DNA of 64,000 bases from Chloroflexota bacterium (GTDB taxonomy: Bacteria > Chloroflexota > Anaerolineae > Anaerolineales > Villigracilaceae): assembly GCA_021787595.1 (NCBI GenBank), contig JAJYLQ010000010.1, positions 1 through 64,000 of the forward strand, in the 5' to 3' direction. Of the stretch, positions 1-64,000 are shown piece by piece. The stretch's first letter is position 1. The number at the start of each line of letters is the position of its first letter. The position numbers and the translations under genes were made by a program. Under the pieces are notes generated by a model, which was given only the letters and a program-made list of their open reading frames with translations, was not told where the DNA came from and ran no database searches.

Positions 1-2031
1 CCCCATCATCTCGGAGTAGCTGCTGCCACCATAGATCACCCGCGTGGAGGTAATCACATTCGTGCCGTTGGTACTGCTCACCTGCTCCGGCCCGCTGTTC
101 ACCCCTGCATAGTTCGTTCGCAGACTATCCCCTTTGGCCAATGTATAACTTCCTACAGGATTTCCGCCAATATTGACGCTCACTAATGCACTGTTATCGC
201 TTATATGAAACTCCAGCGCGCCGCCGCCAACCTGTGTTTGAACATACGCTTTGTTCCTAAATTGTATGATCTCGATGTAGTAGGTGATTCCTGACGTTAA
301 ACTCACAGAAATTGCCGATTGACTGGTGGCGCCACTTGCATTATCGTTGCAGGCCACAGCCGTGAGCGAGCCGCGCGAACCGGTCCAGGCCGTCATGACG
401 GTATCATAGTTCGAGCCGAATGTATCCAACGTATACGTTTGCGTGACCGACGGAGTGAAGGAATACCATGCGCTGGCCAGACCATGGTCGGAGTTGCATG
501 GCGAGAGTGTCATGGGTGGATCATCCGGCGCAGTGGTAAACCCGGAGGTATCCTCGCTGTCGCCGTATGGAAGACTGCTGACAGCCTTGGGTGTGTTGAA
601 ATCATCATTGTCCAACTCGAAGGCGCCGATATCGCATACCGCCGTGCCGTCGCCATTGCCATCTTTTGGACGGGTATGCCCGCGCTGGTCCAAGGCAGCA
701 CAGGAGCTTCCTCCGCTGCCAGGAGTTGCAGGGTTCCCCGCGTCCACAGCAGGAGAATTCCATTGAAGGGCCATGGTCTGGGTGAAGCCGTCATTTTGCG
801 CCAGGGCAGATAACCCGGCGCTCTTACCGGTGATGTTATGAGTAGTTGTGCCGTTGAGAGTGCAGCCAGAAGTGGTTTGGACCAGGTTGTAATCCTGTGA
901 ATTGACGGTTCCGTTGCAATCATTGGGAGTGGATGTGCCGGACGAAGTATTGCCCGCAATAATGGTATTTTCCACATTTACAGTGCCTGAACCGCTGGCA
1001 ACAATTCCCCCGCTGCCCGATGGGCCGGAGATCTGGTTGCCTGCAATCGTGACGTTATTTATCGTTAGGGCACTGGCCGATTGGGCAAAATAAACTCCAA
1101 CGCCGCCTGCGCCGCTGGCTGCGCTGTTTCCGGTCACTGTAACATTCGTCATGGCAGCGGTTGACGCATTTGTGTCCGATTCTGCAAAGTAAGCGCCGCC
1201 CTCGGACCCGGAGGTTGTATTGTTTGCAATCAAAGAGTTCGTGATCGTCAGGGATGCATCCGAATATACTCCCCCCCCAGAGGATGAGGCGGAGTTGTTC
1301 GTAACGGCAATATTATCCAATGAAATCGGCTGAGCTGGCGAGCAGCCGCTGATCCCGCGCACCTCAAGGCCGCCCCCTCCGCCAGAGGCTGCCTGATTGT
1401 GATCAATCACTACATTTTGCAGCGACAGGCCCGCACAAAAATAATTATAGATCGCGCCGCCTTCGAACTGGGCGGTATTATAGGAGAGGGTGCTGTCGGT
1501 GATCGTCAACGCGCCAAAATTTCCAATGCCGCCCCCAAATCCATATTGGGTGGAGTTCAAAGCCTGATTGTTGGTAACGATAACGTGATCCAGTGAGAGA
1601 GTCCCGCCGTTATAAACTCCTCCCCCATAACCGTCTGTGACCTTTCCCTGCGTGATGGTCAGGCCCGTGATGCTGGCGTTTGCGGTGTTCTGGACATAGA
1701 AGACGCGCACAGAGTCGCCTCCGCTGACAGAGAGCGAAGCGCTGCCTGGGCCGGTAATGGTCATACTGCTCGATAGACTCAGCGAACTGCCCAGCGTGAT
1801 CGTCCCGGTGACGCCCCCGGCGAAGACAATGAAATCGCCGCTATCCGCATTGGCCGCAATAATTGCATCGCGCAAGGAGCAAAGCAACGCAGTGCATGAT
1901 CCGTCATTCGAATCATTGGTTGTGGTGACAGTCCATGTAGCTGCGGCATGAACCGGAGTGGCTGGCTGGATCGCCAACATGCTAATGATGAAGACTATCA
2001 AAACGAAAAGATTCAAAAGGCGGGATCGCAT
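1..2031 (-). CDS. CSLREA / beta-helix surface protein, 3' part cut by window edge
   Basis: The reading frame is open from the ATG at 2031 to position 1, so only the first 677 codons are visible. An N-terminal signal peptide (hydrophobic LFVLIVFIISMLA, then a VHAA cleavage-like site) precedes a CSLRDA motif, the hallmark of CSLREA-type N-termini. Next come many TITxS/NNxAxxGGG repeats of a right-handed parallel beta-helix (roughly residues 60-390), and an LDQRG..RP box typical of choice-of-anchor Q proteins. The last visible part (TRVIYGGSSYSEMMG) resembles tails I associate with Anaerolineae exported proteins. It is probably a secreted or surface polysaccharide-binding or adhesive protein. 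No catalytic residues can be assigned. Confidence 0.85.
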   Translation of the reverse strand, partial: MRSRLLNLFVLIVFIISMLAIQPATPVHAAATWTVTTTNDSNDGSCTALLCSLRDAIIAANADSGDFIVFAGGVTGTITLGSSLSLSSSMTITGPGSASLSVSGGDSVRVFYVQNTANASITGLTITQGKVTDGYGGGVYNGGTLSLDHVIVTNNQALNSTQYGFGGGIGNFGALTITDSTLSYNTAQFEGGAIYNYFCAGLSLQNVVIDHNQAASGGGGGLEVRGISGCSPAQPISLDNIAVTNNSASSSGGGVYSDASLTITNSLIANNTTSGSEGGAYFAESDTNASTAAMTNVTVTGNSAASGAGGVGVYFAQSASALTINNVTIAGNQISGPSGSGGIVASGSGTVNVENTIIAGNTSSGTSTPNDCNGTVNSQDYNLVQTTSGCTLNGTTTHNITGKSAGLSALAQNDGFTQTMALQWNSPAVDAGNPATPGSGGSSCAALDQRGHTRPKDGNGDGTAVCDIGAFELDNDDFNTPKAVSSLPYGDSEDTSGFTTAPDDPPMTLSPCNSDHGLASAWYSFTPSVTQTYTLDTFGSNYDTVMTAWTGSRGSLTAVACNDNASGATSQSAISVSLTSGITYYIEIIQFRNKAYVQTQVGGGALEFHISDNSALVSVNIGGNPVGSYTLAKGDSLRTNYAGVNSGPEQVSSTNGTNVITSTRVIYGGSSYSEMMG

Positions 2032-2971
2032 ACGGCCCTCCAGGGTCTATGGGTTCGAAGCGGGAACGATTTTACTATTGCGCTTTTTGAATTGGATGCC
2101 CCCCAAGTCCTGCCGGGTTGATGATTTGCTGATCTTCTGTGGATACTCATTGCGTTTTTTGCCAACATCCATAAACTAACGGCCAAGCCATTCCAATAAA
2201 AGCATTTTCCATCGCAGCGCGCGGAATTATAAGAGATAAATGGCCTGTGCTGCCTTACGTTTTCGTTATTGAATCGCCCCGCGCAGCCATCCGCCATCAC
2301 GCTCCCGAAAGGCGCAGCGCGGAATTCGTTCCGCAGCCGAAGGCGATCTGGTCATTACCCATATCTTTACTTGAGGCTCCAACCGCCGTCTCGAAGGCCC
2401 GCGCAGCGGGACCGGCTGCGTTCTTTCGGTGTCCTCGGCGGCGTTTTGCAGGAAGATCTTGCGCCGCCCGCGAAGGACGGCGCAGCGAGCAACTTTGCGC
2501 TGTAATACGAACCATCGAACAGGCAGCAATAGTTTCTGTAAAATTGAATAGAAGGTGGGTCAAGTGTTATCCTTGCGGTGTCGGGACGAAAGGAGAACAA
2601 CATGCCTATCGCGAAGATTTTATACTATACTGAACACGGGCACAAATTGCGCTATTTCCCAACGGGATTCGGCGGGGGATGAATCCCCGCCTTAGCACAG
2701 GAAAGTGGCACCAGTCCGAAGGCGTCGCCGTGGCGCCATGGCGACAACTTTCACGAACTGCCTGCGCCAGTGCCGCAGGCACAGGTGAGCAGGCGGCTTC
2801 GCGAAGCACCTTAAGGTTAGCCCCGCGATTCGGGCGGAAGAAAACCGCAATTTATGGCCGTGCCAAGTATACCTTCCGCGTTGGTGGATGCGCTCCATCA
2901 ACAAGGCATGAGTCTTATTTCCTATTGCATCGCTGAAGCTCGAAGGATAGGATAGTCTGCGAGGAGCAAGA
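2032..2971. other. intergenic region with palindromic repeats, no convincing gene
   Basis: Short open frames exist on both strands, but they overlap each other, lack ribosome sites and have no recognisable protein sequence. The stretch holds GC-rich palindromes, including one copy of a dispersed repeat (2713-2750). It ends with the ribosome site of the SH3 lipoprotein gene. I see no RNA gene here. Confidence 0.6.
2713..2750. repeat. dispersed GC-rich palindromic repeat, copy 1
   Basis: The core AGTCCGAAGGCGTCGCCGTG followed by GCGCCATGGCGACAA recurs with small changes near 5542-5572 and 20641-20678. Each copy contains a GTCGCC/GGCGAC stem and lies between genes. It resembles a REP-like intergenic family rather than a coding remnant. 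Confidence 0.7.
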
Positions 2972-3727
2972 ATGAAATCACACAGACTGTTTTTATCGTT
3001 ACTCGCCGCGGCACTTATCGCTGCCTGCAGCTTTCCGCTATTCGCCCAGGTCACGCTTACACAGGCGACTCCCACAAACGTTGCAGCCGATGAGACGGCA
3101 TCCGCGACAGCGCTTTCCACTTTCTTTCCAACGTCCACTTCCATTCCGCCAAACGCCACAATCCCTGCGACGCCGGGCGTTCCGCAAGTCACGCCCAATG
3201 CAACGGCGGTCAACTGCCGGTCCGGACCGGGAACGGCTTACAGCGTGGATGATGTCATCAACGTCGGGCAGGCTGCCCAAATCCAGGGCCGAAGCGCAGA
3301 CGGGGCGTGGTGGTACGTCCAGGATCCAAATAATCCCGGCATTCTGTGCTGGGTCGCGGCCAGCGTGGTCACGGCAGCAGGGAACTTATCGGGCATTGCC
3401 ATCCTCACGCCGCCGGCCGGCATCGTGACAAGCGTAACCGTCAACGCATCTGTGCCTTCCACGGTTTATTGCGGCGGGCCGAATGCGGTCATGTTCAGCG
3501 GGACGATCACGGCCAACGGGCCAACCAAAGTTCGACTCCAATGGGAAATACGCGGCGATAAATCCAACACCACCCCGCCCCAAACGATCAACTTCAAAGC
3601 GGCAGGGACCAAATCCGCGCCCGATCCCGGCGCTTATTCGACCGACTGCGGGCATTATGCGATCACACTGCACGTGATCAGTCCGAATGACATTTCGGCC
3701 ACAAAGAAATTCTCAGTGGAACCTTGA
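2972..3727 (+). CDS. SH3b-domain lipoprotein
   Basis: 251 residues. The N-terminus is a lipoprotein signal with a LIAAC lipobox at about residues 16-20, so the protein is probably anchored outside the membrane. A Thr/Pro/Ala-rich linker follows. An SH3b-type domain lies at about residues 73-135 (NCRSGPGTAYSVDDVI, then WWYVQ and CWVAASVV), a fold that usually binds peptidoglycan or extracellular ligands. The C-terminal 100 residues look beta-rich (Ig-like) and end in KKFSVEP. A purine-rich GAGGAGCAAGA site stands just before the ATG. It appears to be a single-gene unit. Its exact ligand is unknown. Confidence 0.8.
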   Translation: MKSHRLFLSLLAAALIAACSFPLFAQVTLTQATPTNVAADETASATALSTFFPTSTSIPPNATIPATPGVPQVTPNATAVNCRSGPGTAYSVDDVINVGQAAQIQGRSADGAWWYVQDPNNPGILCWVAASVVTAAGNLSGIAILTPPAGIVTSVTVNASVPSTVYCGGPNAVMFSGTITANGPTKVRLQWEIRGDKSNTTPPQTINFKAAGTKSAPDPGAYSTDCGHYAITLHVISPNDISATKKFSVEP

Positions 3728-3932
3728 AACGATTAAACACAAAGCATCTATAAATTCCATCCATCCCCCAGGATAAAAACAAGGGGCAGACAAGTGCGTC
3801 GCACCTTTCCAAACGGGATTCTTCTTCAGGGTAGATCCCGGCCACTTAACGAGATTAGCATGGGGCCAGGTGCGACGCACTCTCGCCCGCTTCAAAGTTT
3901 ATTTTCATCAGTACTGCATTCGTACCGGAGGT

Positions 3933-5267
3933 TTATGGATGCAGGCTCATCATCAGGTCGCGGCTCGGGCGCAGGACGAAAAGCGGCTGCGGCAGGACCT
4001 CCATGCCGGGGATCAGATGCAACTCGAAATGCTGGAGGATGCAGGCCAGGATCAGGGCGGCCTCCATCAATCCAAAGTTGTTGCCGATGCACTGACGCGG
4101 CCCGGCGCCAAAGGGAACATAGGCGAACTTATTCCGCCCCCTCAGGTTCTGTGGTGAAAAGCGCCCGGGATCGAAGACCTCGGGTTGGTCCCAGAATGCG
4201 GGATGGCGATGCAGGGCGTACGTGCAAATGGCAATGATCGTATTCGGGGCCACGTAATAACCGCCGATCTCGTCCTCGCCGATGGCGCGGCGTCCCAGCG
4301 TCCAGGCCGGCGGAAAGAGGCGCAGGCTTTCATCCAAAACCATTTGGGTGTAAGGCAGGCGGTCGAGGTCAGCATAACGAGGCGGGCGCCCGTTCAAAGT
4401 CCCGCGGACCTCGCGGCGAAGGCGGGCGAGGGCCTCCAGGTTTTGCGAGAGCAAATACCAGGTCCACGTGAGGGCGCTGGCGGTCGTTTCGTATCCCGCA
4501 AGGATCAACGTCATGATTTGATTGCGTAATTGCTGGTCGTCCATGCCGGCGCCGGTTTGATCGTCGCGGGCAAGGATCATCGAGCTCAGCAGATCGCCGC
4601 CGTCCTTGAAATCCTGCTTGCGCTGACGAATGATGCGTTCCACAACCGCGCTCAATTCAGCCGCCGACTGGATGAGGCGCGGATGGCTGGGCTTTTCGAG
4701 GTAGCTGGCAGCGCGGTTGACGATCTCGCCCACTTCCCGGACTTCATCGCCGAGATCCACGCCGAACAGGGCGCGCGTCGTGACGGTCATCGTCAGCGCA
4801 GCCATTTCGCGGGCGACATCCACCGGTTGATCCTCCGCGTAGAATCGCTCCCAGCGCTCGAGCGTGGATTGGGCCGCCTCGACGATCATCCCGTCCAGTT
4901 TTTCGAGGCGGGTGTGATGAAAGGCCGGCTGCATCATGCGCCGCTGTTTGCGCCACGTCTCGCCTTCGGAGGTGAGCAATCCTTCCCCGACAACTTTATT
5001 GAACATCTGATTCGAGGATGTGCCTTTGGTGTAATTGCGGTTATTGTCCACCAAAACATGGCGCACGAAATCGGGATGGTTGATCAGATAGGCCGTATCG
5101 GGCGCGGGGCGATAGCAGACGATATCGCCATAGTCGGAAGCAATACTCATGAAAAATTTCAGGGGATCGCGCACCAACCCGCGGATGCTGCTGCTGGCCG
5201 GCGCGGGAGGCAGCCTTCGATGGGTAGATATGTGATCCGGCTGGGAAACGCTCTGGGGAAAATCCAT
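3933..5267 (-). CDS. cytochrome P450
   Basis: 444 residues, a normal length for a bacterial P450. The I-helix oxygen-activation motif AGYETTA, the K-helix ExxR (ESLRLFPP) and the haem-ligand loop FGAGPRQCIG with its invariant Cys (about residue 395) are all present. It should be a soluble haem monooxygenase that needs external electron donors; no ferredoxin or reductase gene is adjacent, so the partners must be elsewhere. The sequence style resembles the CYP102/CYP4-like group that hydroxylates fatty acids or alkanes, but the substrate cannot be read from sequence. AGAGGAG precedes the ATG at 5267. It appears monocistronic. Confidence 0.93.
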   Translation of the reverse strand: MDFPQSVSQPDHISTHRRLPPAPASSSIRGLVRDPLKFFMSIASDYGDIVCYRPAPDTAYLINHPDFVRHVLVDNNRNYTKGTSSNQMFNKVVGEGLLTSEGETWRKQRRMMQPAFHHTRLEKLDGMIVEAAQSTLERWERFYAEDQPVDVAREMAALTMTVTTRALFGVDLGDEVREVGEIVNRAASYLEKPSHPRLIQSAAELSAVVERIIRQRKQDFKDGGDLLSSMILARDDQTGAGMDDQQLRNQIMTLILAGYETTASALTWTWYLLSQNLEALARLRREVRGTLNGRPPRYADLDRLPYTQMVLDESLRLFPPAWTLGRRAIGEDEIGGYYVAPNTIIAICTYALHRHPAFWDQPEVFDPGRFSPQNLRGRNKFAYVPFGAGPRQCIGNNFGLMEAALILACILQHFELHLIPGMEVLPQPLFVLRPSRDLMMSLHP

Positions 5268-5541
5268 GCAGCTCCTCTATAACCATAAGCGCGTAACGAA
5301 TAAGAATTGCCCGATTATATGGGGAAAGAGGATGGCAGGCAAGCTGCAGCAGAATTGCATCGAGCCGCATTTTCCCTTTCTCATGTTTGGGATGGTTTCC
5401 CTCCTGGGAACCGTTTTATTTTTTGGCTCTTTGGGAATCGCCGTGATTAAGAACTTTCGTACACGGATGCTTCGATGGCGCCCATGGCGCCACTCAGCAC
5501 AAGTTGCACAGATAATAACCACCAGCGCCACTCGTTACGCC

Positions 5542-5572
5542 AGTCCGAAGGGCGTCGCCGTGGCGACAACTT
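5542..5572. repeat. dispersed GC-rich palindromic repeat, copy 2
   Basis: Matches the copy at 2713-2750 (AGTCCGAAGG, GCGTCGCCGTGGCGACAAC) but lacks the central GCGCCAT segment, so the stem is shorter. Confidence 0.65.
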
Positions 5573-5814
5573 CATAGAGAGCCGGCTTTCCATAAGGAAA
5601 CGCGGGGGCTTTTATACCTCCGCGTTTCCATCTGCCTGGAACATTCGAAACCGCCAAAGACTGCCCGCCCCCCGAAAAGCCCGGGGAGTTGATGATTGGA
5701 CCCTGGCCAAGCTGCCATTGATCGGGTCCAAGTTCATCGGGGCAGCCGGCACAGGGATCAAGGCATATACCGGACTCGGCCAGACCCCATGGCTTTTTCA
5801 AGAACGGAAATTGT

Positions 5815-5930
5815 CTTTGCGAGGAGTGGCGCCTTTGGCGCCACGACGAAGCAATCTCCGGTTTTCAGCGATTGGTCCGTTTAGCGGGGATTGCTTCGGC
5901 AAAAACCGCCTCGCAATGACATCTTATGGA
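5815..5930. repeat. long intergenic palindrome (GAAGCAATC type)
   Basis: Arms GACGAAGCAATC and GATTGCTTCGG face each other, with an outer GCGAGG/CCTCGC pair and an inner GTGGCGCC/GGCGCCAC-like palindrome. The layout (GCGAGG...GAAGCAATC...GATTGCTTC...CGCAATGAC) is shared with the element at 6369-6497, so both belong to one family of non-coding repeats. Confidence 0.6.
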
Positions 5931-6368
5931 TTTGTCAAGCTTTCTTGAGAAAACCATAGGCCAGACCCTGCCCTTTTCCCTTTGGATCAATCTGCAAATA
6001 TGATCAAATCGCACTCGACTTGAATCGGGTATTGCGTTTTCCGATCATTTGACATGGCAAGCCTCCTTGGAAAAATATGGCTCTCCGGGAAATGCCGTGA
6101 TCAAAATCTTTTGGACAGGATTTTCCAAATTCTTTCGGTGCGAACTCGTGACACACGTGTCATCCGCGTGAGAATCACGGCAGATCCCATCGAACCGAAA
6201 ATATCACTACTGCATGACGAAGCAGCGCTGGAACAGTTACAGATTTCCCGCTCGATGAATCCACGTTAATGCAAGGCACAAAAGACTGCGCTGCAAAAAG
6301 GTCCCGTCCGCGAAGGACAGGAAAGACGCCAGGTTTTTTGGAAACCTGCTTTTCAAATCGGATCCGCC

Positions 6369-6497
6369 TGTCATCCTGAGTGGCGCCAAGTCGAAGGTCC
6401 CGCACACGCGGGGCGCCACGAAGAATCTCAAATTTTGATGGAAAACTGGCTTGAAAAGCGAGATTCTTCGCTCTCTCCGGTCGCTCAGAATGACAGG
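6369..6497. repeat. long intergenic palindrome (GAAGAATCTC type)
   Basis: Inverted arms ATCCTGAG...GAAGAATCTC and GAGATTCTTCG...CTCAGAATGAC enclose about 30 bp. Same layout as 5815-5930 with different arm sequence. Confidence 0.6.
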
Positions 6498-6525
6498 AGC
6501 GAACTTGTTCATGACTTTTAAATAA

Positions 6526-6658
6526 CTGATGTTACGCAATCCAATCATTTTTTCATCTTATACACCCTCACCCCGGCCCTCTCCCGCGGGGAGAGGGGAC
6601 TCCCTTCCCCTTTCGGGGGAAGGGTCGGGGGATGAGGGAGAAGTTTGCGTAACATCAG
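6526..6658. mobile_element. 133-bp MITE-like element with TSD
   Basis: Perfect 14-bp terminal inverted repeats CTGATGTTACGCAA (6526-6539) and TTGCGTAACATCAG (6645-6658) are flanked by the 8-bp direct repeat TTAAATAA (6518-6525 and 6659-6666). The interior holds GC-rich hairpins (CCCTCTCCCGCGGGGAGAGGG and CCCCTTTCGGGGG type) and no ORF. This is the pattern of a non-autonomous transposon moved by a transposase encoded elsewhere; no matching IS lies in the window. Confidence 0.7.
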
Positions 6659-6675
6659 TTAAATAAAACAGTTCC

Positions 6676-7215
6676 TCAGGGCTTTTTGTGTGGAGGGCCT
6701 TTCGTCGGGGGATTTTTGGTTTGACCCAGATGCAGGCCCGGGTTGGTCGAATCTGGCTGCGGTGTTTCTCCCGGTTGGGGAGTTGGCTCTTCCGTAACGC
6801 CCATGGTCGGTGTCGGAGTGCCGGTCCATGGAACAGTCGGCTCGGTCGAGATCGAAAAACCAGTTGGAAGGGCCCGATGCGCCGCCGCTGGCGTGCCTGG
6901 AAATAACAGATGCTTCAAATAAACGCGGTTGTTATAGGCGGCCACACCCAAATAAGCAGTCAGGGCGGCAAGCACAGCCACTTCAAGGGCGATGACGAGT
7001 TTATGCACCGGCGTCAGGGCACTTAATGGCGCCCGAACATGACCTGTTGTCCCGCTGCCCGCCAGGCCCCCGCTCAATAACGCGGCGATGCCGGCCATGA
7101 AGCCCGCGCGGCGCTTTGAAAGCATATCCGGCGGATAATTCGCTTCGGTATCCTTCAAGCGCGACAGCAGGTTGAGGACATCCTTATCGTTCAAATTTCT
7201 CTTTGATCCGGCCAT
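6676..7215 (-). CDS. membrane protein, probable partner of the ECF sigma factor
   Basis: 179 residues. A cytoplasmic N-terminus (NLNDKDVLNLLSRLKDTE) is followed by two hydrophobic segments (about residues 40-58 and 69-92) and a Pro/Thr-rich C-terminal tail that would lie outside. The ATG is 2 bp after the stop of the sigma-factor gene, so the two are co-translated. The layout is that of a membrane-bound anti-sigma factor, but no zinc-binding anti-sigma motif is visible, so the role rests on context. Confidence 0.65.
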   Translation of the reverse strand: MAGSKRNLNDKDVLNLLSRLKDTEANYPPDMLSKRRAGFMAGIAALLSGGLAGSGTTGHVRAPLSALTPVHKLVIALEVAVLAALTAYLGVAAYNNRVYLKHLLFPGTPAAAHRALPTGFSISTEPTVPWTGTPTPTMGVTEEPTPQPGETPQPDSTNPGLHLGQTKNPPTKGPPHKKP

Positions 7216-7217
7216 CG

Positions 7218-7769
7218 CTACCGACCTTCATCCAAACGCTGATTTAGAACCTGCCGAAGTTTGGCAACGGCCCGGGTTTGAATGACTTTGACATTATCAA
7301 CACTTTTTCCAAGTATGCTCGCCGTCTCCTGGGGATCGAAGCCTTCGATAAAACGCAGGATAATCACATTGCGCTGATCCTCGGTCAGATCGAGGTTGAT
7401 GGAAAAAGCGATCTCATCCAGCAGGGCCCGGTCTTCGACCTCTCCCACAAGGGAAAGACTGCCGTCTCGATGATCGAGGGCCATATCCAGCGGAACCACC
7501 TGCTGCATATCGCGCAAATTATCCACGATAACGTGATATGCGATCTGGTAAAGGTAAGAGCGCAGGTTGGTGTGCGGGCCCTTTCCATTGGCAAGCTGAT
7601 CCAGCAGGCGTGCAAAGACTTCTCCGACCACGTTATCCGCCTCGACTGGATCCTGGCACAGGCGCAGTGCATATCGGTAAATGGCCGGAGCATAGAGATC
7701 GAAAATGGCGGCGAGTGCTTTTTGGTCCAGTTTGCGCGCAGCCTTCAACAAGGCTGTTTCATCCGCCAT
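7218..7769 (-). CDS. ECF-type RNA polymerase sigma factor
   Basis: 183 residues. Sigma region 2 spans about residues 20-85 (LYAPAIYRYALRL, then EVFARLLDQL and RSYLYQIAYHVIVDN), and region 4 about residues 125-175 (LTEDQRNVIILRF, then a helix-turn-helix with ETASILGKSVDNVK). There is no region 1 or 3, as expected for the extracytoplasmic-function group. It is the first gene of a two-gene operon with a membrane protein that may hold it inactive. Target promoters cannot be seen here. Confidence 0.9.
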   Translation of the reverse strand: MADETALLKAARKLDQKALAAIFDLYAPAIYRYALRLCQDPVEADNVVGEVFARLLDQLANGKGPHTNLRSYLYQIAYHVIVDNLRDMQQVVPLDMALDHRDGSLSLVGEVEDRALLDEIAFSINLDLTEDQRNVIILRFIEGFDPQETASILGKSVDNVKVIQTRAVAKLRQVLNQRLDEGR

Positions 7770-8111
7770 TTATGCGCCCGCCCGTTTCTGAAGGCCTGCC
7801 AAAGTCATGACAGGGAAAATTGAAAATGGTTACAAACAAATTATTTTGTCCCATTCGAATCATAACCGCTTTTGAGTATCCGGGCAATCAACTCTTCCGC
7901 GTTCGGCTTTGCGGATCTTTTCTTTGCAGGAATGAAAGGGGCGTAACTATTCATCAGCTTTCCAGTCATGCTGATAGCCTGTTAAGAATATATACTATAT
8001 TTTGATTTTGCCAATTCTCAAAACTGCAATTTGTGACCGCTCGCTTTATGCCATTTTACTGTGGTTCGATTCTTATCGCATGCTTTCCATCCAGAATCCG
8101 GAGGTAGTCGC
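7770..8111. other. divergent intergenic region
   Basis: AT-rich DNA between the sigma-factor gene and the TadG-like gene. It probably holds both promoters. I see no ORF with a ribosome site and no RNA gene. Confidence 0.5.
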
Positions 8112-9407
8112 ATGATGTGCAAAAAATCGGAAAGAGGTCAGGCCTTGGTACTGATCGTGTTTGCGATCGTTGCCCTGGTCGGTTTGACCGGCCTTGCAAT
8201 TGACGGAGGGAATGCCTATTCGGACCGGCGTAATGCCCAGAATGCGGCGGATACGGCCGCGCTGGCCGCCGCGCTGTCGAAGGTGCGCGGCGCGGATCAA
8301 ACTGCATGGCAGGCGATCGGCGAACAACGCGCTAGCAGCAATGGCTATACCGATTCGAGCAACGGGGCTGTGGTCAGGATCTACGAATGCGATCAAAGCA
8401 ATGGCACAGACCAGCCAAGCTGCAACCTGCCGGCGACGGAAGATCCAACACAATATGTCAGCGCGGCGATCACCTCCAGCGTAAGGACCTACTTCGCGCA
8501 GGTGGTGGGCATCAGGCAAATGACGAATACGGTGCAGGCGGTTGCTCATGTTGTGCCTAGTGTGAATTCGCCCCTGTTCAACGGCGCTGGCATGTCGTCT
8601 CTTAACCTGCATGATTGTTCAGCTATTAATTTTCAGGGCGGAGCGGGTCTGACATTAAATGGCAGCGGCATCTTTGATAATTCCGATTGTAACAGCACAA
8701 CAAACGGGGCCTTCAATACGAATACAGGCTCGGGCACTATAGATGCACCGTGCCTCAGCGTAGTGGGCACCATTACCACGGGTACGAATACGAACTTGAA
8801 TGATGATGGATGTGAACCAACTACATCTCAACTTACCGATCCAACCTCTACGTACCCGCAACCGAACATTCCCTGCGATAACCTGCCAACTCCCACGCAA
8901 TATACCGACTCGTCCGGGAATAAACACATTACGCAGGGATATTATTCAGGAGCTTTCCCACCTGCCGGCGTAACAGTGATGGACTCCGGGACTTATTGCA
9001 TTGATGCAGGAAATCAGGGCTTCAAGCTTAGCGGCGGTCAAGTGCTGAACGGCGACAGTGTACTGATAAAGATGGTAAGCGGAGCAGTCAGTTGGAGTTC
9101 GGGAGCGGTCGATCTTTCTGGCCCACCCGTTGGTACTTATTATGGCGGGCTGCTTCTCTATGTTGATCCTTCCACGGATTGTAGTAAAGTCACCATCAAC
9201 GGCAATGGAAAGTCCACGTTTACCGGAACCATCCTCGCTCCCTGCTCGCTTATCAGCATCGAAGGTAGTGCGGGCGGCACTGGATATAACGACCAGTTTA
9301 TTGGTGACACAGTAAGCATTTCCGGGAGCAGCAATATCACCATCAATTATGATGCTGGTCAAAATTGGGAACCTCCAAAACCGCCCCAATTGCAGCTCAC
9401 CAAGTAA
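8112..9407 (+). CDS. TadG-like secreted protein (putative Flp pilus assembly type)
   Basis: 431 residues from the ATG at 8112, chosen because GGAGGTAG lies 7 bp upstream; a GTG 51 bases earlier has no such site. The N-terminus (SERGQALVLIVFAIVALVGL, then AIDGGNAYSDRRNAQNAADTA) is the classic TadE/TadG-like pilus-assembly head with one membrane segment. The rest is Ser/Thr/Asn/Gly-rich and beta-like, with paired cysteines. No other tad genes are nearby, so it may be a stand-alone surface protein. A strong terminator follows. Confidence 0.8.
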   Translation: MMCKKSERGQALVLIVFAIVALVGLTGLAIDGGNAYSDRRNAQNAADTAALAAALSKVRGADQTAWQAIGEQRASSNGYTDSSNGAVVRIYECDQSNGTDQPSCNLPATEDPTQYVSAAITSSVRTYFAQVVGIRQMTNTVQAVAHVVPSVNSPLFNGAGMSSLNLHDCSAINFQGGAGLTLNGSGIFDNSDCNSTTNGAFNTNTGSGTIDAPCLSVVGTITTGTNTNLNDDGCEPTTSQLTDPTSTYPQPNIPCDNLPTPTQYTDSSGNKHITQGYYSGAFPPAGVTVMDSGTYCIDAGNQGFKLSGGQVLNGDSVLIKMVSGAVSWSSGAVDLSGPPVGTYYGGLLLYVDPSTDCSKVTINGNGKSTFTGTILAPCSLISIEGSAGGTGYNDQFIGDTVSISGSSNITINYDAGQNWEPPKPPQLQLTK

Positions 9408-9433
9408 TTACCAGGACAATTGGTTCTCCGCGA

Positions 9434-9470
9434 AAAAGAGATGGATGATTCCAAATCCATCTCTTTTGGT
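9434..9470 (+). terminator. rho-independent terminator after the TadG-like gene
   Basis: A 13-bp perfect stem, AAAAGAGATGGAT and ATCCATCTCTTTT, with an 8-nt loop and flanking A/T runs, 26 bp after the stop codon. Confidence 0.85.
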
Positions 9471-9521
9471 TTCGTTCCCGCGGTACGAACGGCGCGAATC
9501 GATGCTTTATAATCGTTCTCG

Positions 9522-11549
9522 ATGAGAGATGCAGTATTGGGCATCCTGCGCGGCATTTTTGCCGCTCCGAAATTTCCAGACGCCGGGAAAACCCGCCGCG
9601 CAAAATTACTCGTCGCTATTGCCTGGAGCAGCGCAGCCATCCTTTTGTATCTGATCGCCGCCCGCCTGGCGCGCGGCATCGGCCCGCTCGATAAAGCCAG
9701 CCTGAGTCTCGAAGGCCTGGCCGGGGTCATTCTTGCGCTGATCTGGGCCATCCGGCGCGGATACGTCCGGCAGGCCAGTATTTTGCTGGTTCTTATCAGC
9801 TGGTCGGTGATGGTCTATCAGGCGTGGATCAGCGACGGGATCCGCGACACCGCTGTGGACGGCGAGCTGATCATCGTGTTGATCTGTGGATTGCTGCTGG
9901 GATGGCAGGCGATCGTTGGTTTGAGCATCCTGAGCATCCTGTCGTTATGGGGAATGTTCATCCTCGAAACACGGGGCATTCTCCACCCTGTGCCGGACGA
10001 TCTCTTCGGCGTCGTAAGAGATATGACAGCTGCTTTTTTGCTCTCAGGTATCCTGATGTGCCTCGTCCTGGCCGAGCAGCAGCGTTCGATGGATGAATTG
10101 CGTTCGAGCGAGGAACGCTTCCGAAAGGTGTTCTACAGCAGCCCGGTTGCCATCTGCATCGTCAGCCTCGAAGAGGGACGCTTTCTGGATGCCAACACGG
10201 CCTTTGGGGAATTATATGGTTTCGATCCCAGGGAGGCAGTGGGCAAGACCGCCATCGAATTAGGCACGTGGGAAGGCGGCCAGCCTGAGCGCGATGCGTT
10301 CATCCGGGAACTCGTACGGAAAAAATCCATCCGTAATATGAACTATGAGGTGACGGACCGCTCCGGCCGGAAACGCAATACGCTGGCCTTTTACGAACTG
10401 ATCGAACTGGATGGCCGGGCTCGCGTGTTGGCCATGTTCTACGATGTGACCGAGAAGAAAATGACGGAACAGGCCCTGCGCGAAAGCGAGAACCGCCTGC
10501 GCGCTTTGCTCGACGCCGTCCCCGATACGATCTTCGAATTGGATCAGGATGGCATCTTCCTGAACTTCATCCGCTCACAGGAAAGGGACACGTTCGTTCC
10601 CCCGGGGGAATTCGTCGGCAAAACCGTCCGGCAAATCATGCCGCCTCCCATTTCAGAATTGACCCTGTCGGGGATCGAGAAAGCATTGTCAACCGGCGAG
10701 ACCGTCAACTTCGATTACCAGTTGACCGGTCCTCTTGGCCCGCGCGATTACGAAGCCCGCCTGGCTGCCAGCGGACCGCAGCGTGTGCTGGCCATCATCC
10801 GGGATATCACCGGGCGAAAAAAGATCGAGGCCGAACGCGAGGCCCTGATCCGGGAACTCGAATTGAAGAACGCCGAACTGGAACGGTTCACCTATACCGT
10901 TTCACATGACCTGAAGGCGCCGCTCATTACCATCAAGGGATTCGCGGGACTCTTGCGCGAAGATGCGGCACGGAAAAACACTTCACGCCTTAACAAGGAT
11001 ATCCAGCGCATCTCCGATGCCGCCGAAAAGATGCAGCAACTGCTCAACGAATTGCTCGAGCTCTCGCGCGTTGGCCGCCTGATCAATCCACCGGAAGCCG
11101 TCCCGTTCGAAACGCTGATATCAGACGCCGTCGAATTGGTGCGCGGGCAGCTGGATGCGCTCAAAGTCCGGGTGGATGTTCGAAGCGGCATGCCGTCGGT
11201 GTATGGGGATCGCCAGCGGCTTACAGAGGCCCTGCAAAACTTGTTGGATAACGCCGCCAAGTTCATGGGGGATCAATCCCAGCCGCGCATCGAAATCGGC
11301 CAGCGCGGTCATGAAGACGGCAAACCCATATTCTACATTCGCGATAACGGCGCGGGCATCGATCCGCACTTCCACGAACGAATCTTCGGGTTGTTCAACA
11401 AATTGGACGTTGACAGTGAAGGCACCGGCGTTGGACTGGCGCTCGTAAAAAGGATCGTCGAGGCGCATGGCGGACGCATCTGGGTCGAAAGCCAGGTTGG
11501 CGAGGGCGCTGCTTTTTTCTTCACGCTTCAAACCGGACCTCCGGCCTGA
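9522..11549 (+). CDS. PAS-domain sensor histidine kinase
   Basis: 675 residues. About five hydrophobic helices (residues 25-190) form an N-terminal membrane sensor. Two PAS domains follow (about 195-315, starting ERFRKVFYSSPVAI, and 325-430, starting ENRLRALLDAVPD). The HisKA domain carries the phospho-acceptor His462 in YTVSHDLKAPL. The HATPase domain shows the N box (LQNLLDNAAKF), G1 (DNGAGID) and G2 (GTGVGLALVKRIVE). It should autophosphorylate in response to a membrane or cytoplasmic signal. No response regulator is adjacent, so the partner is unknown. Confidence 0.95.
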   Translation: MRDAVLGILRGIFAAPKFPDAGKTRRAKLLVAIAWSSAAILLYLIAARLARGIGPLDKASLSLEGLAGVILALIWAIRRGYVRQASILLVLISWSVMVYQAWISDGIRDTAVDGELIIVLICGLLLGWQAIVGLSILSILSLWGMFILETRGILHPVPDDLFGVVRDMTAAFLLSGILMCLVLAEQQRSMDELRSSEERFRKVFYSSPVAICIVSLEEGRFLDANTAFGELYGFDPREAVGKTAIELGTWEGGQPERDAFIRELVRKKSIRNMNYEVTDRSGRKRNTLAFYELIELDGRARVLAMFYDVTEKKMTEQALRESENRLRALLDAVPDTIFELDQDGIFLNFIRSQERDTFVPPGEFVGKTVRQIMPPPISELTLSGIEKALSTGETVNFDYQLTGPLGPRDYEARLAASGPQRVLAIIRDITGRKKIEAEREALIRELELKNAELERFTYTVSHDLKAPLITIKGFAGLLREDAARKNTSRLNKDIQRISDAAEKMQQLLNELLELSRVGRLINPPEAVPFETLISDAVELVRGQLDALKVRVDVRSGMPSVYGDRQRLTEALQNLLDNAAKFMGDQSQPRIEIGQRGHEDGKPIFYIRDNGAGIDPHFHERIFGLFNKLDVDSEGTGVGLALVKRIVEAHGGRIWVESQVGEGAAFFFTLQTGPPA

Positions 11550-11627
11550 TCCCGTTGTCAAGATTATTCTCAGCCTTTTGACTTCGGTGTATACTCACTG
11601 CAATTCATCATCAAGGAGGATCGTTTT

Positions 11628-12533
11628 ATGAAACGCGCAGTCAGTATCAGCATTGGTTCGTCGAAACGCGATAAGGCTGTTGAAGTCAATTTATTAGGCG
11701 AGAAAGTCAGCATCGAACGCATCGGCACCGACGGCGATATGGAAGCTGCCGCCCTGAAGTACAAGGAACTCGACGGCGTTGTGGACGCCTTCGGCGTCGG
11801 CGGCGCGGACCTCGGTCTGATGGTGGACAATAAATGGTACCCACTTTATTCGGTCCGGCCCATGATCCGCTACGTCAAGAAGACGCCCATCGTGGACGGC
11901 GTCGGCTTGAAGAACACGCTGGAGAACAAATCCGCCCCGCTGCTCGCATCGAAGATCGGCGACTACATCAATCGAAATGGCAAAACGGCTTTTGTCGTGA
12001 GCGGCGCCGATCGTTGGGGAATGACAAGCAGTTTCCTCGATGCTGGTTATAAATGCGCGTTTGGCGATTTGATGTTTGGATTGGGAATGCCCATTCCGCT
12101 TCATACTGCCAGCCAGCTCAAAACGTTGGCCGGTTTCCTGATGCCGCTGATTGGACGTTTGCCCTTCTCATGGGTCTATCCGACTGGCGAAAAACAGGAA
12201 GTGCGCGTTCCGAAATACCAAAAGTTTTATCAGGAAGCAACCGTTGTTGCAGGCGACTGCCATTACATCAAGCGCCACATGCCGGACGACATGAAAGGCA
12301 AAGTCATCGTAACGAACACGACCACGCCCGAGGATGTGGCATTGTTCAAACAGTGCGGCGTCAAATATCTTGTCACCACCACGCCGGTTTTGGATGGGCG
12401 CTCGTTCGGGACGAATATGATGGAGGCGGCGCTAATCGCCATTTCCGGCAAAGGCCGCGTGCTGACGCACGATGAATACAACGAAATGCTGGTGCAGCTC
12501 AACTTCGAGCCGCAATTGCAGGAATTGAATTAA
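11628..12533 (+). CDS. conserved protein of uncertain function (quinate dehydrogenase-like name in some annotations)
   Basis: 301 residues with a strong AAGGAGG site before the ATG. The sequence reads as a soluble alpha/beta protein with conserved stretches DGVVDAFGVGGADLGL, KTAFVVSGADRWGM and HYIKRHMPDDMKGK. I recall related Chloroflexota proteins carrying the label quinate 5-dehydrogenase, but I see no clear dinucleotide-binding GxGxxG in the expected place and would not assign that activity. It precedes the nucleotidyltransferase gene by 78 bp in the same direction and may share its transcript. Confidence 0.7.
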   Translation: MKRAVSISIGSSKRDKAVEVNLLGEKVSIERIGTDGDMEAAALKYKELDGVVDAFGVGGADLGLMVDNKWYPLYSVRPMIRYVKKTPIVDGVGLKNTLENKSAPLLASKIGDYINRNGKTAFVVSGADRWGMTSSFLDAGYKCAFGDLMFGLGMPIPLHTASQLKTLAGFLMPLIGRLPFSWVYPTGEKQEVRVPKYQKFYQEATVVAGDCHYIKRHMPDDMKGKVIVTNTTTPEDVALFKQCGVKYLVTTTPVLDGRSFGTNMMEAALIAISGKGRVLTHDEYNEMLVQLNFEPQLQELN

Positions 12534-12611
12534 TTTATCGGCAGTCGAAATCAAACACCGAACTTTTTGTTTGGGCGAGGAAAATTCGCCGCAAACTATT
12601 CAGGAGGCACG

Positions 12612-13484
12612 ATGGACGCAATTGTTACCGCGGGAGGAATCCCCCAACCCGACGATCCCTTGTACGCTTATTCGAAAGGCGAAGCAAAAGCATTGATCGA
12701 GATAGCCGGCAAGCCCATGGTCCAATGGGTGCTGGATGCGTTGAGCGCCGCCAAGAACGTGGACAATGTCATCATGATCGGCCTGTCGCCCAAAAGCGGA
12801 TTGACCTGCAAAAAGCCGATGCACTACATTTCCAATCAGGGCAGGATGCTGGCGAACATGATCGCCGGCGTGGAAAAGTCCCTCGAACTGAACAAGAAGA
12901 ATAAACACGTCCTGATCGTTTCGTCCGATATTCCCGCCATCAAGCCGGAGATGATTGACTGGCTGATCGAGACCTGCATGGAGACCGAGGACGACATCTA
13001 TTACGGCGTCTGTCCGCGTGACGTGATGGAAAGCCGTTTCCCCGGATCGAAGCGCACGTACACGCATCTCAAGGAGATGGATGTGTGCGGCGCGGACATG
13101 AACATCGTCCATGTGCGGATGGCGAGCGAACACCTCGACACGTGGGAATCGCTGATCGCCAATCGCAAGAATCCTGTCGCGCAGGCCGCGGTGATGGGCT
13201 GGGGCACGCTCTTCCTTCTCCTGTTCCGTCTGGCAACTCTCGATGATTTCGTGGAACGCGTCAGCAGGCGGATCGGGATCAAAGGCCGCGCCATCGTCTG
13301 GGAACACGCCGAACCCTGCATGGATGTGGACAAGCCCAGCCAATTGGAAATGATGCGCGAGGATTTGGCCAAATCCGTGAAGAAATCCGCGCCGAAGGAA
13401 AAAACGGTCACGGCAAAGCCGGTCAGGAAAACGGCCGCGAAGAAACCGGTTAAGAAAACCGTTGTCAAGTCAAAGGTAAAATAA
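12612..13484 (+). CDS. NTP-transferase (MobA/GlmU-like) with lysine-rich tail
   Basis: 290 residues from the ATG at 12612, which follows CAGGAGGCAC. The N-terminal nucleotidyltransferase fold is clear: MDAIVTAGGIPQPDD is the G-rich NTP loop, KALIEIAGKPMVQWVLDAL the activating segment, and VLIVSSDIPAIKPEMIDWL the metal-binding SSDIP motif. The last 40 residues are a Lys/Ala/Pro tail (repeats of AAKKPVKKT) like histone H1, perhaps for binding nucleic acid or polyanions. The sugar or cofactor substrate is unknown. It follows the 11628 gene in the same direction. Confidence 0.85.
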   Translation: MDAIVTAGGIPQPDDPLYAYSKGEAKALIEIAGKPMVQWVLDALSAAKNVDNVIMIGLSPKSGLTCKKPMHYISNQGRMLANMIAGVEKSLELNKKNKHVLIVSSDIPAIKPEMIDWLIETCMETEDDIYYGVCPRDVMESRFPGSKRTYTHLKEMDVCGADMNIVHVRMASEHLDTWESLIANRKNPVAQAAVMGWGTLFLLLFRLATLDDFVERVSRRIGIKGRAIVWEHAEPCMDVDKPSQLEMMREDLAKSVKKSAPKEKTVTAKPVRKTAAKKPVKKTVVKSKVK

Positions 13485-13501
13485 GGTTTTCAACGATCTC
13501 G

Positions 13502-13547
13502 AAACGCGAGCGCCGCGAATGCATCGAACTTCGCGGCACTCGTTTTA
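13502..13547 (+). terminator. rho-independent terminator
   Basis: Arms GAGCGCCGCGAA and TTCGCGGCACTC pair with one mismatch, extended by AAACG/CGTTTT, and end in a T run. It lies 18 bp after the nucleotidyltransferase stop. Confidence 0.75.
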
Positions 13548-13575
13548 TATATCTGATATCTCATTGGAATTGCGG

Positions 13576-14136
13576 ATGAATCTGAATTCAATCATCGAAC
13601 TTGACGCGCGTCTTTCCAACAAATTGCGCGTGGCCGAAAAGCTGGGCATGCGCCGGACTATCGCCATCTTCTTCGCCCATTCCGGCGACTCATGGTTTTG
13701 GGCGCTGGGACTTTTCATCCTATGGTTATTCGGGGAAAGCTTTTGGAAGCAATGGGCGATTGTCGAAGTTGCAGGCATTGCGGCTTTGATCGCCCTGGTC
13801 ATGCCGCTCAAGTTCACCATCCGCCGGAGGAGGCCGGAGGGCGAATGGGGAAGCATTTATCGCAGCACCGATCCGCATTCATTCCCATCCGGGCACGCTG
13901 CGCGCGCTTTTCTTATCACCGTGATCGCCGTCGGGCTGGGGCCGTCATGGGCGGGGATCATTCTATTGGTCTGGGCTCCGTTCGTGGCATTGTCGCGCGT
14001 CGCCATGGGCGTTCATTATGTGTCCGATATCGTGGCAGGACTTTTCATCGGCGTCGTGATGGGGTTCATTGTCGTGCTGATTCATCAACCGTTCCTGGCG
14101 CTGCTGGCATCCCTTTCGCCCATTCGACTCTGGTGA
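13576..14136 (+). CDS. PAP2-family membrane phosphatase
   Basis: 186 residues with the start placed at MNLNS. Four to five membrane helices surround the three phosphatase signatures: KFTIRRRRP (KX6RP), PSGH and SRVAMGVHYVSDIVAG (SRX5HX3D). Proteins of this type remove phosphate from undecaprenyl pyrophosphate, phosphatidic acid or related lipids at the outer membrane face. The substrate is not clear from sequence. The gene sits between a terminator and a decayed DinB-like gene. Confidence 0.9.
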   Translation: MNLNSIIELDARLSNKLRVAEKLGMRRTIAIFFAHSGDSWFWALGLFILWLFGESFWKQWAIVEVAGIAALIALVMPLKFTIRRRRPEGEWGSIYRSTDPHSFPSGHAARAFLITVIAVGLGPSWAGIILLVWAPFVALSRVAMGVHYVSDIVAGLFIGVVMGFIVVLIHQPFLALLASLSPIRLW

Positions 14137-14159
14137 CCGATGTTAAGCAGTCGCCGTGT

Positions 14160-14341
14160 TTTTTTACCGCGAAGCCGCCAAGAACGCTTTTCGATATCAC
14201 GTGTATGCGCGGCCGCTTGATGCTCATTCCATCCGCACGGCTCGATAGGCGCTTACGGATCCTTGACTGCCAAGCAATTCCCTGGCCGCGTCCGATAATC
14301 TATGGATCAGCTTCTCGCGGTAATTCGTCCAGCTCCTTCAT
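14160..14341 (-). pseudogene. DinB-like protein remnant, frameshifted
   Basis: Directly after the SDR gene (ATGA overlap at 14338-14341) a frame starts MKELDE. Reading then continues in the next frame as YREKLIHRLSDAARELLGSQ, and after another shift as GWNEHQAAAHTRDIEK. The last block matches the metal-binding helix style of DinB-like proteins (xWNVHQxAAHxRD). Two frameshifts and early loss of similarity make it a pseudogene that once formed the third cistron of the M23-SDR operon. Confidence 0.45.
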
Positions 14342-15018
14342 TTGCCCGCCGCATTGACGATCTGACCATTCAAGGTCGAACGGCATAAAAACATTACGGC
14401 TTCCATAAAATCAGATGGAACAGATGACTCGGCTTGATGGAATTTCTCGATGTCTGTTCCAACTGCATGGATGTGAATGCCGGAGGATGACATTTCATAC
14501 GCGCCCGAACGCGTCAACGCGACCAATCCGGCCATGCTGGCATTGTACGCCGCCTCATTCTGGACGTCGAGCGGGCGCGCCGAAATCAAATTTATGATTA
14601 CGCCGGCGAGGTCCTCGGAGAGGGAGCCTTTCGCGCGCATCACGCGCCCGACGGACTGCATCATCAAAAACGCGCCGGTTAGATTCACATCCAACACGCG
14701 ATGCCAGTCCCATTCGTCCATATCGAGCAGGGCGACGCGCGGCTCGACCGCAGCGTGGTTGATCAGAATGTCAATCCGCCCGAAATCGTCCTCGACTTGA
14801 TTCACGATGGACTGCGCCGCAACTTTCTTTGCCACATCATCCACGTACGCCTTGATTCTCCCGCCGCTTTGCGCGACCAGCCCGTCCACATTGACCGGCG
14901 AAATATCGTTGGCGGCAACCGATGCGCCGCGCTTCGCGAATTCTTCGGCCAGCGCGCGACCCCTACCTTTGCCCGCACCGGTGATCAAAACCACTTTGCC
15001 TTCGAAATCATTCGTCAT
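14338..15018 (-). CDS. SDR-family protein lacking the catalytic lysine
   Basis: 226 residues from the ATG at 15018, which overlaps the stop of the M23 peptidase gene by 4 bp (ATGA). The Rossmann nucleotide loop TGAGKGRG and the strand ILINHAAV (normally NNAG) are present. The catalytic site is altered: where SDRs have Y-x-x-x-K, this protein has YNASM, and the serine block reads NLISARPL. The C-terminus is also short. It is probably a diverged SDR that may bind NAD(P) without classical oxidoreductase activity, or a decaying gene; the frame is intact. Confidence 0.8.
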   Translation of the reverse strand: MTNDFEGKVVLITGAGKGRGRALAEEFAKRGASVAANDISPVNVDGLVAQSGGRIKAYVDDVAKKVAAQSIVNQVEDDFGRIDILINHAAVEPRVALLDMDEWDWHRVLDVNLTGAFLMMQSVGRVMRAKGSLSEDLAGVIINLISARPLDVQNEAAYNASMAGLVALTRSGAYEMSSSGIHIHAVGTDIEKFHQAESSVPSDFMEAVMFLCRSTLNGQIVNAAGK

Positions 15019-15719
15019 GGATTGCTCGCTTCGCACACAGGAATTCGATCTGGATTCTGTTTTGCATTCAACGCCAATCCGAAATATGGCGAGGGATCAT
15101 ACGTGTTATGGATATCCAGTTCGTTCATGAAATGCCCGTCGTTATCTTTGACAATCGAAACATGCAGATGCACGCCGACCGGATTGTTCGGATCGCCGGA
15201 ATAATCACCCTGATAACCAAGCAGCGTGCCTGCATTAATTTGTTTTTCTGTCGTGCCGGGCGGGAATTCAGACGAGATGAACGAATTGCCGTTTGCATCC
15301 GCCATGTGGGTGTAATAAACCCAAATCTGACGCTCCGGCTGGAGCGGATCCTTCGGCAGGCGCACGATGACCGAGGCCTTCCAATCGGGCAGGCGCGTCA
15401 GATAGCCGGGGTAGGCGGCGATGACTTTGGTCACGTTGATGTCCGTCCCGGCGAAGATATCAATGCCCTGATGCCGATGGCCCCACTGGAACGAATCGTC
15501 CCAAACGAATCCGACCATGCCGGTTGTAGGAAAGATAAAAGGCGCAGATCCACATTTGGAACCGGCAGCCATCACCAGGTCCGGGCGCGAAGCGGGGTCT
15601 TTGATCCACGCAAGAACCTGCACGGTCCGCGCACTGGTTGGACGGTAGGTCCAATACAAGTAAACCCCTGCCGCGATCACGATCACAGCCAGAATCAAAA
15701 ATACAAAGTTCTTCGACAT
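15015..15719 (-). CDS. M23 (LytM-like) peptidase, membrane anchored
   Basis: 234 residues from MSKNFVF. One N-terminal membrane helix is followed by a LytM domain with the zinc motifs HRHQGID (HxxxD) and HLHVSI (HxH). Such enzymes cleave peptidoglycan cross-bridges or peptides outside the membrane. The start at 15719 is preceded 7 bp upstream by TATAAT and has no ribosome site, which would suit a leaderless transcript; an upstream ATG at 15749 is the alternative. The stop overlaps the SDR start. It is divergent from the Hsp20 gene. Confidence 0.85.
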   Translation of the reverse strand: MSKNFVFLILAVIVIAAGVYLYWTYRPTSARTVQVLAWIKDPASRPDLVMAAGSKCGSAPFIFPTTGMVGFVWDDSFQWGHRHQGIDIFAGTDINVTKVIAAYPGYLTRLPDWKASVIVRLPKDPLQPERQIWVYYTHMADANGNSFISSEFPPGTTEKQINAGTLLGYQGDYSGDPNNPVGVHLHVSIVKDNDGHFMNELDIHNTYDPSPYFGLALNAKQNPDRIPVCEASNP

Positions 15720-15844
15720 GAACAGAATTATACCCACGCTCTCCACCATTTTTTCTTACAAAAAACCTATTTTTCTTTTTTCTGTTTCTTACATTGCCCG
15801 GCTAACATAGCGATCATAGAAATCGAAAACAAGGAGAAACCGAA

Positions 15845-16249
15845 ATGACTTTCTACGCTTATCCATTCCCGCATCGCATGGCGCGCCGCTGGATGGCCGC
15901 AGCTGAACCTTCGCAGAGCGCCCGCTTTCTGGCAGTCAACATCCGTGACGAGGGCGAAGCTTATCTCTTGACGGCGCTCGCGCCCGGACTCAAAGCGGAT
16001 GATCTGAATGTTCAAGTTTTGGAAGATGTTGTCAGCATCGAAGGACAATTCCCGGAAGACGAGAATGAATATCTCCTCCAGGAATTGCCCGGCGGCTCGT
16101 TCCGGCGCGAACTCCGCCTGCCGTCCGCGCTGGAGGCCGAAAAGGTCGAGGCAAAGATCGAGGACGGCGTTTTGAATCTGCGCCTGCCCAAGGCAGAATC
16201 GGCGCGGCCCAGAAAGATCAACGTCACAGTAAAGCAATTCATTCGATGA
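15845..16249 (+). CDS. Hsp20 / small heat shock protein
   Basis: 134 residues. The alpha-crystallin domain covers residues 30-130: the beta-strand block ALAPGLKADDLNVQVLEDV, the FRRELRLP strand and the closing GVLNLRLPKAE signature. The N-terminal arm is short and there is almost no C-terminal IXI tail. It should act as an ATP-independent holdase. AAGGAGAAACCGAA precedes the ATG. A strong terminator follows at once, so it is a single-gene unit. No CIRCE-like operator is visible. Confidence 0.93.
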   Translation: MTFYAYPFPHRMARRWMAAAEPSQSARFLAVNIRDEGEAYLLTALAPGLKADDLNVQVLEDVVSIEGQFPEDENEYLLQELPGGSFRRELRLPSALEAEKVEAKIEDGVLNLRLPKAESARPRKINVTVKQFIR

Positions 16250-16281
16250 AAACGGCGGGGAACATTCCCCGCCGTTTTCAT
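16246..16281 (+). terminator. perfect hairpin terminator after hsp20
   Basis: A 17-bp perfect stem (ATGAAAACGGCGGGGAA with its complement) that includes the stop codon and ends TTTTCAT. The first arm starts inside the end of the coding region. Confidence 0.9.
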
Positions 16282-16351
16282 TTAACCCGTTCAAATGGAA
16301 ACAGCATGGCGAGGCGTTATAATTCCGGCATCTTTTCTTCGGAGCAAATAC

Positions 16352-17359
16352 GTGCGCGCAAAATTCGTCCTCTTCATCCTCCTGACTGCCTCCATGCTCG
16401 GCGCTTGCAGCTTCGGAGCACACGACAGCCCAACCCCGGCCCCAACCGGCACCCCCACGCCGCTTCCCACGCTGACTCCCACGCCGGTCGTGCCGCTCGC
16501 CATTTTGGTGATGCCCGCCAATCTGGATAAGGCAGCCTCGGACGCGTACCAGAAAGCAGTTTACGATCTCGCGCAGCAGGCAGGGATGCGCTTTCAGGTG
16601 AGGAATTCGCTCACGCCCGCGGACCTCGAACCGGGCCTGAAAATCGTGATCGCCCTGCCGCCCGATCCGGGCCTCGCGGCATTGGCCAAAGCCGCGCCGC
16701 AGGTTCAGTTTCTTGCCATCGACATTCCCGGCATCCAGGCCGGGGGCAATGTCAGTGTCCTATCGCCGAGCAATCAGGCAGACGTATCCGCCTTTATCGC
16801 GGGTTACACCGCCGCCATGATCTCCGACGAATATCGCATCGGCATGATCCTCCCGCAGGGCGACGCAAATGCCCAGCGGGCGTTCTATGCCTTTGCCAAC
16901 GGCATGGCGTATTATTGCGGGCTGTGCAAAACTTTTTATGTCTATCCCGTTGCATCCCCGGCTTACATTCAGATTCCTTCCTCCGAATCGAAGAAGAATT
17001 ATCTGGGCTATGCCAATGCGCTGATCAACGAAAAAATCTACACACTGTTCGTCTATCCTGATCTTGCCGATCCTGATTTCCTGAGTCAAATCGGGACCAC
17101 AGGCGCACAGATCATCGGGACTTCCATGCCCAACCCGCGTCCCGGCGGCTGGGTGATGACCGTCACTCCCGATGAAACGAAGGCCATCCAGAATGACTGG
17201 CCGAATCTTATTGCGGGCAAGGGCGGGGTCAACGTGCAATCCCCGATTGGAATCGCAAATGTGGATCCTTCGCTTCTTTCACCGGGCCGGCAGAAGCTTG
17301 TGCAGCAAGTGGTTGACGATTTAGCGTCCGGAAGCCTCACACCAGGCGTCGGCCCGTAG
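16352..17359 (+). CDS. BMP-family (PnrA-like) substrate-binding lipoprotein
   Basis: 335 residues from a GTG at 16352; GGAG lies 7 bp upstream and a TATAAT box at 16318-16323. The signal peptide ends in the lipobox MLGAC. A Thr/Pro linker (PTPAPTGTPTPLPTLTPTP) tethers a two-lobed periplasmic-type domain: AFIAGYTAAMISDEYRIGMI and the later PDETKAIQNDW follow the basic-membrane-protein pattern. These usually bind nucleosides for an ABC transporter. No permease or ATPase gene is near, so transport partners would be elsewhere. Confidence 0.7.
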   Translation: MRAKFVLFILLTASMLGACSFGAHDSPTPAPTGTPTPLPTLTPTPVVPLAILVMPANLDKAASDAYQKAVYDLAQQAGMRFQVRNSLTPADLEPGLKIVIALPPDPGLAALAKAAPQVQFLAIDIPGIQAGGNVSVLSPSNQADVSAFIAGYTAAMISDEYRIGMILPQGDANAQRAFYAFANGMAYYCGLCKTFYVYPVASPAYIQIPSSESKKNYLGYANALINEKIYTLFVYPDLADPDFLSQIGTTGAQIIGTSMPNPRPGGWVMTVTPDETKAIQNDWPNLIAGKGGVNVQSPIGIANVDPSLLSPGRQKLVQQVVDDLASGSLTPGVGP

Positions 17360-17419
17360 AATTCATAAACTATTGACATTCATATAAACGGGAGGTCCTT
17401 CTCTCAATCGGCAGGCAAT

Positions 17420-17851
17420 TTACAAAGGCGCTTCAAGCGCAAAGCGGTGGGGACGCGGAAGCTGCCGGCGCATGATCCATGCCATGCCTTTGACCAAAGC
17501 CAGCGCCGGATTGATCGGCTGCGCCAGGCACTCGTCCACGCCAGCCGCGTACGATTCGATGATTTCCTGGGGACGCGGCGGAATAACGACCATCAACGCG
17601 GCTCCGCTGACGAGTTTCAAAGTGCGACACAAGGCCAGCCGGTCAGCGTGCGGGAGGTTGAGATCCGCAAGCACCAACTGAGGATTCAGAATGCGGGCCG
17701 CGTAGACCGCCTGGGCCGCATTTTCGACCACGACATTGCAACCTTTCTCGATAAAAAGCTGGCTCCACAACCCGGCCGCTTCCGGTCCGTCTGCCACGAT
17801 CAGCACGATTTGGAGCGGGAGGGAATTGGCAGATGCTCTCCAGGCAGTCAT
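17420..17851 (-). CDS. single-domain response regulator
   Basis: 143 residues, start at the ATG preceded by AAGGA. A receiver fold runs from about residue 14 (LQIVLIVADG) through the phospho-acceptor Asp in VLADLNLPHA and the switch region LVSGAALMVVIPPRP. The usual C-terminal Lys sits in a weak context (DECLAQPINP: Q where K is expected), so phosphotransfer may be altered. No output domain is present. It stands alone between convergent and divergent neighbours, and its kinase is unknown. Confidence 0.75.
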   Translation of the reverse strand: MTAWRASANSLPLQIVLIVADGPEAAGLWSQLFIEKGCNVVVENAAQAVYAARILNPQLVLADLNLPHADRLALCRTLKLVSGAALMVVIPPRPQEIIESYAAGVDECLAQPINPALALVKGMAWIMRRQLPRPHRFALEAPL

Positions 17852-18008
17852 TTGTATTCCTTGAAATCCATGTTCTCTATAATAAGGTCGCAAAAAAAGT
17901 CGGATTTGGTTCATCCGCGCACAGGGAAATGGCGTTTCGAATCTCAAAAAAACAGAAGAAGACTTTTGAAAATAGGCTATACTTGAGATACCAACAAAGG
18001 AGGTCGAA

Positions 18009-18458
18009 ATGAATCTGCGTTGTTTTTACTGTCAGACTCCCTTCACCCTGGGCATGGACGAGAAAGTAACGGCCCTGCGGAAAATGCACGCAGAGAACCT
18101 GCATCATTACGACGCCCATTGCCCGCATTGCGGCCGGGCCAATCCGGTTTCGCGTGAACGGCTCGAGATGTTCACGCCGGGCTGGGAGACAGCCCTCGCG
18201 TCCGCTCCGGCTGCGGCGGAAGCGCCTGCTCCGGCCCCCGCACCCGTTATGACCAGTGCGCCTGCGCCCGCTGCAATGGCCGGGCCAGCGGCAAAAGCTC
18301 CTGCGCGCCGCCGACATGCCTCGGCGGCCAAAAAAGCTGTAAAGAAAGCCGCGCCGAAGAAGCCAGCCGCAAAGGCAAAGACCAGGGCGAAACCGGCAAA
18401 GAAGAAAGCCGCCAAACCGAAGAAAGCCGCGCCCAAAAAGAAGGCCAGGAAGAAATAG
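18009..18458 (+). CDS. zinc-ribbon protein with histone-H1-like tail
   Basis: 149 residues. The N-terminal 50 residues carry CFYC and CPHC, which form a zinc ribbon. A Pro/Ala hinge follows, then about 50 residues of Lys/Ala/Pro repeats (AAKKAVKKAAPKKPAAKAK type) as in H1 or HctA-like nucleoid proteins. A strong AAAGGAGGTCGAA site precedes the ATG. It probably binds nucleic acid. The same kind of tail occurs on the nucleotidyltransferase at 12612. The HAD gene starts 15 bp later, so they are probably co-transcribed. Confidence 0.8.
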   Translation: MNLRCFYCQTPFTLGMDEKVTALRKMHAENLHHYDAHCPHCGRANPVSRERLEMFTPGWETALASAPAAAEAPAPAPAPVMTSAPAPAAMAGPAAKAPARRRHASAAKKAVKKAAPKKPAAKAKTRAKPAKKKAAKPKKAAPKKKARKK

Positions 18459-18473
18459 GCCGGCGCGGTTTTC

Positions 18474-19079
18474 ATGACCATTCGTGCCATCTTCTTTGAC
18501 CTGGGGGGAGTCATCGTCCGAACCGAATATCAGGGGCCCCGCGAACAGCTTGCGGAGCGCCTGAACATGACTTACGAGGACATCAATAAAATTGTCTTTG
18601 AAAGTGATACGTCGCGCAAGGCTTCACTCGGACAGATCAGCACCGGCGAACACTGGGAAGCCGTCACGCGCAGACTCAAACGCCCGCCTTCGGAGACAAA
18701 ATCCATCCGCGAGGAATTCTTTGCGGGCGATGTCGTGGACCGCGACCTGATCGGTTTCATCCGTTCGCTTCGCCCGCGCTATGGAACCGGCATCATTTCG
18801 AACGCCTGGCCCGACCTGCGCGACTACGTCGCCGGGAACAAATTCGACGACGCCTTCGACAGCCTGATTATTTCGGCAGAGGTTGGCGTGATGAAGCCCG
18901 AGGCAAAGATATACCAGATTGCGCTGGACCGGCTGAAAGTCCGGGCAAACGAGGCGGCGTTCGTTGACGATATGCCCGCCAACATCGAGGCCGCCCGCGC
19001 GCTCGGAATGCAAGGGATCGTTTTTCGCGATCCGCGTCAAGTCAAAGAGAACCTGAAGACCCTGCTCGACCACCGGTGA
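18474..19079 (+). CDS. HAD-like hydrolase, subfamily IA
   Basis: 201 residues. Motif I is FFDLGGVIV (nucleophile Asp, with the second Asp replaced by Gly, as in YihX-like members), motif II IISNAWPD, motif III VMKPEAKIYQ, motif IV FVDDMPANIEAARALGM. A cap domain lies between about residues 15 and 85. It should hydrolyse a small phosphorylated metabolite. The substrate is not assignable. It is followed by a strong terminator. Confidence 0.9.
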   Translation: MTIRAIFFDLGGVIVRTEYQGPREQLAERLNMTYEDINKIVFESDTSRKASLGQISTGEHWEAVTRRLKRPPSETKSIREEFFAGDVVDRDLIGFIRSLRPRYGTGIISNAWPDLRDYVAGNKFDDAFDSLIISAEVGVMKPEAKIYQIALDRLKVRANEAAFVDDMPANIEAARALGMQGIVFRDPRQVKENLKTLLDHR

Positions 19080-19097
19080 TCCTCTTTGCGGTCGAAC

Positions 19098-19135
19098 AAG
19101 CCTGACAGGTTCCGTACTGTCAGGCTTTTCTTTTT
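19098..19135 (+). terminator. rho-independent terminator after the HAD gene
   Basis: Perfect 11-bp stem AAGCCTGACAG / CTGTCAGGCTT with an 8-nt loop, followed by TTCTTTTT. Confidence 0.92.
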
Positions 19136-19144
19136 CACACGACT

Positions 19145-20425
19145 ATGCTGCAATCCATCCAAACCCATTACATCAAACCGATACGCAGTTTCAACCGCGC
19201 CGCGCGCCTGTTCCTTTTGATGACGATCATTGACGGCGTGATCCTCAGCGGCTGGCAGTTGTTCTTCAACTTTTACATTCTGCAAAGCGGCTTCAACCGC
19301 GACTTTCTTGGCCTGGTGAACTCGATGCCATCATTGGCCGGCCTGATCCTCGGTATTCCATTGGGCCGAATCTCCGACCACATCGGACGCAAGACCGCGT
19401 TGATCATTGGCTTGTTTTTGACGAGCACGTTCATGTTTGCTGAAATCACATTCCGGCAACCGCCCATCATCATCGCTGCGGCTTTCATGAACGGAACCTT
19501 CAACATGCTCTTTATCATCAGCCAGGCGCCGCTGATGGTGAAGATTTCCGATGAAGAAAATCGCACCATGCTGTTCAGCCTGAACTATGGATTGCAAACG
19601 ATCTCCGGCGCGGTGGGCAGTATCTTTGCCGGGCAGCTGCCGGCGGTCTTTGGAGGCATCCTGCATGTCGGGGCCGCGAGTGCGTCCGCTTATCAAGCCG
19701 TATTGATCGCCAGCGTTTTACTGGGGACGGCCGCGTTGATTCCATTGTTTATGATGGCCGAACCGCGCCCTTCACGCGCGACGGAAGCGCGTCCAACCGC
19801 CATTCGAAGCGGGCCGCCGCACAACCCGCCTTTACCCAATCTGAGAGTCTTAACGCTCAAGATGACCGCGTCCCAGATCCTGATCGGTTTTGGCGCGGCG
19901 ATCTTGATCCCGTACATGAACGTCTTCTTCAAGTTTCGCTTCAATATCAGCGATTCATGGCTCGGCGTTCTGTTCAGTTTGTCCTCCCTGATGATCGGCA
20001 TCGGGACATTCATCGGCCCGCATTTGGCGACGCGGCTCGGAGGCAAGGTCCAGGCCGTTGTCGCGACGCAATTCAGCAGCCTGATCTTTTTACTGGTGAT
20101 GGGCTTCTCGCCCCTTTTCTGGCTGTCTGCCATCGGCTATCTGATGCGAACCGCGTTGATGAACATGGCATCGCCGCTTTACAACGCCTTTTGTATGGAA
20201 CGCACGCCCGAACACCAACAAGGCTTCGTCAATAGCGTTTTGAATCTATCCTGGAATATCGGCTGGGCCGTTGGCCCGTTCATCTCCGGCCTGGTGCAGC
20301 AGAATTATGGTTTTACTCCGCTCTTTATTGCAACCGCGGTACTTTATTTTGCCGCAATCGTCGTGCAGTGGAATTTCTTCGTCCGCGAAGAGCGAAACGC
20401 GCCTGCGCCGGTGACGACTGATTGA
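19145..20425 (+). CDS. MFS transporter
   Basis: 426 residues with about twelve membrane helices in two halves, separated by a loop near residues 205-235 (SRATEARPTAIRSG). The signature GRISDHIGRKTAL between helices 2 and 3 is the canonical MFS loop. It probably exports or imports a small molecule by proton coupling. No substrate can be read. It is the last protein gene before the tRNA pair and the island boundary. Confidence 0.92.
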   Translation: MLQSIQTHYIKPIRSFNRAARLFLLMTIIDGVILSGWQLFFNFYILQSGFNRDFLGLVNSMPSLAGLILGIPLGRISDHIGRKTALIIGLFLTSTFMFAEITFRQPPIIIAAAFMNGTFNMLFIISQAPLMVKISDEENRTMLFSLNYGLQTISGAVGSIFAGQLPAVFGGILHVGAASASAYQAVLIASVLLGTAALIPLFMMAEPRPSRATEARPTAIRSGPPHNPPLPNLRVLTLKMTASQILIGFGAAILIPYMNVFFKFRFNISDSWLGVLFSLSSLMIGIGTFIGPHLATRLGGKVQAVVATQFSSLIFLLVMGFSPLFWLSAIGYLMRTALMNMASPLYNAFCMERTPEHQQGFVNSVLNLSWNIGWAVGPFISGLVQQNYGFTPLFIATAVLYFAAIVVQWNFFVREERNAPAPVTTD

Positions 20426-20466
20426 CAGCAAAACACAAAGCGAAAATAGGGAGCACGCAAAGTATG

Positions 20467-20553
20467 ATACTGTTGGCGAAATCGGGAATTGCGCCTGCTT
20501 ACCCGTTTAGCAGGCACACATTTACGGATGGAAAATGAATTCGCCAACAGTAT
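20467..20553. mobile_element. 87-bp MITE-like element with 9-bp TSD
   Basis: Perfect 14-bp terminal inverted repeats ATACTGTTGGCGAA (20467-20480) and TTCGCCAACAGTAT (20540-20553) are flanked on both sides by CAAAGTATG (20458-20466 and 20554-20562). An internal GCCTGCT/AGCAGGC hairpin fills the middle. No ORF is present. The 9-bp duplication points to a transposition event rather than a terminator, though the hairpin could also stop transcription of the MFS gene. Confidence 0.75.
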
Positions 20554-20606
20554 CAAAGTATGTTAGTCTGCAACCATTCCGGCGGATTGAAATCCTGCCT
20601 CAGCCC

Positions 20607-20683
20607 ATGGAAGTGGCGCCTTGGCGCCACTCAGGGAGCTAATCCGAAGGCGTCGCCGTGGCGCCGTGGCGACAATTTCCATG
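20607..20683. repeat. dispersed palindromic repeat, copy 3
   Basis: Outer arms CATGGAA/TTCCATG enclose GTGGCGCCTTGGCGCCAC and the core CCGAAGGCGTCGCCGTGG shared with 2713-2750 and 5542-5572. Confidence 0.65.
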
Positions 20684-20808
20684 TACTGAGCAGGCGGCTT
20701 TAGCCCTGCGCATCAAAATACGCTTACAACCTTTGAGCATACCCGCGAAAATATATTGCCTTGCTCAAAGCGCAAAACGCCAATATAATAAGCCCGCAAT
20801 ATTCTCCT

Positions 20809-20880
20809 GCGGGAGTCGCCAAGCGGTAAGGCGTCAGCCTTCCAAGCTGATATTCGCGGGTTCGAATCCCGTCTCCCGCT
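20809..20880 (+). tRNA. tRNA-Gly(TCC)
   Basis: Acceptor arms GCGGGAG and CTCCCGC, anticodon stem TCAGC/GCTGA with loop CTTCCAA (anticodon TCC), and the T-arm GCGGGTTCGAATCCCGT are all present. CCA is not encoded. Confidence 0.95.
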
Positions 20881-20887
20881 CTGACAG

Positions 20888-20948
20888 AAGTGCTTCGGTG
20901 TCACGGATCAAGTGTCAAGCAAGCGTGGCACCTGACATCGAAGCACTT
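20888..20948. repeat. inverted repeat between two tRNA genes
   Basis: AAGTGCTTCGGTGTCA and TGACATCGAAGCACTT pair in 15 of 16 positions around a 29-nt centre that itself contains AAGTGTCAAG. It may be a spacer hairpin for tRNA processing or another small palindromic element. Confidence 0.55.
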
Positions 20949-20960
20949 GACACTTAACTT

Positions 20961-21033
20961 GGGCTCGTGGCGCAGTGGTTAGCGCAGGCGACTCATAATC
21001 GCTTGGTCGCTGGTTCGAATCCAGCCGGGCCCA
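20961..21033 (+). tRNA. tRNA-Met(CAT)
   Basis: Acceptor GGGCTCG/CGGGCCC, anticodon loop CTCATAA with anticodon CAT, and T-arm TCGCTGGTTCGAATCCAGC. The first base pair is G-C, so this is not a typical initiator; elongator Met is the best call, and tRNA-Ile(CAT) is the alternative. The integrase gene converges on its 3' end, making it the likely insertion site of the island. Confidence 0.9.
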
Positions 21034-21075
21034 CTTTTAATCAGATTTTTCTGGGCAATTTGTACCAGAGATTGA

Positions 21076-22137
21076 TTACTTTTCATTTTGCACCTTAAAA
21101 ACTGAGGCTAACTGAGTCAATTGGCTTTCTATACGGGCAATCTTCTCATTCAAATCCTGATTTCCAATAACAGCCGTCCTTTGATTGGACATGTTTTGGA
21201 TGCGACTTTTGACTTGCGCTTTTCTCTTGCGCGCATACATCTCGGTTGTTGTTAGGTGTTCGTGCATCAAATTCTCTCTTGCGGCGTCCAAATCACCAAT
21301 ATCCTGGGCTCGATCAAATAGAAAATTTGCATGACCACGACGAAAATCATGCGGACAATGCGAACTAGATTGATTCTTTTCAAGCCACTTGTGAAGGTTC
21401 TTCCTAAAAAGATTTGAGCGATTTTCATTGGCCTTAGCCGGATTCGGATCTATCTCACCTGTTTTTGGCGACAGCGGGGCGAACCAATAACCATCTGCAG
21501 GGAGCTTGGATCGGACAAAGTCATCCCATTCACGGACTAAGCTGATGACCTTCTCGATATCCAATAGATAGGTAGTAGCAACCTTCTTATTTTTTGTAAT
21601 CATCCCTAATCCTGGAGACTGTCTTACATCCAATTTCCTTAAGTCCACGGCTGTTATTGGCATGGTTGTGAAGGAGCTAATACGCATACCTGATAGGTAG
21701 AGGAAGCACGCACCTGCACGAACCCGTTTTTCAAGGAGCGTTTCTGCTGGCAATTTAGAAATAACTTCAATTTCTTCTTCAGATATAGTATCCTGATCAT
21801 CAAACTCTTCGGGGTACATCTTGAATTTGAATGAATGGAGCCAAGCTGGAGTTATTGAGCGAAAGCCCTTCTTGTGAATAGACAGCCACTCGAAAAATAT
21901 CTTAGCAGAGCTAATTAATTTCCTCTTATAGTGAGCTGAACATTCGAGTTGATCGACATAATCAATAAAACTAGGTTCCAAACTTGGCGCTTGACTGAAA
22001 TCATTTTCAGCAGACCATGTTAAGTAGTGAACTGAAACCGACTTTTCTAAGCGGATTGACTTGTGATCGAGTTTATGTCGGGTGCTTCTAAAAGCTAGGT
22101 ATTCATCAACGAGCCTCTTATTGTTTCTGTTAATCAT
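21076..22137 (-). CDS. tyrosine recombinase / integrase
   Basis: 353 residues. An N-terminal SAM-like binding region (about 1-120) precedes the catalytic domain. The first catalytic Arg is in LSGMRISSF, the H-x-x-R box reads HDFRRGH, and the C-terminal His/Tyr lie in LMHEHLTTTEMYARK. A short coiled tail follows (EKIARIESQLTQLASVFKV). It lies 42 bp from the end of tRNA-Met and points toward it, the usual place for an island integrase. The upstream gene overlaps it by 8 bp. It is probably the enzyme that inserted this island. Confidence 0.88.
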   Translation of the reverse strand: MINRNNKRLVDEYLAFRSTRHKLDHKSIRLEKSVSVHYLTWSAENDFSQAPSLEPSFIDYVDQLECSAHYKRKLISSAKIFFEWLSIHKKGFRSITPAWLHSFKFKMYPEEFDDQDTISEEEIEVISKLPAETLLEKRVRAGACFLYLSGMRISSFTTMPITAVDLRKLDVRQSPGLGMITKNKKVATTYLLDIEKVISLVREWDDFVRSKLPADGYWFAPLSPKTGEIDPNPAKANENRSNLFRKNLHKWLEKNQSSSHCPHDFRRGHANFLFDRAQDIGDLDAARENLMHEHLTTTEMYARKRKAQVKSRIQNMSNQRTAVIGNQDLNEKIARIESQLTQLASVFKVQNEK

Positions 22138-22558
22138 TTATCCTCTTGTTTGTGATGGCCCTTGCAAGTTTTCGATGGCAATTTGGACATATGGCGGACC
22201 AATAATGGTAATTATTCTTTTGCATTGCGATTGGATTTATGAGTGGAACGGCACATTTGCATGACACACAATAAACCTCTTCCTCACCAAGTTTCTGTTT
22301 CCTGTAGGTTGCTTGATACCAGCCATAAAATTCGTGACCATTGATGAATATGTGTGCGGTCTCATCCTTTACATGCGGGCAGCCAAGGTGTAGATATGCC
22401 CGGTACACTTGTCGACGAGTGAAGCCAACAGCCTCGGCGAGCTCAGCCGGCGTGTACAGCATGTCCAACAGCCCGATTAATTTGCGTAGCTGGTTCCCTT
22501 TCAGTCGGCCCCGAAGAATGGGTCTATTTTTGATTACACGATCCGGAGGTGTATCCAT
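22130..22558 (-). CDS. HTH and zinc-ribbon protein co-transcribed with the integrase
   Basis: 142 residues. A helix-turn-helix (YTPAELAEAVGFTRRQVYRA) is followed by a C-terminal zinc ribbon with CVSC and CPNC. Its stop lies inside the start of the integrase gene, so the two are translationally coupled. It could be an excisionase or directionality factor for the integrase, which is an inference from context and size. I do not recognise a named family. Confidence 0.75.
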   Translation of the reverse strand: MDTPPDRVIKNRPILRGRLKGNQLRKLIGLLDMLYTPAELAEAVGFTRRQVYRAYLHLGCPHVKDETAHIFINGHEFYGWYQATYRKQKLGEEEVYCVSCKCAVPLINPIAMQKNNYHYWSAICPNCHRKLARAITNKRIND

Positions 22559-22597
22559 GTGGTTTCAAAAAAGAGGGTTATGGAGGAGGAATTAATC

Positions 22598-22723
22598 ATG
22601 GTCATTGCCATCTCGAAACTGGGAATTTTATTCCTAATTTCGGAATTTTACGACGGAAATATTTTCATGTCAAGGGCTGCGTTTAAGCAAGCATCCCCTG
22701 AAGGGATACCCCATACTATTTAG
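22598..22723 (+). CDS. possible small protein, 41 residues
   Basis: The ATG follows a very strong GGAGGAGG site by 9 bp. The frame (MVIAISKLGILFLISEFYDG, then 21 more residues) ends at TAG 22721-22723, and that TAG forms part of the ribosome site of the XRE gene. A hydrophobic first half suggests a small membrane peptide. No homology is recognised. It may be a leader peptide for the regulator. Confidence 0.35.
   Translation: MVIAISKLGILFLISEFYDGNIFMSRAAFKQASPEGIPHTI
22613..22641. promoter_or_regulatory. imperfect palindrome upstream of the XRE gene, possible operator
   Basis: CGAAA(C)TGGGAATTTTATTCCTAATTTCG has outer arms CGAAA/TTTCG and an inner GGAATTTTATTCC dyad. It lies between the divergent HTH/integrase and XRE units and could bind either regulator. 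It also overlaps the possible small gene. Confidence 0.35.
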
Positions 22724-22734
22724 GAGAATGTCTG

Positions 22735-23103
22735 ATGTACACTTCTTCAGGTTTTAAGAAATTCATCAAAGAAAAAGCCGTAAGAAAAGGTCTAACTTTT
22801 GCCGGCTTAGCAAAGGCAATCGGTATGTTACCTTCGCATTTCTCTGAATTACTGAACGGCAAACGTAAGATGGATCCTGGAACGATCAATAAGATTGCTG
22901 ATGTGCTTGGCATTCTGCGAACTGAAATTTATGAAAAAGCGGGTTGGGTTGATTTAGCGGCTAACGAGAAACTGATTCAGCGTTTCAGAGAAGCTTCTCA
23001 TGATAATAAGCAAATAGCAAAACTCTTCGAGGCGATCATGGCATTGGAAGAGCCTGAACGAAGCGAGAGAATAAGAATGATTTTAGCTGCTTGGGGACGG
23101 TAA
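22735..23103 (+). CDS. XRE-family transcriptional regulator
   Basis: 122 residues. The helix-turn-helix spans about residues 18-70 (GLTFAGLAKAIGMLPSHFSE, then LLNGKRKMDPGTINKIADVL). The C-terminus is helical and may serve for dimerisation. It stands divergent from the integrase operon, as expected for an island repressor. A membrane protein gene follows 7 bp after the stop, so the two form an operon. Confidence 0.85.
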   Translation: MYTSSGFKKFIKEKAVRKGLTFAGLAKAIGMLPSHFSELLNGKRKMDPGTINKIADVLGILRTEIYEKAGWVDLAANEKLIQRFREASHDNKQIAKLFEAIMALEEPERSERIRMILAAWGR

Positions 23104-23110
23104 GAATTCT

Positions 23111-23566
23111 ATGGCGGTGCTAGATCTTCTTCACTCGGTGAAGCAATATTTCCGCTGGAACCTAGTAATATTGATAGTCCTAACTTGCATAACTTATCTT
23201 ACCCCTATTAGAATCGTTGAACTCATTCTCAGTTTTTTAGCTCTTACTCTTGCATATATCTTTTGCGGTCATACGATTTACGAAATTGCACATGACTTTA
23301 ATTTTACGATTCGCTTGTTTGATGAAGATACCCAACAAGCATACAGGTATGTTACAACCCATTATTTGATATTTGCCGGAGGCTTTTGGATAGGGTATTA
23401 CTTGATTATCCTTCTCTTGAACCTCCGAACTTTTCTAACTAGCCTGGTGGGAGATACTGCGAATATTAACGGGGTCATCATTATGGTGGGGTTAGCATCC
23501 CTTGGACTTCAAATCTTAGGGATAGGTTTATATTCTAAACGCAGGCGTTTCGATGACCAAATGTAG
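23111..23566 (+). CDS. four-helix membrane protein of unknown function
   Basis: 151 residues with hydrophobic segments near 17-35, 40-60, 85-110 and 120-142, and a basic C-terminus (SKRRRFDDQM). It follows the XRE regulator by 7 bp and is probably co-expressed. No family is recognised. A role as a toxin or superinfection factor under XRE control is possible but not shown. Confidence 0.65.
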   Translation: MAVLDLLHSVKQYFRWNLVILIVLTCITYLTPIRIVELILSFLALTLAYIFCGHTIYEIAHDFNFTIRLFDEDTQQAYRYVTTHYLIFAGGFWIGYYLIILLLNLRTFLTSLVGDTANINGVIIMVGLASLGLQILGIGLYSKRRRFDDQM

Positions 23567-23807
23567 GTAGCAATTCTCGCGGTAACAATTCACACAAAGG
23601 AAACACGGACATATTGCTGAAGGAACCAAGTAGCCTTGATAAGCATTCGAGACTTAAACAAAAAGAGACCGGCATGGATACAAGTCTCGTTTTGTAGTCT
23701 CCCGTCTGGGAGATTTAGACAAGCTCCTTGGCAAGGATTAGCTAGAATCTCCCAATGCTTTCCTTTATGCGAAGATGAACAGTCGGAACTCGTAAGCCAT
23801 TACACCA
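23567..23807. other. intergenic region
   Basis: Convergent spacer. It holds a small CTCCC/GGGAG hairpin near 23699-23712 and no convincing gene. Confidence 0.4.
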
Positions 23808-24089
23808 TCAAGTTAGCGTAATATGCAGACGCTTTCCCAAAGCCTTGGCAGCGCGGTCGAGCGTTTGGAGCGTAACGGATTGATTCTCCGGATCCAAAAG
23901 CCGTTCAAGCGCGGCACGACTGGTTCGCATGCGGTGCGACATGGCAGTCTTGGTCAGCTTCTTTTTTTTCATCAGCTGCTCAACCTGAAAAGCAATCACG
24001 CGCTTGACAGCCACTGCTTCTGTTTTTTCAAGCAGACCTTCTTCGGCAAGAAAGTCATCAAAACTACTACCAATATGCTTCTTGTTCAT
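23808..24089 (-). CDS. higA: XRE antitoxin of a HigBA-like pair
   Basis: 93 residues. A central helix-turn-helix (KLTKTAMSHRMRTSRAALER) is followed by QTLDRAAKALGKRLHITL, the usual C-terminus of HigA-type antitoxins. Its ATG overlaps the toxin stop by 4 bp. The toxin-first order and this C-terminal motif match the HigBA group. It should neutralise the toxin and repress the operon. Confidence 0.8.
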   Translation of the reverse strand: MNKKHIGSSFDDFLAEEGLLEKTEAVAVKRVIAFQVEQLMKKKKLTKTAMSHRMRTSRAALERLLDPENQSVTLQTLDRAAKALGKRLHITLT

Positions 24090-24454
24090 TTTTCACCTCG
24101 CAACTGTGCCAATCGTTCACGTGCTAGATTTAGATCATCCAGCGGTGTTTTTTGCGACTTCTTGATAAAACCGTGCAGAAGAACCATCAAGTTACTTTCC
24201 ACACCAAATATCACCCTAGCAATCCCCGACGGTAAACTTGAGCGGACTTCCCACAGGCCCGGTTCCAGTTTGCGCACTAACGGCATTCCCAGCGGCCAGC
24301 CAAATTGCACGGTCTTGATATCTTCGCCAATTATCTGTTTCTCTTCGGCGCGCAAGAACTTGAGCCATTCACGGACAGGTTCATTATCGCGTGAAGTTCT
24401 AAAAAACACGACCTTCAAACGAAGAGAACGATCATCTTTTTGAGATTGTACCAT
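24086..24454 (-). CDS. higB: HigB/RelE-like toxin (phage-derived Gp49 type)
   Basis: 122 residues. The order VVFFRTSRDNEPVREWLKFL, VRKLEPGLWEVRSSLPSGIA and LLHGFIKKSQKTP matches the Gp49/HigB family of ribosome-dependent mRNA interferases. The conserved basic and aromatic residues in LWEVR and GFIKK are present, so it should be active. It is the first gene of the pair. Confidence 0.85.
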   Translation of the reverse strand: MVQSQKDDRSLRLKVVFFRTSRDNEPVREWLKFLRAEEKQIIGEDIKTVQFGWPLGMPLVRKLEPGLWEVRSSLPSGIARVIFGVESNLMVLLHGFIKKSQKTPLDDLNLARERLAQLRGEK

Positions 24455-24899
24455 TTTTGATACACCTTTGTCAAGCTAGATTTTCCATAATGTTCAGTTA
24501 CATTATACCCATCTCAATTATTTCAAGAATCTGGTCATCTGTTTGAAGCTTTATCCTCATTCACAGATGACCAGCCCAACTCGCCATAAGTGACATTCGA
24601 TGAAAAACGATTATACGAGAGTTCGAGACTCTCCAGGGGCGCCTCGATATAGGCACAGCATAGTGGTCGAGGCGACCATCAAATTCCATAAAAAACGCCG
24701 ATAGTTTTTACCTCATTGCGTAAAGCCGTTCCATTTGAGTCACTGATCACCTAACGTTAACTTGTTTCACGGATAGTGGGAGAAATTTCCCAAACTGGTC
24801 AAAACTAAGGAGGCCGCGACCACACGAACCCATCTGGATGGAAAGCGTTCTGGTTTAAGCTGTCTTGTAGTTAAGAATCAAAGGGTATGGGAGTTATTG
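24455..24899. other. intergenic region, nothing recognised
   Basis: No ORF with a ribosome site, tRNA or strong terminator was found. The promoter of the HigBA-like pair should lie near 24455-24520. The tail contains the convergent end of the SDH-type protease gene. Confidence 0.4.
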
Positions 24900-25994
24900 T
24901 TAACCGGTGCGCTTTGCTGGCCCCGGTTGTGGCGCCGGCTGGGGCACGGGGAACGGTCCCCCTGGCCCAAAGCCCGGCGGCACTTGCATTATCAACTGCT
25001 GAGCATTTCTCCCCCAATTGATTCCTCTGGCATTCTCAAATGTTTTGATAGATGGCGTTTGGTCAAACCACAAAACATATTGGTTTCGCAAGCTCTTTAC
25101 GAGATCGCCGAGGCCAATACTTTCGGTGTCTATAACATTCAATCCCATACTACGGGCAGTTGACCGGTCAATCCCGCGGGCGTGCCTCTTATGTAAATCG
25201 TAATCCGCGAGGAACTTCACAACATCCGTAACGCGTTTCTCTTCGAGAGAGCATTTGAACATATATGAGCTAAGCCATTTGGCTGCCAATTCGGTTGATA
25301 AATCCTCTGCGCTTTTGCAAAGTTCTAGCATGTGAAGATCATATTTGGAAAGCAATGGCATATATGCTGTAAGCGCCGCAGGCCCCTCAGCTTTTAGTTG
25401 GTTTTTGATTTGCTCGAATGCCCGCAAAATGGTCCTCGTGGGAATACCATTGATCTGTGGATCAATCGGGCCTAATGTTGCCGAATCGTCCATGACGATC
25501 TCATCGCCTGACAGACACATAAGCGTTGCTGCGCTGTAGGCATTAGCTGGAATAAGGAAGCGAATGGTCGCATAATGCGTACGAAGCAGCTTGACAATCC
25601 GTTCAGTAGCTTCGGCGGACCCACCATTGCTAATTAAACACACATCCACCTGAGTGCCGGGTGTTGTCCGCACGAGATCATCGAATCCTGTAAGATCACC
25701 ATCCTCAATTTGAGCCGGGATGCCGGGTGCAAGGTTCTGAGTCTTAGCGGCATAGCAAATAAGAGGCCTGGTGGTGAGGCGTTCAATCCTCAAGAATGTT
25801 TCGCGCCGAAGCACAAAAGGAGCAAAATTACCTGCAGCTGCAGCGTAATCATTTAGCTCCTGATACGTCCGCGGCAATTCTGTTAGTTGATCTGGAGGTG
25901 TTACTGGCGGTTTTACAATTGTAGGTGTCCCGAATGGAGGTGCTGGCTGCAGCGGAGTCCCTCGTTTTATTTGCGGATGATGTTTCTTTGCCAT
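24900..25994 (-). CDS. SDH-family Clp-fold serine protease
   Basis: 364 residues. A Pro-rich N-terminus precedes a ClpP/crotonase fold of the serine dehydrogenase proteinase type: VCLISNGGSAEATERIVKLL, then IPANAYSAATLMCLSGDEIV with the nucleophile Ser, then DDSATLGPIDPQI. There are no membrane helices, unlike SppA. The C-terminus is Gly/Pro-rich. The substrates of this family are poorly known. A small gene 31 bp upstream forms an operon with it. Its place inside a defence-rich island suggests, but does not prove, a role in conflict. Confidence 0.85.
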   Translation of the reverse strand: MAKKHHPQIKRGTPLQPAPPFGTPTIVKPPVTPPDQLTELPRTYQELNDYAAAAGNFAPFVLRRETFLRIERLTTRPLICYAAKTQNLAPGIPAQIEDGDLTGFDDLVRTTPGTQVDVCLISNGGSAEATERIVKLLRTHYATIRFLIPANAYSAATLMCLSGDEIVMDDSATLGPIDPQINGIPTRTILRAFEQIKNQLKAEGPAALTAYMPLLSKYDLHMLELCKSAEDLSTELAAKWLSSYMFKCSLEEKRVTDVVKFLADYDLHKRHARGIDRSTARSMGLNVIDTESIGLGDLVKSLRNQYVLWFDQTPSIKTFENARGINWGRNAQQLIMQVPPGFGPGGPFPVPQPAPQPGPAKRTG

Positions 25995-26025
25995 ATCGCG
26001 CCTAGAATGTTTGTATGGTTAGTTA

Positions 26026-26280
26026 TCAGGGCATTATTAGATTTTTGTCAGTGGAGGTTGACCCAATCGAGAGTGTGACCTCAGCCGTATTCTTGACGAC
26101 TGGCACGTGTTCGCTAGGCTGGCCCATTGCTTGCAGAGCTTCTCGGTAAACCTGATCTGCCAGGGCAAATGACTCAACGATTTCAGCAAGTATTGGGCTG
26201 CCTCGGCGTAACTCTTCTAAGTCGTGAGTTAGTTCCATAGGAGGTATTACGTTATCTGCGGCATTCATGCTCTTTGGCAT
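26026..26280 (-). CDS. small acidic protein upstream of the SDH protease
   Basis: 84 residues, mostly helical (LTHDLEELRRGSPILAEIVE), soluble, no motif recognised. It precedes the protease gene by 31 bp in the same direction. It could be a partner or substrate of the protease. The function is unknown. Confidence 0.55.
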   Translation of the reverse strand: MPKSMNAADNVIPPMELTHDLEELRRGSPILAEIVESFALADQVYREALQAMGQPSEHVPVVKNTAEVTLSIGSTSTDKNLIMP

Positions 26281-26623
26281 ATGCGTTCCTTCTCCATGTT
26301 TGTATTATAAGCATTTATGGCCAATTTTCAATAGGGCTACTGTCACATTAATATAATCCTTAGCTTTCAGAACAGTAAGGTACCTGTGGTTACGGCGGCA
26401 ACTCGTCTTTACATGACTATGATCTATTCAATTTGATACTAGGCGATTTATTTCGGACTACCCCCGAATCCCTCCTCAAGTAATTTGAGATTTGCCACAT
26501 CCATTACGGATTCCGCTCATACGCTTAGACGGTATCCCGGAAATTCCCAGAGAACCTTTATTAATTCGCTGCAATATGGATTATAATAAGATAAAAGATT
26601 TCTCTAGTTGGGAGGATATCCCA
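26281..26623. other. divergent promoter region
   Basis: AT-rich. It includes TATAAT at about 26350 on the plus strand. No RNA gene or small ORF with a good ribosome site is seen, apart from an in-frame upstream extension of the next gene. Confidence 0.4.
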
Positions 26624-27202
26624 ATGAATGATATTGGTCCGCACAACTCCAATAATCCAAAACCATCAAACAATTCCTTTAACCCATTGTTTGATTTATT
26701 AATTGTCCTTGCAAAAGGTTTACGGAACCAAACTTTCATTTTTGTTTTGGCAATGGGGGCATTGATAATAACGGCTTTTCTGATTTCCCAGAAAATAGGA
26801 TCGTTTGTGCCTTTATATGTGATTGTTGGATCGCTGGTAGTTCTGACACTCATGGCTTTATGGGCAGAATCTATTTCGAACACGAAAACTCTACATATCC
26901 CCTTAAATGACAAGTCTAAAATATCGCGCAATAAGGGAGAAAAAATGGATCGTTCAACAAATATGGCAAAAGCGCCAATGTCTCAATTTGATAAACTACT
27001 CGGTTGCCTTAATAAATTAGCTGACACTGAGTTTCGGGAACTCATATATTCGCTATTGACTCCACAGGAGATTAATCATCTCCCTCGCCCTGTGGATATA
27101 ATCGACAGAGGTGCTTTTTTAGGGCAAATGAAGATGTATGATCGACTTGGCGATGTTGAAAATTTCCTGTATCAGAAATATCCGGATCGATGTGCAAAAT
27201 AA
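26624..27202 (+). CDS. two-helix membrane protein with C-terminal adaptor domain (EAD-like)
   Basis: 192 residues from the ATG at 26624, chosen for the GGGAGG 9 bp upstream; in-frame ATGs at 26576 and 26492 have weaker sites. Two membrane helices lie at about 38-56 and 62-81. The C-terminal domain (121-188) contains LLTPQEINHLPRPVDIIDRG and a closing FLYQKYPDR. The N-terminus of the next protein has the same domain. By analogy with effector-associated domains of STAND systems, it could recruit this membrane effector to the NTPase. A second good site (AAGGGAG) before Met108 (26945) could make the adaptor alone. Confidence 0.75.
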   Translation: MNDIGPHNSNNPKPSNNSFNPLFDLLIVLAKGLRNQTFIFVLAMGALIITAFLISQKIGSFVPLYVIVGSLVVLTLMALWAESISNTKTLHIPLNDKSKISRNKGEKMDRSTNMAKAPMSQFDKLLGCLNKLADTEFRELIYSLLTPQEINHLPRPVDIIDRGAFLGQMKMYDRLGDVENFLYQKYPDRCAK

Positions 27203-27213
27203 GGGGGCTTATA

Positions 27214-28896
27214 ATGACTACCTTCGATGAACTAAGTGAACTGCTTGAAAAACTACGATTAGTGTCAAATGAATTTATTGATATAGTACGAGGTTTTCTA
27301 ACGCAAGAAGAGATCAATAAACTTCCAAAGCCGCCGGATCAAATAGATCGAGGAGCCTTTGTTGAATATGTACAGCAAAAGGGAAAACTGGATGAATTAA
27401 AAGCCTATTTGCATGAAAAGTACTCAAACCGTATTGTTCAAGAAAAAAGAAAGAGGCGCATCCCATTCACTAATCGAAGGAATGAGATAGATGAAGTTAC
27501 GACTTTATCCTCCGATTCGTTGTTTAAATACTTTCTTATTCACGGACCCTCTGGCTATGGAAAAACAGAGTTGCTTTATGAGCTTGGCGACATATTCGAA
27601 CACAAAGGTTGGCATCATGCATATGCTGATGTGACCAAAGATACCAGTTTAGTAAATCTCGCTGAGGAGTTAGCTCACAACCTGAAGGTGGAACTTGAAT
27701 CCAATAGTGCCTTGAGTCCAGGGCTTCGCCTTAGCGGCTCTATTAGACTCCGTTATGGGGAGGAATGCAAAAAGTATAAAGGATTAGTTCTTCTGATTGA
27801 TTTTGACAAGGAGCCCCAGACTGAACTCCTGGGAAAAATTCTAGAGGAATTCCTGCCTGAAATCGAAAGCAATCTGCGAAAACATATATGTTTCAATAAT
27901 GGCCAAATGCATTTCAGAGTCGTGTTGGCCGGAAGATACTTAGCTGCTGCAAAAGAAGTAAAAAATACAAGCCTGCCTTTAAATATTCTGCCTTTGTCTC
28001 CGTTTACTTATCGTGTAATTAGAACAACTATAGATGAAGACTTGTCTGTCACAACACCTGAAGAAAAGCAAAAACTTTCAGCGCATATTGTTTTTCTCAC
28101 AGGGGGACATCCGGGATGCATAGCTGACATATATGAGCTTTTCAAAAGCCATCCTATACCTGTGGATGAATTTATGAGGTCGTATACATCCCAAATTCGA
28201 AATATGATTCAGAAGAGCACCGAATCTGTTCGAGAAGGATTACCTGAGGGTTTTGAGAATTTTTCTTCGGCATTTGATGCACTTATGGTTTTCAGGCAAG
28301 CAAACTATTTTGTCCTTGATTCTTTAAGGACAAAATATAAGTTAGATATCTTCCGCGACACTTTTGATTTTGAAGATAAATTAACCGAAGGATACTTTTT
28401 TGCTAGGAATCAATATATTTTACAGGACGATATTGTAAGACGTTTAATAACAACATATTTACGCGTTTATCACCCCGACAATTTTGCTAATTACTGCAAA
28501 CAGGCAATGGAGATTTGTGAGGCATATTTGTTAACTCAGGATATACAATCTCCCCCGCAATGGGCTATAGAATATCTATTCCAATGGCTTCAAATACAAT
28601 CCATAAAACGAATCGATACAATCACTAGTAGAAATGAGATACGATCCGAGTTTTTCCATAATATCTTGCCTCGCGCAATGGAACTTTATCTAAAGCGACA
28701 TTCCAAATTAACTAAGGAAAAATGCCGTGAGGACAAACAAGCTATACTGAACGAATTAGGACAATTGCATCAATGGGAATTTGAGTTCGCTGTTAACTAC
28801 TATCTCCGAGTCGATTCATGCGATAATTCCCAGTATGAGAGCTTAATACAAAAAATAAAAGATTGGTTGGATAATAAGTTCAAGGAGATTGAATAA
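27214..28896 (+). CDS. STAND-type NTPase with N-terminal adaptor domain
   Basis: 560 residues from MTTFDEL, after AAGGGGG. Residues 1-73 are the adaptor domain (FLTQEEINKLPKPPDQIDRG, AYLHEKYSNR), homologous to the C-terminus of the preceding membrane protein. The NTPase shows Walker A GPSGYGKT (111-118) and Walker B LVLLIDFD, then a helical/winged region. No TPR repeats are evident. It lies 11 bp after the membrane gene and overlaps the next gene by 1 bp (TAATG). It probably acts as the switch that couples sensing to the membrane effector. The sensing ligand is unknown. Confidence 0.85.
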   Translation: MTTFDELSELLEKLRLVSNEFIDIVRGFLTQEEINKLPKPPDQIDRGAFVEYVQQKGKLDELKAYLHEKYSNRIVQEKRKRRIPFTNRRNEIDEVTTLSSDSLFKYFLIHGPSGYGKTELLYELGDIFEHKGWHHAYADVTKDTSLVNLAEELAHNLKVELESNSALSPGLRLSGSIRLRYGEECKKYKGLVLLIDFDKEPQTELLGKILEEFLPEIESNLRKHICFNNGQMHFRVVLAGRYLAAAKEVKNTSLPLNILPLSPFTYRVIRTTIDEDLSVTTPEEKQKLSAHIVFLTGGHPGCIADIYELFKSHPIPVDEFMRSYTSQIRNMIQKSTESVREGLPEGFENFSSAFDALMVFRQANYFVLDSLRTKYKLDIFRDTFDFEDKLTEGYFFARNQYILQDDIVRRLITTYLRVYHPDNFANYCKQAMEICEAYLLTQDIQSPPQWAIEYLFQWLQIQSIKRIDTITSRNEIRSEFFHNILPRAMELYLKRHSKLTKEKCREDKQAILNELGQLHQWEFEFAVNYYLRVDSCDNSQYESLIQKIKDWLDNKFKEIE

Positions 28897-31646
28897 TGAG
28901 CAGCCAACTACCATTCATTGGGCGTAAAAATGAATTAGAACTAATACAGAATAAACTCCAAAGCAAGGACAACAAAATAATCTATATCGTTGGCGAAGGA
29001 GGCGTTGGAAAAACGCGAATCTTACAAGAAATTAGCCAATGGGCAGGATCTCAGACCTCCTTTTTTGTTACGAAAATTTTGGATTTTGATGATCGTTCAA
29101 TCTCAATATTTGAAAATTTTATACTTAGCCTTGCGGAGGAACTTAAGCGAAGAGACTATAATGTTGATGAATATTCGAATGCACTCAGCGATTTGCGAAA
29201 GATGGAGAAAGCAAAAGTAAGTCTGGATGGCTTGACAGCTCAAAAAGAGCAGGCTTATCGAATCCTGGTAAATGTAATTAATCAAATCTCATCCACGAAT
29301 CGTATTGTTCTTATTCTTGATACAGTCGAAAAAGCTGATGTGCAAACATTTTGGTTATCTCTGATTGATTTCTTGTCAATGGTAAAAAATTTTACTTGCA
29401 TTCTTGCTGGAAAGAACCAAGAAACTTTTAATTTAAGGGAAATGCTGATTAATAAATTTAAAGGAGGTTTTGCTTATCTTGACTTGAAGCCATTGACGCC
29501 CGAAGACAGCGTTGCCTACCTCGAAAAAAAACAGGAAGCAGCACATACTAATATCGATGCTTCATTACTTCCAAAATTGATATATTTCACAGAAGGACGC
29601 CCTATACTGATCGACTTAGCCGTTGAATATGTAGCAAGAGGCATCTCAATAAACTGGCTTCTAAAAGAAGATCTGGAAAAGCTCAAGACTTTATCCGATA
29701 ATGAGCAATCGTCGTATCGTGAAGAATTTAAAAAGCAACTGGTTCAATATATTACAAAGATTCGCAAACCCATTCACAGATTAGTGTTGACCATGTCAAG
29801 GGTGTATCCCCTAAATACTAACATGATCGCTAATTTGCTGGATCTGCCGGAGTCGGATGCAAATGCATTATATGAAGAAGCAAAGTCTTACGTATTTGTC
29901 AAAGAATTTTCAGATTCAGATTCCATCACGCTTCACGATGAAATGCGTGATCTAATTAATAAATTTGTATGGCCAGGGTTAGACCCAGATAATATTCGTC
30001 GCAAACGTGATAGCCTTTTAGCAACCAAAATATACGAACAAACACATAGGCGTTTACACATGCAACTCGACAATAGAAACTATGTTGATTCTCTTAACGC
30101 CATTGAAGAAAAGGAGCTTGAAACAAGCCTTGAAGTAGTTGATGAGCAGTATTGTAAGCACCTAGTTTATTATGATTTTTATGAAAATTTTCTTAATTGG
30201 ATAGAGATAGTTAATGACTATCGGAAAGCGGGAAATTCGAGTTTTGCTAAAGGATTGGTCAACTTTGCACAAGATTTCTTATCAAGCATCAAGCCAGATC
30301 AGCAATTTGAATATTCCGTTTTAAATGCGCGTTTATTGAGTGATATTGGGGAAGTTCAAGATAGTGAAATATTGTTGCAAGATCTTTTAAAGAGATATGG
30401 GAATAAAGAAGCATATAAATCCGGAATTCTGAATGCAATGGGTGTGGTTGAAGAAAAACTTGGCAGGTTGCAGGAAGCATTGAATCATCAACTTGAATGT
30501 CTAGAAATTGTCAAGCGTTTGAATAATAAAGCGGTTGCACCAGTGTCTAACAGAGTAGGATATCTATATAGACTCATGGGCGATCTGCGCAGGGCTGAGG
30601 AGTATTATCATTCTGCCCTGAAAATAAATTCAAATTTCCCTGTTGCCGAAAGAGATCAGAGTCTAACAGCAAGTCTTTTCAACAATTTGGGGTATGTATG
30701 TGGCTTAGAGCGGAAATATGCACAGATGGACTTATATTGTGATCAGGCAGCAGAAATTTGGACTGATGAAGGGATGGAACAAGAAATTGGTAGAAGCGAA
30801 ATCACCAGGGCAATCTTCCATAGAGATCAGGGAAACTATCTTAGTTCATTGGAATTACTAAAGCAGGCAATTGCGAGGTATAAAGAACCGGACGATCATG
30901 AACAATTATGTAGAGCATATTTTCATCGTGGTTGGACACAATGGTATGTGGCTGAAAAAGTGAACGAGTTGGCATGGGATATAAGTTTAATCGAGTGGGA
31001 CGATGTAGCATTAAGTCTTGCTCTTGAATATTTCTTGAAAAGCTTGGAGCTCTCAAGAAAATATAGTTTAAAGTATGAAATGCCAGGAATTATGCATCAA
31101 ACTTCAAGTGTTTACTGGTATCTGGGTAGAACTCATAATGACAAATCGCTTCTGCAAAAGGCAAGGGGGTTGAATAAGGAGTCGTACGCGGCAAGTGTCC
31201 TAGTACACGATTATCGCTATGCAATTGACAGTCTGTTGGGTGATGCAGAGTGGGACTACGATATTGGCCTCTATAATAACATACCCAGTTATGACCAAAA
31301 ACTTCAATCTGAGTACGGGCAATTTCGAGATCAATACAAATTATATTTCGGAAGAATGTATCGTATTAAAGCTGATGTTGCCTTTCGTAAGCACGATTTG
31401 GAGACCGCATTCAATAATTATGCAATCGGACTTGGAATGATACAACATCACCATGGCTTTGGTCGTTATACTATTCAGCGAGAATTATTACGACTTTCAA
31501 GAAAGTTGAAACAATTAGATCCAAAGCAAACTAAGGAATGGTTAAATTATTTACGTGCCGAATGGTTGAAGCTTCGAGAAGAACAAGATGTTGATTTATT
31601 GTTGGGCTGGTGTGATCAATTAGAACTTCGAGGTTTAACGGAATAG
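28896..31646 (+). CDS. STAND NTPase with TPR-like C-terminus
   Basis: 916 residues. Walker A GEGGVGKT is at 33-40, Walker B VLILDTVEKAD near residue 140, and the GxP-type region near 230 (FTEGRPILIDLAVE) is typical of NB-ARC/STAND proteins. A winged-helix segment follows, then from about residue 440 helical pairs such as GVVEEKLGRLQEALNHQLEC and GDLRRAEEYYHSALKIN, which are TPR repeats suited for ligand sensing. It is third in the operon. Together with the preceding NTPase it makes a two-switch system, which is unusual. Confidence 0.88.
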   Translation: MSSQLPFIGRKNELELIQNKLQSKDNKIIYIVGEGGVGKTRILQEISQWAGSQTSFFVTKILDFDDRSISIFENFILSLAEELKRRDYNVDEYSNALSDLRKMEKAKVSLDGLTAQKEQAYRILVNVINQISSTNRIVLILDTVEKADVQTFWLSLIDFLSMVKNFTCILAGKNQETFNLREMLINKFKGGFAYLDLKPLTPEDSVAYLEKKQEAAHTNIDASLLPKLIYFTEGRPILIDLAVEYVARGISINWLLKEDLEKLKTLSDNEQSSYREEFKKQLVQYITKIRKPIHRLVLTMSRVYPLNTNMIANLLDLPESDANALYEEAKSYVFVKEFSDSDSITLHDEMRDLINKFVWPGLDPDNIRRKRDSLLATKIYEQTHRRLHMQLDNRNYVDSLNAIEEKELETSLEVVDEQYCKHLVYYDFYENFLNWIEIVNDYRKAGNSSFAKGLVNFAQDFLSSIKPDQQFEYSVLNARLLSDIGEVQDSEILLQDLLKRYGNKEAYKSGILNAMGVVEEKLGRLQEALNHQLECLEIVKRLNNKAVAPVSNRVGYLYRLMGDLRRAEEYYHSALKINSNFPVAERDQSLTASLFNNLGYVCGLERKYAQMDLYCDQAAEIWTDEGMEQEIGRSEITRAIFHRDQGNYLSSLELLKQAIARYKEPDDHEQLCRAYFHRGWTQWYVAEKVNELAWDISLIEWDDVALSLALEYFLKSLELSRKYSLKYEMPGIMHQTSSVYWYLGRTHNDKSLLQKARGLNKESYAASVLVHDYRYAIDSLLGDAEWDYDIGLYNNIPSYDQKLQSEYGQFRDQYKLYFGRMYRIKADVAFRKHDLETAFNNYAIGLGMIQHHHGFGRYTIQRELLRLSRKLKQLDPKQTKEWLNYLRAEWLKLREEQDVDLLLGWCDQLELRGLTE

Positions 31647-31656
31647 GTAATGAGAT

Positions 31657-33153
31657 ATGTCAACAAAAAAATATGAGGTCTTGATTCCTGCTAAAACAGA
31701 CCAGACTGGCGGTAGTGATTGCGATTGCTCAGGTGGTGATTGCGCATGCAGTGTTTCTCCTCTTGCATATACTGAATCACTCACAATGAAACAGTTAGCA
31801 AGTCAAGATTTGAATAAATTTAAGATTCCCCCATTGTCACAATTTGCCATCATAAAGGATGGGCATAGAATTTTTTATGGTCCTTTTCATCAAGTTGTAG
31901 TTCTTAATAAAGCAGGACAAGACTTGCTAAGCACTTTCAATAATTCTGAAAAGTGCGAATATAATTTAGATGATCTAGAATTGTGGGAGACCATTACAAA
32001 ATTTCTTGATCATGGACTTATAAGGGATACAAATACCACGTTGTCATCAGTCCGAGCAGAATATCAGACCCTTAATGCCTGGCTCCATCTAACCGATCGC
32101 TGTAATCTTCGTTGTTCCTACTGCTACCTTCCTCATGTTCGCGAAGACATGTCGCTGGAAACGGGCTATGCCACAATTGATGCAACCTTCCGCTCAGCAC
32201 TTGCCAATGGATTTAAGCAGGTAAAGTTGAAATATGCTGGTGGCGAACCATTGTTACGTTTCCCATTGATTATTGAGTTACATAATTATGCTCAATCCCT
32301 AGCCGAAAAGAATGTTCTTGGTTTGGAAGGTGTTGTCTTGAGCAATGGCACATTGCTTGCTCCCGATATGATTGAGACATTGAAATCGCTTGACCTGCGG
32401 TTGATGATTTCATTAGATGGCATGGGAAAATATCATGATTCTCATCGTCCCTATGCGGGTGGCCGCGGCTCATTTGCCGATGTTGCTGAAGCAGTTGACC
32501 TTGCGCTTGCGAACGGGCTAGTGCCAAATATCTCTCTGACAGTCAGCAGCCGCACAGCGGAAGGTTTGCCTGAAGTTATGGCATGGATATTGGAACGCGA
32601 TTTGCCTTTTAGTCTTAATTTCTATCGTGAAAATGAACTATCAGCCTCTCATGAAGATATGCGATTAGACGAGGAAAAAATTATCAATGGTATGTTGGCA
32701 GCTTTCAAAGTAATTGAGCATAATTTACCTCGCCGTTCATTACTTGGCGGGATTATTGACCGTGCTAATTTGTCTGCTTCACATGCTCACACTTGCGGCG
32801 TGGGACAAAATTACTTGGTGTTTGATCAAAACGGACAAATAGCGAAATGCCAGATGCACATTCGCAAGCCGATTACAGATGTATATGTAGCTGATCCGCT
32901 GGCTGTTATCCGTGCCGATCAAATTGGAATCCAAAATCTTTCGGTTGAAGAAAAAGAAGGCTGCAAGACTTGCGAATGGAAATATTGGTGCACAGGCGGA
33001 TGTCCACTTGAAACATACCGAGCCACTGGACGCTATGATGTGAAATCGCCGAATTGCAATATTTATAAAGCGCTTTATCCTAAGGCGGTTCGCCTCGAAG
33101 GTCTGCGCCTTTTGAAATATCAGGATGATCCCGAAGTCGTAGTAAAGTTATAG
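31657..33153 (+). CDS. radical SAM / SPASM peptide-modifying enzyme
   Basis: 498 residues. A Cys-rich N-terminal stretch (CDCSGGDCACS, residues 22-32) and a PqqD/RRE-like winged region (about 60-125) precede the radical SAM domain with CNLRCSYC (Cys149, 153, 156). The C-terminal SPASM region has CKTCEWKYWCTGGC and a late Cys in SPNCNIY for extra Fe-S clusters. Such enzymes modify peptides. No separate precursor peptide is visible; the Cys-rich head or a partner protein may be the substrate. It lies 10 bp after the second NTPase gene and ends the operon. Confidence 0.9.
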   Translation: MSTKKYEVLIPAKTDQTGGSDCDCSGGDCACSVSPLAYTESLTMKQLASQDLNKFKIPPLSQFAIIKDGHRIFYGPFHQVVVLNKAGQDLLSTFNNSEKCEYNLDDLELWETITKFLDHGLIRDTNTTLSSVRAEYQTLNAWLHLTDRCNLRCSYCYLPHVREDMSLETGYATIDATFRSALANGFKQVKLKYAGGEPLLRFPLIIELHNYAQSLAEKNVLGLEGVVLSNGTLLAPDMIETLKSLDLRLMISLDGMGKYHDSHRPYAGGRGSFADVAEAVDLALANGLVPNISLTVSSRTAEGLPEVMAWILERDLPFSLNFYRENELSASHEDMRLDEEKIINGMLAAFKVIEHNLPRRSLLGGIIDRANLSASHAHTCGVGQNYLVFDQNGQIAKCQMHIRKPITDVYVADPLAVIRADQIGIQNLSVEEKEGCKTCEWKYWCTGGCPLETYRATGRYDVKSPNCNIYKALYPKAVRLEGLRLLKYQDDPEVVVKL

Positions 33154-33170
33154 CTGAATAACCTAAAAGC

Positions 33171-33205
33171 AAAAAGGCGACTCTGATTGGGTCGCCCTTT
33201 TACTT
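33171..33205 (+). terminator. rho-independent terminator of the STAND/radical SAM operon
   Basis: AAAAAGGCGAC and GTCGCCCTTTTAC form a stem with a one-base bulge and a T-rich end, 17 bp after the radical SAM stop. Confidence 0.85.
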
Positions 33206-33403
33206 TTGATCAACCTAAAGCTACACAGATGCAAATTATACAGCCGAGAGCAGCGTTTTCTCTGAGTAAAAATCTGACCGATTCGTCGGTTTCAGGATAT
33301 ATATCCAACATCCAAAAAGACCCGATTCAATTATCTTATGTAAACATGTTTCCATATTTCAGATAGTTTGAATGAGAGGCAAGAAATGGTAAACATCTCA
33401 TCA

Positions 33404-36400
33404 TCATTCGATTGGATTCGATATTGGAGGGGGGCTGGAAAGAAGCTCACCGTTACCTATAACAAAATCGCGTAGTATCAGTCGGGGCTTGCCTACGACA
33501 GCGATCAGTCGCTCAAGCAAGTCGGGTCGAATCATTATGCCAGACCCGCATATGCGAGGCCATGCGAGATGATACTCACTCGTATCGTACTCTGCTCGCC
33601 AAATTGCTAGTGCAAGACCGATGCCATCTTTATCTTCATAGTTGCAAGTCACACCAGGATGTAGATTCAGCACGGCAATAATGGATGCCGTGGGAACGAG
33701 AAGTGAGTCTGGTGCACCAAGCCCTTGACGACCATCGCCAATCATACTGAGTTCATTATCCATCCCGATGATAGGTTGGCTCGAATCGAATTTTGGGGAT
33801 CCAAAATCAGTGTTGACCTCAGTTCTCCACATGCGCAAATCGCCAGTAGTGATTGGTGGTAGCAACAAGGCTTGGCGATCATTCACATCTCTGACCTCAA
33901 GAACGCAGAAGCGCTTCGACACAAGACTTGGCTTATTGTGCTGGCCTGAAAGTTTTAAAGAGCGTTGCTCCATGGTGGCTATCCAGTACCAACCTCTGAA
34001 GTTTTCATGTTCCACAGCTGGCAGGAAGCTGGAGGGCTTCATCGTGATGGTTGCGAAGAAAATGCCATTCTCCTCGGTCGCTTCCTCAATATAAGCGGCC
34101 GAACCACCAGCTGCACGCTCGCGTATCTGATCCCACAATGCATGACCTTTGCTGGGCGGTGGGTGAAGGGATGGGCGCGGTTGTCGGCAGGCCTCTATGG
34201 TCAGTGGGATAATGGGGTCATCAAGAAGTGTTGAAGCTAACTCATCCTCCCACCTGATGGGGTTTGAAACTGGATTTCCAGCAATGAGGCGTGCCGTGCG
34301 ACCGCCCGTCGCGACTGATTGAAGTGTTTCCTCAATAACCTGCTCGGGAGCGAGAAACGCGTCGGGCCAGCGTTCCCGACGAACACCAGCCAACGAGTCC
34401 AGTTGCGACTTGAGCCGCTTCTTGAATGCCTCCTCATTAAGTGACATTTCTAGCCGCGCGCGCACGGCTCTCCGCAGTCGAGGCAAAAGTTGCTCACCTC
34501 GTTGAAGTCTCCTACCAGCAACGGACTCTAGAAGTCCATCGAGACCGGCTGGGCCGGCTAGATGTAGATCGTTATTGTTTTCCGGAGTCCAGAGAAGGTT
34601 TCCACTTTCATTGAGCAATGCATAGTCGGCTGGCGCTGGTGGCGCAAGCGGTAATTGTTCTCCAGTAATCAATCGGCGGGCAAGAGCCCGAACCGTGACG
34701 AGGTTACGGGATGCCAGATCATGAAAGATGTGTTGACATGATTTTATGATTGGTACACATCTCTCGTCGCAAGATTCGATTAATCGAAGGAGCCAGGTAA
34801 GTGTTGCTGGATCGGAGATTGTGCCAAGCGCTATCTCAAATGCGGACGCCGCGATCGCAGCCCGCTCTTCGATGAGGAGTCCTGCTGCAAGGAACGCGCG
34901 TCGCTTCTTTTCTCGACTTGGATGAGCAAGACCAGCAAGTGTGGCAAGTGCCAACGCACTGTCGATGTTGCCGGGTGCGGCTTCTCCGTTATCGGGGTTT
35001 GGAGGAATATATGGATGATCGGGTTCCTCAGATGGACTAACCTGAGGTGATCGTGCATTAATGACAGCGAAAGCTTCTTCCCATTCCGCAAATGCTATTT
35101 CGATTGAAGATTGCCCTGCGCACTTCAATGCTCCGACCGAGAAGGCATAAATCAATGCTTGAGAAATGCCATATGTTCCGTAGTGAGATGTAGCAACTGC
35201 CCGCTGAACCTCCATAGCAACAATGGCTAACGGGATTTTAGGATCAAGTGCTGTCGCGTGTTGGAGGGCACCAATCTCAGTCTCCCCACCGAATGTTAAC
35301 CAACCGCCGTGACCACGCGCATAAGTCCACGTTAGAGTGTAGGCGGCCACAGCAGCGCGAACTTGACCTTGCCGCTCAAGACCTTCAGCAATAAGATGTA
35401 CAATTTTTAGTTGATCCTCTAGTCGTAATCCACTAGCGAGCGATGTCAGTGCCGCTTCTAATTCATTATACCGACCAGCTTCAGCCAACTCGATCAGTCG
35501 GTAACCGATCACATTCGCAAATCGTTCGACTGCCCACTCCGGAGACTGAGCACCATATGGTCGAGAACACCATAATCGAATCGCACTAATGAGGCCCGGC
35601 AATCCTGGCGGGAATGCCGGAAAGACGCGGATTTCTTCATCCACAATTGAAGACTTCGATCTCGATGGAGACATGATTGATCGAGAAGACTCGGAAACCG
35701 AACTCTTGTCACCGATCGTTGCAATGGATGGCAGATTCATGGACTCCGTAATGCTGTTTATTTTTGCTACAATCTCGTTATCTTCAATGACCAATTCGTC
35801 ACTGTTCGAATATTCGTATGATACAGGCCGTTCGTCCGCCCGTGTGATCAACCATGTCATGAGTCGTCTAACATTTGGATTATCATGATTCGAATACTCC
35901 GCAAAACGCTCGAAATGCTTGATATCATCTACATGAAGTGATATATCGAGTGTCAGACGAAGTGCTCCGGAGAGGATGGGGTCTGCGCGGTCGAACCATT
36001 CATGCCATACATCTTCCAATGCGCCATTCAGAAGCCAGTTCGGATTGTTGCATTCAGTCAGCAACTGAGGCACAGCGAGGCGCACAGCGGCGACAGGATC
36101 TGCCTTGGCCAGCAGCTCCCACCAACGACTCCATGTATGCCTAGTTTCTTTTTGATCGGTATGCATGGGGACGCGCTCGCAAAGACCTTGCACAGATGCA
36201 ACACATGCTCTTCCACGAGAAGGATTAGTCTCGATGAGTACGGGGAGAGGATCGAGCAACTCATAAATCGTTATATCCTTGTGCCATCCATACGCCGTCA
36301 AGAATGTGCATGCTTCTTTCCAAAGACTTTGCGCCCGTTCTCGATTTTCAGCAGCAAGCGCAAGTCGAGCTGCATAGAGTCGGTATTCGGCAAGATCAGT

Positions 36401-39400
36401 ATAGAAACGACGCGCCGAGCCTTTCATAATCTCGTCTTGGATAAGTGTTTCTGTTATGCTTTGTCTGTTCGGATTTGCGCCATCAACAGCTATCCGAAGG
36501 AGAAACTCGGGAGGAACTGGGCCACCAACCTCTCCGGACAACGTTGTTGTCACTGATGAGCTAATCTTCTTCAATAGTTCCAGCCCGAATTTCCACTGAT
36601 TGTCATCGAGTAAGCACATGGCTCTGCTGATGGTATCTTGGATGACATCGTGCAGACGAAAGAGATCACACGCGCGTGGATCGCCGGAGAACGGGTTTAG
36701 ATCATCGGTCAAAAGATGCAACGCGTCAAAAGCAAGTGATCCGCGGACTCCAGGATCTGCAGCCTCTGCCACTGACAACCTCAAAGCAAATCGAAGCCAG
36801 CAACGATACCAACCATCACCAGCAATAAGTGCTTCTGCTGTGTTTATCGCAAGTGGATCGCGATGAGCAGCTAGCGCACACGCATCTAGCCAAGGACCTA
36901 CCGCCCCCGGCTCCAAATCTATGGAAGGCTGTTGAACTTGTCGTGTCAGATCAAGCAAGTGATCGCGCGCTTCGTTAATCGTGTCCCGCGATAAATCTCC
37001 AGGTTTTATACCAAGATTTAAGAGTCGATGTACAGAACCTGCTGGAGTCCCTGTCGCAGCTGCTGTAGTTGCCCACGAAAGCGACGAACCGATTTTTGTA
37101 TCAGATACTGGTACTCTAGCCAGCCTCTCTGCGAACGCAAGAAAGAATTCACCGGGCTTCGTAAGACAGTGAATGAAGCGAATAACACCGTTTAGTCCAT
37201 GTGTATCCTCCACCGCACCGATTACTTCCTGTGTTGGCAATTCAATATCCTCTATCCACTTAGCAAGACCAGCCCAGTCGACATCGCTGTTCTCCTGCCC
37301 ACCTGCGGTTTCGCTCGAAATCGAATCTTCTTCAGAAGCAATATCGGGATTTGTTGCTAGGCGTAGGTGGCCACGGAACCAAGCAAGGGCCACAGCGCGA
37401 TCAGACGACGCGCCATATATCGTGTTATTGGTTTTCAATTCGCGGTGGTATGCTGCCATATATGCACGCCAAGGTGGAATGGCGCCTAGTGCATCTACGG
37501 CAGCACACATCTGGAGTCCGGCGCGGGCCGGCATAACCAAACGATCGTCATCAGTGAGGCGAGCTGCAAGGATTTGAGCACCGAGTAGTGAGGCCGGTAC
37601 ATCTGCAAATGCCACCATCGTTGAGTCGAAGCGTTCACTTTGCAACGATTCGGCTGCACGAGCGAGCTCTACGTAGCGCACTATTGCTGGCCAATTGCCA
37701 ATTTGAGCAGCTGAGCCAATAGCCGTAGCTAAATTTGCGATAATAGCGGATGAAGGAAAACCCGCTGCTACCGCTTGTGTAACAAACGTCTGGTTGACAA
37801 GATCAACAACTTGGGCGTCGCACCCTGCCTCCGAGAGAAGCCTTAATAGAGAGCGGAAGGCCCGCGGGTCAACAAAAAGCCCTTTGTTATACAACCAGTC
37901 AGTAATGAGCTTAAGCAATGCTTTATGCGCTATCTCGTCATTTTGGAATTTTTCCCGCAAATACCGTGCGAAAGACTCGTGATAGACACGCACTCCGCCT
38001 TGAGTCGCGCGTTCTATAAGGACAGAACCAAGCAAGTCAAGCGCATCAAAAACTCTGTGCGCGGCGTCTGGCCTGATTTCTCGGAACTCGGCCCGCATGA
38101 TTCCAAAGTCGACAAGGGCAATTACATCAGCAACCCAACCTGCTTCACTACCAAGAGATCTATAAAGATGATCGTAGTAGTTCTTCAGGGTGCCATCAAA
38201 GGGAGGTAGACTCTTGATCGTCATTGCGGGATCGATTTGTGTACCTCCGAGCCTCAGTGTCTCCCGGCAAAGATACGTCGCATATAGTGCGTTACCACCT
38301 GATCGTTCGCCAAGCGCGGCAAGGAACTTAACGGTAGAATCAGTATCTTCAATGAGCGGTGTTATATCTGGGGAAAACTGGTGATCATCGGTGGGCACAA
38401 TGTTGAATCGTGTTGCGAGTAATTTGAGTTCGTGCTCATTCAGACCGGGGATGGTAACGGCTTTGGCACCAGCCTCTTCCAATGGCTTGAGATGTGATCC
38501 CGGTTGACTAAGAACGATCAAGATTGTATTAGGTGGTAAATTTAATAGAGAGAGAGCTTCCGCGAGACTCCGCGATGGATCGAGTCCGCCTCCTCTAACA
38601 GCACGCACACGTGTGATGTGGTCAATTCCATCTATGACGAGGGCAATTTTGCGGTTTGGCTCCAATTCCAGAGATTTTCGGAGGCAACCAACAAGTGTCT
38701 CCTCATCAGCTGCAAATCTAGGGCGATTATCGGTTACGAGCCTAGGATCTGCTTCAGCAAGCCGACCAACGAGACTTCCAAAGACACGTTCCTCAAGGAC
38801 GCGCTCAATCCGTTCGCCATCGGCATCGCCCAAATAACAGTAATGTTCCGCAGTGACCCAGCCCTCATTGGCGAGCGACTTAAGAAGTTGGTAACATATC
38901 CAGGATTTTCCATGGCCGGGTGGGCCAATCACAATTAGCTGGCCACCACCGCGTGCAAGCTCATTTGTGACTTCCATGAGCTGCTGAACAGCGGGTGACC
39001 TAAGCACTTCGAGAGTTGGGTCGACTGGATATGCTCGTGAGACAGCCCCGAAATCGCTTCGTAATTGTGATCTACGGAGTAATTCCTTGGCTGTCACATT
39101 TAGCCTACCCTCCCTCGCCGCGCGGGCCGCAGAGATCATGGCAGCAGAAACATCGATCGCAGAACGCCCAGTATTAGGAAATAGCTCAGCGCCGACTTCC
39201 GACCGTATGCGCGTCAATAACATATGCTCCGCTATCTTCGGTGCGGTTAAATCTCCGCTTGCAGGAGGGGCACCGACCTCCACAATGAGATGTTGGCAGG
39301 CCCATTGCAGATCATCGAAAGTTAGATGTGCTTCAGCGCTAAAAAGGAAACCAAATGGATGTTTGGCTTCGCTTTCGGGCACAGGCACGCGTTGTTGCCA

Positions 39401-39859
39401 TAAAGCTATTGCATCGAAGCCGAGCCGGTGTGTTTGCATTATGGGGAGGAACGGACCGGGATCATTTCCGACTGGCGTGAGCACAGCAGTCAGATTGGGA
39501 TCACTTGGCGCTTGATCACGGAGCACAATCCGGAAAGACAGCGCGTTCGCATCGCTTCCGGGTCCGGTACGATCCGCGATCATTGTTGCGATCAAACGAT
39601 CTAAGCGCAGTCCTCTTTCATCGAACGTAAACGTTCGAAGAGAAAGTGGTCGATCATCGTTTTCAGTATGCTTGAACTGAACGCGTTCCCTGTTTCCACC
39701 TAGATCGATTGTGGTCAAGTCATCGAACCTGTCGTCGGGGACCAGCTTAGTGTCGACATCTACATGCAGTATGGTCCCTAACAACATGTCTACAAAGCGA
39801 CAAGCGACGAGGAGATCTTGGTATTCGTAACCTTGATGTGCTGCTGTTAAGCTTCTCAT
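33404..39859 (-). CDS. giant Avs-like STAND NTPase with Cap4/DUF4297-type nuclease head
   Basis: 2151 residues. The N-terminus (HQGYEYQDLLVACRFVDML) is typical of DUF4297/Cap4 endonucleases. The likely active site is Asp46/47 (RFDDLTTIDL) with Gln61/Lys63 (VQFKH). A STAND core follows with Walker A GPPGHGKS (312-319) and Walker B ALVIDGIDH (about 406-414). The remaining 1,600 residues are helical repeats, the place of target recognition in Avs proteins. It is longer than most Avs proteins. It stands alone and is richer in GC than its neighbours, so it was probably acquired separately. The phage protein it senses is unknown. Confidence 0.85.
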   Translation of the reverse strand: MRSLTAAHQGYEYQDLLVACRFVDMLLGTILHVDVDTKLVPDDRFDDLTTIDLGGNRERVQFKHTENDDRPLSLRTFTFDERGLRLDRLIATMIADRTGPGSDANALSFRIVLRDQAPSDPNLTAVLTPVGNDPGPFLPIMQTHRLGFDAIALWQQRVPVPESEAKHPFGFLFSAEAHLTFDDLQWACQHLIVEVGAPPASGDLTAPKIAEHMLLTRIRSEVGAELFPNTGRSAIDVSAAMISAARAAREGRLNVTAKELLRRSQLRSDFGAVSRAYPVDPTLEVLRSPAVQQLMEVTNELARGGGQLIVIGPPGHGKSWICYQLLKSLANEGWVTAEHYCYLGDADGERIERVLEERVFGSLVGRLAEADPRLVTDNRPRFAADEETLVGCLRKSLELEPNRKIALVIDGIDHITRVRAVRGGGLDPSRSLAEALSLLNLPPNTILIVLSQPGSHLKPLEEAGAKAVTIPGLNEHELKLLATRFNIVPTDDHQFSPDITPLIEDTDSTVKFLAALGERSGGNALYATYLCRETLRLGGTQIDPAMTIKSLPPFDGTLKNYYDHLYRSLGSEAGWVADVIALVDFGIMRAEFREIRPDAAHRVFDALDLLGSVLIERATQGGVRVYHESFARYLREKFQNDEIAHKALLKLITDWLYNKGLFVDPRAFRSLLRLLSEAGCDAQVVDLVNQTFVTQAVAAGFPSSAIIANLATAIGSAAQIGNWPAIVRYVELARAAESLQSERFDSTMVAFADVPASLLGAQILAARLTDDDRLVMPARAGLQMCAAVDALGAIPPWRAYMAAYHRELKTNNTIYGASSDRAVALAWFRGHLRLATNPDIASEEDSISSETAGGQENSDVDWAGLAKWIEDIELPTQEVIGAVEDTHGLNGVIRFIHCLTKPGEFFLAFAERLARVPVSDTKIGSSLSWATTAAATGTPAGSVHRLLNLGIKPGDLSRDTINEARDHLLDLTRQVQQPSIDLEPGAVGPWLDACALAAHRDPLAINTAEALIAGDGWYRCWLRFALRLSVAEAADPGVRGSLAFDALHLLTDDLNPFSGDPRACDLFRLHDVIQDTISRAMCLLDDNQWKFGLELLKKISSSVTTTLSGEVGGPVPPEFLLRIAVDGANPNRQSITETLIQDEIMKGSARRFYTDLAEYRLYAARLALAAENRERAQSLWKEACTFLTAYGWHKDITIYELLDPLPVLIETNPSRGRACVASVQGLCERVPMHTDQKETRHTWSRWWELLAKADPVAAVRLAVPQLLTECNNPNWLLNGALEDVWHEWFDRADPILSGALRLTLDISLHVDDIKHFERFAEYSNHDNPNVRRLMTWLITRADERPVSYEYSNSDELVIEDNEIVAKINSITESMNLPSIATIGDKSSVSESSRSIMSPSRSKSSIVDEEIRVFPAFPPGLPGLISAIRLWCSRPYGAQSPEWAVERFANVIGYRLIELAEAGRYNELEAALTSLASGLRLEDQLKIVHLIAEGLERQGQVRAAVAAYTLTWTYARGHGGWLTFGGETEIGALQHATALDPKIPLAIVAMEVQRAVATSHYGTYGISQALIYAFSVGALKCAGQSSIEIAFAEWEEAFAVINARSPQVSPSEEPDHPYIPPNPDNGEAAPGNIDSALALATLAGLAHPSREKKRRAFLAAGLLIEERAAIAASAFEIALGTISDPATLTWLLRLIESCDERCVPIIKSCQHIFHDLASRNLVTVRALARRLITGEQLPLAPPAPADYALLNESGNLLWTPENNNDLHLAGPAGLDGLLESVAGRRLQRGEQLLPRLRRAVRARLEMSLNEEAFKKRLKSQLDSLAGVRRERWPDAFLAPEQVIEETLQSVATGGRTARLIAGNPVSNPIRWEDELASTLLDDPIIPLTIEACRQPRPSLHPPPSKGHALWDQIRERAAGGSAAYIEEATEENGIFFATITMKPSSFLPAVEHENFRGWYWIATMEQRSLKLSGQHNKPSLVSKRFCVLEVRDVNDRQALLLPPITTGDLRMWRTEVNTDFGSPKFDSSQPIIGMDNELSMIGDGRQGLGAPDSLLVPTASIIAVLNLHPGVTCNYEDKDGIGLALAIWRAEYDTSEYHLAWPRICGSGIMIRPDLLERLIAVVGKPRLILRDFVIGNGELLSSPPPISNPIE

Positions 39860-39968
39860 ATATCACGATTCTCGGTCATGTCAGCCCGCGAGTGTACTCT
39901 ACTATCTTTCCTACTGAACGTGTTGGCTCGATCTAGTTGCTGTGTTTGGCTTGAGTTTGAATAACGAA

Positions 39969-40460
39969 CTAAAGTGGCCGTTTTAAGTAGCCTTCCTTCC
40001 ACTCTGATTTTATCTCACCATCCCAAGAGATGTTTTCTCTTTCTTTCCACTTCAAGTGCTCAATGCCTTTTTTATCGACCCATGTTTCCAGGTTGTAAAC
40101 GATGCGCCCCCAAAGCCATGGATTACCCCCAATTATTAATGACTCGCTAAAGGGAACGCGCGAAGGCAATGAAGATACTTCCTGCAATCTCTCCGAAACC
40201 TCAATAGTGAGATTTTCTACTTTGTAAGGACAGTGTTTTTTCGACTTTGCGTAGGCGAATTGTTCGTGCAGAGAAAGAAAGCCCCTCACATAATATTGCT
40301 CAAGTATTTGTTTCACGGTGCCGTCGTTGTATCGCGAACTTATGATTGCCGCGAACTTATCTTTCATTTCAGCATGTTCGCCTGCCCATTCCCAGGTTAA
40401 CAACCACGCGCGCTTAAGCGTCGCGCGGGTTTCTCTTACAGACTTGGATGTCGCTCTCAT
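39969..40460 (-). CDS. hypothetical protein, 163 residues
   Basis: A soluble protein with many Trp and charged residues (KRAWLLTWEWAGEHAEMKDK; WVDKKGIEHLKWKERENI). No motif or signal is seen and I do not recognise a family. It has its own start near a TATAAA box, with no clear ribosome site. It lies just upstream of the Avs-like gene in the same direction, 109 bp apart, so a functional link is possible but not shown. Confidence 0.6.
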   Translation of the reverse strand: MRATSKSVRETRATLKRAWLLTWEWAGEHAEMKDKFAAIISSRYNDGTVKQILEQYYVRGFLSLHEQFAYAKSKKHCPYKVENLTIEVSERLQEVSSLPSRVPFSESLIIGGNPWLWGRIVYNLETWVDKKGIEHLKWKERENISWDGEIKSEWKEGYLKRPL

Positions 40461-40931
40461 CGTTTTATACTTTCACTAAGCACATAATATTGATTTGATT
40501 AAGTTGCCTAACCATTTGGCATTGCCTTCTATGAACGGATACGGAGTGGACTTGATGGAAGGGTTTGTTAGGCTGCGAATAAAAGCGCCAAATGCCTAAG
40601 ACTCGTGACGCTAGCTGCGTGCTATACCAGCCATATTCCTATAAATTATAATCTGTTGGGAAAACGCTGTTGGGAGAACGCTCATACGTAGATTGTGTAT
40701 TCAAAAACTTTGTATCCAAAAGTACCTCATAATTGCCCTTGTCCTTAAATGTCTCGTTTTGCCAACGAAGATATATCCCAAGAAATTACGCGCCGCAGTA
40801 CTCTTCTTATGCGAATATATATGCAATGAAGTAGAGTTTAGCTTACCTTGCCGTTGAGCAAATATCAGAAAGATTTATGTTCGCAAAACCGTTTTCGATG
40901 TTTGACATGTGGTGCCGTGTATACTTGCCTT
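40461..40931. other. intergenic region with attC-like inverted repeat
   Basis: GCCTAAC (40506-40512) and GTTAGGC (40567-40573) are perfect inverted 7-mers, with inner CCTTC/GGAAGG pairing, as in an integron attC site. No integrase or second site is seen, and the adjacent gene has the wrong orientation for a cassette. The remainder is AT-rich and holds the recD2 promoter. Confidence 0.3.
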
Positions 40932-43151
40932 ATGGAAACCCTGTCCGGCAGCGTGGAACGCATCACCTTCTACAACCCTGAGAACGGATACACTGTTCTG
41001 CGCTTGAAACCGGATAGTCACCTGGGACAGAGACTGGTCAACAAAACCGCTTTGAACTCAGCCGGACTCGCAACGGTCGTTGGCAATTTGCCGGAAGTCT
41101 CGCCAGGGGAACACCTGCGCTTGCAGGGACAATGGGACAACCATCCCAAACATGGACCACAATTCAAAGCCGAAGTCTGCGAACAAACCCTGCCTTCCAC
41201 AATGGCCGGGATCGAAGGCTATCTCGGTTCGGGGATGATCAAAGGCATCGGTCCCAAACTGGCCGAACGCATCGTGGCGCGTTTCAAGGAAGCGACCTTC
41301 GATGTGATCGAGAAGTCCCCGGGACGTTTGCTGGAAGTCCCTGGCATTGGCGAAGACCGCACGCAGCACATCATCAAAGCCTGGGAAGAACAGAAACAGG
41401 TCAAGGAGATCATGGTCTTCCTGCATGGTCATGGCGTCAGTACCAACCTGGCGGTCAAGATCTACAAGACCTATGGCGATTCAGCCCTGGAGATCGTTCA
41501 GAAGAATCCCTATCAACTCGAACGCGACATCTATGGCGTGGGCTTCAAGACCGCAGACAAGATCGCCCGAGCTCTGGGATTGCCGCCCGATCATCCCTCC
41601 CGCATCGAAGCGGGCATCGTGTTCGCCTTGAACGAAACCATCAACGAAGGACATGTGTATGCGCCAAAAGAATTGCTCGCGGGGCGCGCCATTGAATTGT
41701 TGAACGTCGCGCCAGAACTGATTGATCCTGGCTTGGAGCGATTGGTACAAGATGACCGTATCCGCTCTGAATTGCTTCCACTGAATAACCAAAATAAAAA
41801 AGTAAGTTCGCAAGCCATATCCGAATCTCAATCCGCATATGGCACGCCTGTCATTTATCTGACACCGCTCTACTTTGGAGAGCAAGGCGTGGCGGAACGC
41901 ATCAAGGCATTGATTAGTACAACCTCCCAAGCGATCAATCACGCTTTGTTTCCATCTGAGAGTCTTTCTGAAGAACAACAAGCAGCAATCAAAATGGCCC
42001 TGACCCATCCCGTCTCCATCCTGACCGGTGGACCGGGAACTGGCAAGACCACCTGCTTGAAAGCTCTGATCCAAACGCTTGAAGCTCAGCACAAAAAAGT
42101 AGCATTGGCCTCACCCACTGGCCGCGCCGCCAAACGACTCTCAGAAGCCACCGGCCATCCTGCCAGCACGATCCACAGACTCTTGGAATACTCGCCATTG
42201 GACGGCTTTCAACGCAATACAGAGAATCCGCTTGATCTGGATTTTCTGATCGTGGATGAAGCTTCCATGCTGGAACTGCTGCTCACCAACCATTTGCTCA
42301 AAGCCGTACAACCGGGAACGCATGTGTTATTCGTCGGAGATGTGGACCAATTACCATCCGTGGGAGCCGGTGATGTGCTGCGCGACTTGATTGACAGTAA
42401 AGTTGCACCTTTCACGCGACTCACTACCATTTTCCGCCAGGCAGCTGACTCGAAGATCATCACCAATGCGCATCTGATCAATCAAGGCAAGTTTCCAGTG
42501 CTTTCTAAAGGCGAAGGCGATTTCTTCTTTTTTCCAGCGGAAGATGCGGATGAGGCTGGAAATTGGGTTATTCAGGTTGTTACGGAACGAATTCCACAGA
42601 AGTTTGGTTTTGATCCGATGCGGGATATTCAAGTGTTATCCCCCATCTACCGCGGTGCAGCGGGTGTATCTGCCTTGAATGATCGTTTGCAGGAGAAGTT
42701 GAATCCCTATACTGCCAACAAACCGGAACGGAGATTGTATGGCACATTGTTTCGTGCGGGCGATAAAGTCATGCAAACCCAGAACAACTACGATAAGGAT
42801 GTGTACAACGGCGACATCGGATTCGTTCATGCTATTGATCTGGTCGAACAAACTCTTTCAGTGGATTTCGATGGACGCTTAGTCGCTTTTGATTGGAGTG
42901 AAGCAGACCAGTTGGTTTTGGCGTACGTAGTTTCTGTTCACAAGGCGCAAGGCTCGGAATTTCCGGTGATCGTCCTACCGATCGTGACCCAACATTACAT
43001 GATGTTGCAGCGCAACTTGCTTTATACCGCCATCACGCGCGCGAGAAAACTATGTGTGTTGGTAGGCAGCCGACGCGCGATTGGGATGGCCGTGAAGAAC
43101 AATAAGGTGGCTCAGCGCTTCACGGCGTTGGAATGGCGCTTGGGCCGGTAA
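40932..43151 (+). CDS. recD2: RecD2-type ATP-dependent DNA helicase
   Basis: 739 residues from METLSGS; an earlier in-frame ATG adds a Cys-rich stretch without homology. The N-terminal half has the RecD2 OB-like start (ERITFYNPENGYTVLRLKP) and helix-hairpin-helix segments (LLEVPGIGEDRTQHII). The SF1B motor carries motif I GGPGTGKTT, II LIVDEASM, III GDVDQLPSVGAGDVLRDL and VI LLYTAITRARKL. RecD2 unwinds DNA 5' to 3' in repair. A decayed copy of its 3' end lies at 46858-47043. Confidence 0.93.
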   Translation: METLSGSVERITFYNPENGYTVLRLKPDSHLGQRLVNKTALNSAGLATVVGNLPEVSPGEHLRLQGQWDNHPKHGPQFKAEVCEQTLPSTMAGIEGYLGSGMIKGIGPKLAERIVARFKEATFDVIEKSPGRLLEVPGIGEDRTQHIIKAWEEQKQVKEIMVFLHGHGVSTNLAVKIYKTYGDSALEIVQKNPYQLERDIYGVGFKTADKIARALGLPPDHPSRIEAGIVFALNETINEGHVYAPKELLAGRAIELLNVAPELIDPGLERLVQDDRIRSELLPLNNQNKKVSSQAISESQSAYGTPVIYLTPLYFGEQGVAERIKALISTTSQAINHALFPSESLSEEQQAAIKMALTHPVSILTGGPGTGKTTCLKALIQTLEAQHKKVALASPTGRAAKRLSEATGHPASTIHRLLEYSPLDGFQRNTENPLDLDFLIVDEASMLELLLTNHLLKAVQPGTHVLFVGDVDQLPSVGAGDVLRDLIDSKVAPFTRLTTIFRQAADSKIITNAHLINQGKFPVLSKGEGDFFFFPAEDADEAGNWVIQVVTERIPQKFGFDPMRDIQVLSPIYRGAAGVSALNDRLQEKLNPYTANKPERRLYGTLFRAGDKVMQTQNNYDKDVYNGDIGFVHAIDLVEQTLSVDFDGRLVAFDWSEADQLVLAYVVSVHKAQGSEFPVIVLPIVTQHYMMLQRNLLYTAITRARKLCVLVGSRRAIGMAVKNNKVAQRFTALEWRLGR

Positions 43152-43204
43152 CCATCTTGTGCAAATTTATAGAATAAAAGATTAAGAAAGAAAAATTATT
43201 GTCG

Positions 43205-43210
43205 TATAAT
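43205..43210 (+). promoter_or_regulatory. probable -10 box of the Qat-like operon
   Basis: A perfect TATAAT lies 74 bp before the first ATG in an AT-rich stretch; a weak -35 candidate (ATTAAG) is found about 17 bp upstream. Confidence 0.4.
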
Positions 43211-43283
43211 GTCTACAGTTATCAGGAACGGCTTATAAAGAATATTTATCGCATAATTATAGAGTCATTTAGTTATAAGGTGA

Positions 43284-44231
43284 ATGAGCGAAATGGAACT
43301 TATAACAACAGTCTCCAACTCTCCAGACATTCAGGTTGCCGTGCGAACGCTGACTGTCGGCGGTTTTATTCTAGAGAATGCAAATCGTTTCCCAAGCTAT
43401 GCATTGATTTACATGCATCGCTACGATGAATTTGGGGGCAGACAACAATATTGTTTTGCTCTCTTCGAAAGCAAGCCTGTTTCAGAACAAATCCAAGCGG
43501 CGGAAATCGCGGCCCATCACAACAAGGCTGAACTTGTTGTGATTAGTCCGGCCATCGTTAACAACACGCCCAACATAGAATGGAATCACTTCTTAAACTT
43601 GTTTGGAGGCCCTATTTACAGTTATAGTCCATTAGAGCCAGAATTTGGGGATCATCTAAAGCAGTTGAGTATTAATAAACTGCCTGCAGGCGTTGTGGGT
43701 AAGCCAGATGACTTGTTCGAACTTTATATTCACAGGGCATTGGAATTCATTTTTGGATGCAAAGTTAATCGTTATGGGCAAGAAAGACGATTTGAAGCGC
43801 GCCCAGATGGGGTTATCCTACAAGACAGAATGTTTTCAGCCCTATATGACACAAAAGCATATTCAAATGGTTATGATGTAAGCTTAGATTCAATTCGCCA
43901 ATTTAGCTCTTATGTCACAGAATTTAAGAATCGATACAGTCAATATTTTGAATTGCATTCTTTCATTGTAATTTCAGGATATTTCGCTCACACAAAAGAA
44001 ATCCTAGAAAGCAAGTCCCGACAACTCTTAGCTGAAGTTAACGTCCCGTTGGTGTTTCTTACAGCGGAATCTGTAGTTCAAATCATCGCTCTCTTATCTG
44101 ACTTTCCGTCAGCTAGGCGTTCTATAAACTGGAGAAAAATATTCGTAAACCCAGTATTTACTTCCAATCTAGTAGAAGCAGAATTAGGGGTTATTGACAA
44201 AGACAAAATAATAGTGAAAAACAAAAGTTAA
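43284..44231 (+). CDS. FokI-type PD-(D/E)XK nuclease
   Basis: 315 residues. The C-terminal half matches the FokI cleavage domain: RPDG (Asp175), then ALYDTKAYSNGYDVSLDSIR (Asp189 and Lys191), which is the diagnostic DTKAYSxGY signature. The candidate helix Glu146 is in LFELYIHRALEF. The N-terminal 140 residues should serve recognition or regulation; they do not look like FokI's own DNA-recognition region. It is first in a four-gene operon with QatB- and QatC-like genes, with 2 bp to the next ATG. It probably takes the place of the QatD nuclease as effector. Confidence 0.8.
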   Translation: MSEMELITTVSNSPDIQVAVRTLTVGGFILENANRFPSYALIYMHRYDEFGGRQQYCFALFESKPVSEQIQAAEIAAHHNKAELVVISPAIVNNTPNIEWNHFLNLFGGPIYSYSPLEPEFGDHLKQLSINKLPAGVVGKPDDLFELYIHRALEFIFGCKVNRYGQERRFEARPDGVILQDRMFSALYDTKAYSNGYDVSLDSIRQFSSYVTEFKNRYSQYFELHSFIVISGYFAHTKEILESKSRQLLAEVNVPLVFLTAESVVQIIALLSDFPSARRSINWRKIFVNPVFTSNLVEAELGVIDKDKIIVKNKS

Positions 44232-44233
44232 CT

Positions 44234-44809
44234 ATGGGCACATCAACAAATCAACGTTCGCCGAGGACGCCGAATTGGAAATCCGTTGAGGTTGCATATA
44301 CTCATCCTGGTATTACAATCCAAAGAACTGCTCAAGAAATTTGGCGGGCAGCAGTAAACGAGCCTAACGGAGGATTAGTAAGTGGTTTACGCAGCCCTAT
44401 CATCGCACAATGCCTGGAGGTAGTGCAAACTTCCCATTCCGCCACAGATGCAGCACTACAGGTGAAGCGTTTGCTTGCCCTGTCGGGCCAGGCTTCTCTT
44501 GCCGGCGAGATTGCACAGAGAGCTGCTGTAATTACCCATGAAAGTAAAGGGAATCGAACCAATGCCTTCGTGAAATCCTTATTTTCGGAAGCCAGTAACT
44601 ATTTGGTTTCAAGAGACCTGCCTGGTTATGTTGGATCAGCAAAGAGAGTGTTAACAGTACAAGATGCTACTGCACTTAAGTCATCCATTATTCGAGAAGT
44701 CTCATCCAATGTTAATTCGATTCCAAAGCCGTCAGGAAAGTTAAGTAGTCCCAGAAACTGGCAAAAATTCGTAAACAATGTAGTTGATCATCTTTCGGGG
44801 GGTAAGTAA
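44234..44809 (+). CDS. qatB: QatB-like protein
   Basis: 191 residues, mostly helical after an extended N-terminus. It begins MGTSTNQRS; QatB proteins commonly begin with MGTS, so after removal of Met the protein would expose a glycine. A basic C-terminus (SGKLSSPRNWQKFVNNVVDH) also fits. It lies 2 bp after the nuclease gene and 4 bp before the QueC-like gene. The assignment rests on this start, size and position. A QueC-like enzyme may modify its N-terminus. Confidence 0.6.
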   Translation: MGTSTNQRSPRTPNWKSVEVAYTHPGITIQRTAQEIWRAAVNEPNGGLVSGLRSPIIAQCLEVVQTSHSATDAALQVKRLLALSGQASLAGEIAQRAAVITHESKGNRTNAFVKSLFSEASNYLVSRDLPGYVGSAKRVLTVQDATALKSSIIREVSSNVNSIPKPSGKLSSPRNWQKFVNNVVDHLSGGK

Positions 44810-44813
44810 ATCC

Positions 44814-46118
44814 ATGAACAAAGTCACAGTTGTTTTTGATGAAAATAGAGATGTGAAAAACGTTTTGGGGTTATGCCCTGATGTCAACTTATATACTGGC
44901 AGGAAACAATTCATAGAGAAATTTGGCAACCCAACAACGCTAGAGGAGGATTTACTCATACTAGGAGCCGCTATTTTTGCAACAGACTTAGCTATTAAGC
45001 GCGGCCAGCAACACAATTTCATAAGAAGCATTGAACTAACTATACCCGTTGTAAATTTGCCAGCGTTCCAGAATGTTTCAGAAGACATAATCTACGCATT
45101 ACATGTGCTTAGTGGTGATGCATGGAAAATCAAGTTTGTACGTAGGCCAGGGCGACCAGAATGGACAAAAGACTGGGGTCCTCAACAAACCGGAAAAGTA
45201 TTGCTGTTTTCCGGTGGATTGGATTCTTTCGCTGCAGCTGTATCCTTGGCCAATGAAACCACCCGAATTCAGCTAGTAAGCCATGTGACAGCAAATCAGG
45301 TTATTTCAGGAACCCAAGACTATCTAACAGATTATCTGAATCGTGCGCTTGGTGGTAAGTTCTCAAGAGTGGCATTTCGCGTGACAGGGATTGGAAAGCC
45401 GACAAAAGGATTTCCTTTTCCGCAGGATAAAGACAGAGAGGAAACCCAGAGGACGCGCTCCTTTATGTTCCTATGTCTTGCAGGGCTGGTGGCGCGCAGA
45501 CAGGAATATCATGATGTGGTAATGATTGCAGAAAACGGGCAAATGGCAATTCATTTACCGCTCTCGGCTGGGCGAATCAGCGCATTCTCAACTCATACGG
45601 CCCATCCAGAGTTTGTTACACTAATGTCAAGCATCCTATCAAAAATCCTCAATTACAAAATTAACATCGAGAACCCGTTCTTGTACAAGACGAAATCTGA
45701 GGTGGTCAAACTTATCCTTCCAAAACATAAAGAAGTAATTGCCCAGACAGTGAGCTGCTGGAGGGCAAACAGGGTGTCTAATTATCATCATTGTGGAATC
45801 TGCGTCCCCTGCTTAATCCGCCGAATTGCATTGGAAAGCAATGGCATTGCCTTGCCTGAATATGAAAGAGATCTGTTACAAGAAAACGTTGCTCAATTGA
45901 GCGCCGATGACGATGGGAAACGAAATCTTGTCGATCTGTGTGAATTCATCAACAGCTTTAAGCAAAACCAATCTTTAGCAGAATTGCAGTTATTGTTTCC
46001 AGAATTGGCCACAGATTCATATGATGTCGGTCGTGTAATAAGAATGTACAAACGATTTGCCATCGAAGCATTGACCGTCTTTAAAGCCTATCCAGAAGTG
46101 CTGAAAATCATGGGGTGA
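44814..46118 (+). CDS. qatC: QatC-like (QueC-family) protein
   Basis: 434 residues from MNKVTVVF after GGGGGG. An N-terminal 120-residue extension precedes the PP-loop ATPase domain with SGGLDS (133-138) and the C-terminal zinc site CWRAN...HCGICVPC, as in 7-cyano-7-deazaguanine synthase. QueC itself is only about 225 residues, so the length fits QatC. No queD, queE or queF lies near, which argues against queuosine synthesis and for the defence role of QatC. It probably uses a deazaguanine precursor with ATP. Confidence 0.85.
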   Translation: MNKVTVVFDENRDVKNVLGLCPDVNLYTGRKQFIEKFGNPTTLEEDLLILGAAIFATDLAIKRGQQHNFIRSIELTIPVVNLPAFQNVSEDIIYALHVLSGDAWKIKFVRRPGRPEWTKDWGPQQTGKVLLFSGGLDSFAAAVSLANETTRIQLVSHVTANQVISGTQDYLTDYLNRALGGKFSRVAFRVTGIGKPTKGFPFPQDKDREETQRTRSFMFLCLAGLVARRQEYHDVVMIAENGQMAIHLPLSAGRISAFSTHTAHPEFVTLMSSILSKILNYKINIENPFLYKTKSEVVKLILPKHKEVIAQTVSCWRANRVSNYHHCGICVPCLIRRIALESNGIALPEYERDLLQENVAQLSADDDGKRNLVDLCEFINSFKQNQSLAELQLLFPELATDSYDVGRVIRMYKRFAIEALTVFKAYPEVLKIMG

Positions 46119-46122
46119 TCAT

Positions 46123-46737
46123 ATGTTCAAAATTTCTCTTACAGAGTTGGAAGAGGTTCGACGGGATCCAGTTGCTTATAAAAAGAAACGCGATGGTGGA
46201 GCAGGTTTTTACCCTAGAAAATCCGTATTTCTGACACTTAAGCGGGCAATTTATGAATATCATAAGAATACAGATGCTCTTGTCGCAATGAACTACTTGG
46301 AGGATGGACTGGAGTCGTTTAAGAGTCGTGCTTCCTGTGAAAAAGCAGTTGAAGATTTACAATGGTATATTACCGAGTATCAGAAGCTTGGCTGGGCAAC
46401 CTTTCTGAAGAAACACAATATTTCGATTCCGCTATCAACCCACTATCTCGACTCGCTGAAAGTAACAGGTGAAATCGGTCGGATTGACATGCATCCTAAT
46501 GGCACATATGCGGCTTGGCTTTTCAACAAGGGAGCTGTTGGGGATTGGCAAAATGAACTGCGAATGCCCATTATCCAGAATGCCATTGGCGTTGAGTTGG
46601 GTGCGCCGCCAGTGATGATCCATGTTGGGATTTATTGTTTTGAAGATCACACTGTCAATATCCATAACTTTACAAATAACGATATTAGACGTGCTCATTT
46701 GGAGATGGAGGCTTTATTCAGAAAAATGGGATTCTGA
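46123..46737 (+). CDS. RecB-like fold protein, possibly inactive nuclease
   Basis: 204 residues, 4 bp after the QatC-like gene. The segments GRIDMHPNGTYAAWLFNKG, WQNELRMPIIQNAIGVELG and VGIYCFEDHTVNIHNF follow the RecB/Cas4 PD-(D/E)XK pattern, but the acidic residue expected before x-K is Phe in LFNKG. It may bind DNA without cutting, or use a shifted site. In described Qat loci the fourth gene is a TatD-like DNase; this is not TatD. The assignment is tentative. Confidence 0.5.
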   Translation: MFKISLTELEEVRRDPVAYKKKRDGGAGFYPRKSVFLTLKRAIYEYHKNTDALVAMNYLEDGLESFKSRASCEKAVEDLQWYITEYQKLGWATFLKKHNISIPLSTHYLDSLKVTGEIGRIDMHPNGTYAAWLFNKGAVGDWQNELRMPIIQNAIGVELGAPPVMIHVGIYCFEDHTVNIHNFTNNDIRRAHLEMEALFRKMGF

Positions 46738-46857
46738 TCCATTCATTAATTTCAAAATATTCAAATGAGATTTACCTATAGCGCTATACAACTTGATCCG
46801 CGCTAAACCTTAACAAATAATTGTTTAACCAGAAGAATAGGTTTCCCATGCTTGCTT

Positions 46858-47043
46858 CTGGTGGTAGTGGTCTATATTGTGACCCAGCATTATCTGATGT
46901 TGAAGCGCAAAGGTGTTATACACAGCCATCGCGCGCGCAAAAAAGTTGTGTGTGCTGGTGGGCAATCGCCGGGCGATCGGCATGGCGGTGAAGAACAACA
47001 AGGTGGCTCATCGCTACACGGCACTGGGATGGCAATTGAAGTG
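46858..47043 (+). pseudogene. remnant of a second recD2 3' end
   Basis: GTGACCCAGCATTATCTGATG and the following 150 bases match the last 165 bp of recD2 (42987-43151), ending in a frame that reads LVGNRRAIGMAVKNNKVAHR and then YTALGWQLK. Earlier frameshifts break the frame. It implies that the Qat-like operon now sits between an intact recD2 and a duplicated tail. Confidence 0.85.
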
Positions 47044-47079
47044 ACTATCCTGATAGTGCGTTGACATATTATTCACAAC

Positions 47080-47364
47080 ATGAATAACACTTATTCACCA
47101 CCGAAGAGATATTTAGATCGTGGGATCACCCGCTCTCTGCAAGATGCTAGCCGGGATCATGCCGTTATTGTTCTGACTGGTGCTCGTCAGGTTGGGAAAA
47201 GCACACTTCTACTCAACTCCGAGTCATTCCGAGATTGGCGTTGTCTTAGCATGGTTAAATTTGATTTCCGGTCTCAACTCTTCCGAGAATCAAAAGCACT
47301 GCGGCTCAGTGGAGATCGCATCATTCCAGAAGTTGCATCAAACGCTACTTCGCAATTTTCGTAG
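47080..47364 (+). pseudogene. truncated AAA_14-type ATPase
   Basis: The frame begins with RYLDRGITRSLQDASRDHAV and Walker A TGARQVGKSTLL, the N-terminus of the AAA_14/DUF4143 ATPases (normally about 400 residues). Similarity is lost after about 75 residues. The end overlaps the hsdM 3' end, so the rest was replaced when the restriction locus was joined here. Confidence 0.65.
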
Positions 47365-48870
47365 TGCGTCGCTAAGTTCCTTTCCCTTCGCTTCGATCAC
47401 ATCCAGCAACTCATCATGTGTTCTCAAATCTTCATCGGCTTTTGCGTTCGGATTGACAGCTTTCAAATCATAGTTGCGAGATTCGATTTCTTCGCATGTG
47501 ACTGTCCAACTGCGATCTGAATCGCCGCGCGTGGGAAGCAGACGAAAAAAGTCATCGAAGCGATCCACAGTCAGCGGAGTCTTCTTACCAACTTTTATAT
47601 CCGATAGATCGTAGTACCAAATCTTTTCGGTCTTTTTGCCTTTGGTGAAAAAAAGCAAATTGGTTTTGACGCCCGCGCCGGCGGCAGTAAAGACCCCACC
47701 CGGCAAACTGACAATCGCCCACACATCGCAATCATCGAGCAGCTTTCGTTTGGTTTGAACGAAAGCCGTTTCATTAGTGCGGAATAATACACCTTCATCC
47801 AACACGATCCCACAGGTTCCGCCATCTCGCAGGCTATCAATCACATGCTGCAAGAATAATACTTGAGTTGCGCCAGTTTTGTATGCAAAACGAGTTTGGG
47901 CTTCTTTGCCTTCCTTGCCGCCAAAGGGCGGATTGGTGAGCACCACATCAAACAATGATGGCGCGCCTTGAAACAATCCGCCGAAAGTTTCTTGACCGGT
48001 GAGCGTATTGCCGTGCCACAAATGCGGACTATCAATACCATGCAAGATAAGATTGGCAAGCGCAATCGGGTAGATCAAGTTCTCCTTCTCGCGCCCGTAA
48101 AAAGTCGAGTGTTTGAGCGCTTCGATTTGGTCCGGTGTAGCAGACGCGCCCAACGCGTCATTCAGGAATTCGTAGGATTGTGCCAAAAATCCGCCTGTGC
48201 CCGCACCCGGATCATAGATGGTTTGTCCAAGTTTCGGATTGACCGCTTTGACCATCACGCGGATGATCTGACGCGGCGTGAAGAATTGTCCGCCATCGTT
48301 GCCCTTCTCGCCCATTTTGAGAAGCAAGCCTTCATAAACTTGCGACAAGGCAAAGATGTGCGTCGTATCAATATTCTCATGACGGATTTCGTGGACTTTA
48401 TCGAGCACATCCAGAAAATTCTTTTCGGTGTCGACGCGCACATGCTCGACACCAGAAAGAATTTCGCTGATGACTTTTTTTCGCGGCGTGGCGTTGGGCC
48501 GATCCCGCAAGCCTTTGAGATGCGGCAATAAATCGCCGTTTACGAATCCAAAGAATGCACCCAGCGCGCCGTTTTGCAATTCAATTCGCTTTTTGCCATC
48601 AGGTGCAGCCCAATCCTGCCAGCGATACGGCGACTTGAGCGAAGGCGTGAACTTTACTCCGACGGCTTCGGCTTGTTCGGCTTCCTGCTCCTCGCGGTCA
48701 TCCAAGATTCGCAAAAAGAGAATCCACGTTAGCTCAGGGACATATTGCAACGCGCCGGCGCAATTGGAGCGGCGCAAAATATCGCAGATGCCCCAGACAT
48801 AAGAATCAAGGCTGGCTTGCGTGGTGAACTTACGAGAGTGGTTGCTGTTTGAACTGTTTGACTTTGCCAT
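47338..48870 (-). CDS. hsdM: type I restriction-modification DNA methyltransferase, HsdM
   Basis: 510 residues. An N-terminal helical domain precedes the adenine methylase with motif I DPGAGTGGF and the catalytic NPPFGG. It should methylate adenine together with HsdS. It is the last gene of the locus in the direction of transcription, separated from hsdS by cargo genes. Its first 38 codons (MAKSNSSNSNHSRKFTTQAS, then LDSYVWGICDIL) are duplicated in the linker ORFs at 49810 and 53765. A symmetrical promoter lies 13 bp upstream. Confidence 0.93.
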   Translation of the reverse strand: MAKSNSSNSNHSRKFTTQASLDSYVWGICDILRRSNCAGALQYVPELTWILFLRILDDREEQEAEQAEAVGVKFTPSLKSPYRWQDWAAPDGKKRIELQNGALGAFFGFVNGDLLPHLKGLRDRPNATPRKKVISEILSGVEHVRVDTEKNFLDVLDKVHEIRHENIDTTHIFALSQVYEGLLLKMGEKGNDGGQFFTPRQIIRVMVKAVNPKLGQTIYDPGAGTGGFLAQSYEFLNDALGASATPDQIEALKHSTFYGREKENLIYPIALANLILHGIDSPHLWHGNTLTGQETFGGLFQGAPSLFDVVLTNPPFGGKEGKEAQTRFAYKTGATQVLFLQHVIDSLRDGGTCGIVLDEGVLFRTNETAFVQTKRKLLDDCDVWAIVSLPGGVFTAAGAGVKTNLLFFTKGKKTEKIWYYDLSDIKVGKKTPLTVDRFDDFFRLLPTRGDSDRSWTVTCEEIESRNYDLKAVNPNAKADEDLRTHDELLDVIEAKGKELSDALRKLRSSV

Positions 48871-48882
48871 GGTTTTTGGTTG

Positions 48883-48910
48883 TTGACATCTTGATTATAG
48901 TGGTTATAAT
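48883..48910 (+). promoter_or_regulatory. perfect sigma-70 promoter, possibly bidirectional
   Basis: TTGACA (48883-48888), a 16-bp spacer and TATAAT (48905-48910) point toward the ncRNA. The palindrome ATTATAGTGGTTATAAT (48894-48910) also places a TATAAT on the minus strand 24 bp upstream of hsdM, though without a good -35 there. Confidence 0.8.
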
Positions 48911-48914
48911 ATAG

Positions 48915-48990
48915 TTAGCCTGCATCGTATGAACGCCGACTTCATGTCGTTGGAGGGTATCCTCCTAGTACGAAGGTGGGCTAATTTTAT
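48915..48990 (+). ncRNA. structured RNA beside a DUF3800 gene, candidate DUF3800-type RNA
   Basis: Starting about 5 bp after the -10 box, TTAGCC (48915-48920) pairs with GGCTAA (48979-48984) and CGTA (48926-48929) with TACG (48969-48972). These enclose two hairpins, CGAC-TTCAT-GTCG (48937-48949) and GGAGG-GTAT-CCTCC (48952-48965). A U-rich ATTTTATTT follows. It overlaps the last codons of the DUF3800 gene in antisense. Structured RNAs near DUF3800 genes have been described (DUF3800-I to XI motifs); I cannot say which, if any, this is. Confidence 0.55.
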
Positions 48991-49807
48991 TTAAGGCAGT
49001 CAAAGGTCGGCGAGGTGTGTAATAATTCTCATTTTTTGCATAGTGACTACTGTCGTACAGGTCTACCACCAACGCTACCTTATTTACGATGAAATTGTAG
49101 TAGCGTGTTTCTCCTCTTTCAAAAACACGTTGAACAGCCCAGCACATATAATCGCTCACATTGAGTAACGGCTCGGTGCGCGGATATTGCACATTGAAAG
49201 CAATTCGTGTTTTTATTTGATCGGGTGTCTTACGCTTTAGAAAGCGCACAGTTGCTTTTTCCAGAGCATCTTCAAACACAATGTTACGTGTGACCTTACC
49301 GCGCTGAGCAATATCAAGAATCAAATCGCCGCCACCTTGTAGTTTGTTTTTCAGCAAATGAGAAAGTAAATCAGCATAAAACTCGGACTCATGACTATTA
49401 TGCTTGTGAACAAAAATTTCGGGAATTTTTCGCCCAACCACTGCTTCAAAACTGAAGTCTAATGACTGAAGATAATCAAAGAATACTTTTCGAGCCTCTT
49501 GCGGATCATCGGTTGCATGAAAGTAATATCCACCCGCCTCCGCTTTCTTTTTTTGAATACTCGGCACTTCTTTGAAGTAGGGATCGTTCGCCACTTGGTT
49601 TTGCAAACGACGGATTTCCTGACGAATCGGCTCTAACGGCGCATGGAATTTCACCATCCCCAAAATAAAACAAAGAGATACGCCATTTTGAATTCCAATA
49701 ATCGGCACGTGATCTTTCCCATAGAAAGTTGTGTCGCCTGCTTCATCTAAGAACCGATGCCGAGCAAAGGCTAGATTATCAGCGGAGTTTTTCTTTTTTG
49801 CTACCAT
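48965..49807 (-). CDS. DUF3800 protein
   Basis: 280 residues. The N-terminal FLDEAGD is the DUF3800 signature, an RNase H-like fold with acidic residues; further acidic positions are in GGDLILDIAQRG and SDYMCWAVQRV. The biochemical role is unknown; the family is common near mobile and defence genes. Its ATG lies 2 bp after the stop of a linker ORF, so its translation is probably coupled. A structured RNA and a strong opposing promoter lie at its 3' end. Confidence 0.85.
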   Translation of the reverse strand: MVAKKKNSADNLAFARHRFLDEAGDTTFYGKDHVPIIGIQNGVSLCFILGMVKFHAPLEPIRQEIRRLQNQVANDPYFKEVPSIQKKKAEAGGYYFHATDDPQEARKVFFDYLQSLDFSFEAVVGRKIPEIFVHKHNSHESEFYADLLSHLLKNKLQGGGDLILDIAQRGKVTRNIVFEDALEKATVRFLKRKTPDQIKTRIAFNVQYPRTEPLLNVSDYMCWAVQRVFERGETRYYNFIVNKVALVVDLYDSSHYAKNENYYTPRRPLTALNKISPPSY

Positions 49808-49809
49808 GA

Positions 49810-49977
49810 TTAAACTGCTCCTCCAAACGCTATCCGCAACAGCGACACGGACAGATGGCTAATTTCGGCGCAATTGGAACGCCGCAATATATCGCATATG
49901 CTCCAGACATAGGAATCGAGGCTGGCTTGGGCGGTAAATTTTCTATTATTCCTGTTGGAGGTAGAAAGTTTTGGCAT
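49810..49977 (-). CDS. linker mini-ORF: HsdM head fused to HsdS tail
   Basis: 55 residues. Residues 1-36 (MPKLSTSNRNNRKFTAQASL, DSYVWSICDILRRSNC) copy the HsdM N-terminus, and residues 38-53 (EISHLSVSLLRIAFGG) copy the HsdS C-terminus. The junction after TCCAATTGCGCC is the same as in the 53765-53935 copy. The ATG overlaps the PIN gene stop (TAATG), and the stop is 2 bp before the DUF3800 ATG. It probably serves to carry ribosomes to the next gene. Confidence 0.75.
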   Translation of the reverse strand: MPKLSTSNRNNRKFTAQASLDSYVWSICDILRRSNCAEISHLSVSLLRIAFGGAV

Positions 49978-50486
49978 TAGCGTAGCTTAATTTTCAGAGT
50001 GCGTAGTAATTCATATGTGGAAACATACTTGATCTCAAAATGACTGCACATATTCGGTATCTTGATTTCTCCAATGAAACGGCCCGTTGATTTGTCCAGA
50101 TTCTCAGTGTTCTTGACCCCTTCCATTGTTACAACTGTTAGATCGTATGCCATCGCATGAGCAATCACCCACGGGTCAGCACCCTTGAGAAACTCACGAA
50201 TCCAGTGCTGGTCTTGATAACGTCCATTCGCAAACTCCACGACTTGCCGATAAGCCTCATTCACCTTTGTATCAGGCTCAATAAACAATATCTCGTGGTA
50301 TTCTTTTGCCCACTGTTTAAGATCATCCTTACCCTCTTTCAATTCATCATACACAGCAATAGGGCTCATGATAGTACCATTCTGGGCAAGGGTAACCAGA
50401 GCACTCCAGAAGGGTGGAGCAATATCAAAGGCATAGTACGATCTATGCGCTTGGGTATAAACACTCGTGTCAAGACAGTAATCCAT
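49977..50486 (-). CDS. DUF4411 PIN-like protein, toxin candidate
   Basis: 169 residues. The start YCLDTSVYTQAHRSYYAFDI, the acidic ELKEGKDDL and the later GADPWVIAHAMAYDLTVVTM follow the PIN-type RNase pattern of DUF4411, with Asp residues at the catalytic positions. It follows the XRE-ImmA gene by 9 bp, the usual pairing for this family. It would be the toxin, with the XRE-ImmA protein as regulator and antitoxin. Confidence 0.82.
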   Translation of the reverse strand: MDYCLDTSVYTQAHRSYYAFDIAPPFWSALVTLAQNGTIMSPIAVYDELKEGKDDLKQWAKEYHEILFIEPDTKVNEAYRQVVEFANGRYQDQHWIREFLKGADPWVIAHAMAYDLTVVTMEGVKNTENLDKSTGRFIGEIKIPNMCSHFEIKYVSTYELLRTLKIKLR

Positions 50487-50495
50487 TGATTGCCC

Positions 50496-51650
50496 CTAGT
50501 GAATTCTGTCCATCAAATTAGAAACCTTGGCGGGACTTGTATTCAACAAGCGAGCAGCCTCGACATAAGTAATACGACCACCGGACACTGCGAAGACAAG
50601 TTCTGTCGTGAACCTTCGGCTGTTTCTAGTGAATAAATTGTTATAGAAACTCCCTCCCCTCCCCTTTTTGGTTGGCTTGCTCGCTTGCAATACATCCTGA
50701 AATGCCTGAATGAATTCATTCCTTGGAATTAATTCCAATTCATAACTGCGCCGCAAGATCACTTGAGCGCTAACTCGAAAATACTTTGCAAGGTTTTGTG
50801 CATTGTCCACTGCGTCCCGATACTTATCCCAACGCCGAATAAACGCAGATTTGGCAACGAGAAACTCAGCAGCTATATGGTTACAAAATGACTCAACCTT
50901 TTGGAATTCTTTCTGATCTGCTGTAATTTCTGGATTGGAGATTCCGCTTGTGCCAGTCCAGAGGTGAACAAGTTCATGTACTAAGGTAAAAATTCGAGGG
51001 GCAGTAAAGTCCACAGAGTTGATAAAGATCAAGGGGGCAAACTCATTCGCCAACGCGAATCCGCGAAATTCTTCAATAGAGAGTTTACGACGTGTATTGT
51101 TTCCAACAATACCACTCTGCAGCACTAGAATACCTGCACTTTCCACCTTTTGAATAAGCTTACGTAGATGCTCATCCCACGCAGTCATCGAAGCCGCGAA
51201 ATCTGGAGGAATTTCTAGAGTTTGGCGCATGTTCTGAATTATGTCATTTGGGTCGCTTTCAAGGGAAAATCTTCCAATAAATTCAAAGGGTGCTATTCTT
51301 TCTTCCTTGCGCCATTCAGCATACCAGTCCCTTTTCCTCAACGCATCATCTAGCACTTCCTGAAGATTAGTGCTAATCTCAATATTTTCTTTACCAGGCA
51401 AAGTACGAAAGTCTGCAATTGGCATCAAAATTTCAGGGGGTTCGCGAAGAACGAGATATCCCAACGGAACACTAAGAGCAGAGGCCGCCTTTTGTGCTTG
51501 ACGATAGTTGGGATATTCGGTTTCACGTTCCCAAGCAAGGATTTTGTCGGGCTTTGTATTGACAGCCTTGGCTAACCGCTCAATCGAAATGTCGGCTCTT
51601 TCTCGTGCCCATCGTAAAACATCGCCCGTGATTTCAACGGCTGTCGTCAT
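50496..51650 (-). CDS. XRE-ImmA/IrrE regulator with metallopeptidase domain
   Basis: 384 residues. An N-terminal helix-turn-helix (ISIERLAKAVNTKPDKILAW) is joined to a zinc peptidase with HELVH (in FTLVHELVHLWTG), as in ImmA/IrrE proteins that cleave repressors. A palindrome, TTCTGCCATTGGCAGAA, lies in its promoter (51680-51696), which suggests autoregulation. With the PIN gene it forms a toxin-antitoxin unit that has its own promoter within the restriction locus. Confidence 0.88.
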   Translation of the reverse strand: MTTAVEITGDVLRWARERADISIERLAKAVNTKPDKILAWERETEYPNYRQAQKAASALSVPLGYLVLREPPEILMPIADFRTLPGKENIEISTNLQEVLDDALRKRDWYAEWRKEERIAPFEFIGRFSLESDPNDIIQNMRQTLEIPPDFAASMTAWDEHLRKLIQKVESAGILVLQSGIVGNNTRRKLSIEEFRGFALANEFAPLIFINSVDFTAPRIFTLVHELVHLWTGTSGISNPEITADQKEFQKVESFCNHIAAEFLVAKSAFIRRWDKYRDAVDNAQNLAKYFRVSAQVILRRSYELELIPRNEFIQAFQDVLQASKPTKKGRGGSFYNNLFTRNSRRFTTELVFAVSGGRITYVEAARLLNTSPAKVSNLMDRIH

Positions 51651-51679
51651 AGTAAATATCCTATACAGATTTTAACACT

Positions 51680-51696
51680 TTCTGCCAATGGCAGAA
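51680..51696. promoter_or_regulatory. probable operator of the XRE-ImmA gene
   Basis: Perfect 7-bp inverted arms TTCTGCC/GGCAGAA around a 3-bp centre, 30 bp upstream of the ATG, next to a TAAAAT-like -10 on the minus strand. Confidence 0.65.
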
Positions 51697-51702
51697 TCGC
51701 AA

Positions 51703-51786
51703 CTATATATTTCCTTCAAATGCCTCCCGTAACATCGTCGCGGGCAAACGGCTGATTTCGGCAAGCTATGATCCTGTAGCTATCAT
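51703..51786 (-). pseudogene. decayed linker mini-ORF with HsdS tail
   Basis: The ATG overlaps the trypsin-like gene stop (ATGA), but the frame stops after MIATGS at TAG. It continues in the same frame as LAEISRLPATMLREAFEGNI and a stop, a copy of the HsdS C-terminus. Unlike the other linkers it is broken. The next unit has its own promoter and does not need coupling. Confidence 0.7.
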
Positions 51787-52610
51787 GGTTTGGATGTTTT
51801 CAACCATTCATCTACTAAATTAGCAAACACTGAAACAAGGCAACCAAAGTTAATCCTTCTTTGCCGAAGCCAACTACTTTGAATAGCTATTATCCAGTAT
51901 CGGTGCCAGTCTTGGCTAAATCCAATAATGGGGCCTCCGCTCATACCATCTATATCTTCAAGTACATAACCACTATCAGCGAGTTTGCCGATAAATCTAG
52001 GAAATTTGGTTGCTGAAACTCCCTCCGGGATTTGATAAAGTCTTTTAATACCGACTGCCGCTGGAGCCACGGATGCAGCCATTCGCTTACTTCCATTATC
52101 ACGAATTGCCATCGTTTGAATAAATTGCTGGGGAAGACCAAGCATAACGTAATTATTCGCGAATTCATCTGGGATACTTTTCCAGTTTTCTTCCAACACA
52201 GGGACGATACTATTTGCCTTCAACAAATCACAATAATTCGGACGTAGGATCACCAAGCCAAAATCAAGCCCTTCCTCCTCATCATTCATGAACAGCTTCG
52301 GAGCATGGGTGTAATCAAACGGGATTGAATATTGGGAAACTGCATTTGGACCAAATTTGTCGACCAACATAACTTCCCTGACTTTGATATTTTTGCTACT
52401 TATCTTTTGCTCGAGGTCTTCAAGAATATGGCCTGCTGTAACAAAGTTCCAGACGCCCTGAATCGATATGATAAAGCCTGAGTAACTAAAGAATTTATCT
52501 TCCCCTGAAGGGACGCCATCAGAATTCATTATTTGATACCATCCCGATAGACTCACCAAATGACGGCAGAAAAACCGAACAAGCTCTTGTAAAGAATCAA
52601 AATCTGACAT
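51783..52610 (-). CDS. trypsin-like serine protease
   Basis: 275 residues without a signal peptide. The catalytic His lies in FVTAGHIL, Asp in GLDFGLVILRP and Ser in DGMSGGPIIG, so the triad looks complete. It should be a cytoplasmic protease. Proteases of this type are known as effectors in several defence systems, usually linked to a sensor. Here the neighbour is a membrane protein, and a linker ORF supplies TGAGGAGGAAAA just before its ATG. Confidence 0.85.
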   Translation of the reverse strand: MSDFDSLQELVRFFCRHLVSLSGWYQIMNSDGVPSGEDKFFSYSGFIISIQGVWNFVTAGHILEDLEQKISSKNIKVREVMLVDKFGPNAVSQYSIPFDYTHAPKLFMNDEEEGLDFGLVILRPNYCDLLKANSIVPVLEENWKSIPDEFANNYVMLGLPQQFIQTMAIRDNGSKRMAASVAPAAVGIKRLYQIPEGVSATKFPRFIGKLADSGYVLEDIDGMSGGPIIGFSQDWHRYWIIAIQSSWLRQRRINFGCLVSVFANLVDEWLKTSKP

Positions 52611-52619
52611 TTTTCCTCC

Positions 52620-52709
52620 TCACACCTTTCCTTCAAACGCCTCCCGCAACAGCGACGCGGGCAGACGGTTGATTTCAGCAACGGGTGATGTTAGTAGATT
52701 CATTCTCAT
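52620..52709 (-). CDS. linker mini-ORF with HsdS tail
   Basis: 29 residues: MRMNLLTSPV followed by AEINRLPASLLREAFEGKV, the latter a copy of the HsdS C-terminus. The ATG overlaps the stop of the membrane protein gene (ATGA), and the TGA is followed by the protease ribosome site. The frame is intact, though the head is unrelated to HsdM. Confidence 0.65.
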   Translation of the reverse strand: MRMNLLTSPVAEINRLPASLLREAFEGKV

Positions 52710-53752
52710 GGTTGACTAGGAACAGATGTATTTGTAACTTCGGGGGTTGCATACGGAATAAGATATGTGTTTTCACTCTTTGGGATGATATACAAACCGG
52801 GATGATAGCTGAAATTCTGCAAATCAACCTTATCCCATTTGATGAATATATAGCTGTCACTATTTTCTCCCAAATCACCAAACGGTCCACTAATACAGCC
52901 TGAACTATCACAAGTCTGAGTAATTGTTCTAGGAAGCTGGATACTATGTGAGGTAACCAATAAAACAGGATGTATATCCCACGATCCACTGCCATAAACC
53001 ATTTTACCAATCTTTGCATTTTCTAGACCTAGATAACCAGAGAGTAGAGCTGAACTAAATAAGATCACCAGAATAATAAGTGAGTTCCTAAAAAACGCAT
53101 CGTTAATCCGATAATTATCTGGTAGTCCTCCAATGACATAAATAGCCCTAACTCTTGGTGGAAGTAGTTTAATTACATCTATTAGCCCTCGGAATCCGAG
53201 AATGCTAGAAAACAGGAATACCAAAAGAGCCAGAGGAATTACATCTGGCAAGTAATCAGATGTTTTTGTTCCAAGGAAAAGCAGAAAAACGACTGTCAGC
53301 ACAACAAAGGTCAAAAATACATAGGGCGTTGTACTCTCTAATAATTCTTGAATGGAGAATAAATCATGAAGCGTCATATTTGTTCTTAGCGATGTCTGTA
53401 ATCTAATAAATATTGCAACGCAATAAATACTCAGAATAATCGCCAATATTATTAGAAGGGATGGAATGCTCTGCGCGATAATTTCGTATATTGGGAGTTG
53501 AATTTTATTCATACTTATCCCATAGAAACCATACCAAGTTACATCATAAATCCAACCAATCCAAAAAAATATAGCAACTCCAAGCAATGTTACTGCTGCC
53601 GACGAAAACCCAAGCACATCCCAATTGATCTCCCGCGGCTTGACAGGTTCAACTGGTCGTTGTATCTCACTAGCAGGTTTCGGTTCTTCAGGTTTCTTAG
53701 TCATACGCTTTCTCGGCGTAGACTTCGCTCTTACTGATTTCTTTTCAGCCAT
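52706..53752 (-). CDS. membrane protein of unknown function
   Basis: 348 residues. A basic N-terminus (KSVRAKSTPRKRMTKKPEEP) precedes about six hydrophobic helices (near 50-70, 90-112, 138-160, 165-185, 225-245) and an extracytoplasmic C-terminal domain of about 100 residues with a Cys pair (TCDSSGCISG). No family is recognised. It follows a linker ORF and precedes the protease gene. It could be the membrane effector or anchor for the protease, an inference from order only. Confidence 0.7.
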   Translation of the reverse strand: MAEKKSVRAKSTPRKRMTKKPEEPKPASEIQRPVEPVKPREINWDVLGFSSAAVTLLGVAIFFWIGWIYDVTWYGFYGISMNKIQLPIYEIIAQSIPSLLIILAIILSIYCVAIFIRLQTSLRTNMTLHDLFSIQELLESTTPYVFLTFVVLTVVFLLFLGTKTSDYLPDVIPLALLVFLFSSILGFRGLIDVIKLLPPRVRAIYVIGGLPDNYRINDAFFRNSLIILVILFSSALLSGYLGLENAKIGKMVYGSGSWDIHPVLLVTSHSIQLPRTITQTCDSSGCISGPFGDLGENSDSYIFIKWDKVDLQNFSYHPGLYIIPKSENTYLIPYATPEVTNTSVPSQP

Positions 53753-53764
53753 AGACTTTCCTCC

Positions 53765-53935
53765 TCACGCCCTTCCTTCAAACGCCTCGCGCAACAGTGA
53801 CGCGGGCGGACGGCTGATTTCGGTGCAATTGGAACGGAGCAGAATATCGCAAATACTCCAGACGTATGAATCAAGACTGGCTTGCGTAGTGAAATTTCTT
53901 ATACTGTCACCGTTTGAGTTATTCAATTTCGCCAT
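53765..53935 (-). CDS. linker mini-ORF: HsdM head fused to HsdS tail
   Basis: 56 residues. MAKLNNSNGDSIRNFTTQAS and LDSYVWSICDILLRSNC copy the HsdM start; EISRPPASLLREAFEG copies the HsdS end. The junction after TCCAATTGCACC is identical in place to the copy at 49810. It starts 15 bp after the pentapeptide gene, and its stop region (TGAGGAGGAAAG) serves as the ribosome site of the membrane protein gene. Confidence 0.75.
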   Translation of the reverse strand: MAKLNNSNGDSIRNFTTQASLDSYVWSICDILLRSNCTEISRPPASLLREAFEGRA

Positions 53936-53950
53936 AGGTTAAAGTATATC

Positions 53951-55318
53951 TTATGAACGTCGAATACGATTACCTGCTACAAATCCCAAGAGACCTACTA
54001 AAAAAATCCCACTAATTGAGAATAAACCAGAAGCCAACTTTACAGCATCATTAGCTGGTTGCAAGCCCGAAAAATTGGTTATGCTTAATCCGCTTAAACT
54101 GTAAAGCAAATAAAGGCGATAACTGAACCAAAACCTATTCCATGAAGATAATAAGGCAAAGTAATCCCGTTCAAGACTGTTGTCCCATATGAACCCACCT
54201 AGTACCGAGAAAAGAATTGGTTCAATGAAAAAAAGCAGGATAACTAACCATCCAATTACTCGCCAGACGCTTTCTCCGTAGTCGCATAGAATTTCAACCA
54301 TCGTATCACCTATCGCATTGCGGCAATTTAGCCCTGCCTTCCCCCATTTTCGTTGCTTGAATGCTGCTCGTCCCTCATCCAAAGATTCAAGTTTTCTCAT
54401 CCGCCGTTCTTTACGATATGCCCAGCTAGCAGAGTCATAATCACCCAAATCATCAAAGTTTTGCTTCAGGTTCCGATAAGCTTCTCGCGCATTTTTATAA
54501 TCTTTATCATCCTCTTCGGCAACTCGACCACCCAAGAGCTCTCGCTTAATTCTTGTTCCATCCAGCCAAGCATCAGTAAAATGAACATTAACTAAGCTGA
54601 CAACAGATGAAAGATCAACATTTTGAAGCTTTGCTCCTTGTAAGTTAACACCCTGCAGGTTAGCTTTTCCAAGGTACGCACCTGCCAGGTTAGCCCAACT
54701 AAGGTTTGCTTTTTGCAGGTTAGCGTCATCAAATCTGGCATTTTGTAGATTGGCACCTACAAGGGAGGCGTCTTGCAAATTTGCCCCGGAAAGATCCGCA
54801 TCTTGAAGGTCGCTTAGATAAAGCTCTGCCCCCATTAGATTAATATTCCAGAGAACGGCTTTTCGGAGATTTACCTTATAAAGATACGCACCTTGGAGAT
54901 TAGCGGATGTTAATCTAACCTCTTCAAGTGTAGCGCCACCAAGAATTGCACCTCTCAAATCAGCTTCATCAAGATCCAGAAGATTGCCATCCCACAATCG
55001 CGGAAACTTAGATTCCCACTTTAACCTATAAGCCAACAAATTAGTTGGACTGAGATCAATTTGGGCTAGCCTGGCACAATAATCATCGCCCCGATCAGGT
55101 AAGATCAGCAAGTGTTCTGGATGATCTTCCATCAATTCAAAAAGCATAGAAATCTTATCCTCTGGTTCTGCGTTTTCTAACCGATCATAAATCTCTCGCC
55201 AACTTGTGTCTGCTGGATCGTGCCAGTGGCAATAATCGCGTCCGAACCCTGCATTCTTCGGGCAAGGTCTGGCTGCGCCACGCCTGTTATCAGGAATTAT
55301 ATATTTACATCTTGGCAT
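53951..55318 (-). CDS. pentapeptide-repeat protein with C-terminal membrane helices
   Basis: 455 residues. An N-terminal Cys/His cluster (MPRCKYI, CPKNAGFGRDYCHWHD) may bind zinc. About 28 tandem A(N/D)LxX pentapeptides lie near residues 115-235, forming a right-handed quadrilateral helix. A charged helical region (EAYRNLKQNFDDLGDYDSAS) and two or three membrane helices (about 350-380, 415-450) follow. Similar proteins occur in defence islands with unknown roles. It directly follows hsdS (27 bp). Confidence 0.85.
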   Translation of the reverse strand: MPRCKYIIPDNRRGAARPCPKNAGFGRDYCHWHDPADTSWREIYDRLENAEPEDKISMLFELMEDHPEHLLILPDRGDDYCARLAQIDLSPTNLLAYRLKWESKFPRLWDGNLLDLDEADLRGAILGGATLEEVRLTSANLQGAYLYKVNLRKAVLWNINLMGAELYLSDLQDADLSGANLQDASLVGANLQNARFDDANLQKANLSWANLAGAYLGKANLQGVNLQGAKLQNVDLSSVVSLVNVHFTDAWLDGTRIKRELLGGRVAEEDDKDYKNAREAYRNLKQNFDDLGDYDSASWAYRKERRMRKLESLDEGRAAFKQRKWGKAGLNCRNAIGDTMVEILCDYGESVWRVIGWLVILLFFIEPILFSVLGGFIWDNSLERDYFALLSSWNRFWFSYRLYLLYSLSGLSITNFSGLQPANDAVKLASGLFSISGIFLVGLLGFVAGNRIRRS

Positions 55319-55345
55319 CTTATAATTCTTCTTCTCCTGCTCTGA

Positions 55346-56515
55346 CTATCCTTCAAACGCCTTCCGTAACAGCGACGTGGGCAGACGGTTGATTTCGGCG
55401 AGTTGTGATTCAAGCATCTCTGTAACTCTTGCTGTTTCGGCAAGTTTGCTTTTTATTTCGTTCGCAATTCTTTCTTGGTCTTCTAAACTTGGCACAGGAA
55501 TATTCAACGCCTTAATGCTCTTGATAACCATGTGCTTCAAGCCCATGCCAGCACCCAATTCTTCAACTTGAGCCAAAACTTGCGGACTTTCTAGTGCATA
55601 GGCAACGAAAAATGGATTCAACTTGTCGCGCATAAGTTTTATCACGGCAACGCTGACAAAGAAACTGAAATCCAAATCCGTATTAACGACACAGGGAATT
55701 CCCAACGTTCCATCTTTTGTGTAAAGAATATCACCCTTTTCTGCTTTCACTCTTTTGCAAAATTCTTTATGAACTTCAATGGATATATAACTCACATTAG
55801 TCAAATCAATTTTTCGATTGACTATATTTCTAACCGTAATAAAAGGAATGCCCTCTGTTTTGTACTTGGGTGTCACATGAGGACCATCCGTAATTTGAGT
55901 TGAAAGGTTGCCAAGTTTTTCAATTTTCCATTTCGTTGTTTCATTGCCAGTGAATATTTCCCTCAAATACGCGGACGGCAATTGCCGCGCGGCTTGCAAT
56001 TGTTCTTCCGCCGCTTTGCGCGCCGACTCGACCGCGGCGAGTTGTTCGTTCAGCCGACTTGCAATCCGCCGCTGTTTTTCCAGTGAAGGGAGCGGAATTT
56101 TGATTGCTAAGAATTCAGGTCGTGTTATATGCTTCATGGTTGCGCCATGTACTTGTGACCTGATTTCATCCATTGTCTCACGAACTGCATAATATAAATA
56201 TTCACGTGTAATAAGTTGATTGTTTTCAACAACTTTGAAAATGTGTTGATTCAATATTGCTTTGTCTCCCCGCCAAATATAAGCATCAAGGGATGCCGAC
56301 CATGAAATTAACAAATCACCATTCTCAACCAAATACTTTTTGTCAAAATCCCCTTGATAATAGTTGAAATATGCATCAATTGAAGTCAAGTTTTGAATCC
56401 GAATAATCGGTAAACCTGACGTTTTCCAGTCGATGGGTTTAAAAGCCATACCATTGATGTATTCAGCAACATCACCTAACTTTGCCAGCTTCCAACCAAG
56501 AGGTAGAGAATTCAT
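55346..56515 (-). CDS. hsdS: type I restriction specificity subunit, HsdS
   Basis: 389 residues with two target-recognition domains (about 1-150 and 195-345), each followed by a coiled helix: QLAAVESARKAAEEQLQAAR and KLAETARVTEMLESQLAEI. The first domain ends PSAYLREIFTG and the second PTSLLRKAFEG, the usual half-repeat ends. It determines the bipartite DNA target. The C-terminal end is the source of the tail copies at 49810, 51703, 52620 and 53765. Confidence 0.93.
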   Translation of the reverse strand: MNSLPLGWKLAKLGDVAEYINGMAFKPIDWKTSGLPIIRIQNLTSIDAYFNYYQGDFDKKYLVENGDLLISWSASLDAYIWRGDKAILNQHIFKVVENNQLITREYLYYAVRETMDEIRSQVHGATMKHITRPEFLAIKIPLPSLEKQRRIASRLNEQLAAVESARKAAEEQLQAARQLPSAYLREIFTGNETTKWKIEKLGNLSTQITDGPHVTPKYKTEGIPFITVRNIVNRKIDLTNVSYISIEVHKEFCKRVKAEKGDILYTKDGTLGIPCVVNTDLDFSFFVSVAVIKLMRDKLNPFFVAYALESPQVLAQVEELGAGMGLKHMVIKSIKALNIPVPSLEDQERIANEIKSKLAETARVTEMLESQLAEINRLPTSLLRKAFEG

Positions 56516-56533
56516 GATTTATATTTTATCCTT

Positions 56534-56911
56534 TCATGAATTCCTCTTAGATTTTGCGCTACCATGACCGTAATGATCAGTTAGCTTCTCTTTGGTTTCA
56601 TGAATTACTTCACCAGTCCTTGGATCTATGACACTCTCCTCGTACCAATTGTTTTCTCTGTCAATCAACCTACTCTTTTTAACCATTCGATTGACTTTGA
56701 TATATCTTTCGTGACCAAATATCAATTCAAATATTTGTTTTCCTGCTCTAATGCCAATCATTTTCCACCGCATATAAATAGAGATTTTGATATTTACATT
56801 GGCATTGACTACTTTCGACTTTGAGCCGCACTGTGGACAGACACTGCCATCTTCGTTCGAATCAAATTGTGCACCACAATCTTTGCATACAGGCATGTCA
56901 TTAGCCAGCAT
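56534..56911 (-). CDS. zinc-ribbon protein between hsdR and hsdS
   Basis: 125 residues from the ATG at 56911 after AAGGATGAG. CKDC and CPQC form an N-terminal zinc ribbon; the remainder is basic and includes IDPRTGEVIHETKEKLTDHY. It lies 16 bp after hsdR and 18 bp before hsdS, so it belongs to the same operon. The role is unknown; such small proteins may modulate restriction. Confidence 0.7.
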   Translation of the reverse strand: MLANDMPVCKDCGAQFDSNEDGSVCPQCGSKSKVVNANVNIKISIYMRWKMIGIRAGKQIFELIFGHERYIKVNRMVKKSRLIDRENNWYEESVIDPRTGEVIHETKEKLTDHYGHGSAKSKRNS

Positions 56912-56927
56912 TTGCACTCATCCTTGC

Positions 56928-59300
56928 TTATGCCGCGAACAACCGTACTTTTGTCTCGCGCAAAATATCAGCAGGGCGACCCATCGCGCGCAACGAATCC
57001 AGTCCGCCGGCTTTTGTCACTTCAGGCGTTTCAAAGATATGCGGGTTCTCCAGGCCATCCGTGCCGGCGCGCGCAAATTGCGATGCTAGCGCCAGCAACG
57101 CTTTCGAGGCGGCTTTGGGCAATGTATTCAGCCAAGCCGTGTGCTTGTACGTAAAGGCTTCGGCGCGCTCCATGCGCTTCTTGGGTGAAAGCCCATAGCC
57201 CAACTCCGCCAGCACATCATACAGATCGTACTCGCCCATCTCATCCAGCGAACGCACCAACAACGCCGAACGCACACCATCGGGTAACGCTTGCAACATC
57301 TCGGCGCGTTCCGGCGGGTTGATCCAATGCGAACGGAACGACTCCAACGTAGGTGCCTGCTCGATCAAGCGCGATGCCAATTGCTCTTTATATTCTTCCA
57401 CTGTAACGGGCATGGCTTTGCCGTCCACCATTGTCAGGATGGAATGACCGGCAGGTGTGACCGTTACATCGAATCCTTCGACCTCGATGGCTGGCTTTTC
57501 GGGAGGCAGATCACCGGTCGGTTCGGACTTCAAGCTGGCGCGCGTCAAAAAAGCTTTGCCAAACAATCGAGTTGCGTTTGTGTAATCGAAGACACGGAAC
57601 ATCAGCTTGCCACTCGGCGGGTGCAGGCGCGTGCCGCGTCCTACCATTTGATAGAACGCAATGGATGAGCGCACATACTTGAAGAAAACCACATTGTGGA
57701 CAATAGGCACATCCACACCCGTGGTCAATAAGTCCACGGTGCAAGCAATGAAATATCTCTGCGAACTGCCTCGTAAGTCCGGCAGTTGGTCGTTGCCCGA
57801 TGATTTCGCTGTGCATTTGAAAGCAAAATGATTATCCGCGTTTGGATTTAATCCTTTTGCTTTGCGCCAATCTGCATAGAGATTATTCAACTCAATTGCG
57901 ACGCGATCGGCGTGGTCATCGGTGGCGCAAAAGATAATCGACTTTTGTTCGGGTCTCCCCGATGCCACCAATAAATCGAACAAATCCTTGCACATAGCTT
58001 TGACGCGATCCGGCAATAATAAGCGACCTTCAAAGCTGGCGGCTTCATATTTGGGTTGCGGTACTTCCGCAACGTTCATTGATCTGCCTGTGATTGCATC
58101 GCGAATCTCTTTATCTTTCATGTCATCGCGCTGCACGCCGGTTTCTTGTTCGCTCTTAGGCTTGTCATCCAAAAAGATGTTGCGCTGGATCACTTCACAC
58201 GCCGCGAGATAGCCGTCTTCCATGCCCTGTGCCATGTCGTATTCATAAACAGGTTCGCCGAAATATTTGAGATTATCCCCGGTGATCTGTTTATCTTCGG
58301 GGGTTGCATCCAAGCCGGTGAGTTGTCGCGGCGTCGCTGTCAAACCTACTTGGATTGCATTCGGGTTGCGCGTCAGCACCTGACTCCACTTGCCCCACGC
58401 CGAACGATGGCACTCGTCAATGATGATGTGACTGAAAGAGTTTTCAGGATAATGTTCTGTCAGAAAACTTGGATCAGATTCTTCGCTATCCACGCCCAAA
58501 GTTTGATACGTGGTAATGTGGATGCGCGCGTTCTTGGCATTATTCGTTCCATCCGCTTTTCGATAAACTTCCGCCGCGTCCGCGCCAAAGACATTTTGAA
58601 ATGCGGCGAGTCCCTGCCCGCGCAATTCATCGCGGTCACAAATAAATAAGGCACGTCGTAATTGTCCCGCGTCCGCAATCCGCTTGAGTAAATGCACAGC
58701 GATAAATGTTTTACCCGACCCTGTCGCCAACGAAAGCAAGGCACGCTTTTCACCTTTGGCAATTCTTTCGAGCACCGCGCGAATTGCCGCATCCTGATAA
58801 TAACGCCGCGTCGCCTCCCCGCCTTGATATTTGACCAGCAATGGCTTTGCCGCTTGCGACTCCAGCGAGAATCCCATTCCAGACTCATATGCGGCGCGCA
58901 ACTCTGCTGGTTTTGGAATCTCCGCCATCGGTCGCGGTTTCAACGTTTTCCCTGTGATGCGATCATACAAAACGAACTGATGCCCGTTCGTGGCGATCAC
59001 AAATGGAACATTCAAGCGCTTGGATTCAGCGTATAGCTTTGCTTGTTCCAACCCATGACCGGGCGGCAAATTATCGGCTTTGGCTTCGATCAATGCCACC
59101 GCAACGGGCTGAGCTTCTGATGTTACTTTGACGCGCAACGTGTAATCTGTGCGTCCCTGAGAACGCTTACGCGGCTTGCCGTCAATGATCTCTACCGCGC
59201 CGGCAGTCTCCTCGCGGCGAATCAAATCCTCTGTCCAGCCGCGAGCATGGAGCGCAGGATCAATCAGTTTGGCGCGAGTATCGGATTCGGAAAGGGACAT
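56928..59300 (-). CDS. hsdR: type I restriction endonuclease subunit, HsdR
   Basis: 790 residues. The N-terminal nuclease has the PD-(D/E)XK core RTDYTL...VALIEAKAD. The SF2 translocase has motif I LATGSGKT, II DECH, III GLTATP and VI QMVGRGTR. A C-terminal helical part binds the methylase complex. It should translocate and cut DNA lacking the host methylation. It is first in the locus. Confidence 0.94.
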   Translation of the reverse strand: MSLSESDTRAKLIDPALHARGWTEDLIRREETAGAVEIIDGKPRKRSQGRTDYTLRVKVTSEAQPVAVALIEAKADNLPPGHGLEQAKLYAESKRLNVPFVIATNGHQFVLYDRITGKTLKPRPMAEIPKPAELRAAYESGMGFSLESQAAKPLLVKYQGGEATRRYYQDAAIRAVLERIAKGEKRALLSLATGSGKTFIAVHLLKRIADAGQLRRALFICDRDELRGQGLAAFQNVFGADAAEVYRKADGTNNAKNARIHITTYQTLGVDSEESDPSFLTEHYPENSFSHIIIDECHRSAWGKWSQVLTRNPNAIQVGLTATPRQLTGLDATPEDKQITGDNLKYFGEPVYEYDMAQGMEDGYLAACEVIQRNIFLDDKPKSEQETGVQRDDMKDKEIRDAITGRSMNVAEVPQPKYEAASFEGRLLLPDRVKAMCKDLFDLLVASGRPEQKSIIFCATDDHADRVAIELNNLYADWRKAKGLNPNADNHFAFKCTAKSSGNDQLPDLRGSSQRYFIACTVDLLTTGVDVPIVHNVVFFKYVRSSIAFYQMVGRGTRLHPPSGKLMFRVFDYTNATRLFGKAFLTRASLKSEPTGDLPPEKPAIEVEGFDVTVTPAGHSILTMVDGKAMPVTVEEYKEQLASRLIEQAPTLESFRSHWINPPERAEMLQALPDGVRSALLVRSLDEMGEYDLYDVLAELGYGLSPKKRMERAEAFTYKHTAWLNTLPKAASKALLALASQFARAGTDGLENPHIFETPEVTKAGGLDSLRAMGRPADILRETKVRLFAA

Positions 59301-59376
59301 GGGTACATCCCCATAAGGAATAGGCTAAGTATACAACACAGTAGAAACTACTGCAATTTTGTAACTTATAAAGACC

Positions 59377-59397
59377 CCCTAGCAGGTCTGCCTAGGG
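59377..59397. terminator. hairpin between the phosphorylase operon and hsdR
   Basis: CCCTAGCAG and CTGCCTAGGG pair with a one-base bulge and a 2-nt loop. It follows the last gene of the upstream minus-strand operon by about 20 bp; on the minus strand it is followed by GGTCTTTATAAG. It could also be an operator of hsdR. Confidence 0.45.
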
Positions 59398-59418
59398 TTT
59401 ACGCGCATATCATAAGAA

Positions 59419-59901
59419 TTATTTTAGCAACGCCTGACTTGCGGGCTCAACTTTTTCGCCTGTTTCCATAATTGCTTCAAGGTTTCTCAGAATCTGGCGA
59501 TGGAGATGCTCTGTTTCACGTGACGAATCCAAGCACACTTCTCTATAAGTGCGTAATAAAAGTAGAAGCTTATAAGATACCTCGTCAAGGTAATGTAATG
59601 AAAACAAAATTGAGTATCGACTTGATATTACTGGTTCTGGCAAGTATTGAGAAGCGTCTAGCAAGCTATTGAAAAGTTGTATTGATTTTTGAAGCCTCTC
59701 AATAGTTTCCAATGCTGTATCACAGTCTGAGGGCAATAGACTTCGTGGATCATTCAGAACGCGACGAATATTTTCAACATCTTGGTATGCCAAACAGAAT
59801 TTATTAAGATGTGCGTTTGCAGTTTGCCGAAAGTTTCCAATAGACATCTGTTTAGATATATTCCTAAAGGGCGAATGAAATTGATTAGTTTCTACAGACA
59901 T
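59419..59901 (-). CDS. small helical protein, shares a domain with the phosphorylase protein
   Basis: 160 residues, helical. The segment LLPSDCDTALETIERLQKSI and the later TYREVCLDSSRETEHLHRQI resemble YTSPADCDLVYDTIKML and FREVCLREDTAVKETRYRI in the C-terminal part of the phosphorylase protein at 60408. A shared domain suggests homotypic contact between effector and partner. It is the third gene of the operon. No other motif is seen. Confidence 0.65.
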   Translation of the reverse strand: MSVETNQFHSPFRNISKQMSIGNFRQTANAHLNKFCLAYQDVENIRRVLNDPRSLLPSDCDTALETIERLQKSIQLFNSLLDASQYLPEPVISSRYSILFSLHYLDEVSYKLLLLLRTYREVCLDSSRETEHLHRQILRNLEAIMETGEKVEPASQALLK

Positions 59902-59947
59902 GTGACACCACCAATTATATAGAACATTTGTTCAAATTGCAAGAGTT

Positions 59948-60400
59948 TCATGCAGGTTTTTTCCATTCGCGCGGCCAATAAATTATCACCTTGTAAAGGG
60001 TTCTCCTGAAGTTCTTCAAGGCTTGAGTTCGCCCTCTAATTGTAGCAAATATATCACCCACTTGCGGATCATCATATGATCCTTTCAAAACGCTTAGTTC
60101 TACCTGAGCATCTTCTAAGCGGCCGCTTGTAGAAATTAGTTTTAAATTGAAAGTTAATCCTATCTTGCTTAAGCCTTTGACAATTAGCCTTATATCTGTT
60201 GCAATAGCTCTTACGAATCCTTCATTTTTCGCAAGATCGTCCAAATCCTCGTCATAGAGTTGAGTATAGATTTCGCTTATTACCTCAAAATAAAGCGGTA
60301 ACAGTTCCTGATATTTACCAGAATCCAACAAAATGCCCCGAACTTTGGCTTTCTTTTGGATTCTGCTGGTATGAGTATATGGAAGCGTCACAGCCTTCAA
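59948..60400 (-). CDS. hypothetical protein in phosphorylase operon
   Basis: 150 residues, helical in the first half (YQELLPLYFEVISEIYTQLY) and beta-like later. No motif is recognised. It lies 7 bp after the phosphorylase gene and 46 bp before the small helical protein, so all three should be co-expressed. Confidence 0.6.
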   Translation of the reverse strand: MKAVTLPYTHTSRIQKKAKVRGILLDSGKYQELLPLYFEVISEIYTQLYDEDLDDLAKNEGFVRAIATDIRLIVKGLSKIGLTFNLKLISTSGRLEDAQVELSVLKGSYDDPQVGDIFATIRGRTQALKNFRRTLYKVIIYWPREWKKPA

Positions 60401-60407
60401 CCAGAAT

Positions 60408-61808
60408 CTAATTGATATTGCCCGTCATATCATTAAGCATGCTTTTGATGCGCTTGTCGAGTTCTCCGATTTTCTCCCTAATTCTATATCTGGTTTCTTT
60501 AACAGCAGTATCTTCTCTTAAACAGACTTCTCGAAATTCGCGAATATTCCGGATAATCCATTGTACATCATTTGAAATCATTCCGGCTAATAGATCATTA
60601 TTAACTTTTGGAGATTGCCACCTCGCCGGAACTTTCTGAATATTCTCAAGACTGGAGAACACCTTGAAGAGTTTTTCATCCCAGAGCATTTTTATAGTGT
60701 CATATACTAGGTCACAATCCGCAGGTGAAGTATAAGATAAATCAAAATTTTCATAAGCACTCTTTGCAAGGGATTCTGCTTCAGCTACAACTTCTGTTAT
60801 CTGGTTAATTGGCAAAACAAAGGCGGAAGCATCAACGCTTTGATAAGCTTTCGGGGATTGAATTACATTTTCATTTATGGTCATGATCTTTTTCGCAAAA
60901 CGAGAGTCTCGAGGTTTAATGACTCTGGTTTTGAGAAGGGCAAATGTAAAGGATGCTGCGGAATGACAAGCATATGTCGTCCAATCCTGATGACGCTTAA
61001 AGCCAACAATATCGCTAATCCCCCGAATAGCTAGTATAGGATATTCTCTTTCCTTTTGTCGAGCCGCCTGATATACACCTGCCAACTCCATCTCAACCGC
61101 TTGAATTTGGCGAGCCGACTTACGCCATTCAGCAATAGTGCTCGTGTTTTTTATCAAACGGTCACTTGAAGCTATTGACCCTGTGATCACCTTTGGACCT
61201 CTAGGCCGAACATTCTTTCCAAAATGTCTCATAAGAGTCCCTCGCGTGTCGCGCACCCAATCTTCATCTCCATAAAAATTGCTGGATCGCAAATGTATAG
61301 CAGGACGTTTCATTCCTATCGATTTCTTATTATTCCAATCACCAAGTTCACTATCCATAGATGGCAAAATCCCTAAGAGGTCTTTGACGGCTGGGTGCAT
61401 TGGCCCGCCCCGTACTTCATACTCGATACCGCGGTTCTCAATATCCGCTCCTACAGAGAAATCATGGAGTCTTGTAGCTACAACAACATCGCCAAGAGTA
61501 TATTCATCACTTGGTACTCCCCCAGCAATTCCAACAAGAATAAGCCAGTTTGGATTCAAATCCAAAATCATATTTCGAGCAACATTTTGTCCTTCGCCTT
61601 CGCCTTGTTCAGGGCAGCGAACAATAGCAAGTAAATTATAGTCACCCGTGATTGTTTCTATAGCACTTATAACATAACGTTGATTTCCCTCGGTTTCCGC
61701 ATACTTCGGAAATCGACGCAAAACCGAACGAAATTCATCTTCACGAATTGTAATGATCCCAAAATCAATTTTCTCTCTGATTTCCGACAAGTCTATTTTT
61801 GGAGCCAT
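60408..61808 (-). CDS. nucleoside phosphorylase-type (PNP_UDP_1) effector with helical C-terminus
   Basis: 466 residues from MAPKIDL; a GTG at 61877 is possible. Residues about 10-290 form the phosphorylase fold: LILVGIAGGVPSDEYTLGDV, the nucleoside-binding VEMELAG and the catalytic Asp in IRGISDIVG, as in MTA/SAH nucleosidases. The C-terminal 160 residues are helical and resemble the small protein at 59419. Phosphorylase domains joined to adaptor-like regions are known in bacterial and animal conflict systems. The substrate may be a nucleoside or NAD-like compound. Confidence 0.8.
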   Translation of the reverse strand: MAPKIDLSEIREKIDFGIITIREDEFRSVLRRFPKYAETEGNQRYVISAIETITGDYNLLAIVRCPEQGEGEGQNVARNMILDLNPNWLILVGIAGGVPSDEYTLGDVVVATRLHDFSVGADIENRGIEYEVRGGPMHPAVKDLLGILPSMDSELGDWNNKKSIGMKRPAIHLRSSNFYGDEDWVRDTRGTLMRHFGKNVRPRGPKVITGSIASSDRLIKNTSTIAEWRKSARQIQAVEMELAGVYQAARQKEREYPILAIRGISDIVGFKRHQDWTTYACHSAASFTFALLKTRVIKPRDSRFAKKIMTINENVIQSPKAYQSVDASAFVLPINQITEVVAEAESLAKSAYENFDLSYTSPADCDLVYDTIKMLWDEKLFKVFSSLENIQKVPARWQSPKVNNDLLAGMISNDVQWIIRNIREFREVCLREDTAVKETRYRIREKIGELDKRIKSMLNDMTGNIN

Positions 61809-62110
61809 CGCTGATTTCCGTAGAAAAGTCTTCTGATTTAGTACGCTTGAAATTTCTTTGAAGAACAAAATCACCACACACAGATAGCATAAGTATACTC
61901 ACTCTCGCCACGGGGCGCAATTTTTAGAATAGGCAAGTGCTGAGAAGCCAAACAAGTTTTTCACCACTTGATTTTAGAATATTTGTTCTGCTACAATCTC
62001 TTCAAGAATGTCTATATGGCAAAGATTGTTATACCTGATAAACAAGCGTCCACCACGCTCCCCGTACTTATGAAATCAGTGAGAGTTTACAAATAAGCAT
62101 TTCCACCTCA
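61809..62110. other. intergenic region
   Basis: Contains the promoter of the phosphorylase operon and scattered short frames, such as MAKIVIPDKQASTTLPVLMK near 62018, that lack a convincing ribosome site. Confidence 0.4.
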
Positions 62111-62566
62111 GCCAATCATTATTCAAAAACCTACGAAATCTCCTGGTGAGATACCGACGCCAAAGGGAATGTCAATTATGAAGTTTGCATTGATGCTGCT
62201 TGTGATTCGCGCTATCGCTTCTTCACCGACCATGGATTCCCTCCGGAGAGATTTTCCCAACTCGGTATTGGTCCGATCTACACGAACATCCAAGTCCAAT
62301 TCCTGCGCGAGGTAGGGATCGGCGAAACAGTCACCATTACCTATGTTCTGTCCGGACTGTCACCGAACGGCGGGCGCTGGAAAGTCCATCACGATGTGCT
62401 TAAGTCCACCAGGAAAAAAGCAGTCGTTATTGATATTGAAGGTGCCATCCTGAACCTAATCACTCGTAAACCTGTTCTCCCAACGCCCGAATTGTTGGAA
62501 ACGTTCGATCTGATTCCACGTTCAGCAGATTTTGAGGTTCTGTCTGATAATCATTGGGGGAAATAA
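62111..62566 (+). pseudogene. acyl-CoA thioesterase (4HBT hotdog) with in-frame TGA
   Basis: The frame reads YSKTYEISW, TGA (62147-62149), then DTDAKGNVNYEVCIDAACDS and onward to a stop at 62564-62566. The motif W-x-DTDAxGxVNY is the hotdog thioesterase active-site start, with CGA (Arg) the likely ancestor of TGA. No start codon lies upstream in a good context. The GC content is higher than that of neighbouring island genes. Confidence 0.6.
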
Positions 62567-62596
62567 TGTGCACTGATATTTCCAATCAGGATCAAA

Positions 62597-62800
62597 ATGC
62601 GAACTAATATTGTATTGGATGACAGATTGATTAAATGTGCTCAAAAACTAACCGGCATCAAGACCAAGCGCGAATTGGTGCAGATTGCTTTGCAGACTCT
62701 AATCTCATTGTATGAAAAAGGCGATATCCACAATTTGCGCGGCAGGTTGAAATGGGAAGGCAACCTGCACGAACAACGCCTGTCGCGTACAAGATACTGA
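62597..62800 (+). CDS. vapB: VapB-type antitoxin without adjacent toxin
   Basis: 67 residues. MRTNIVLDDRLIKCAQKLTG and TKRELVQIALQTLI are the ribbon-helix-helix start and helix of VapB antitoxins. AGGATCAAA precedes the ATG. No PIN-domain VapC follows; the next gene is on the other strand, so it is an orphan or a remnant. Confidence 0.75.
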   Translation: MRTNIVLDDRLIKCAQKLTGIKTKRELVQIALQTLISLYEKGDIHNLRGRLKWEGNLHEQRLSRTRY

Positions 62801-62838
62801 TTCGTATTCTTGAAAACGGGGATTTTATGGCATGCATT

Positions 62839-63999
62839 TTAATCGGAGCCAGAGCGATTCAAGTCAACTGCAAGGTGCGAAAATATCTTTCTCCAGCGCA
62901 CGGGTATCATTGTATTCTCCTGATTCATCGCAGGAGCCATCGCTTGATATACATGCTGTGCAATCCATGATCTCAAATCGCCACCAGATTTCCAGAAATC
63001 CGTGAGATCATGAGCTGGGGGCTCGATCGGCATAATGCGCTCGCTCACAGCATGCAGTTTTGAAATATAACTGCGCCCGCGCGCACCTGCCTGGTCGTCA
63101 TCATGCACGACCAGGATCGCCAGATACTTCGTCAGGAAGGCAAGGTCCAGCGAATCGAATTTTGCCTGCGCGCCGCCAATCGTACCCACATCACACAAGT
63201 CCGCAGCATATTCCCAAACCAACATCGTATCCCACTCCCCTTCCGTGAGCAGAAGGATGGGTAGATGATCCAGAAATTGCAAGCGGAATAATATGGATCT
63301 TCCGCCGTGCGGTCCACCAAACTTAACACCCTCAGCGCCATCCTGCTTTTTCCACGTACCGATATATTTTCCCAGAGTGTCATTTTGCATTGGACGGCGA
63401 ATCTTTATGTAATGAACTTTCTCATCTTGTATCCCAGAAATCACAATCCCGCGCGGCAGCCAAATCTTTTTTCCTTCCATTCCCCAGCGCTTCGGATCGT
63501 CATAAATATTCCTTGGGTTGTATCCCAATCGGAACGCACGAACGGTTTCATCCGATAATCCGCGTTCATGGTAGAGATAGGCGCGCACTTGCTCGTTGAG
63601 ATTCTTTTCAGCGAATGAAACAAACTCCATGGCGCGTTCCATCCATAATGCTGGCTGTGGTGGAGTTGGCAGTTTAGGAATAGTTTTGGTTCTAATCGGA
63701 AATGGATGAATGCCGATGCGCTCAGAGAGTTCTTTCACGGCAGTCTTGAAATCTACCTGCTTCCACGCCATATAAAAGGAAATCACATCCCCGCCGCTTG
63801 ATCCTTCAGGACAAGCCGAATGGCACTTCCATTTTCTTCCATTGTCGTAAATCACAAACGCCAGACTGGAACGATCCCCGGCATGGCGCGGCAGTGGACA
63901 ATGACTCCTCAAATGATGAGCATCATCAAAGACCGCTCCTGCTTCTTCCGCCAGAGCGATCAGTGAGATGGATTTTCGAATGGTTTCTGTGTCGTACAT
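62839..63999 (-). CDS. CHC2 zinc finger / TOPRIM primase-like protein
   Basis: 386 residues. The N-terminal zinc finger has HCPLPRHAGD and CHSACPEGSSGGDVISF; the TOPRIM part shows LLLTEGEWDTMLVWE and LVVHDDDQAG. This is the arrangement of DnaG-like primases of plasmids and integrative elements, shorter than DnaG (about 600). It starts 1 bp from the window end. It supports a mobile origin of the island end. Confidence 0.85.
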   Translation of the reverse strand: MYDTETIRKSISLIALAEEAGAVFDDAHHLRSHCPLPRHAGDRSSLAFVIYDNGRKWKCHSACPEGSSGGDVISFYMAWKQVDFKTAVKELSERIGIHPFPIRTKTIPKLPTPPQPALWMERAMEFVSFAEKNLNEQVRAYLYHERGLSDETVRAFRLGYNPRNIYDDPKRWGMEGKKIWLPRGIVISGIQDEKVHYIKIRRPMQNDTLGKYIGTWKKQDGAEGVKFGGPHGGRSILFRLQFLDHLPILLLTEGEWDTMLVWEYAADLCDVGTIGGAQAKFDSLDLAFLTKYLAILVVHDDDQAGARGRSYISKLHAVSERIMPIEPPAHDLTDFWKSGGDLRSWIAQHVYQAMAPAMNQENTMIPVRWRKIFSHLAVDLNRSGSD

Positions 64000-64000
64000 A

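Follow-up and report, generated by a model that had tools for sequence, protein, structure and literature searches.

Structured RNAs associated with DUF3800 genes have been catalogued in Rfam as a series of motifs, of which Weinberg et al. are reportedly the source (in 2017), and in the portions of the DUF3800 literature available to us we found none assigning a function to these RNAs. The RNAs of ToxIN and CptIN are tandem repeats that lie upstream of the toxin on the same strand and are cut by it, and in the type III systems studied to date, as far as we are aware, RNA and toxin are encoded on one strand. RatA is a type I antitoxin and an example of cis-antisense control. According to the accessible part of the source, the abiF-motif RNA RCd22 neutralizes the toxic AbiF by direct binding (PMC12373285). 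The available portion of a 2023 study describes TPR-DUF3800 proteins that adjoin Cas12, predicts an RNase H fold for a TPR-DUF3800 protein and notes the link to non-coding RNAs (PMC10910872).

The locus described here lies in a window of 64,000 nucleotides, the whole stretch of Chloroflexota bacterium DNA that was analysed, and comprises a candidate RNA gene that converges upon a DUF3800-type gene within a type I restriction locus. Its features, on the coordinates of the window, are as follows.

47338-48870, minus strand: hsdM of a type I restriction-modification system (Pfam N6_Mtase, HsdM_N), the next gene after the RNA
48883-48910, plus strand: TTGACA-16-TATAAT, predicted sigma-70 promoter from which the RNA would be transcribed (consensus matched at all 12 letters; recurs in homologues)
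48911-48997, plus strand: span of the leave-one-out covariance model R3 (43.6 bits, E 1.9e-9)
about 48914-48990, plus strand: RNA proper, ~75 nt, ends putative
48914-48929, plus strand: 5' arm of the closing stem P1, GTTAGCC ... CGTA (fold, alignment, covariation in relatives)
48931-48934, plus strand: junction GAAC (GAAA or GAAC in relatives; GAA invariant in alignment A2; GAAC also in DUF3800-IX)
48937-48949, plus strand: P2 hairpin, CGAC-TTCAT-GTCG (sequence, alignment, covariation in relatives)
48952-48965, plus strand: P3 hairpin, GGAGG-GTAT-CCTCC (all helix pairs covary in A2)
48965-48968, plus strand: junction CTAG (invariant in A2; its CTA reads on the minus strand as TAG, the stop codon of the DUF3800 gene)
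48969-48990, plus strand: 3' arm of P1 and U-rich end, overlapping the final codons of the DUF3800 gene
48965-49807, minus strand: DUF3800-type gene, 280 aa, predicted RNase HII-like fold (ORF, PADLOC, AlphaFold2)
55346-56515, minus strand: hsdS of the type I restriction locus
56928-59300, minus strand: HsdR-like gene, assigned by eye

The promoter boxes are TTGACA at 48883-48888 and TATAAT at 48905-48910 (+), separated by a 16-nt spacer, and P1 pairs TTAGCC (48915-48920) with GGCTAA (48979-48984) and CGTA (48926-48929) with TACG (48969-48972). A sequence-only reading of the window had proposed exactly this, a perfect promoter followed by an RNA in which one stem encloses two hairpins and the end is U-rich, and both elements were found as described. 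Promoter-like sites numbered four in the region 48700-49200, compared with 1.0 ± 1.0 in shuffles. The start of hsdM (48870, −) lies beyond the promoter, and the gene points away from the RNA; the further suggestion that the TATAAT palindrome could serve hsdM found no support, the other strand offering just a 9 of 12 site (48933-48906). The RNA segment has a minimum free energy of −32.7 kcal/mol (z −2.4, with 4 of 200 shuffles folding equally well), and its opposite strand is about as unusual (z −2.8); the fold by itself is therefore weak and carries no strand information, so that the strand of the RNA is told by its homologues and not by the fold of the window. Beyond P1 and the U-rich end, the window copy showed no further site resembling a terminator. 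By DNA similarity there was no further copy of the RNA in the genome, and a dispersed repeat was rejected because only echoes of 18-24 bases were returned (E 0.7 and 4.6). An integron attC site was also rejected, as the arm order, judged by eye and without a model, does not fit.

The term 'DUF3800 gene', as used in the sequence-only reading, held in part. Against Pfam DUF3800 (PF12686) the window protein scores 16.9 bits and falls below the cut-off of 21, whereas it matches PADLOC DUF3800_VII at 1.4e-16 and its relatives pass the Pfam cut-off in 12 of the 12 genomes that hold them. In alignments A4 and A8 it is homologous to accepted DUF3800 members, with invariant DE.GD, FHA and DY, and an alignment of 75 proteins has D21, E22, G24, D25, F96-H97-A98, E104 and D219-Y220 among its invariant residues. 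Within the protein tree it forms a divergent branch (end branch 2.55, top identity 37 %). No solved structure related by sequence was found for the DUF3800-type family. The AlphaFold2 model (pLDDT 86, pTM 0.86) has as its best structural match the RNase HII 1eke (Foldseek E 8.3e-5; Z 9.4, rmsd 4.0 over 168 residues), and the DEAGD stretch of the protein resembles DEAGRG, a motif of RNase HII. The protein is thus a candidate nuclease of predicted RNase H fold, in which acidic residues are conserved.

Searching 396 genomes of the window's taxonomic class (referred to here as the class) by protein, we obtained 44 matches in 38 genomes, corresponding to 43 genes (one in two pieces). When read by eye, the 3' flanks of these genes have a common core on the opposite strand, in the order GAAA or GAAC, a CGGC..GCCG hairpin, a variable hairpin, CTAG or CTATATCC, and the 3' arm of P1. 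CTAG is found in types 1 and 3 of the RNA and CTATATCC in type 2. Among the type 2 proteins of A4, 8 of 26 aligned proteins end in PGI, the antisense reading of CTATATCCCTGG in the RNA, and this tail looks dictated by the RNA. Models were made from types 1 and 3 (R1, 18 sequences including the window; R3, the 17 without it) and from type 2 (R2, 21 sequences); a MAFFT alignment of all types pooled (A1), in which P3 was misaligned, was left out of the counts. With the window excluded from its training, R3 returned the window site (43.6 bits, E 1.9e-9; E 1.2e-7 in a whole-genome search) and nothing else in the window up to E 10, and R2, derived from the other type, gave a single weak window match at the same site (12.6 bits, E 0.47). 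Together, R2 and R3 detected 70 RNAs in the class (396 genomes; E 0.01 per genome), including those of loci L013 and L042, which R3 detected and an anchor search missed. The genome of the window contains a second DUF3800 gene (G000 contig C33:30097-30911, locus L034; protein match 37 % identity) that is likewise faced by a convergent RNA, whose type is that of the window RNA (91.8 bits). A scan of genome contigs with the single window protein found no relative of it; a profile scan of genome contigs gave 457 relatives, of which the best 80, together with 3 from viral contigs, form the wide set used below.

In the R1 set, 91.9 % of cells pair, compared with 34-46 % for slid structures, and 13 of 22 pairs show changes on both sides (shuffled mean 6.8, with 0 of 500 shuffles as high). 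The corresponding values for the R2 set are 93.7 % and 12 of 24 pairs (shuffles 6.1, 0 of 500). For the 79 RNAs of the wide set (best 80 of 457 plus 3 viral), whose alignment was fitted to the model and so leans towards the model structure, 92.5 % of cells are paired, 19 of 24 pairs change on both sides, and there are 260 both-side-changed cells against 76.8 in shuffles and at most 59 in slid structures. A less extreme measure was that of further pair types, for which 11 and 14 of the 500 shuffles (R1 and R2 sets, respectively) did as well as the real alignment. In the window itself, a G-C pair of P2 has been replaced by A-U, a compensatory change relative to the CGGC/GCCG of its relatives. 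Several pairs are mostly G-U on the plus strand (e.g. columns 10/86 and 27/44 of A2), and this strand is favoured because these pairs would read A-C from the opposite one. The covariance analysis of homologous loci that the sequence-only reading had named as a check thus returned strong covariation, and comparison across relatives shows that the predicted helices covary.

A promoter with at least 10 of 12 letters is present in the 60 bases 5' of the RNA at 49 of 78 wide-set loci (best 80 of 457 plus 3 viral, mostly type 2; one locus was too short), whereas such a promoter occurred in 2.5 % of the Markov shuffles and in none of 74 windows displaced by 300 bases. Where the promoter has at least 9 letters (62 loci of the best 80 of 457 plus 3 viral), its −10 box ends 4 bases before the model start in 38 cases and 5 bases before it in 9. 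From TTGAC to the P2 core, measured by eye, the distance is 62-66 bases in type 1 loci having TTGAC and 50-51 in most type 2 loci; at 53 bases, the promoter spacing of the window therefore resembles type 2. A hairpin followed by a T-run lies 3' of the RNA at 38 of 79 loci (best 80 of 457 plus 3 viral) against 8 of 395 control windows, and these terminators are often inside the coding 3' end of the DUF3800 gene. Comparison of the loci shows a putative RNA gene of ~75 nt with its own promoter, convergent with the DUF3800 gene and ending just inside its 3' end. The family thereby presents DUF3800-associated RNAs as self-contained genes, with a promoter, a fold and often a terminator.

Within the class, 42 of the 43 DUF3800 genes have an RNA by model, all of them antisense at the 3' end (396 genomes), and the remaining gene (L041) has a divergent RNA recognized by eye; no intact DUF3800 gene without an RNA was seen among the 43. 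The statement that the RNA is antisense to the gene end also holds in the wide set (best 80 of 457 plus 3 viral), where R2 detects it at 79 of 83 loci and always in antisense to the gene's 3' end; of the four loci missed, L168, L171 and L176 are truncated at a contig boundary and L177 is just 23 % identical. The 71 RNA-bearing rows of the tree are assigned by their record titles to 14 phyla, mostly as metagenome bins, where stray contigs occur. The junction is CTATA in 74 of the 88 protein-tree rows, CTAG in 13 and another sequence in 1 (14 of the 88 labels were set by eye), and its distribution requires just two changes on the protein tree, the minimum possible for three states, so that gene and RNA appear to travel together. 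Comparison shows a pair that is inherited together across many phyla and, because the same pairing recurs in genomes assigned to 14 phyla, a working partnership between RNA and protein is very probable. This near one-to-one tie to a nuclease-fold protein turns the function of the RNA into a two-plasmid experiment.

RNAs also occur without the gene. For 28 of the 70 class RNAs, the adjoining 400 bases gave no DUF3800 match at E 1e-5; among the 26 of these that were inspected, 12 keep gene scraps (E up to 0.01), consisting of C-terminal tails or of both ends with the middle gone, 11 keep nothing, two (L224 and L237) are cut by a contig end and one (L079) adjoins a distant DUF3800 relative. A promoter of at least 10 of 12 letters is still present at 10 of 18 examined RNAs without a gene. 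As the RNA persists, often with its promoter, where the gene does not, it can outlast the gene, as an antitoxin may; such RNAs would suit an antitoxin, and plain gene decay could leave the same pattern. At L085, L089 and L046 internally deleted DUF3800 genes retain both ends and the RNA with the middle gone, and in the wide set the DUF3800 genes of L100, L110, L128 and L159 are broken by stops.

Within the type I restriction locus, five cargo units occupy the interval 48965-55396, and before each of them stands an hsdS 3' end, first the real one and then four short copies. In two of these scars (53757-53950 and 49802-49976), ~40 codons from the start of hsdM are joined to ~15 from the end of hsdS, with an identical junction in both, and their matches within the genome are confined to this locus. 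The cargo at 49977-51650 (−) encodes an HTH and M78 peptidase protein beside a DUF4411 protein, and from its putative roles looks like an antitoxin-toxin pair. A QatC-like protein at 44784-46118 (+; PADLOC, 3.4e-61) is possibly part of a Qat-type defence operon. In a Pfam scan of the 80 nearest of 309 neighbour proteins, run without a control set, the families included ResIII (7), N6_N4_Mtase (6), Methylase_S (5), N6_Mtase (4) and TypeIII_RM_meth (4), as well as phage integrase (3), Cas1 (1) and unrelated families, among them aminotransferases (3).

The reading that we prefer, plausible though still short of probable, is that the RNA restrains the DUF3800 nuclease by binding it, as one half of a type III-like antitoxin or abortive-infection pair. 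The RNA would be made in excess and fold into a three-helix junction (P1, P2 and P3), it would bind the DUF3800 protein and keep the nuclease inactive, and the nuclease would be freed when the supply of RNA stops, for example upon phage infection. Near one-to-one linkage, a promoter of its own, an RNA that outlasts the gene, the fold, restriction-modification neighbours and the precedent of AbiF tentatively argue for such an antitoxin. Against it, a required cofactor RNA would show the same one-to-one linkage, and the convergent layout is unlike that of the type III systems that we know to have been studied. A second reading is an active ribonucleoprotein, in which a DUF3800 nuclease would attack invading nucleic acid and would need the RNA as its scaffold or guide. 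The predicted RNase H fold, the constant gene-RNA linkage and the restriction-system neighbours would fit, as would the TPR-DUF3800 proteins beside Cas12 with their link to non-coding RNAs, in so far as the accessible text describes them (PMC10910872). We nonetheless consider this rather unlikely, given that by eye A2 and A3 contain no unpaired, hypervariable, guide-like stretch and that the RNAs persist after gene loss.

A further explanation is cis-antisense control, in which expression would stay low through base pairing between the RNA and the 3' end of the DUF3800 transcript or through collision of the two polymerases. Although the RNA has a promoter and its 3' end convergently overlaps the last codons, the overlap is short, and the conserved sequence and the covarying P2 and P3 lie mostly outside it; as pairing with the mRNA would not need these helices, their conservation makes this explanation improbable. 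Copies without an intact gene could be taken as a sign of a trans-acting small RNA that works elsewhere and has the DUF3800 protein as its processing enzyme, which we regard as more doubtful again, the linkage being too strict for a free regulator and no conserved unpaired seed region having been noticed by eye in A2 and A3. That the site is an ordinary terminator or a chance hairpin, with no RNA gene at all, is scarcely credible: a fold z of just −2.4, an opposite strand that folds equally and a window without a terminator-like site might be cited for it, and against it stand covariation, G-U pairs on the plus strand, the recurrent promoter and the leave-one-out model match. Extended beyond this locus, the antitoxin reading raises the possibility, which we rate just slightly below that reading itself, that DUF3800 proteins and their convergent RNAs are unrecognized, multi-phylum, RNA-controlled nuclease defence modules, in which an RNase HII-like toxin would be held by a three-helix RNA transcribed head-on towards it, the catalogued motifs would be antitoxins and the location would often be a restriction-modification locus.

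Among catalogued RNAs, no Rfam family matches the window site, none matches at gathering score in 20 homologous loci, and no Rfam DUF3800 family matches in 12 homologous loci at E up to 5; the proposed Infernal search thus places the RNA in no family listed in the copy of Rfam used. RF02970 (EGFOA-assoc-1) and RF02967 (DUF3800-VII) have no match in the genome of the window. DUF3800-I (RF02969) matched in 0 of 61 genomes of the window's phylum and 0 of 150 of the phylum of G450 (locus L158, Hydrogenophaga), searches in which no positive control matched either, so that these zeros carry no weight. We also sampled 31 other DUF3800 genes, 29 of them from the phylum of G450. Scanning 20 of these for DUF3800 RNAs gave one match, a DUF3800-IX RNA (RF02968) at L194:216-286, which is convergent with a DUF3800 ORF (289-921) and ends at its stop. 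This one copy resembles the window RNA in its succession of P1, GAAC, P2, P3, UAG, P1 3' arm and U-run, in having its own promoter (TTGACA-17-TATTGT) and in its convergent orientation. It differs in P2 sequence and partner protein; moreover, the RF02968 model misses the window RNA, 20 homologous loci at gathering score and 12 at E up to 5, and R3 does not detect the L194 copy. Lacking an Rfam match yet sharing the layout of DUF3800-IX, the window RNA represents a family that is new in sequence and as yet unlisted among the DUF3800-associated RNAs already known. A conserved structured RNA adjoining a DUF3800 gene, which is what defines a DUF3800-associated RNA, was thus found, and the suggestion of a further member is upheld by strong covariation and by the layout and orientation shared with DUF3800-IX; of its supposed 'new arrangement', the sequence family is new, whereas the layout is that of DUF3800-IX.

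A promoter of at least 10 of 12 letters faces the gene end in just 3 of the 31 other DUF3800 genes (0 of 62 controls), so most of them show no such RNA. A search of the 31 for stems bounded by GAA...CTAG, which misses L194 as it has no CTAG, gave one match (L210) against 0 of 238 controls; R1 gave two weak matches in these genes (L201, E 0.48; L210, E 0.6, on the L210 RNA) and R2 none up to E 1. The signature is therefore not general across DUF3800. At L210, which belongs to another DUF3800 subfamily, there is an unlisted convergent RNA of four helices, antisense and just past the stop, with GAAG and CTAG at its junction.

More distant systems share single traits with the pair. PADLOC DUF3800_VII, which we take to be the retron type VII effector, belongs to the same protein family as the window protein (1.4e-16); a retron was rejected, as the reverse transcriptase RVT_1 had no match in the whole genome (positive controls matched in 3 of 14). 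AbiF is a HEPN-type protein and does not have the RNase H fold predicted for the DUF3800 protein. Compared with the ToxIN and CptIN RNAs, that of the window is single-copy and convergent, and the inhibition of a protein by an RNA would be shared if the proposed mechanism is right; the type III layout, with the RNA upstream on the strand of the toxin, contrasts with an antisense, downstream RNA in 42 of 42 model-detected class genes. The abiF RNA motif (RF03085, RCd22), as described in the accessible part of its source, differs in lying upstream of its gene and being co-transcribed with it, and is like the window RNA in being a structured RNA beside a defence-type protein (PMC12373285).
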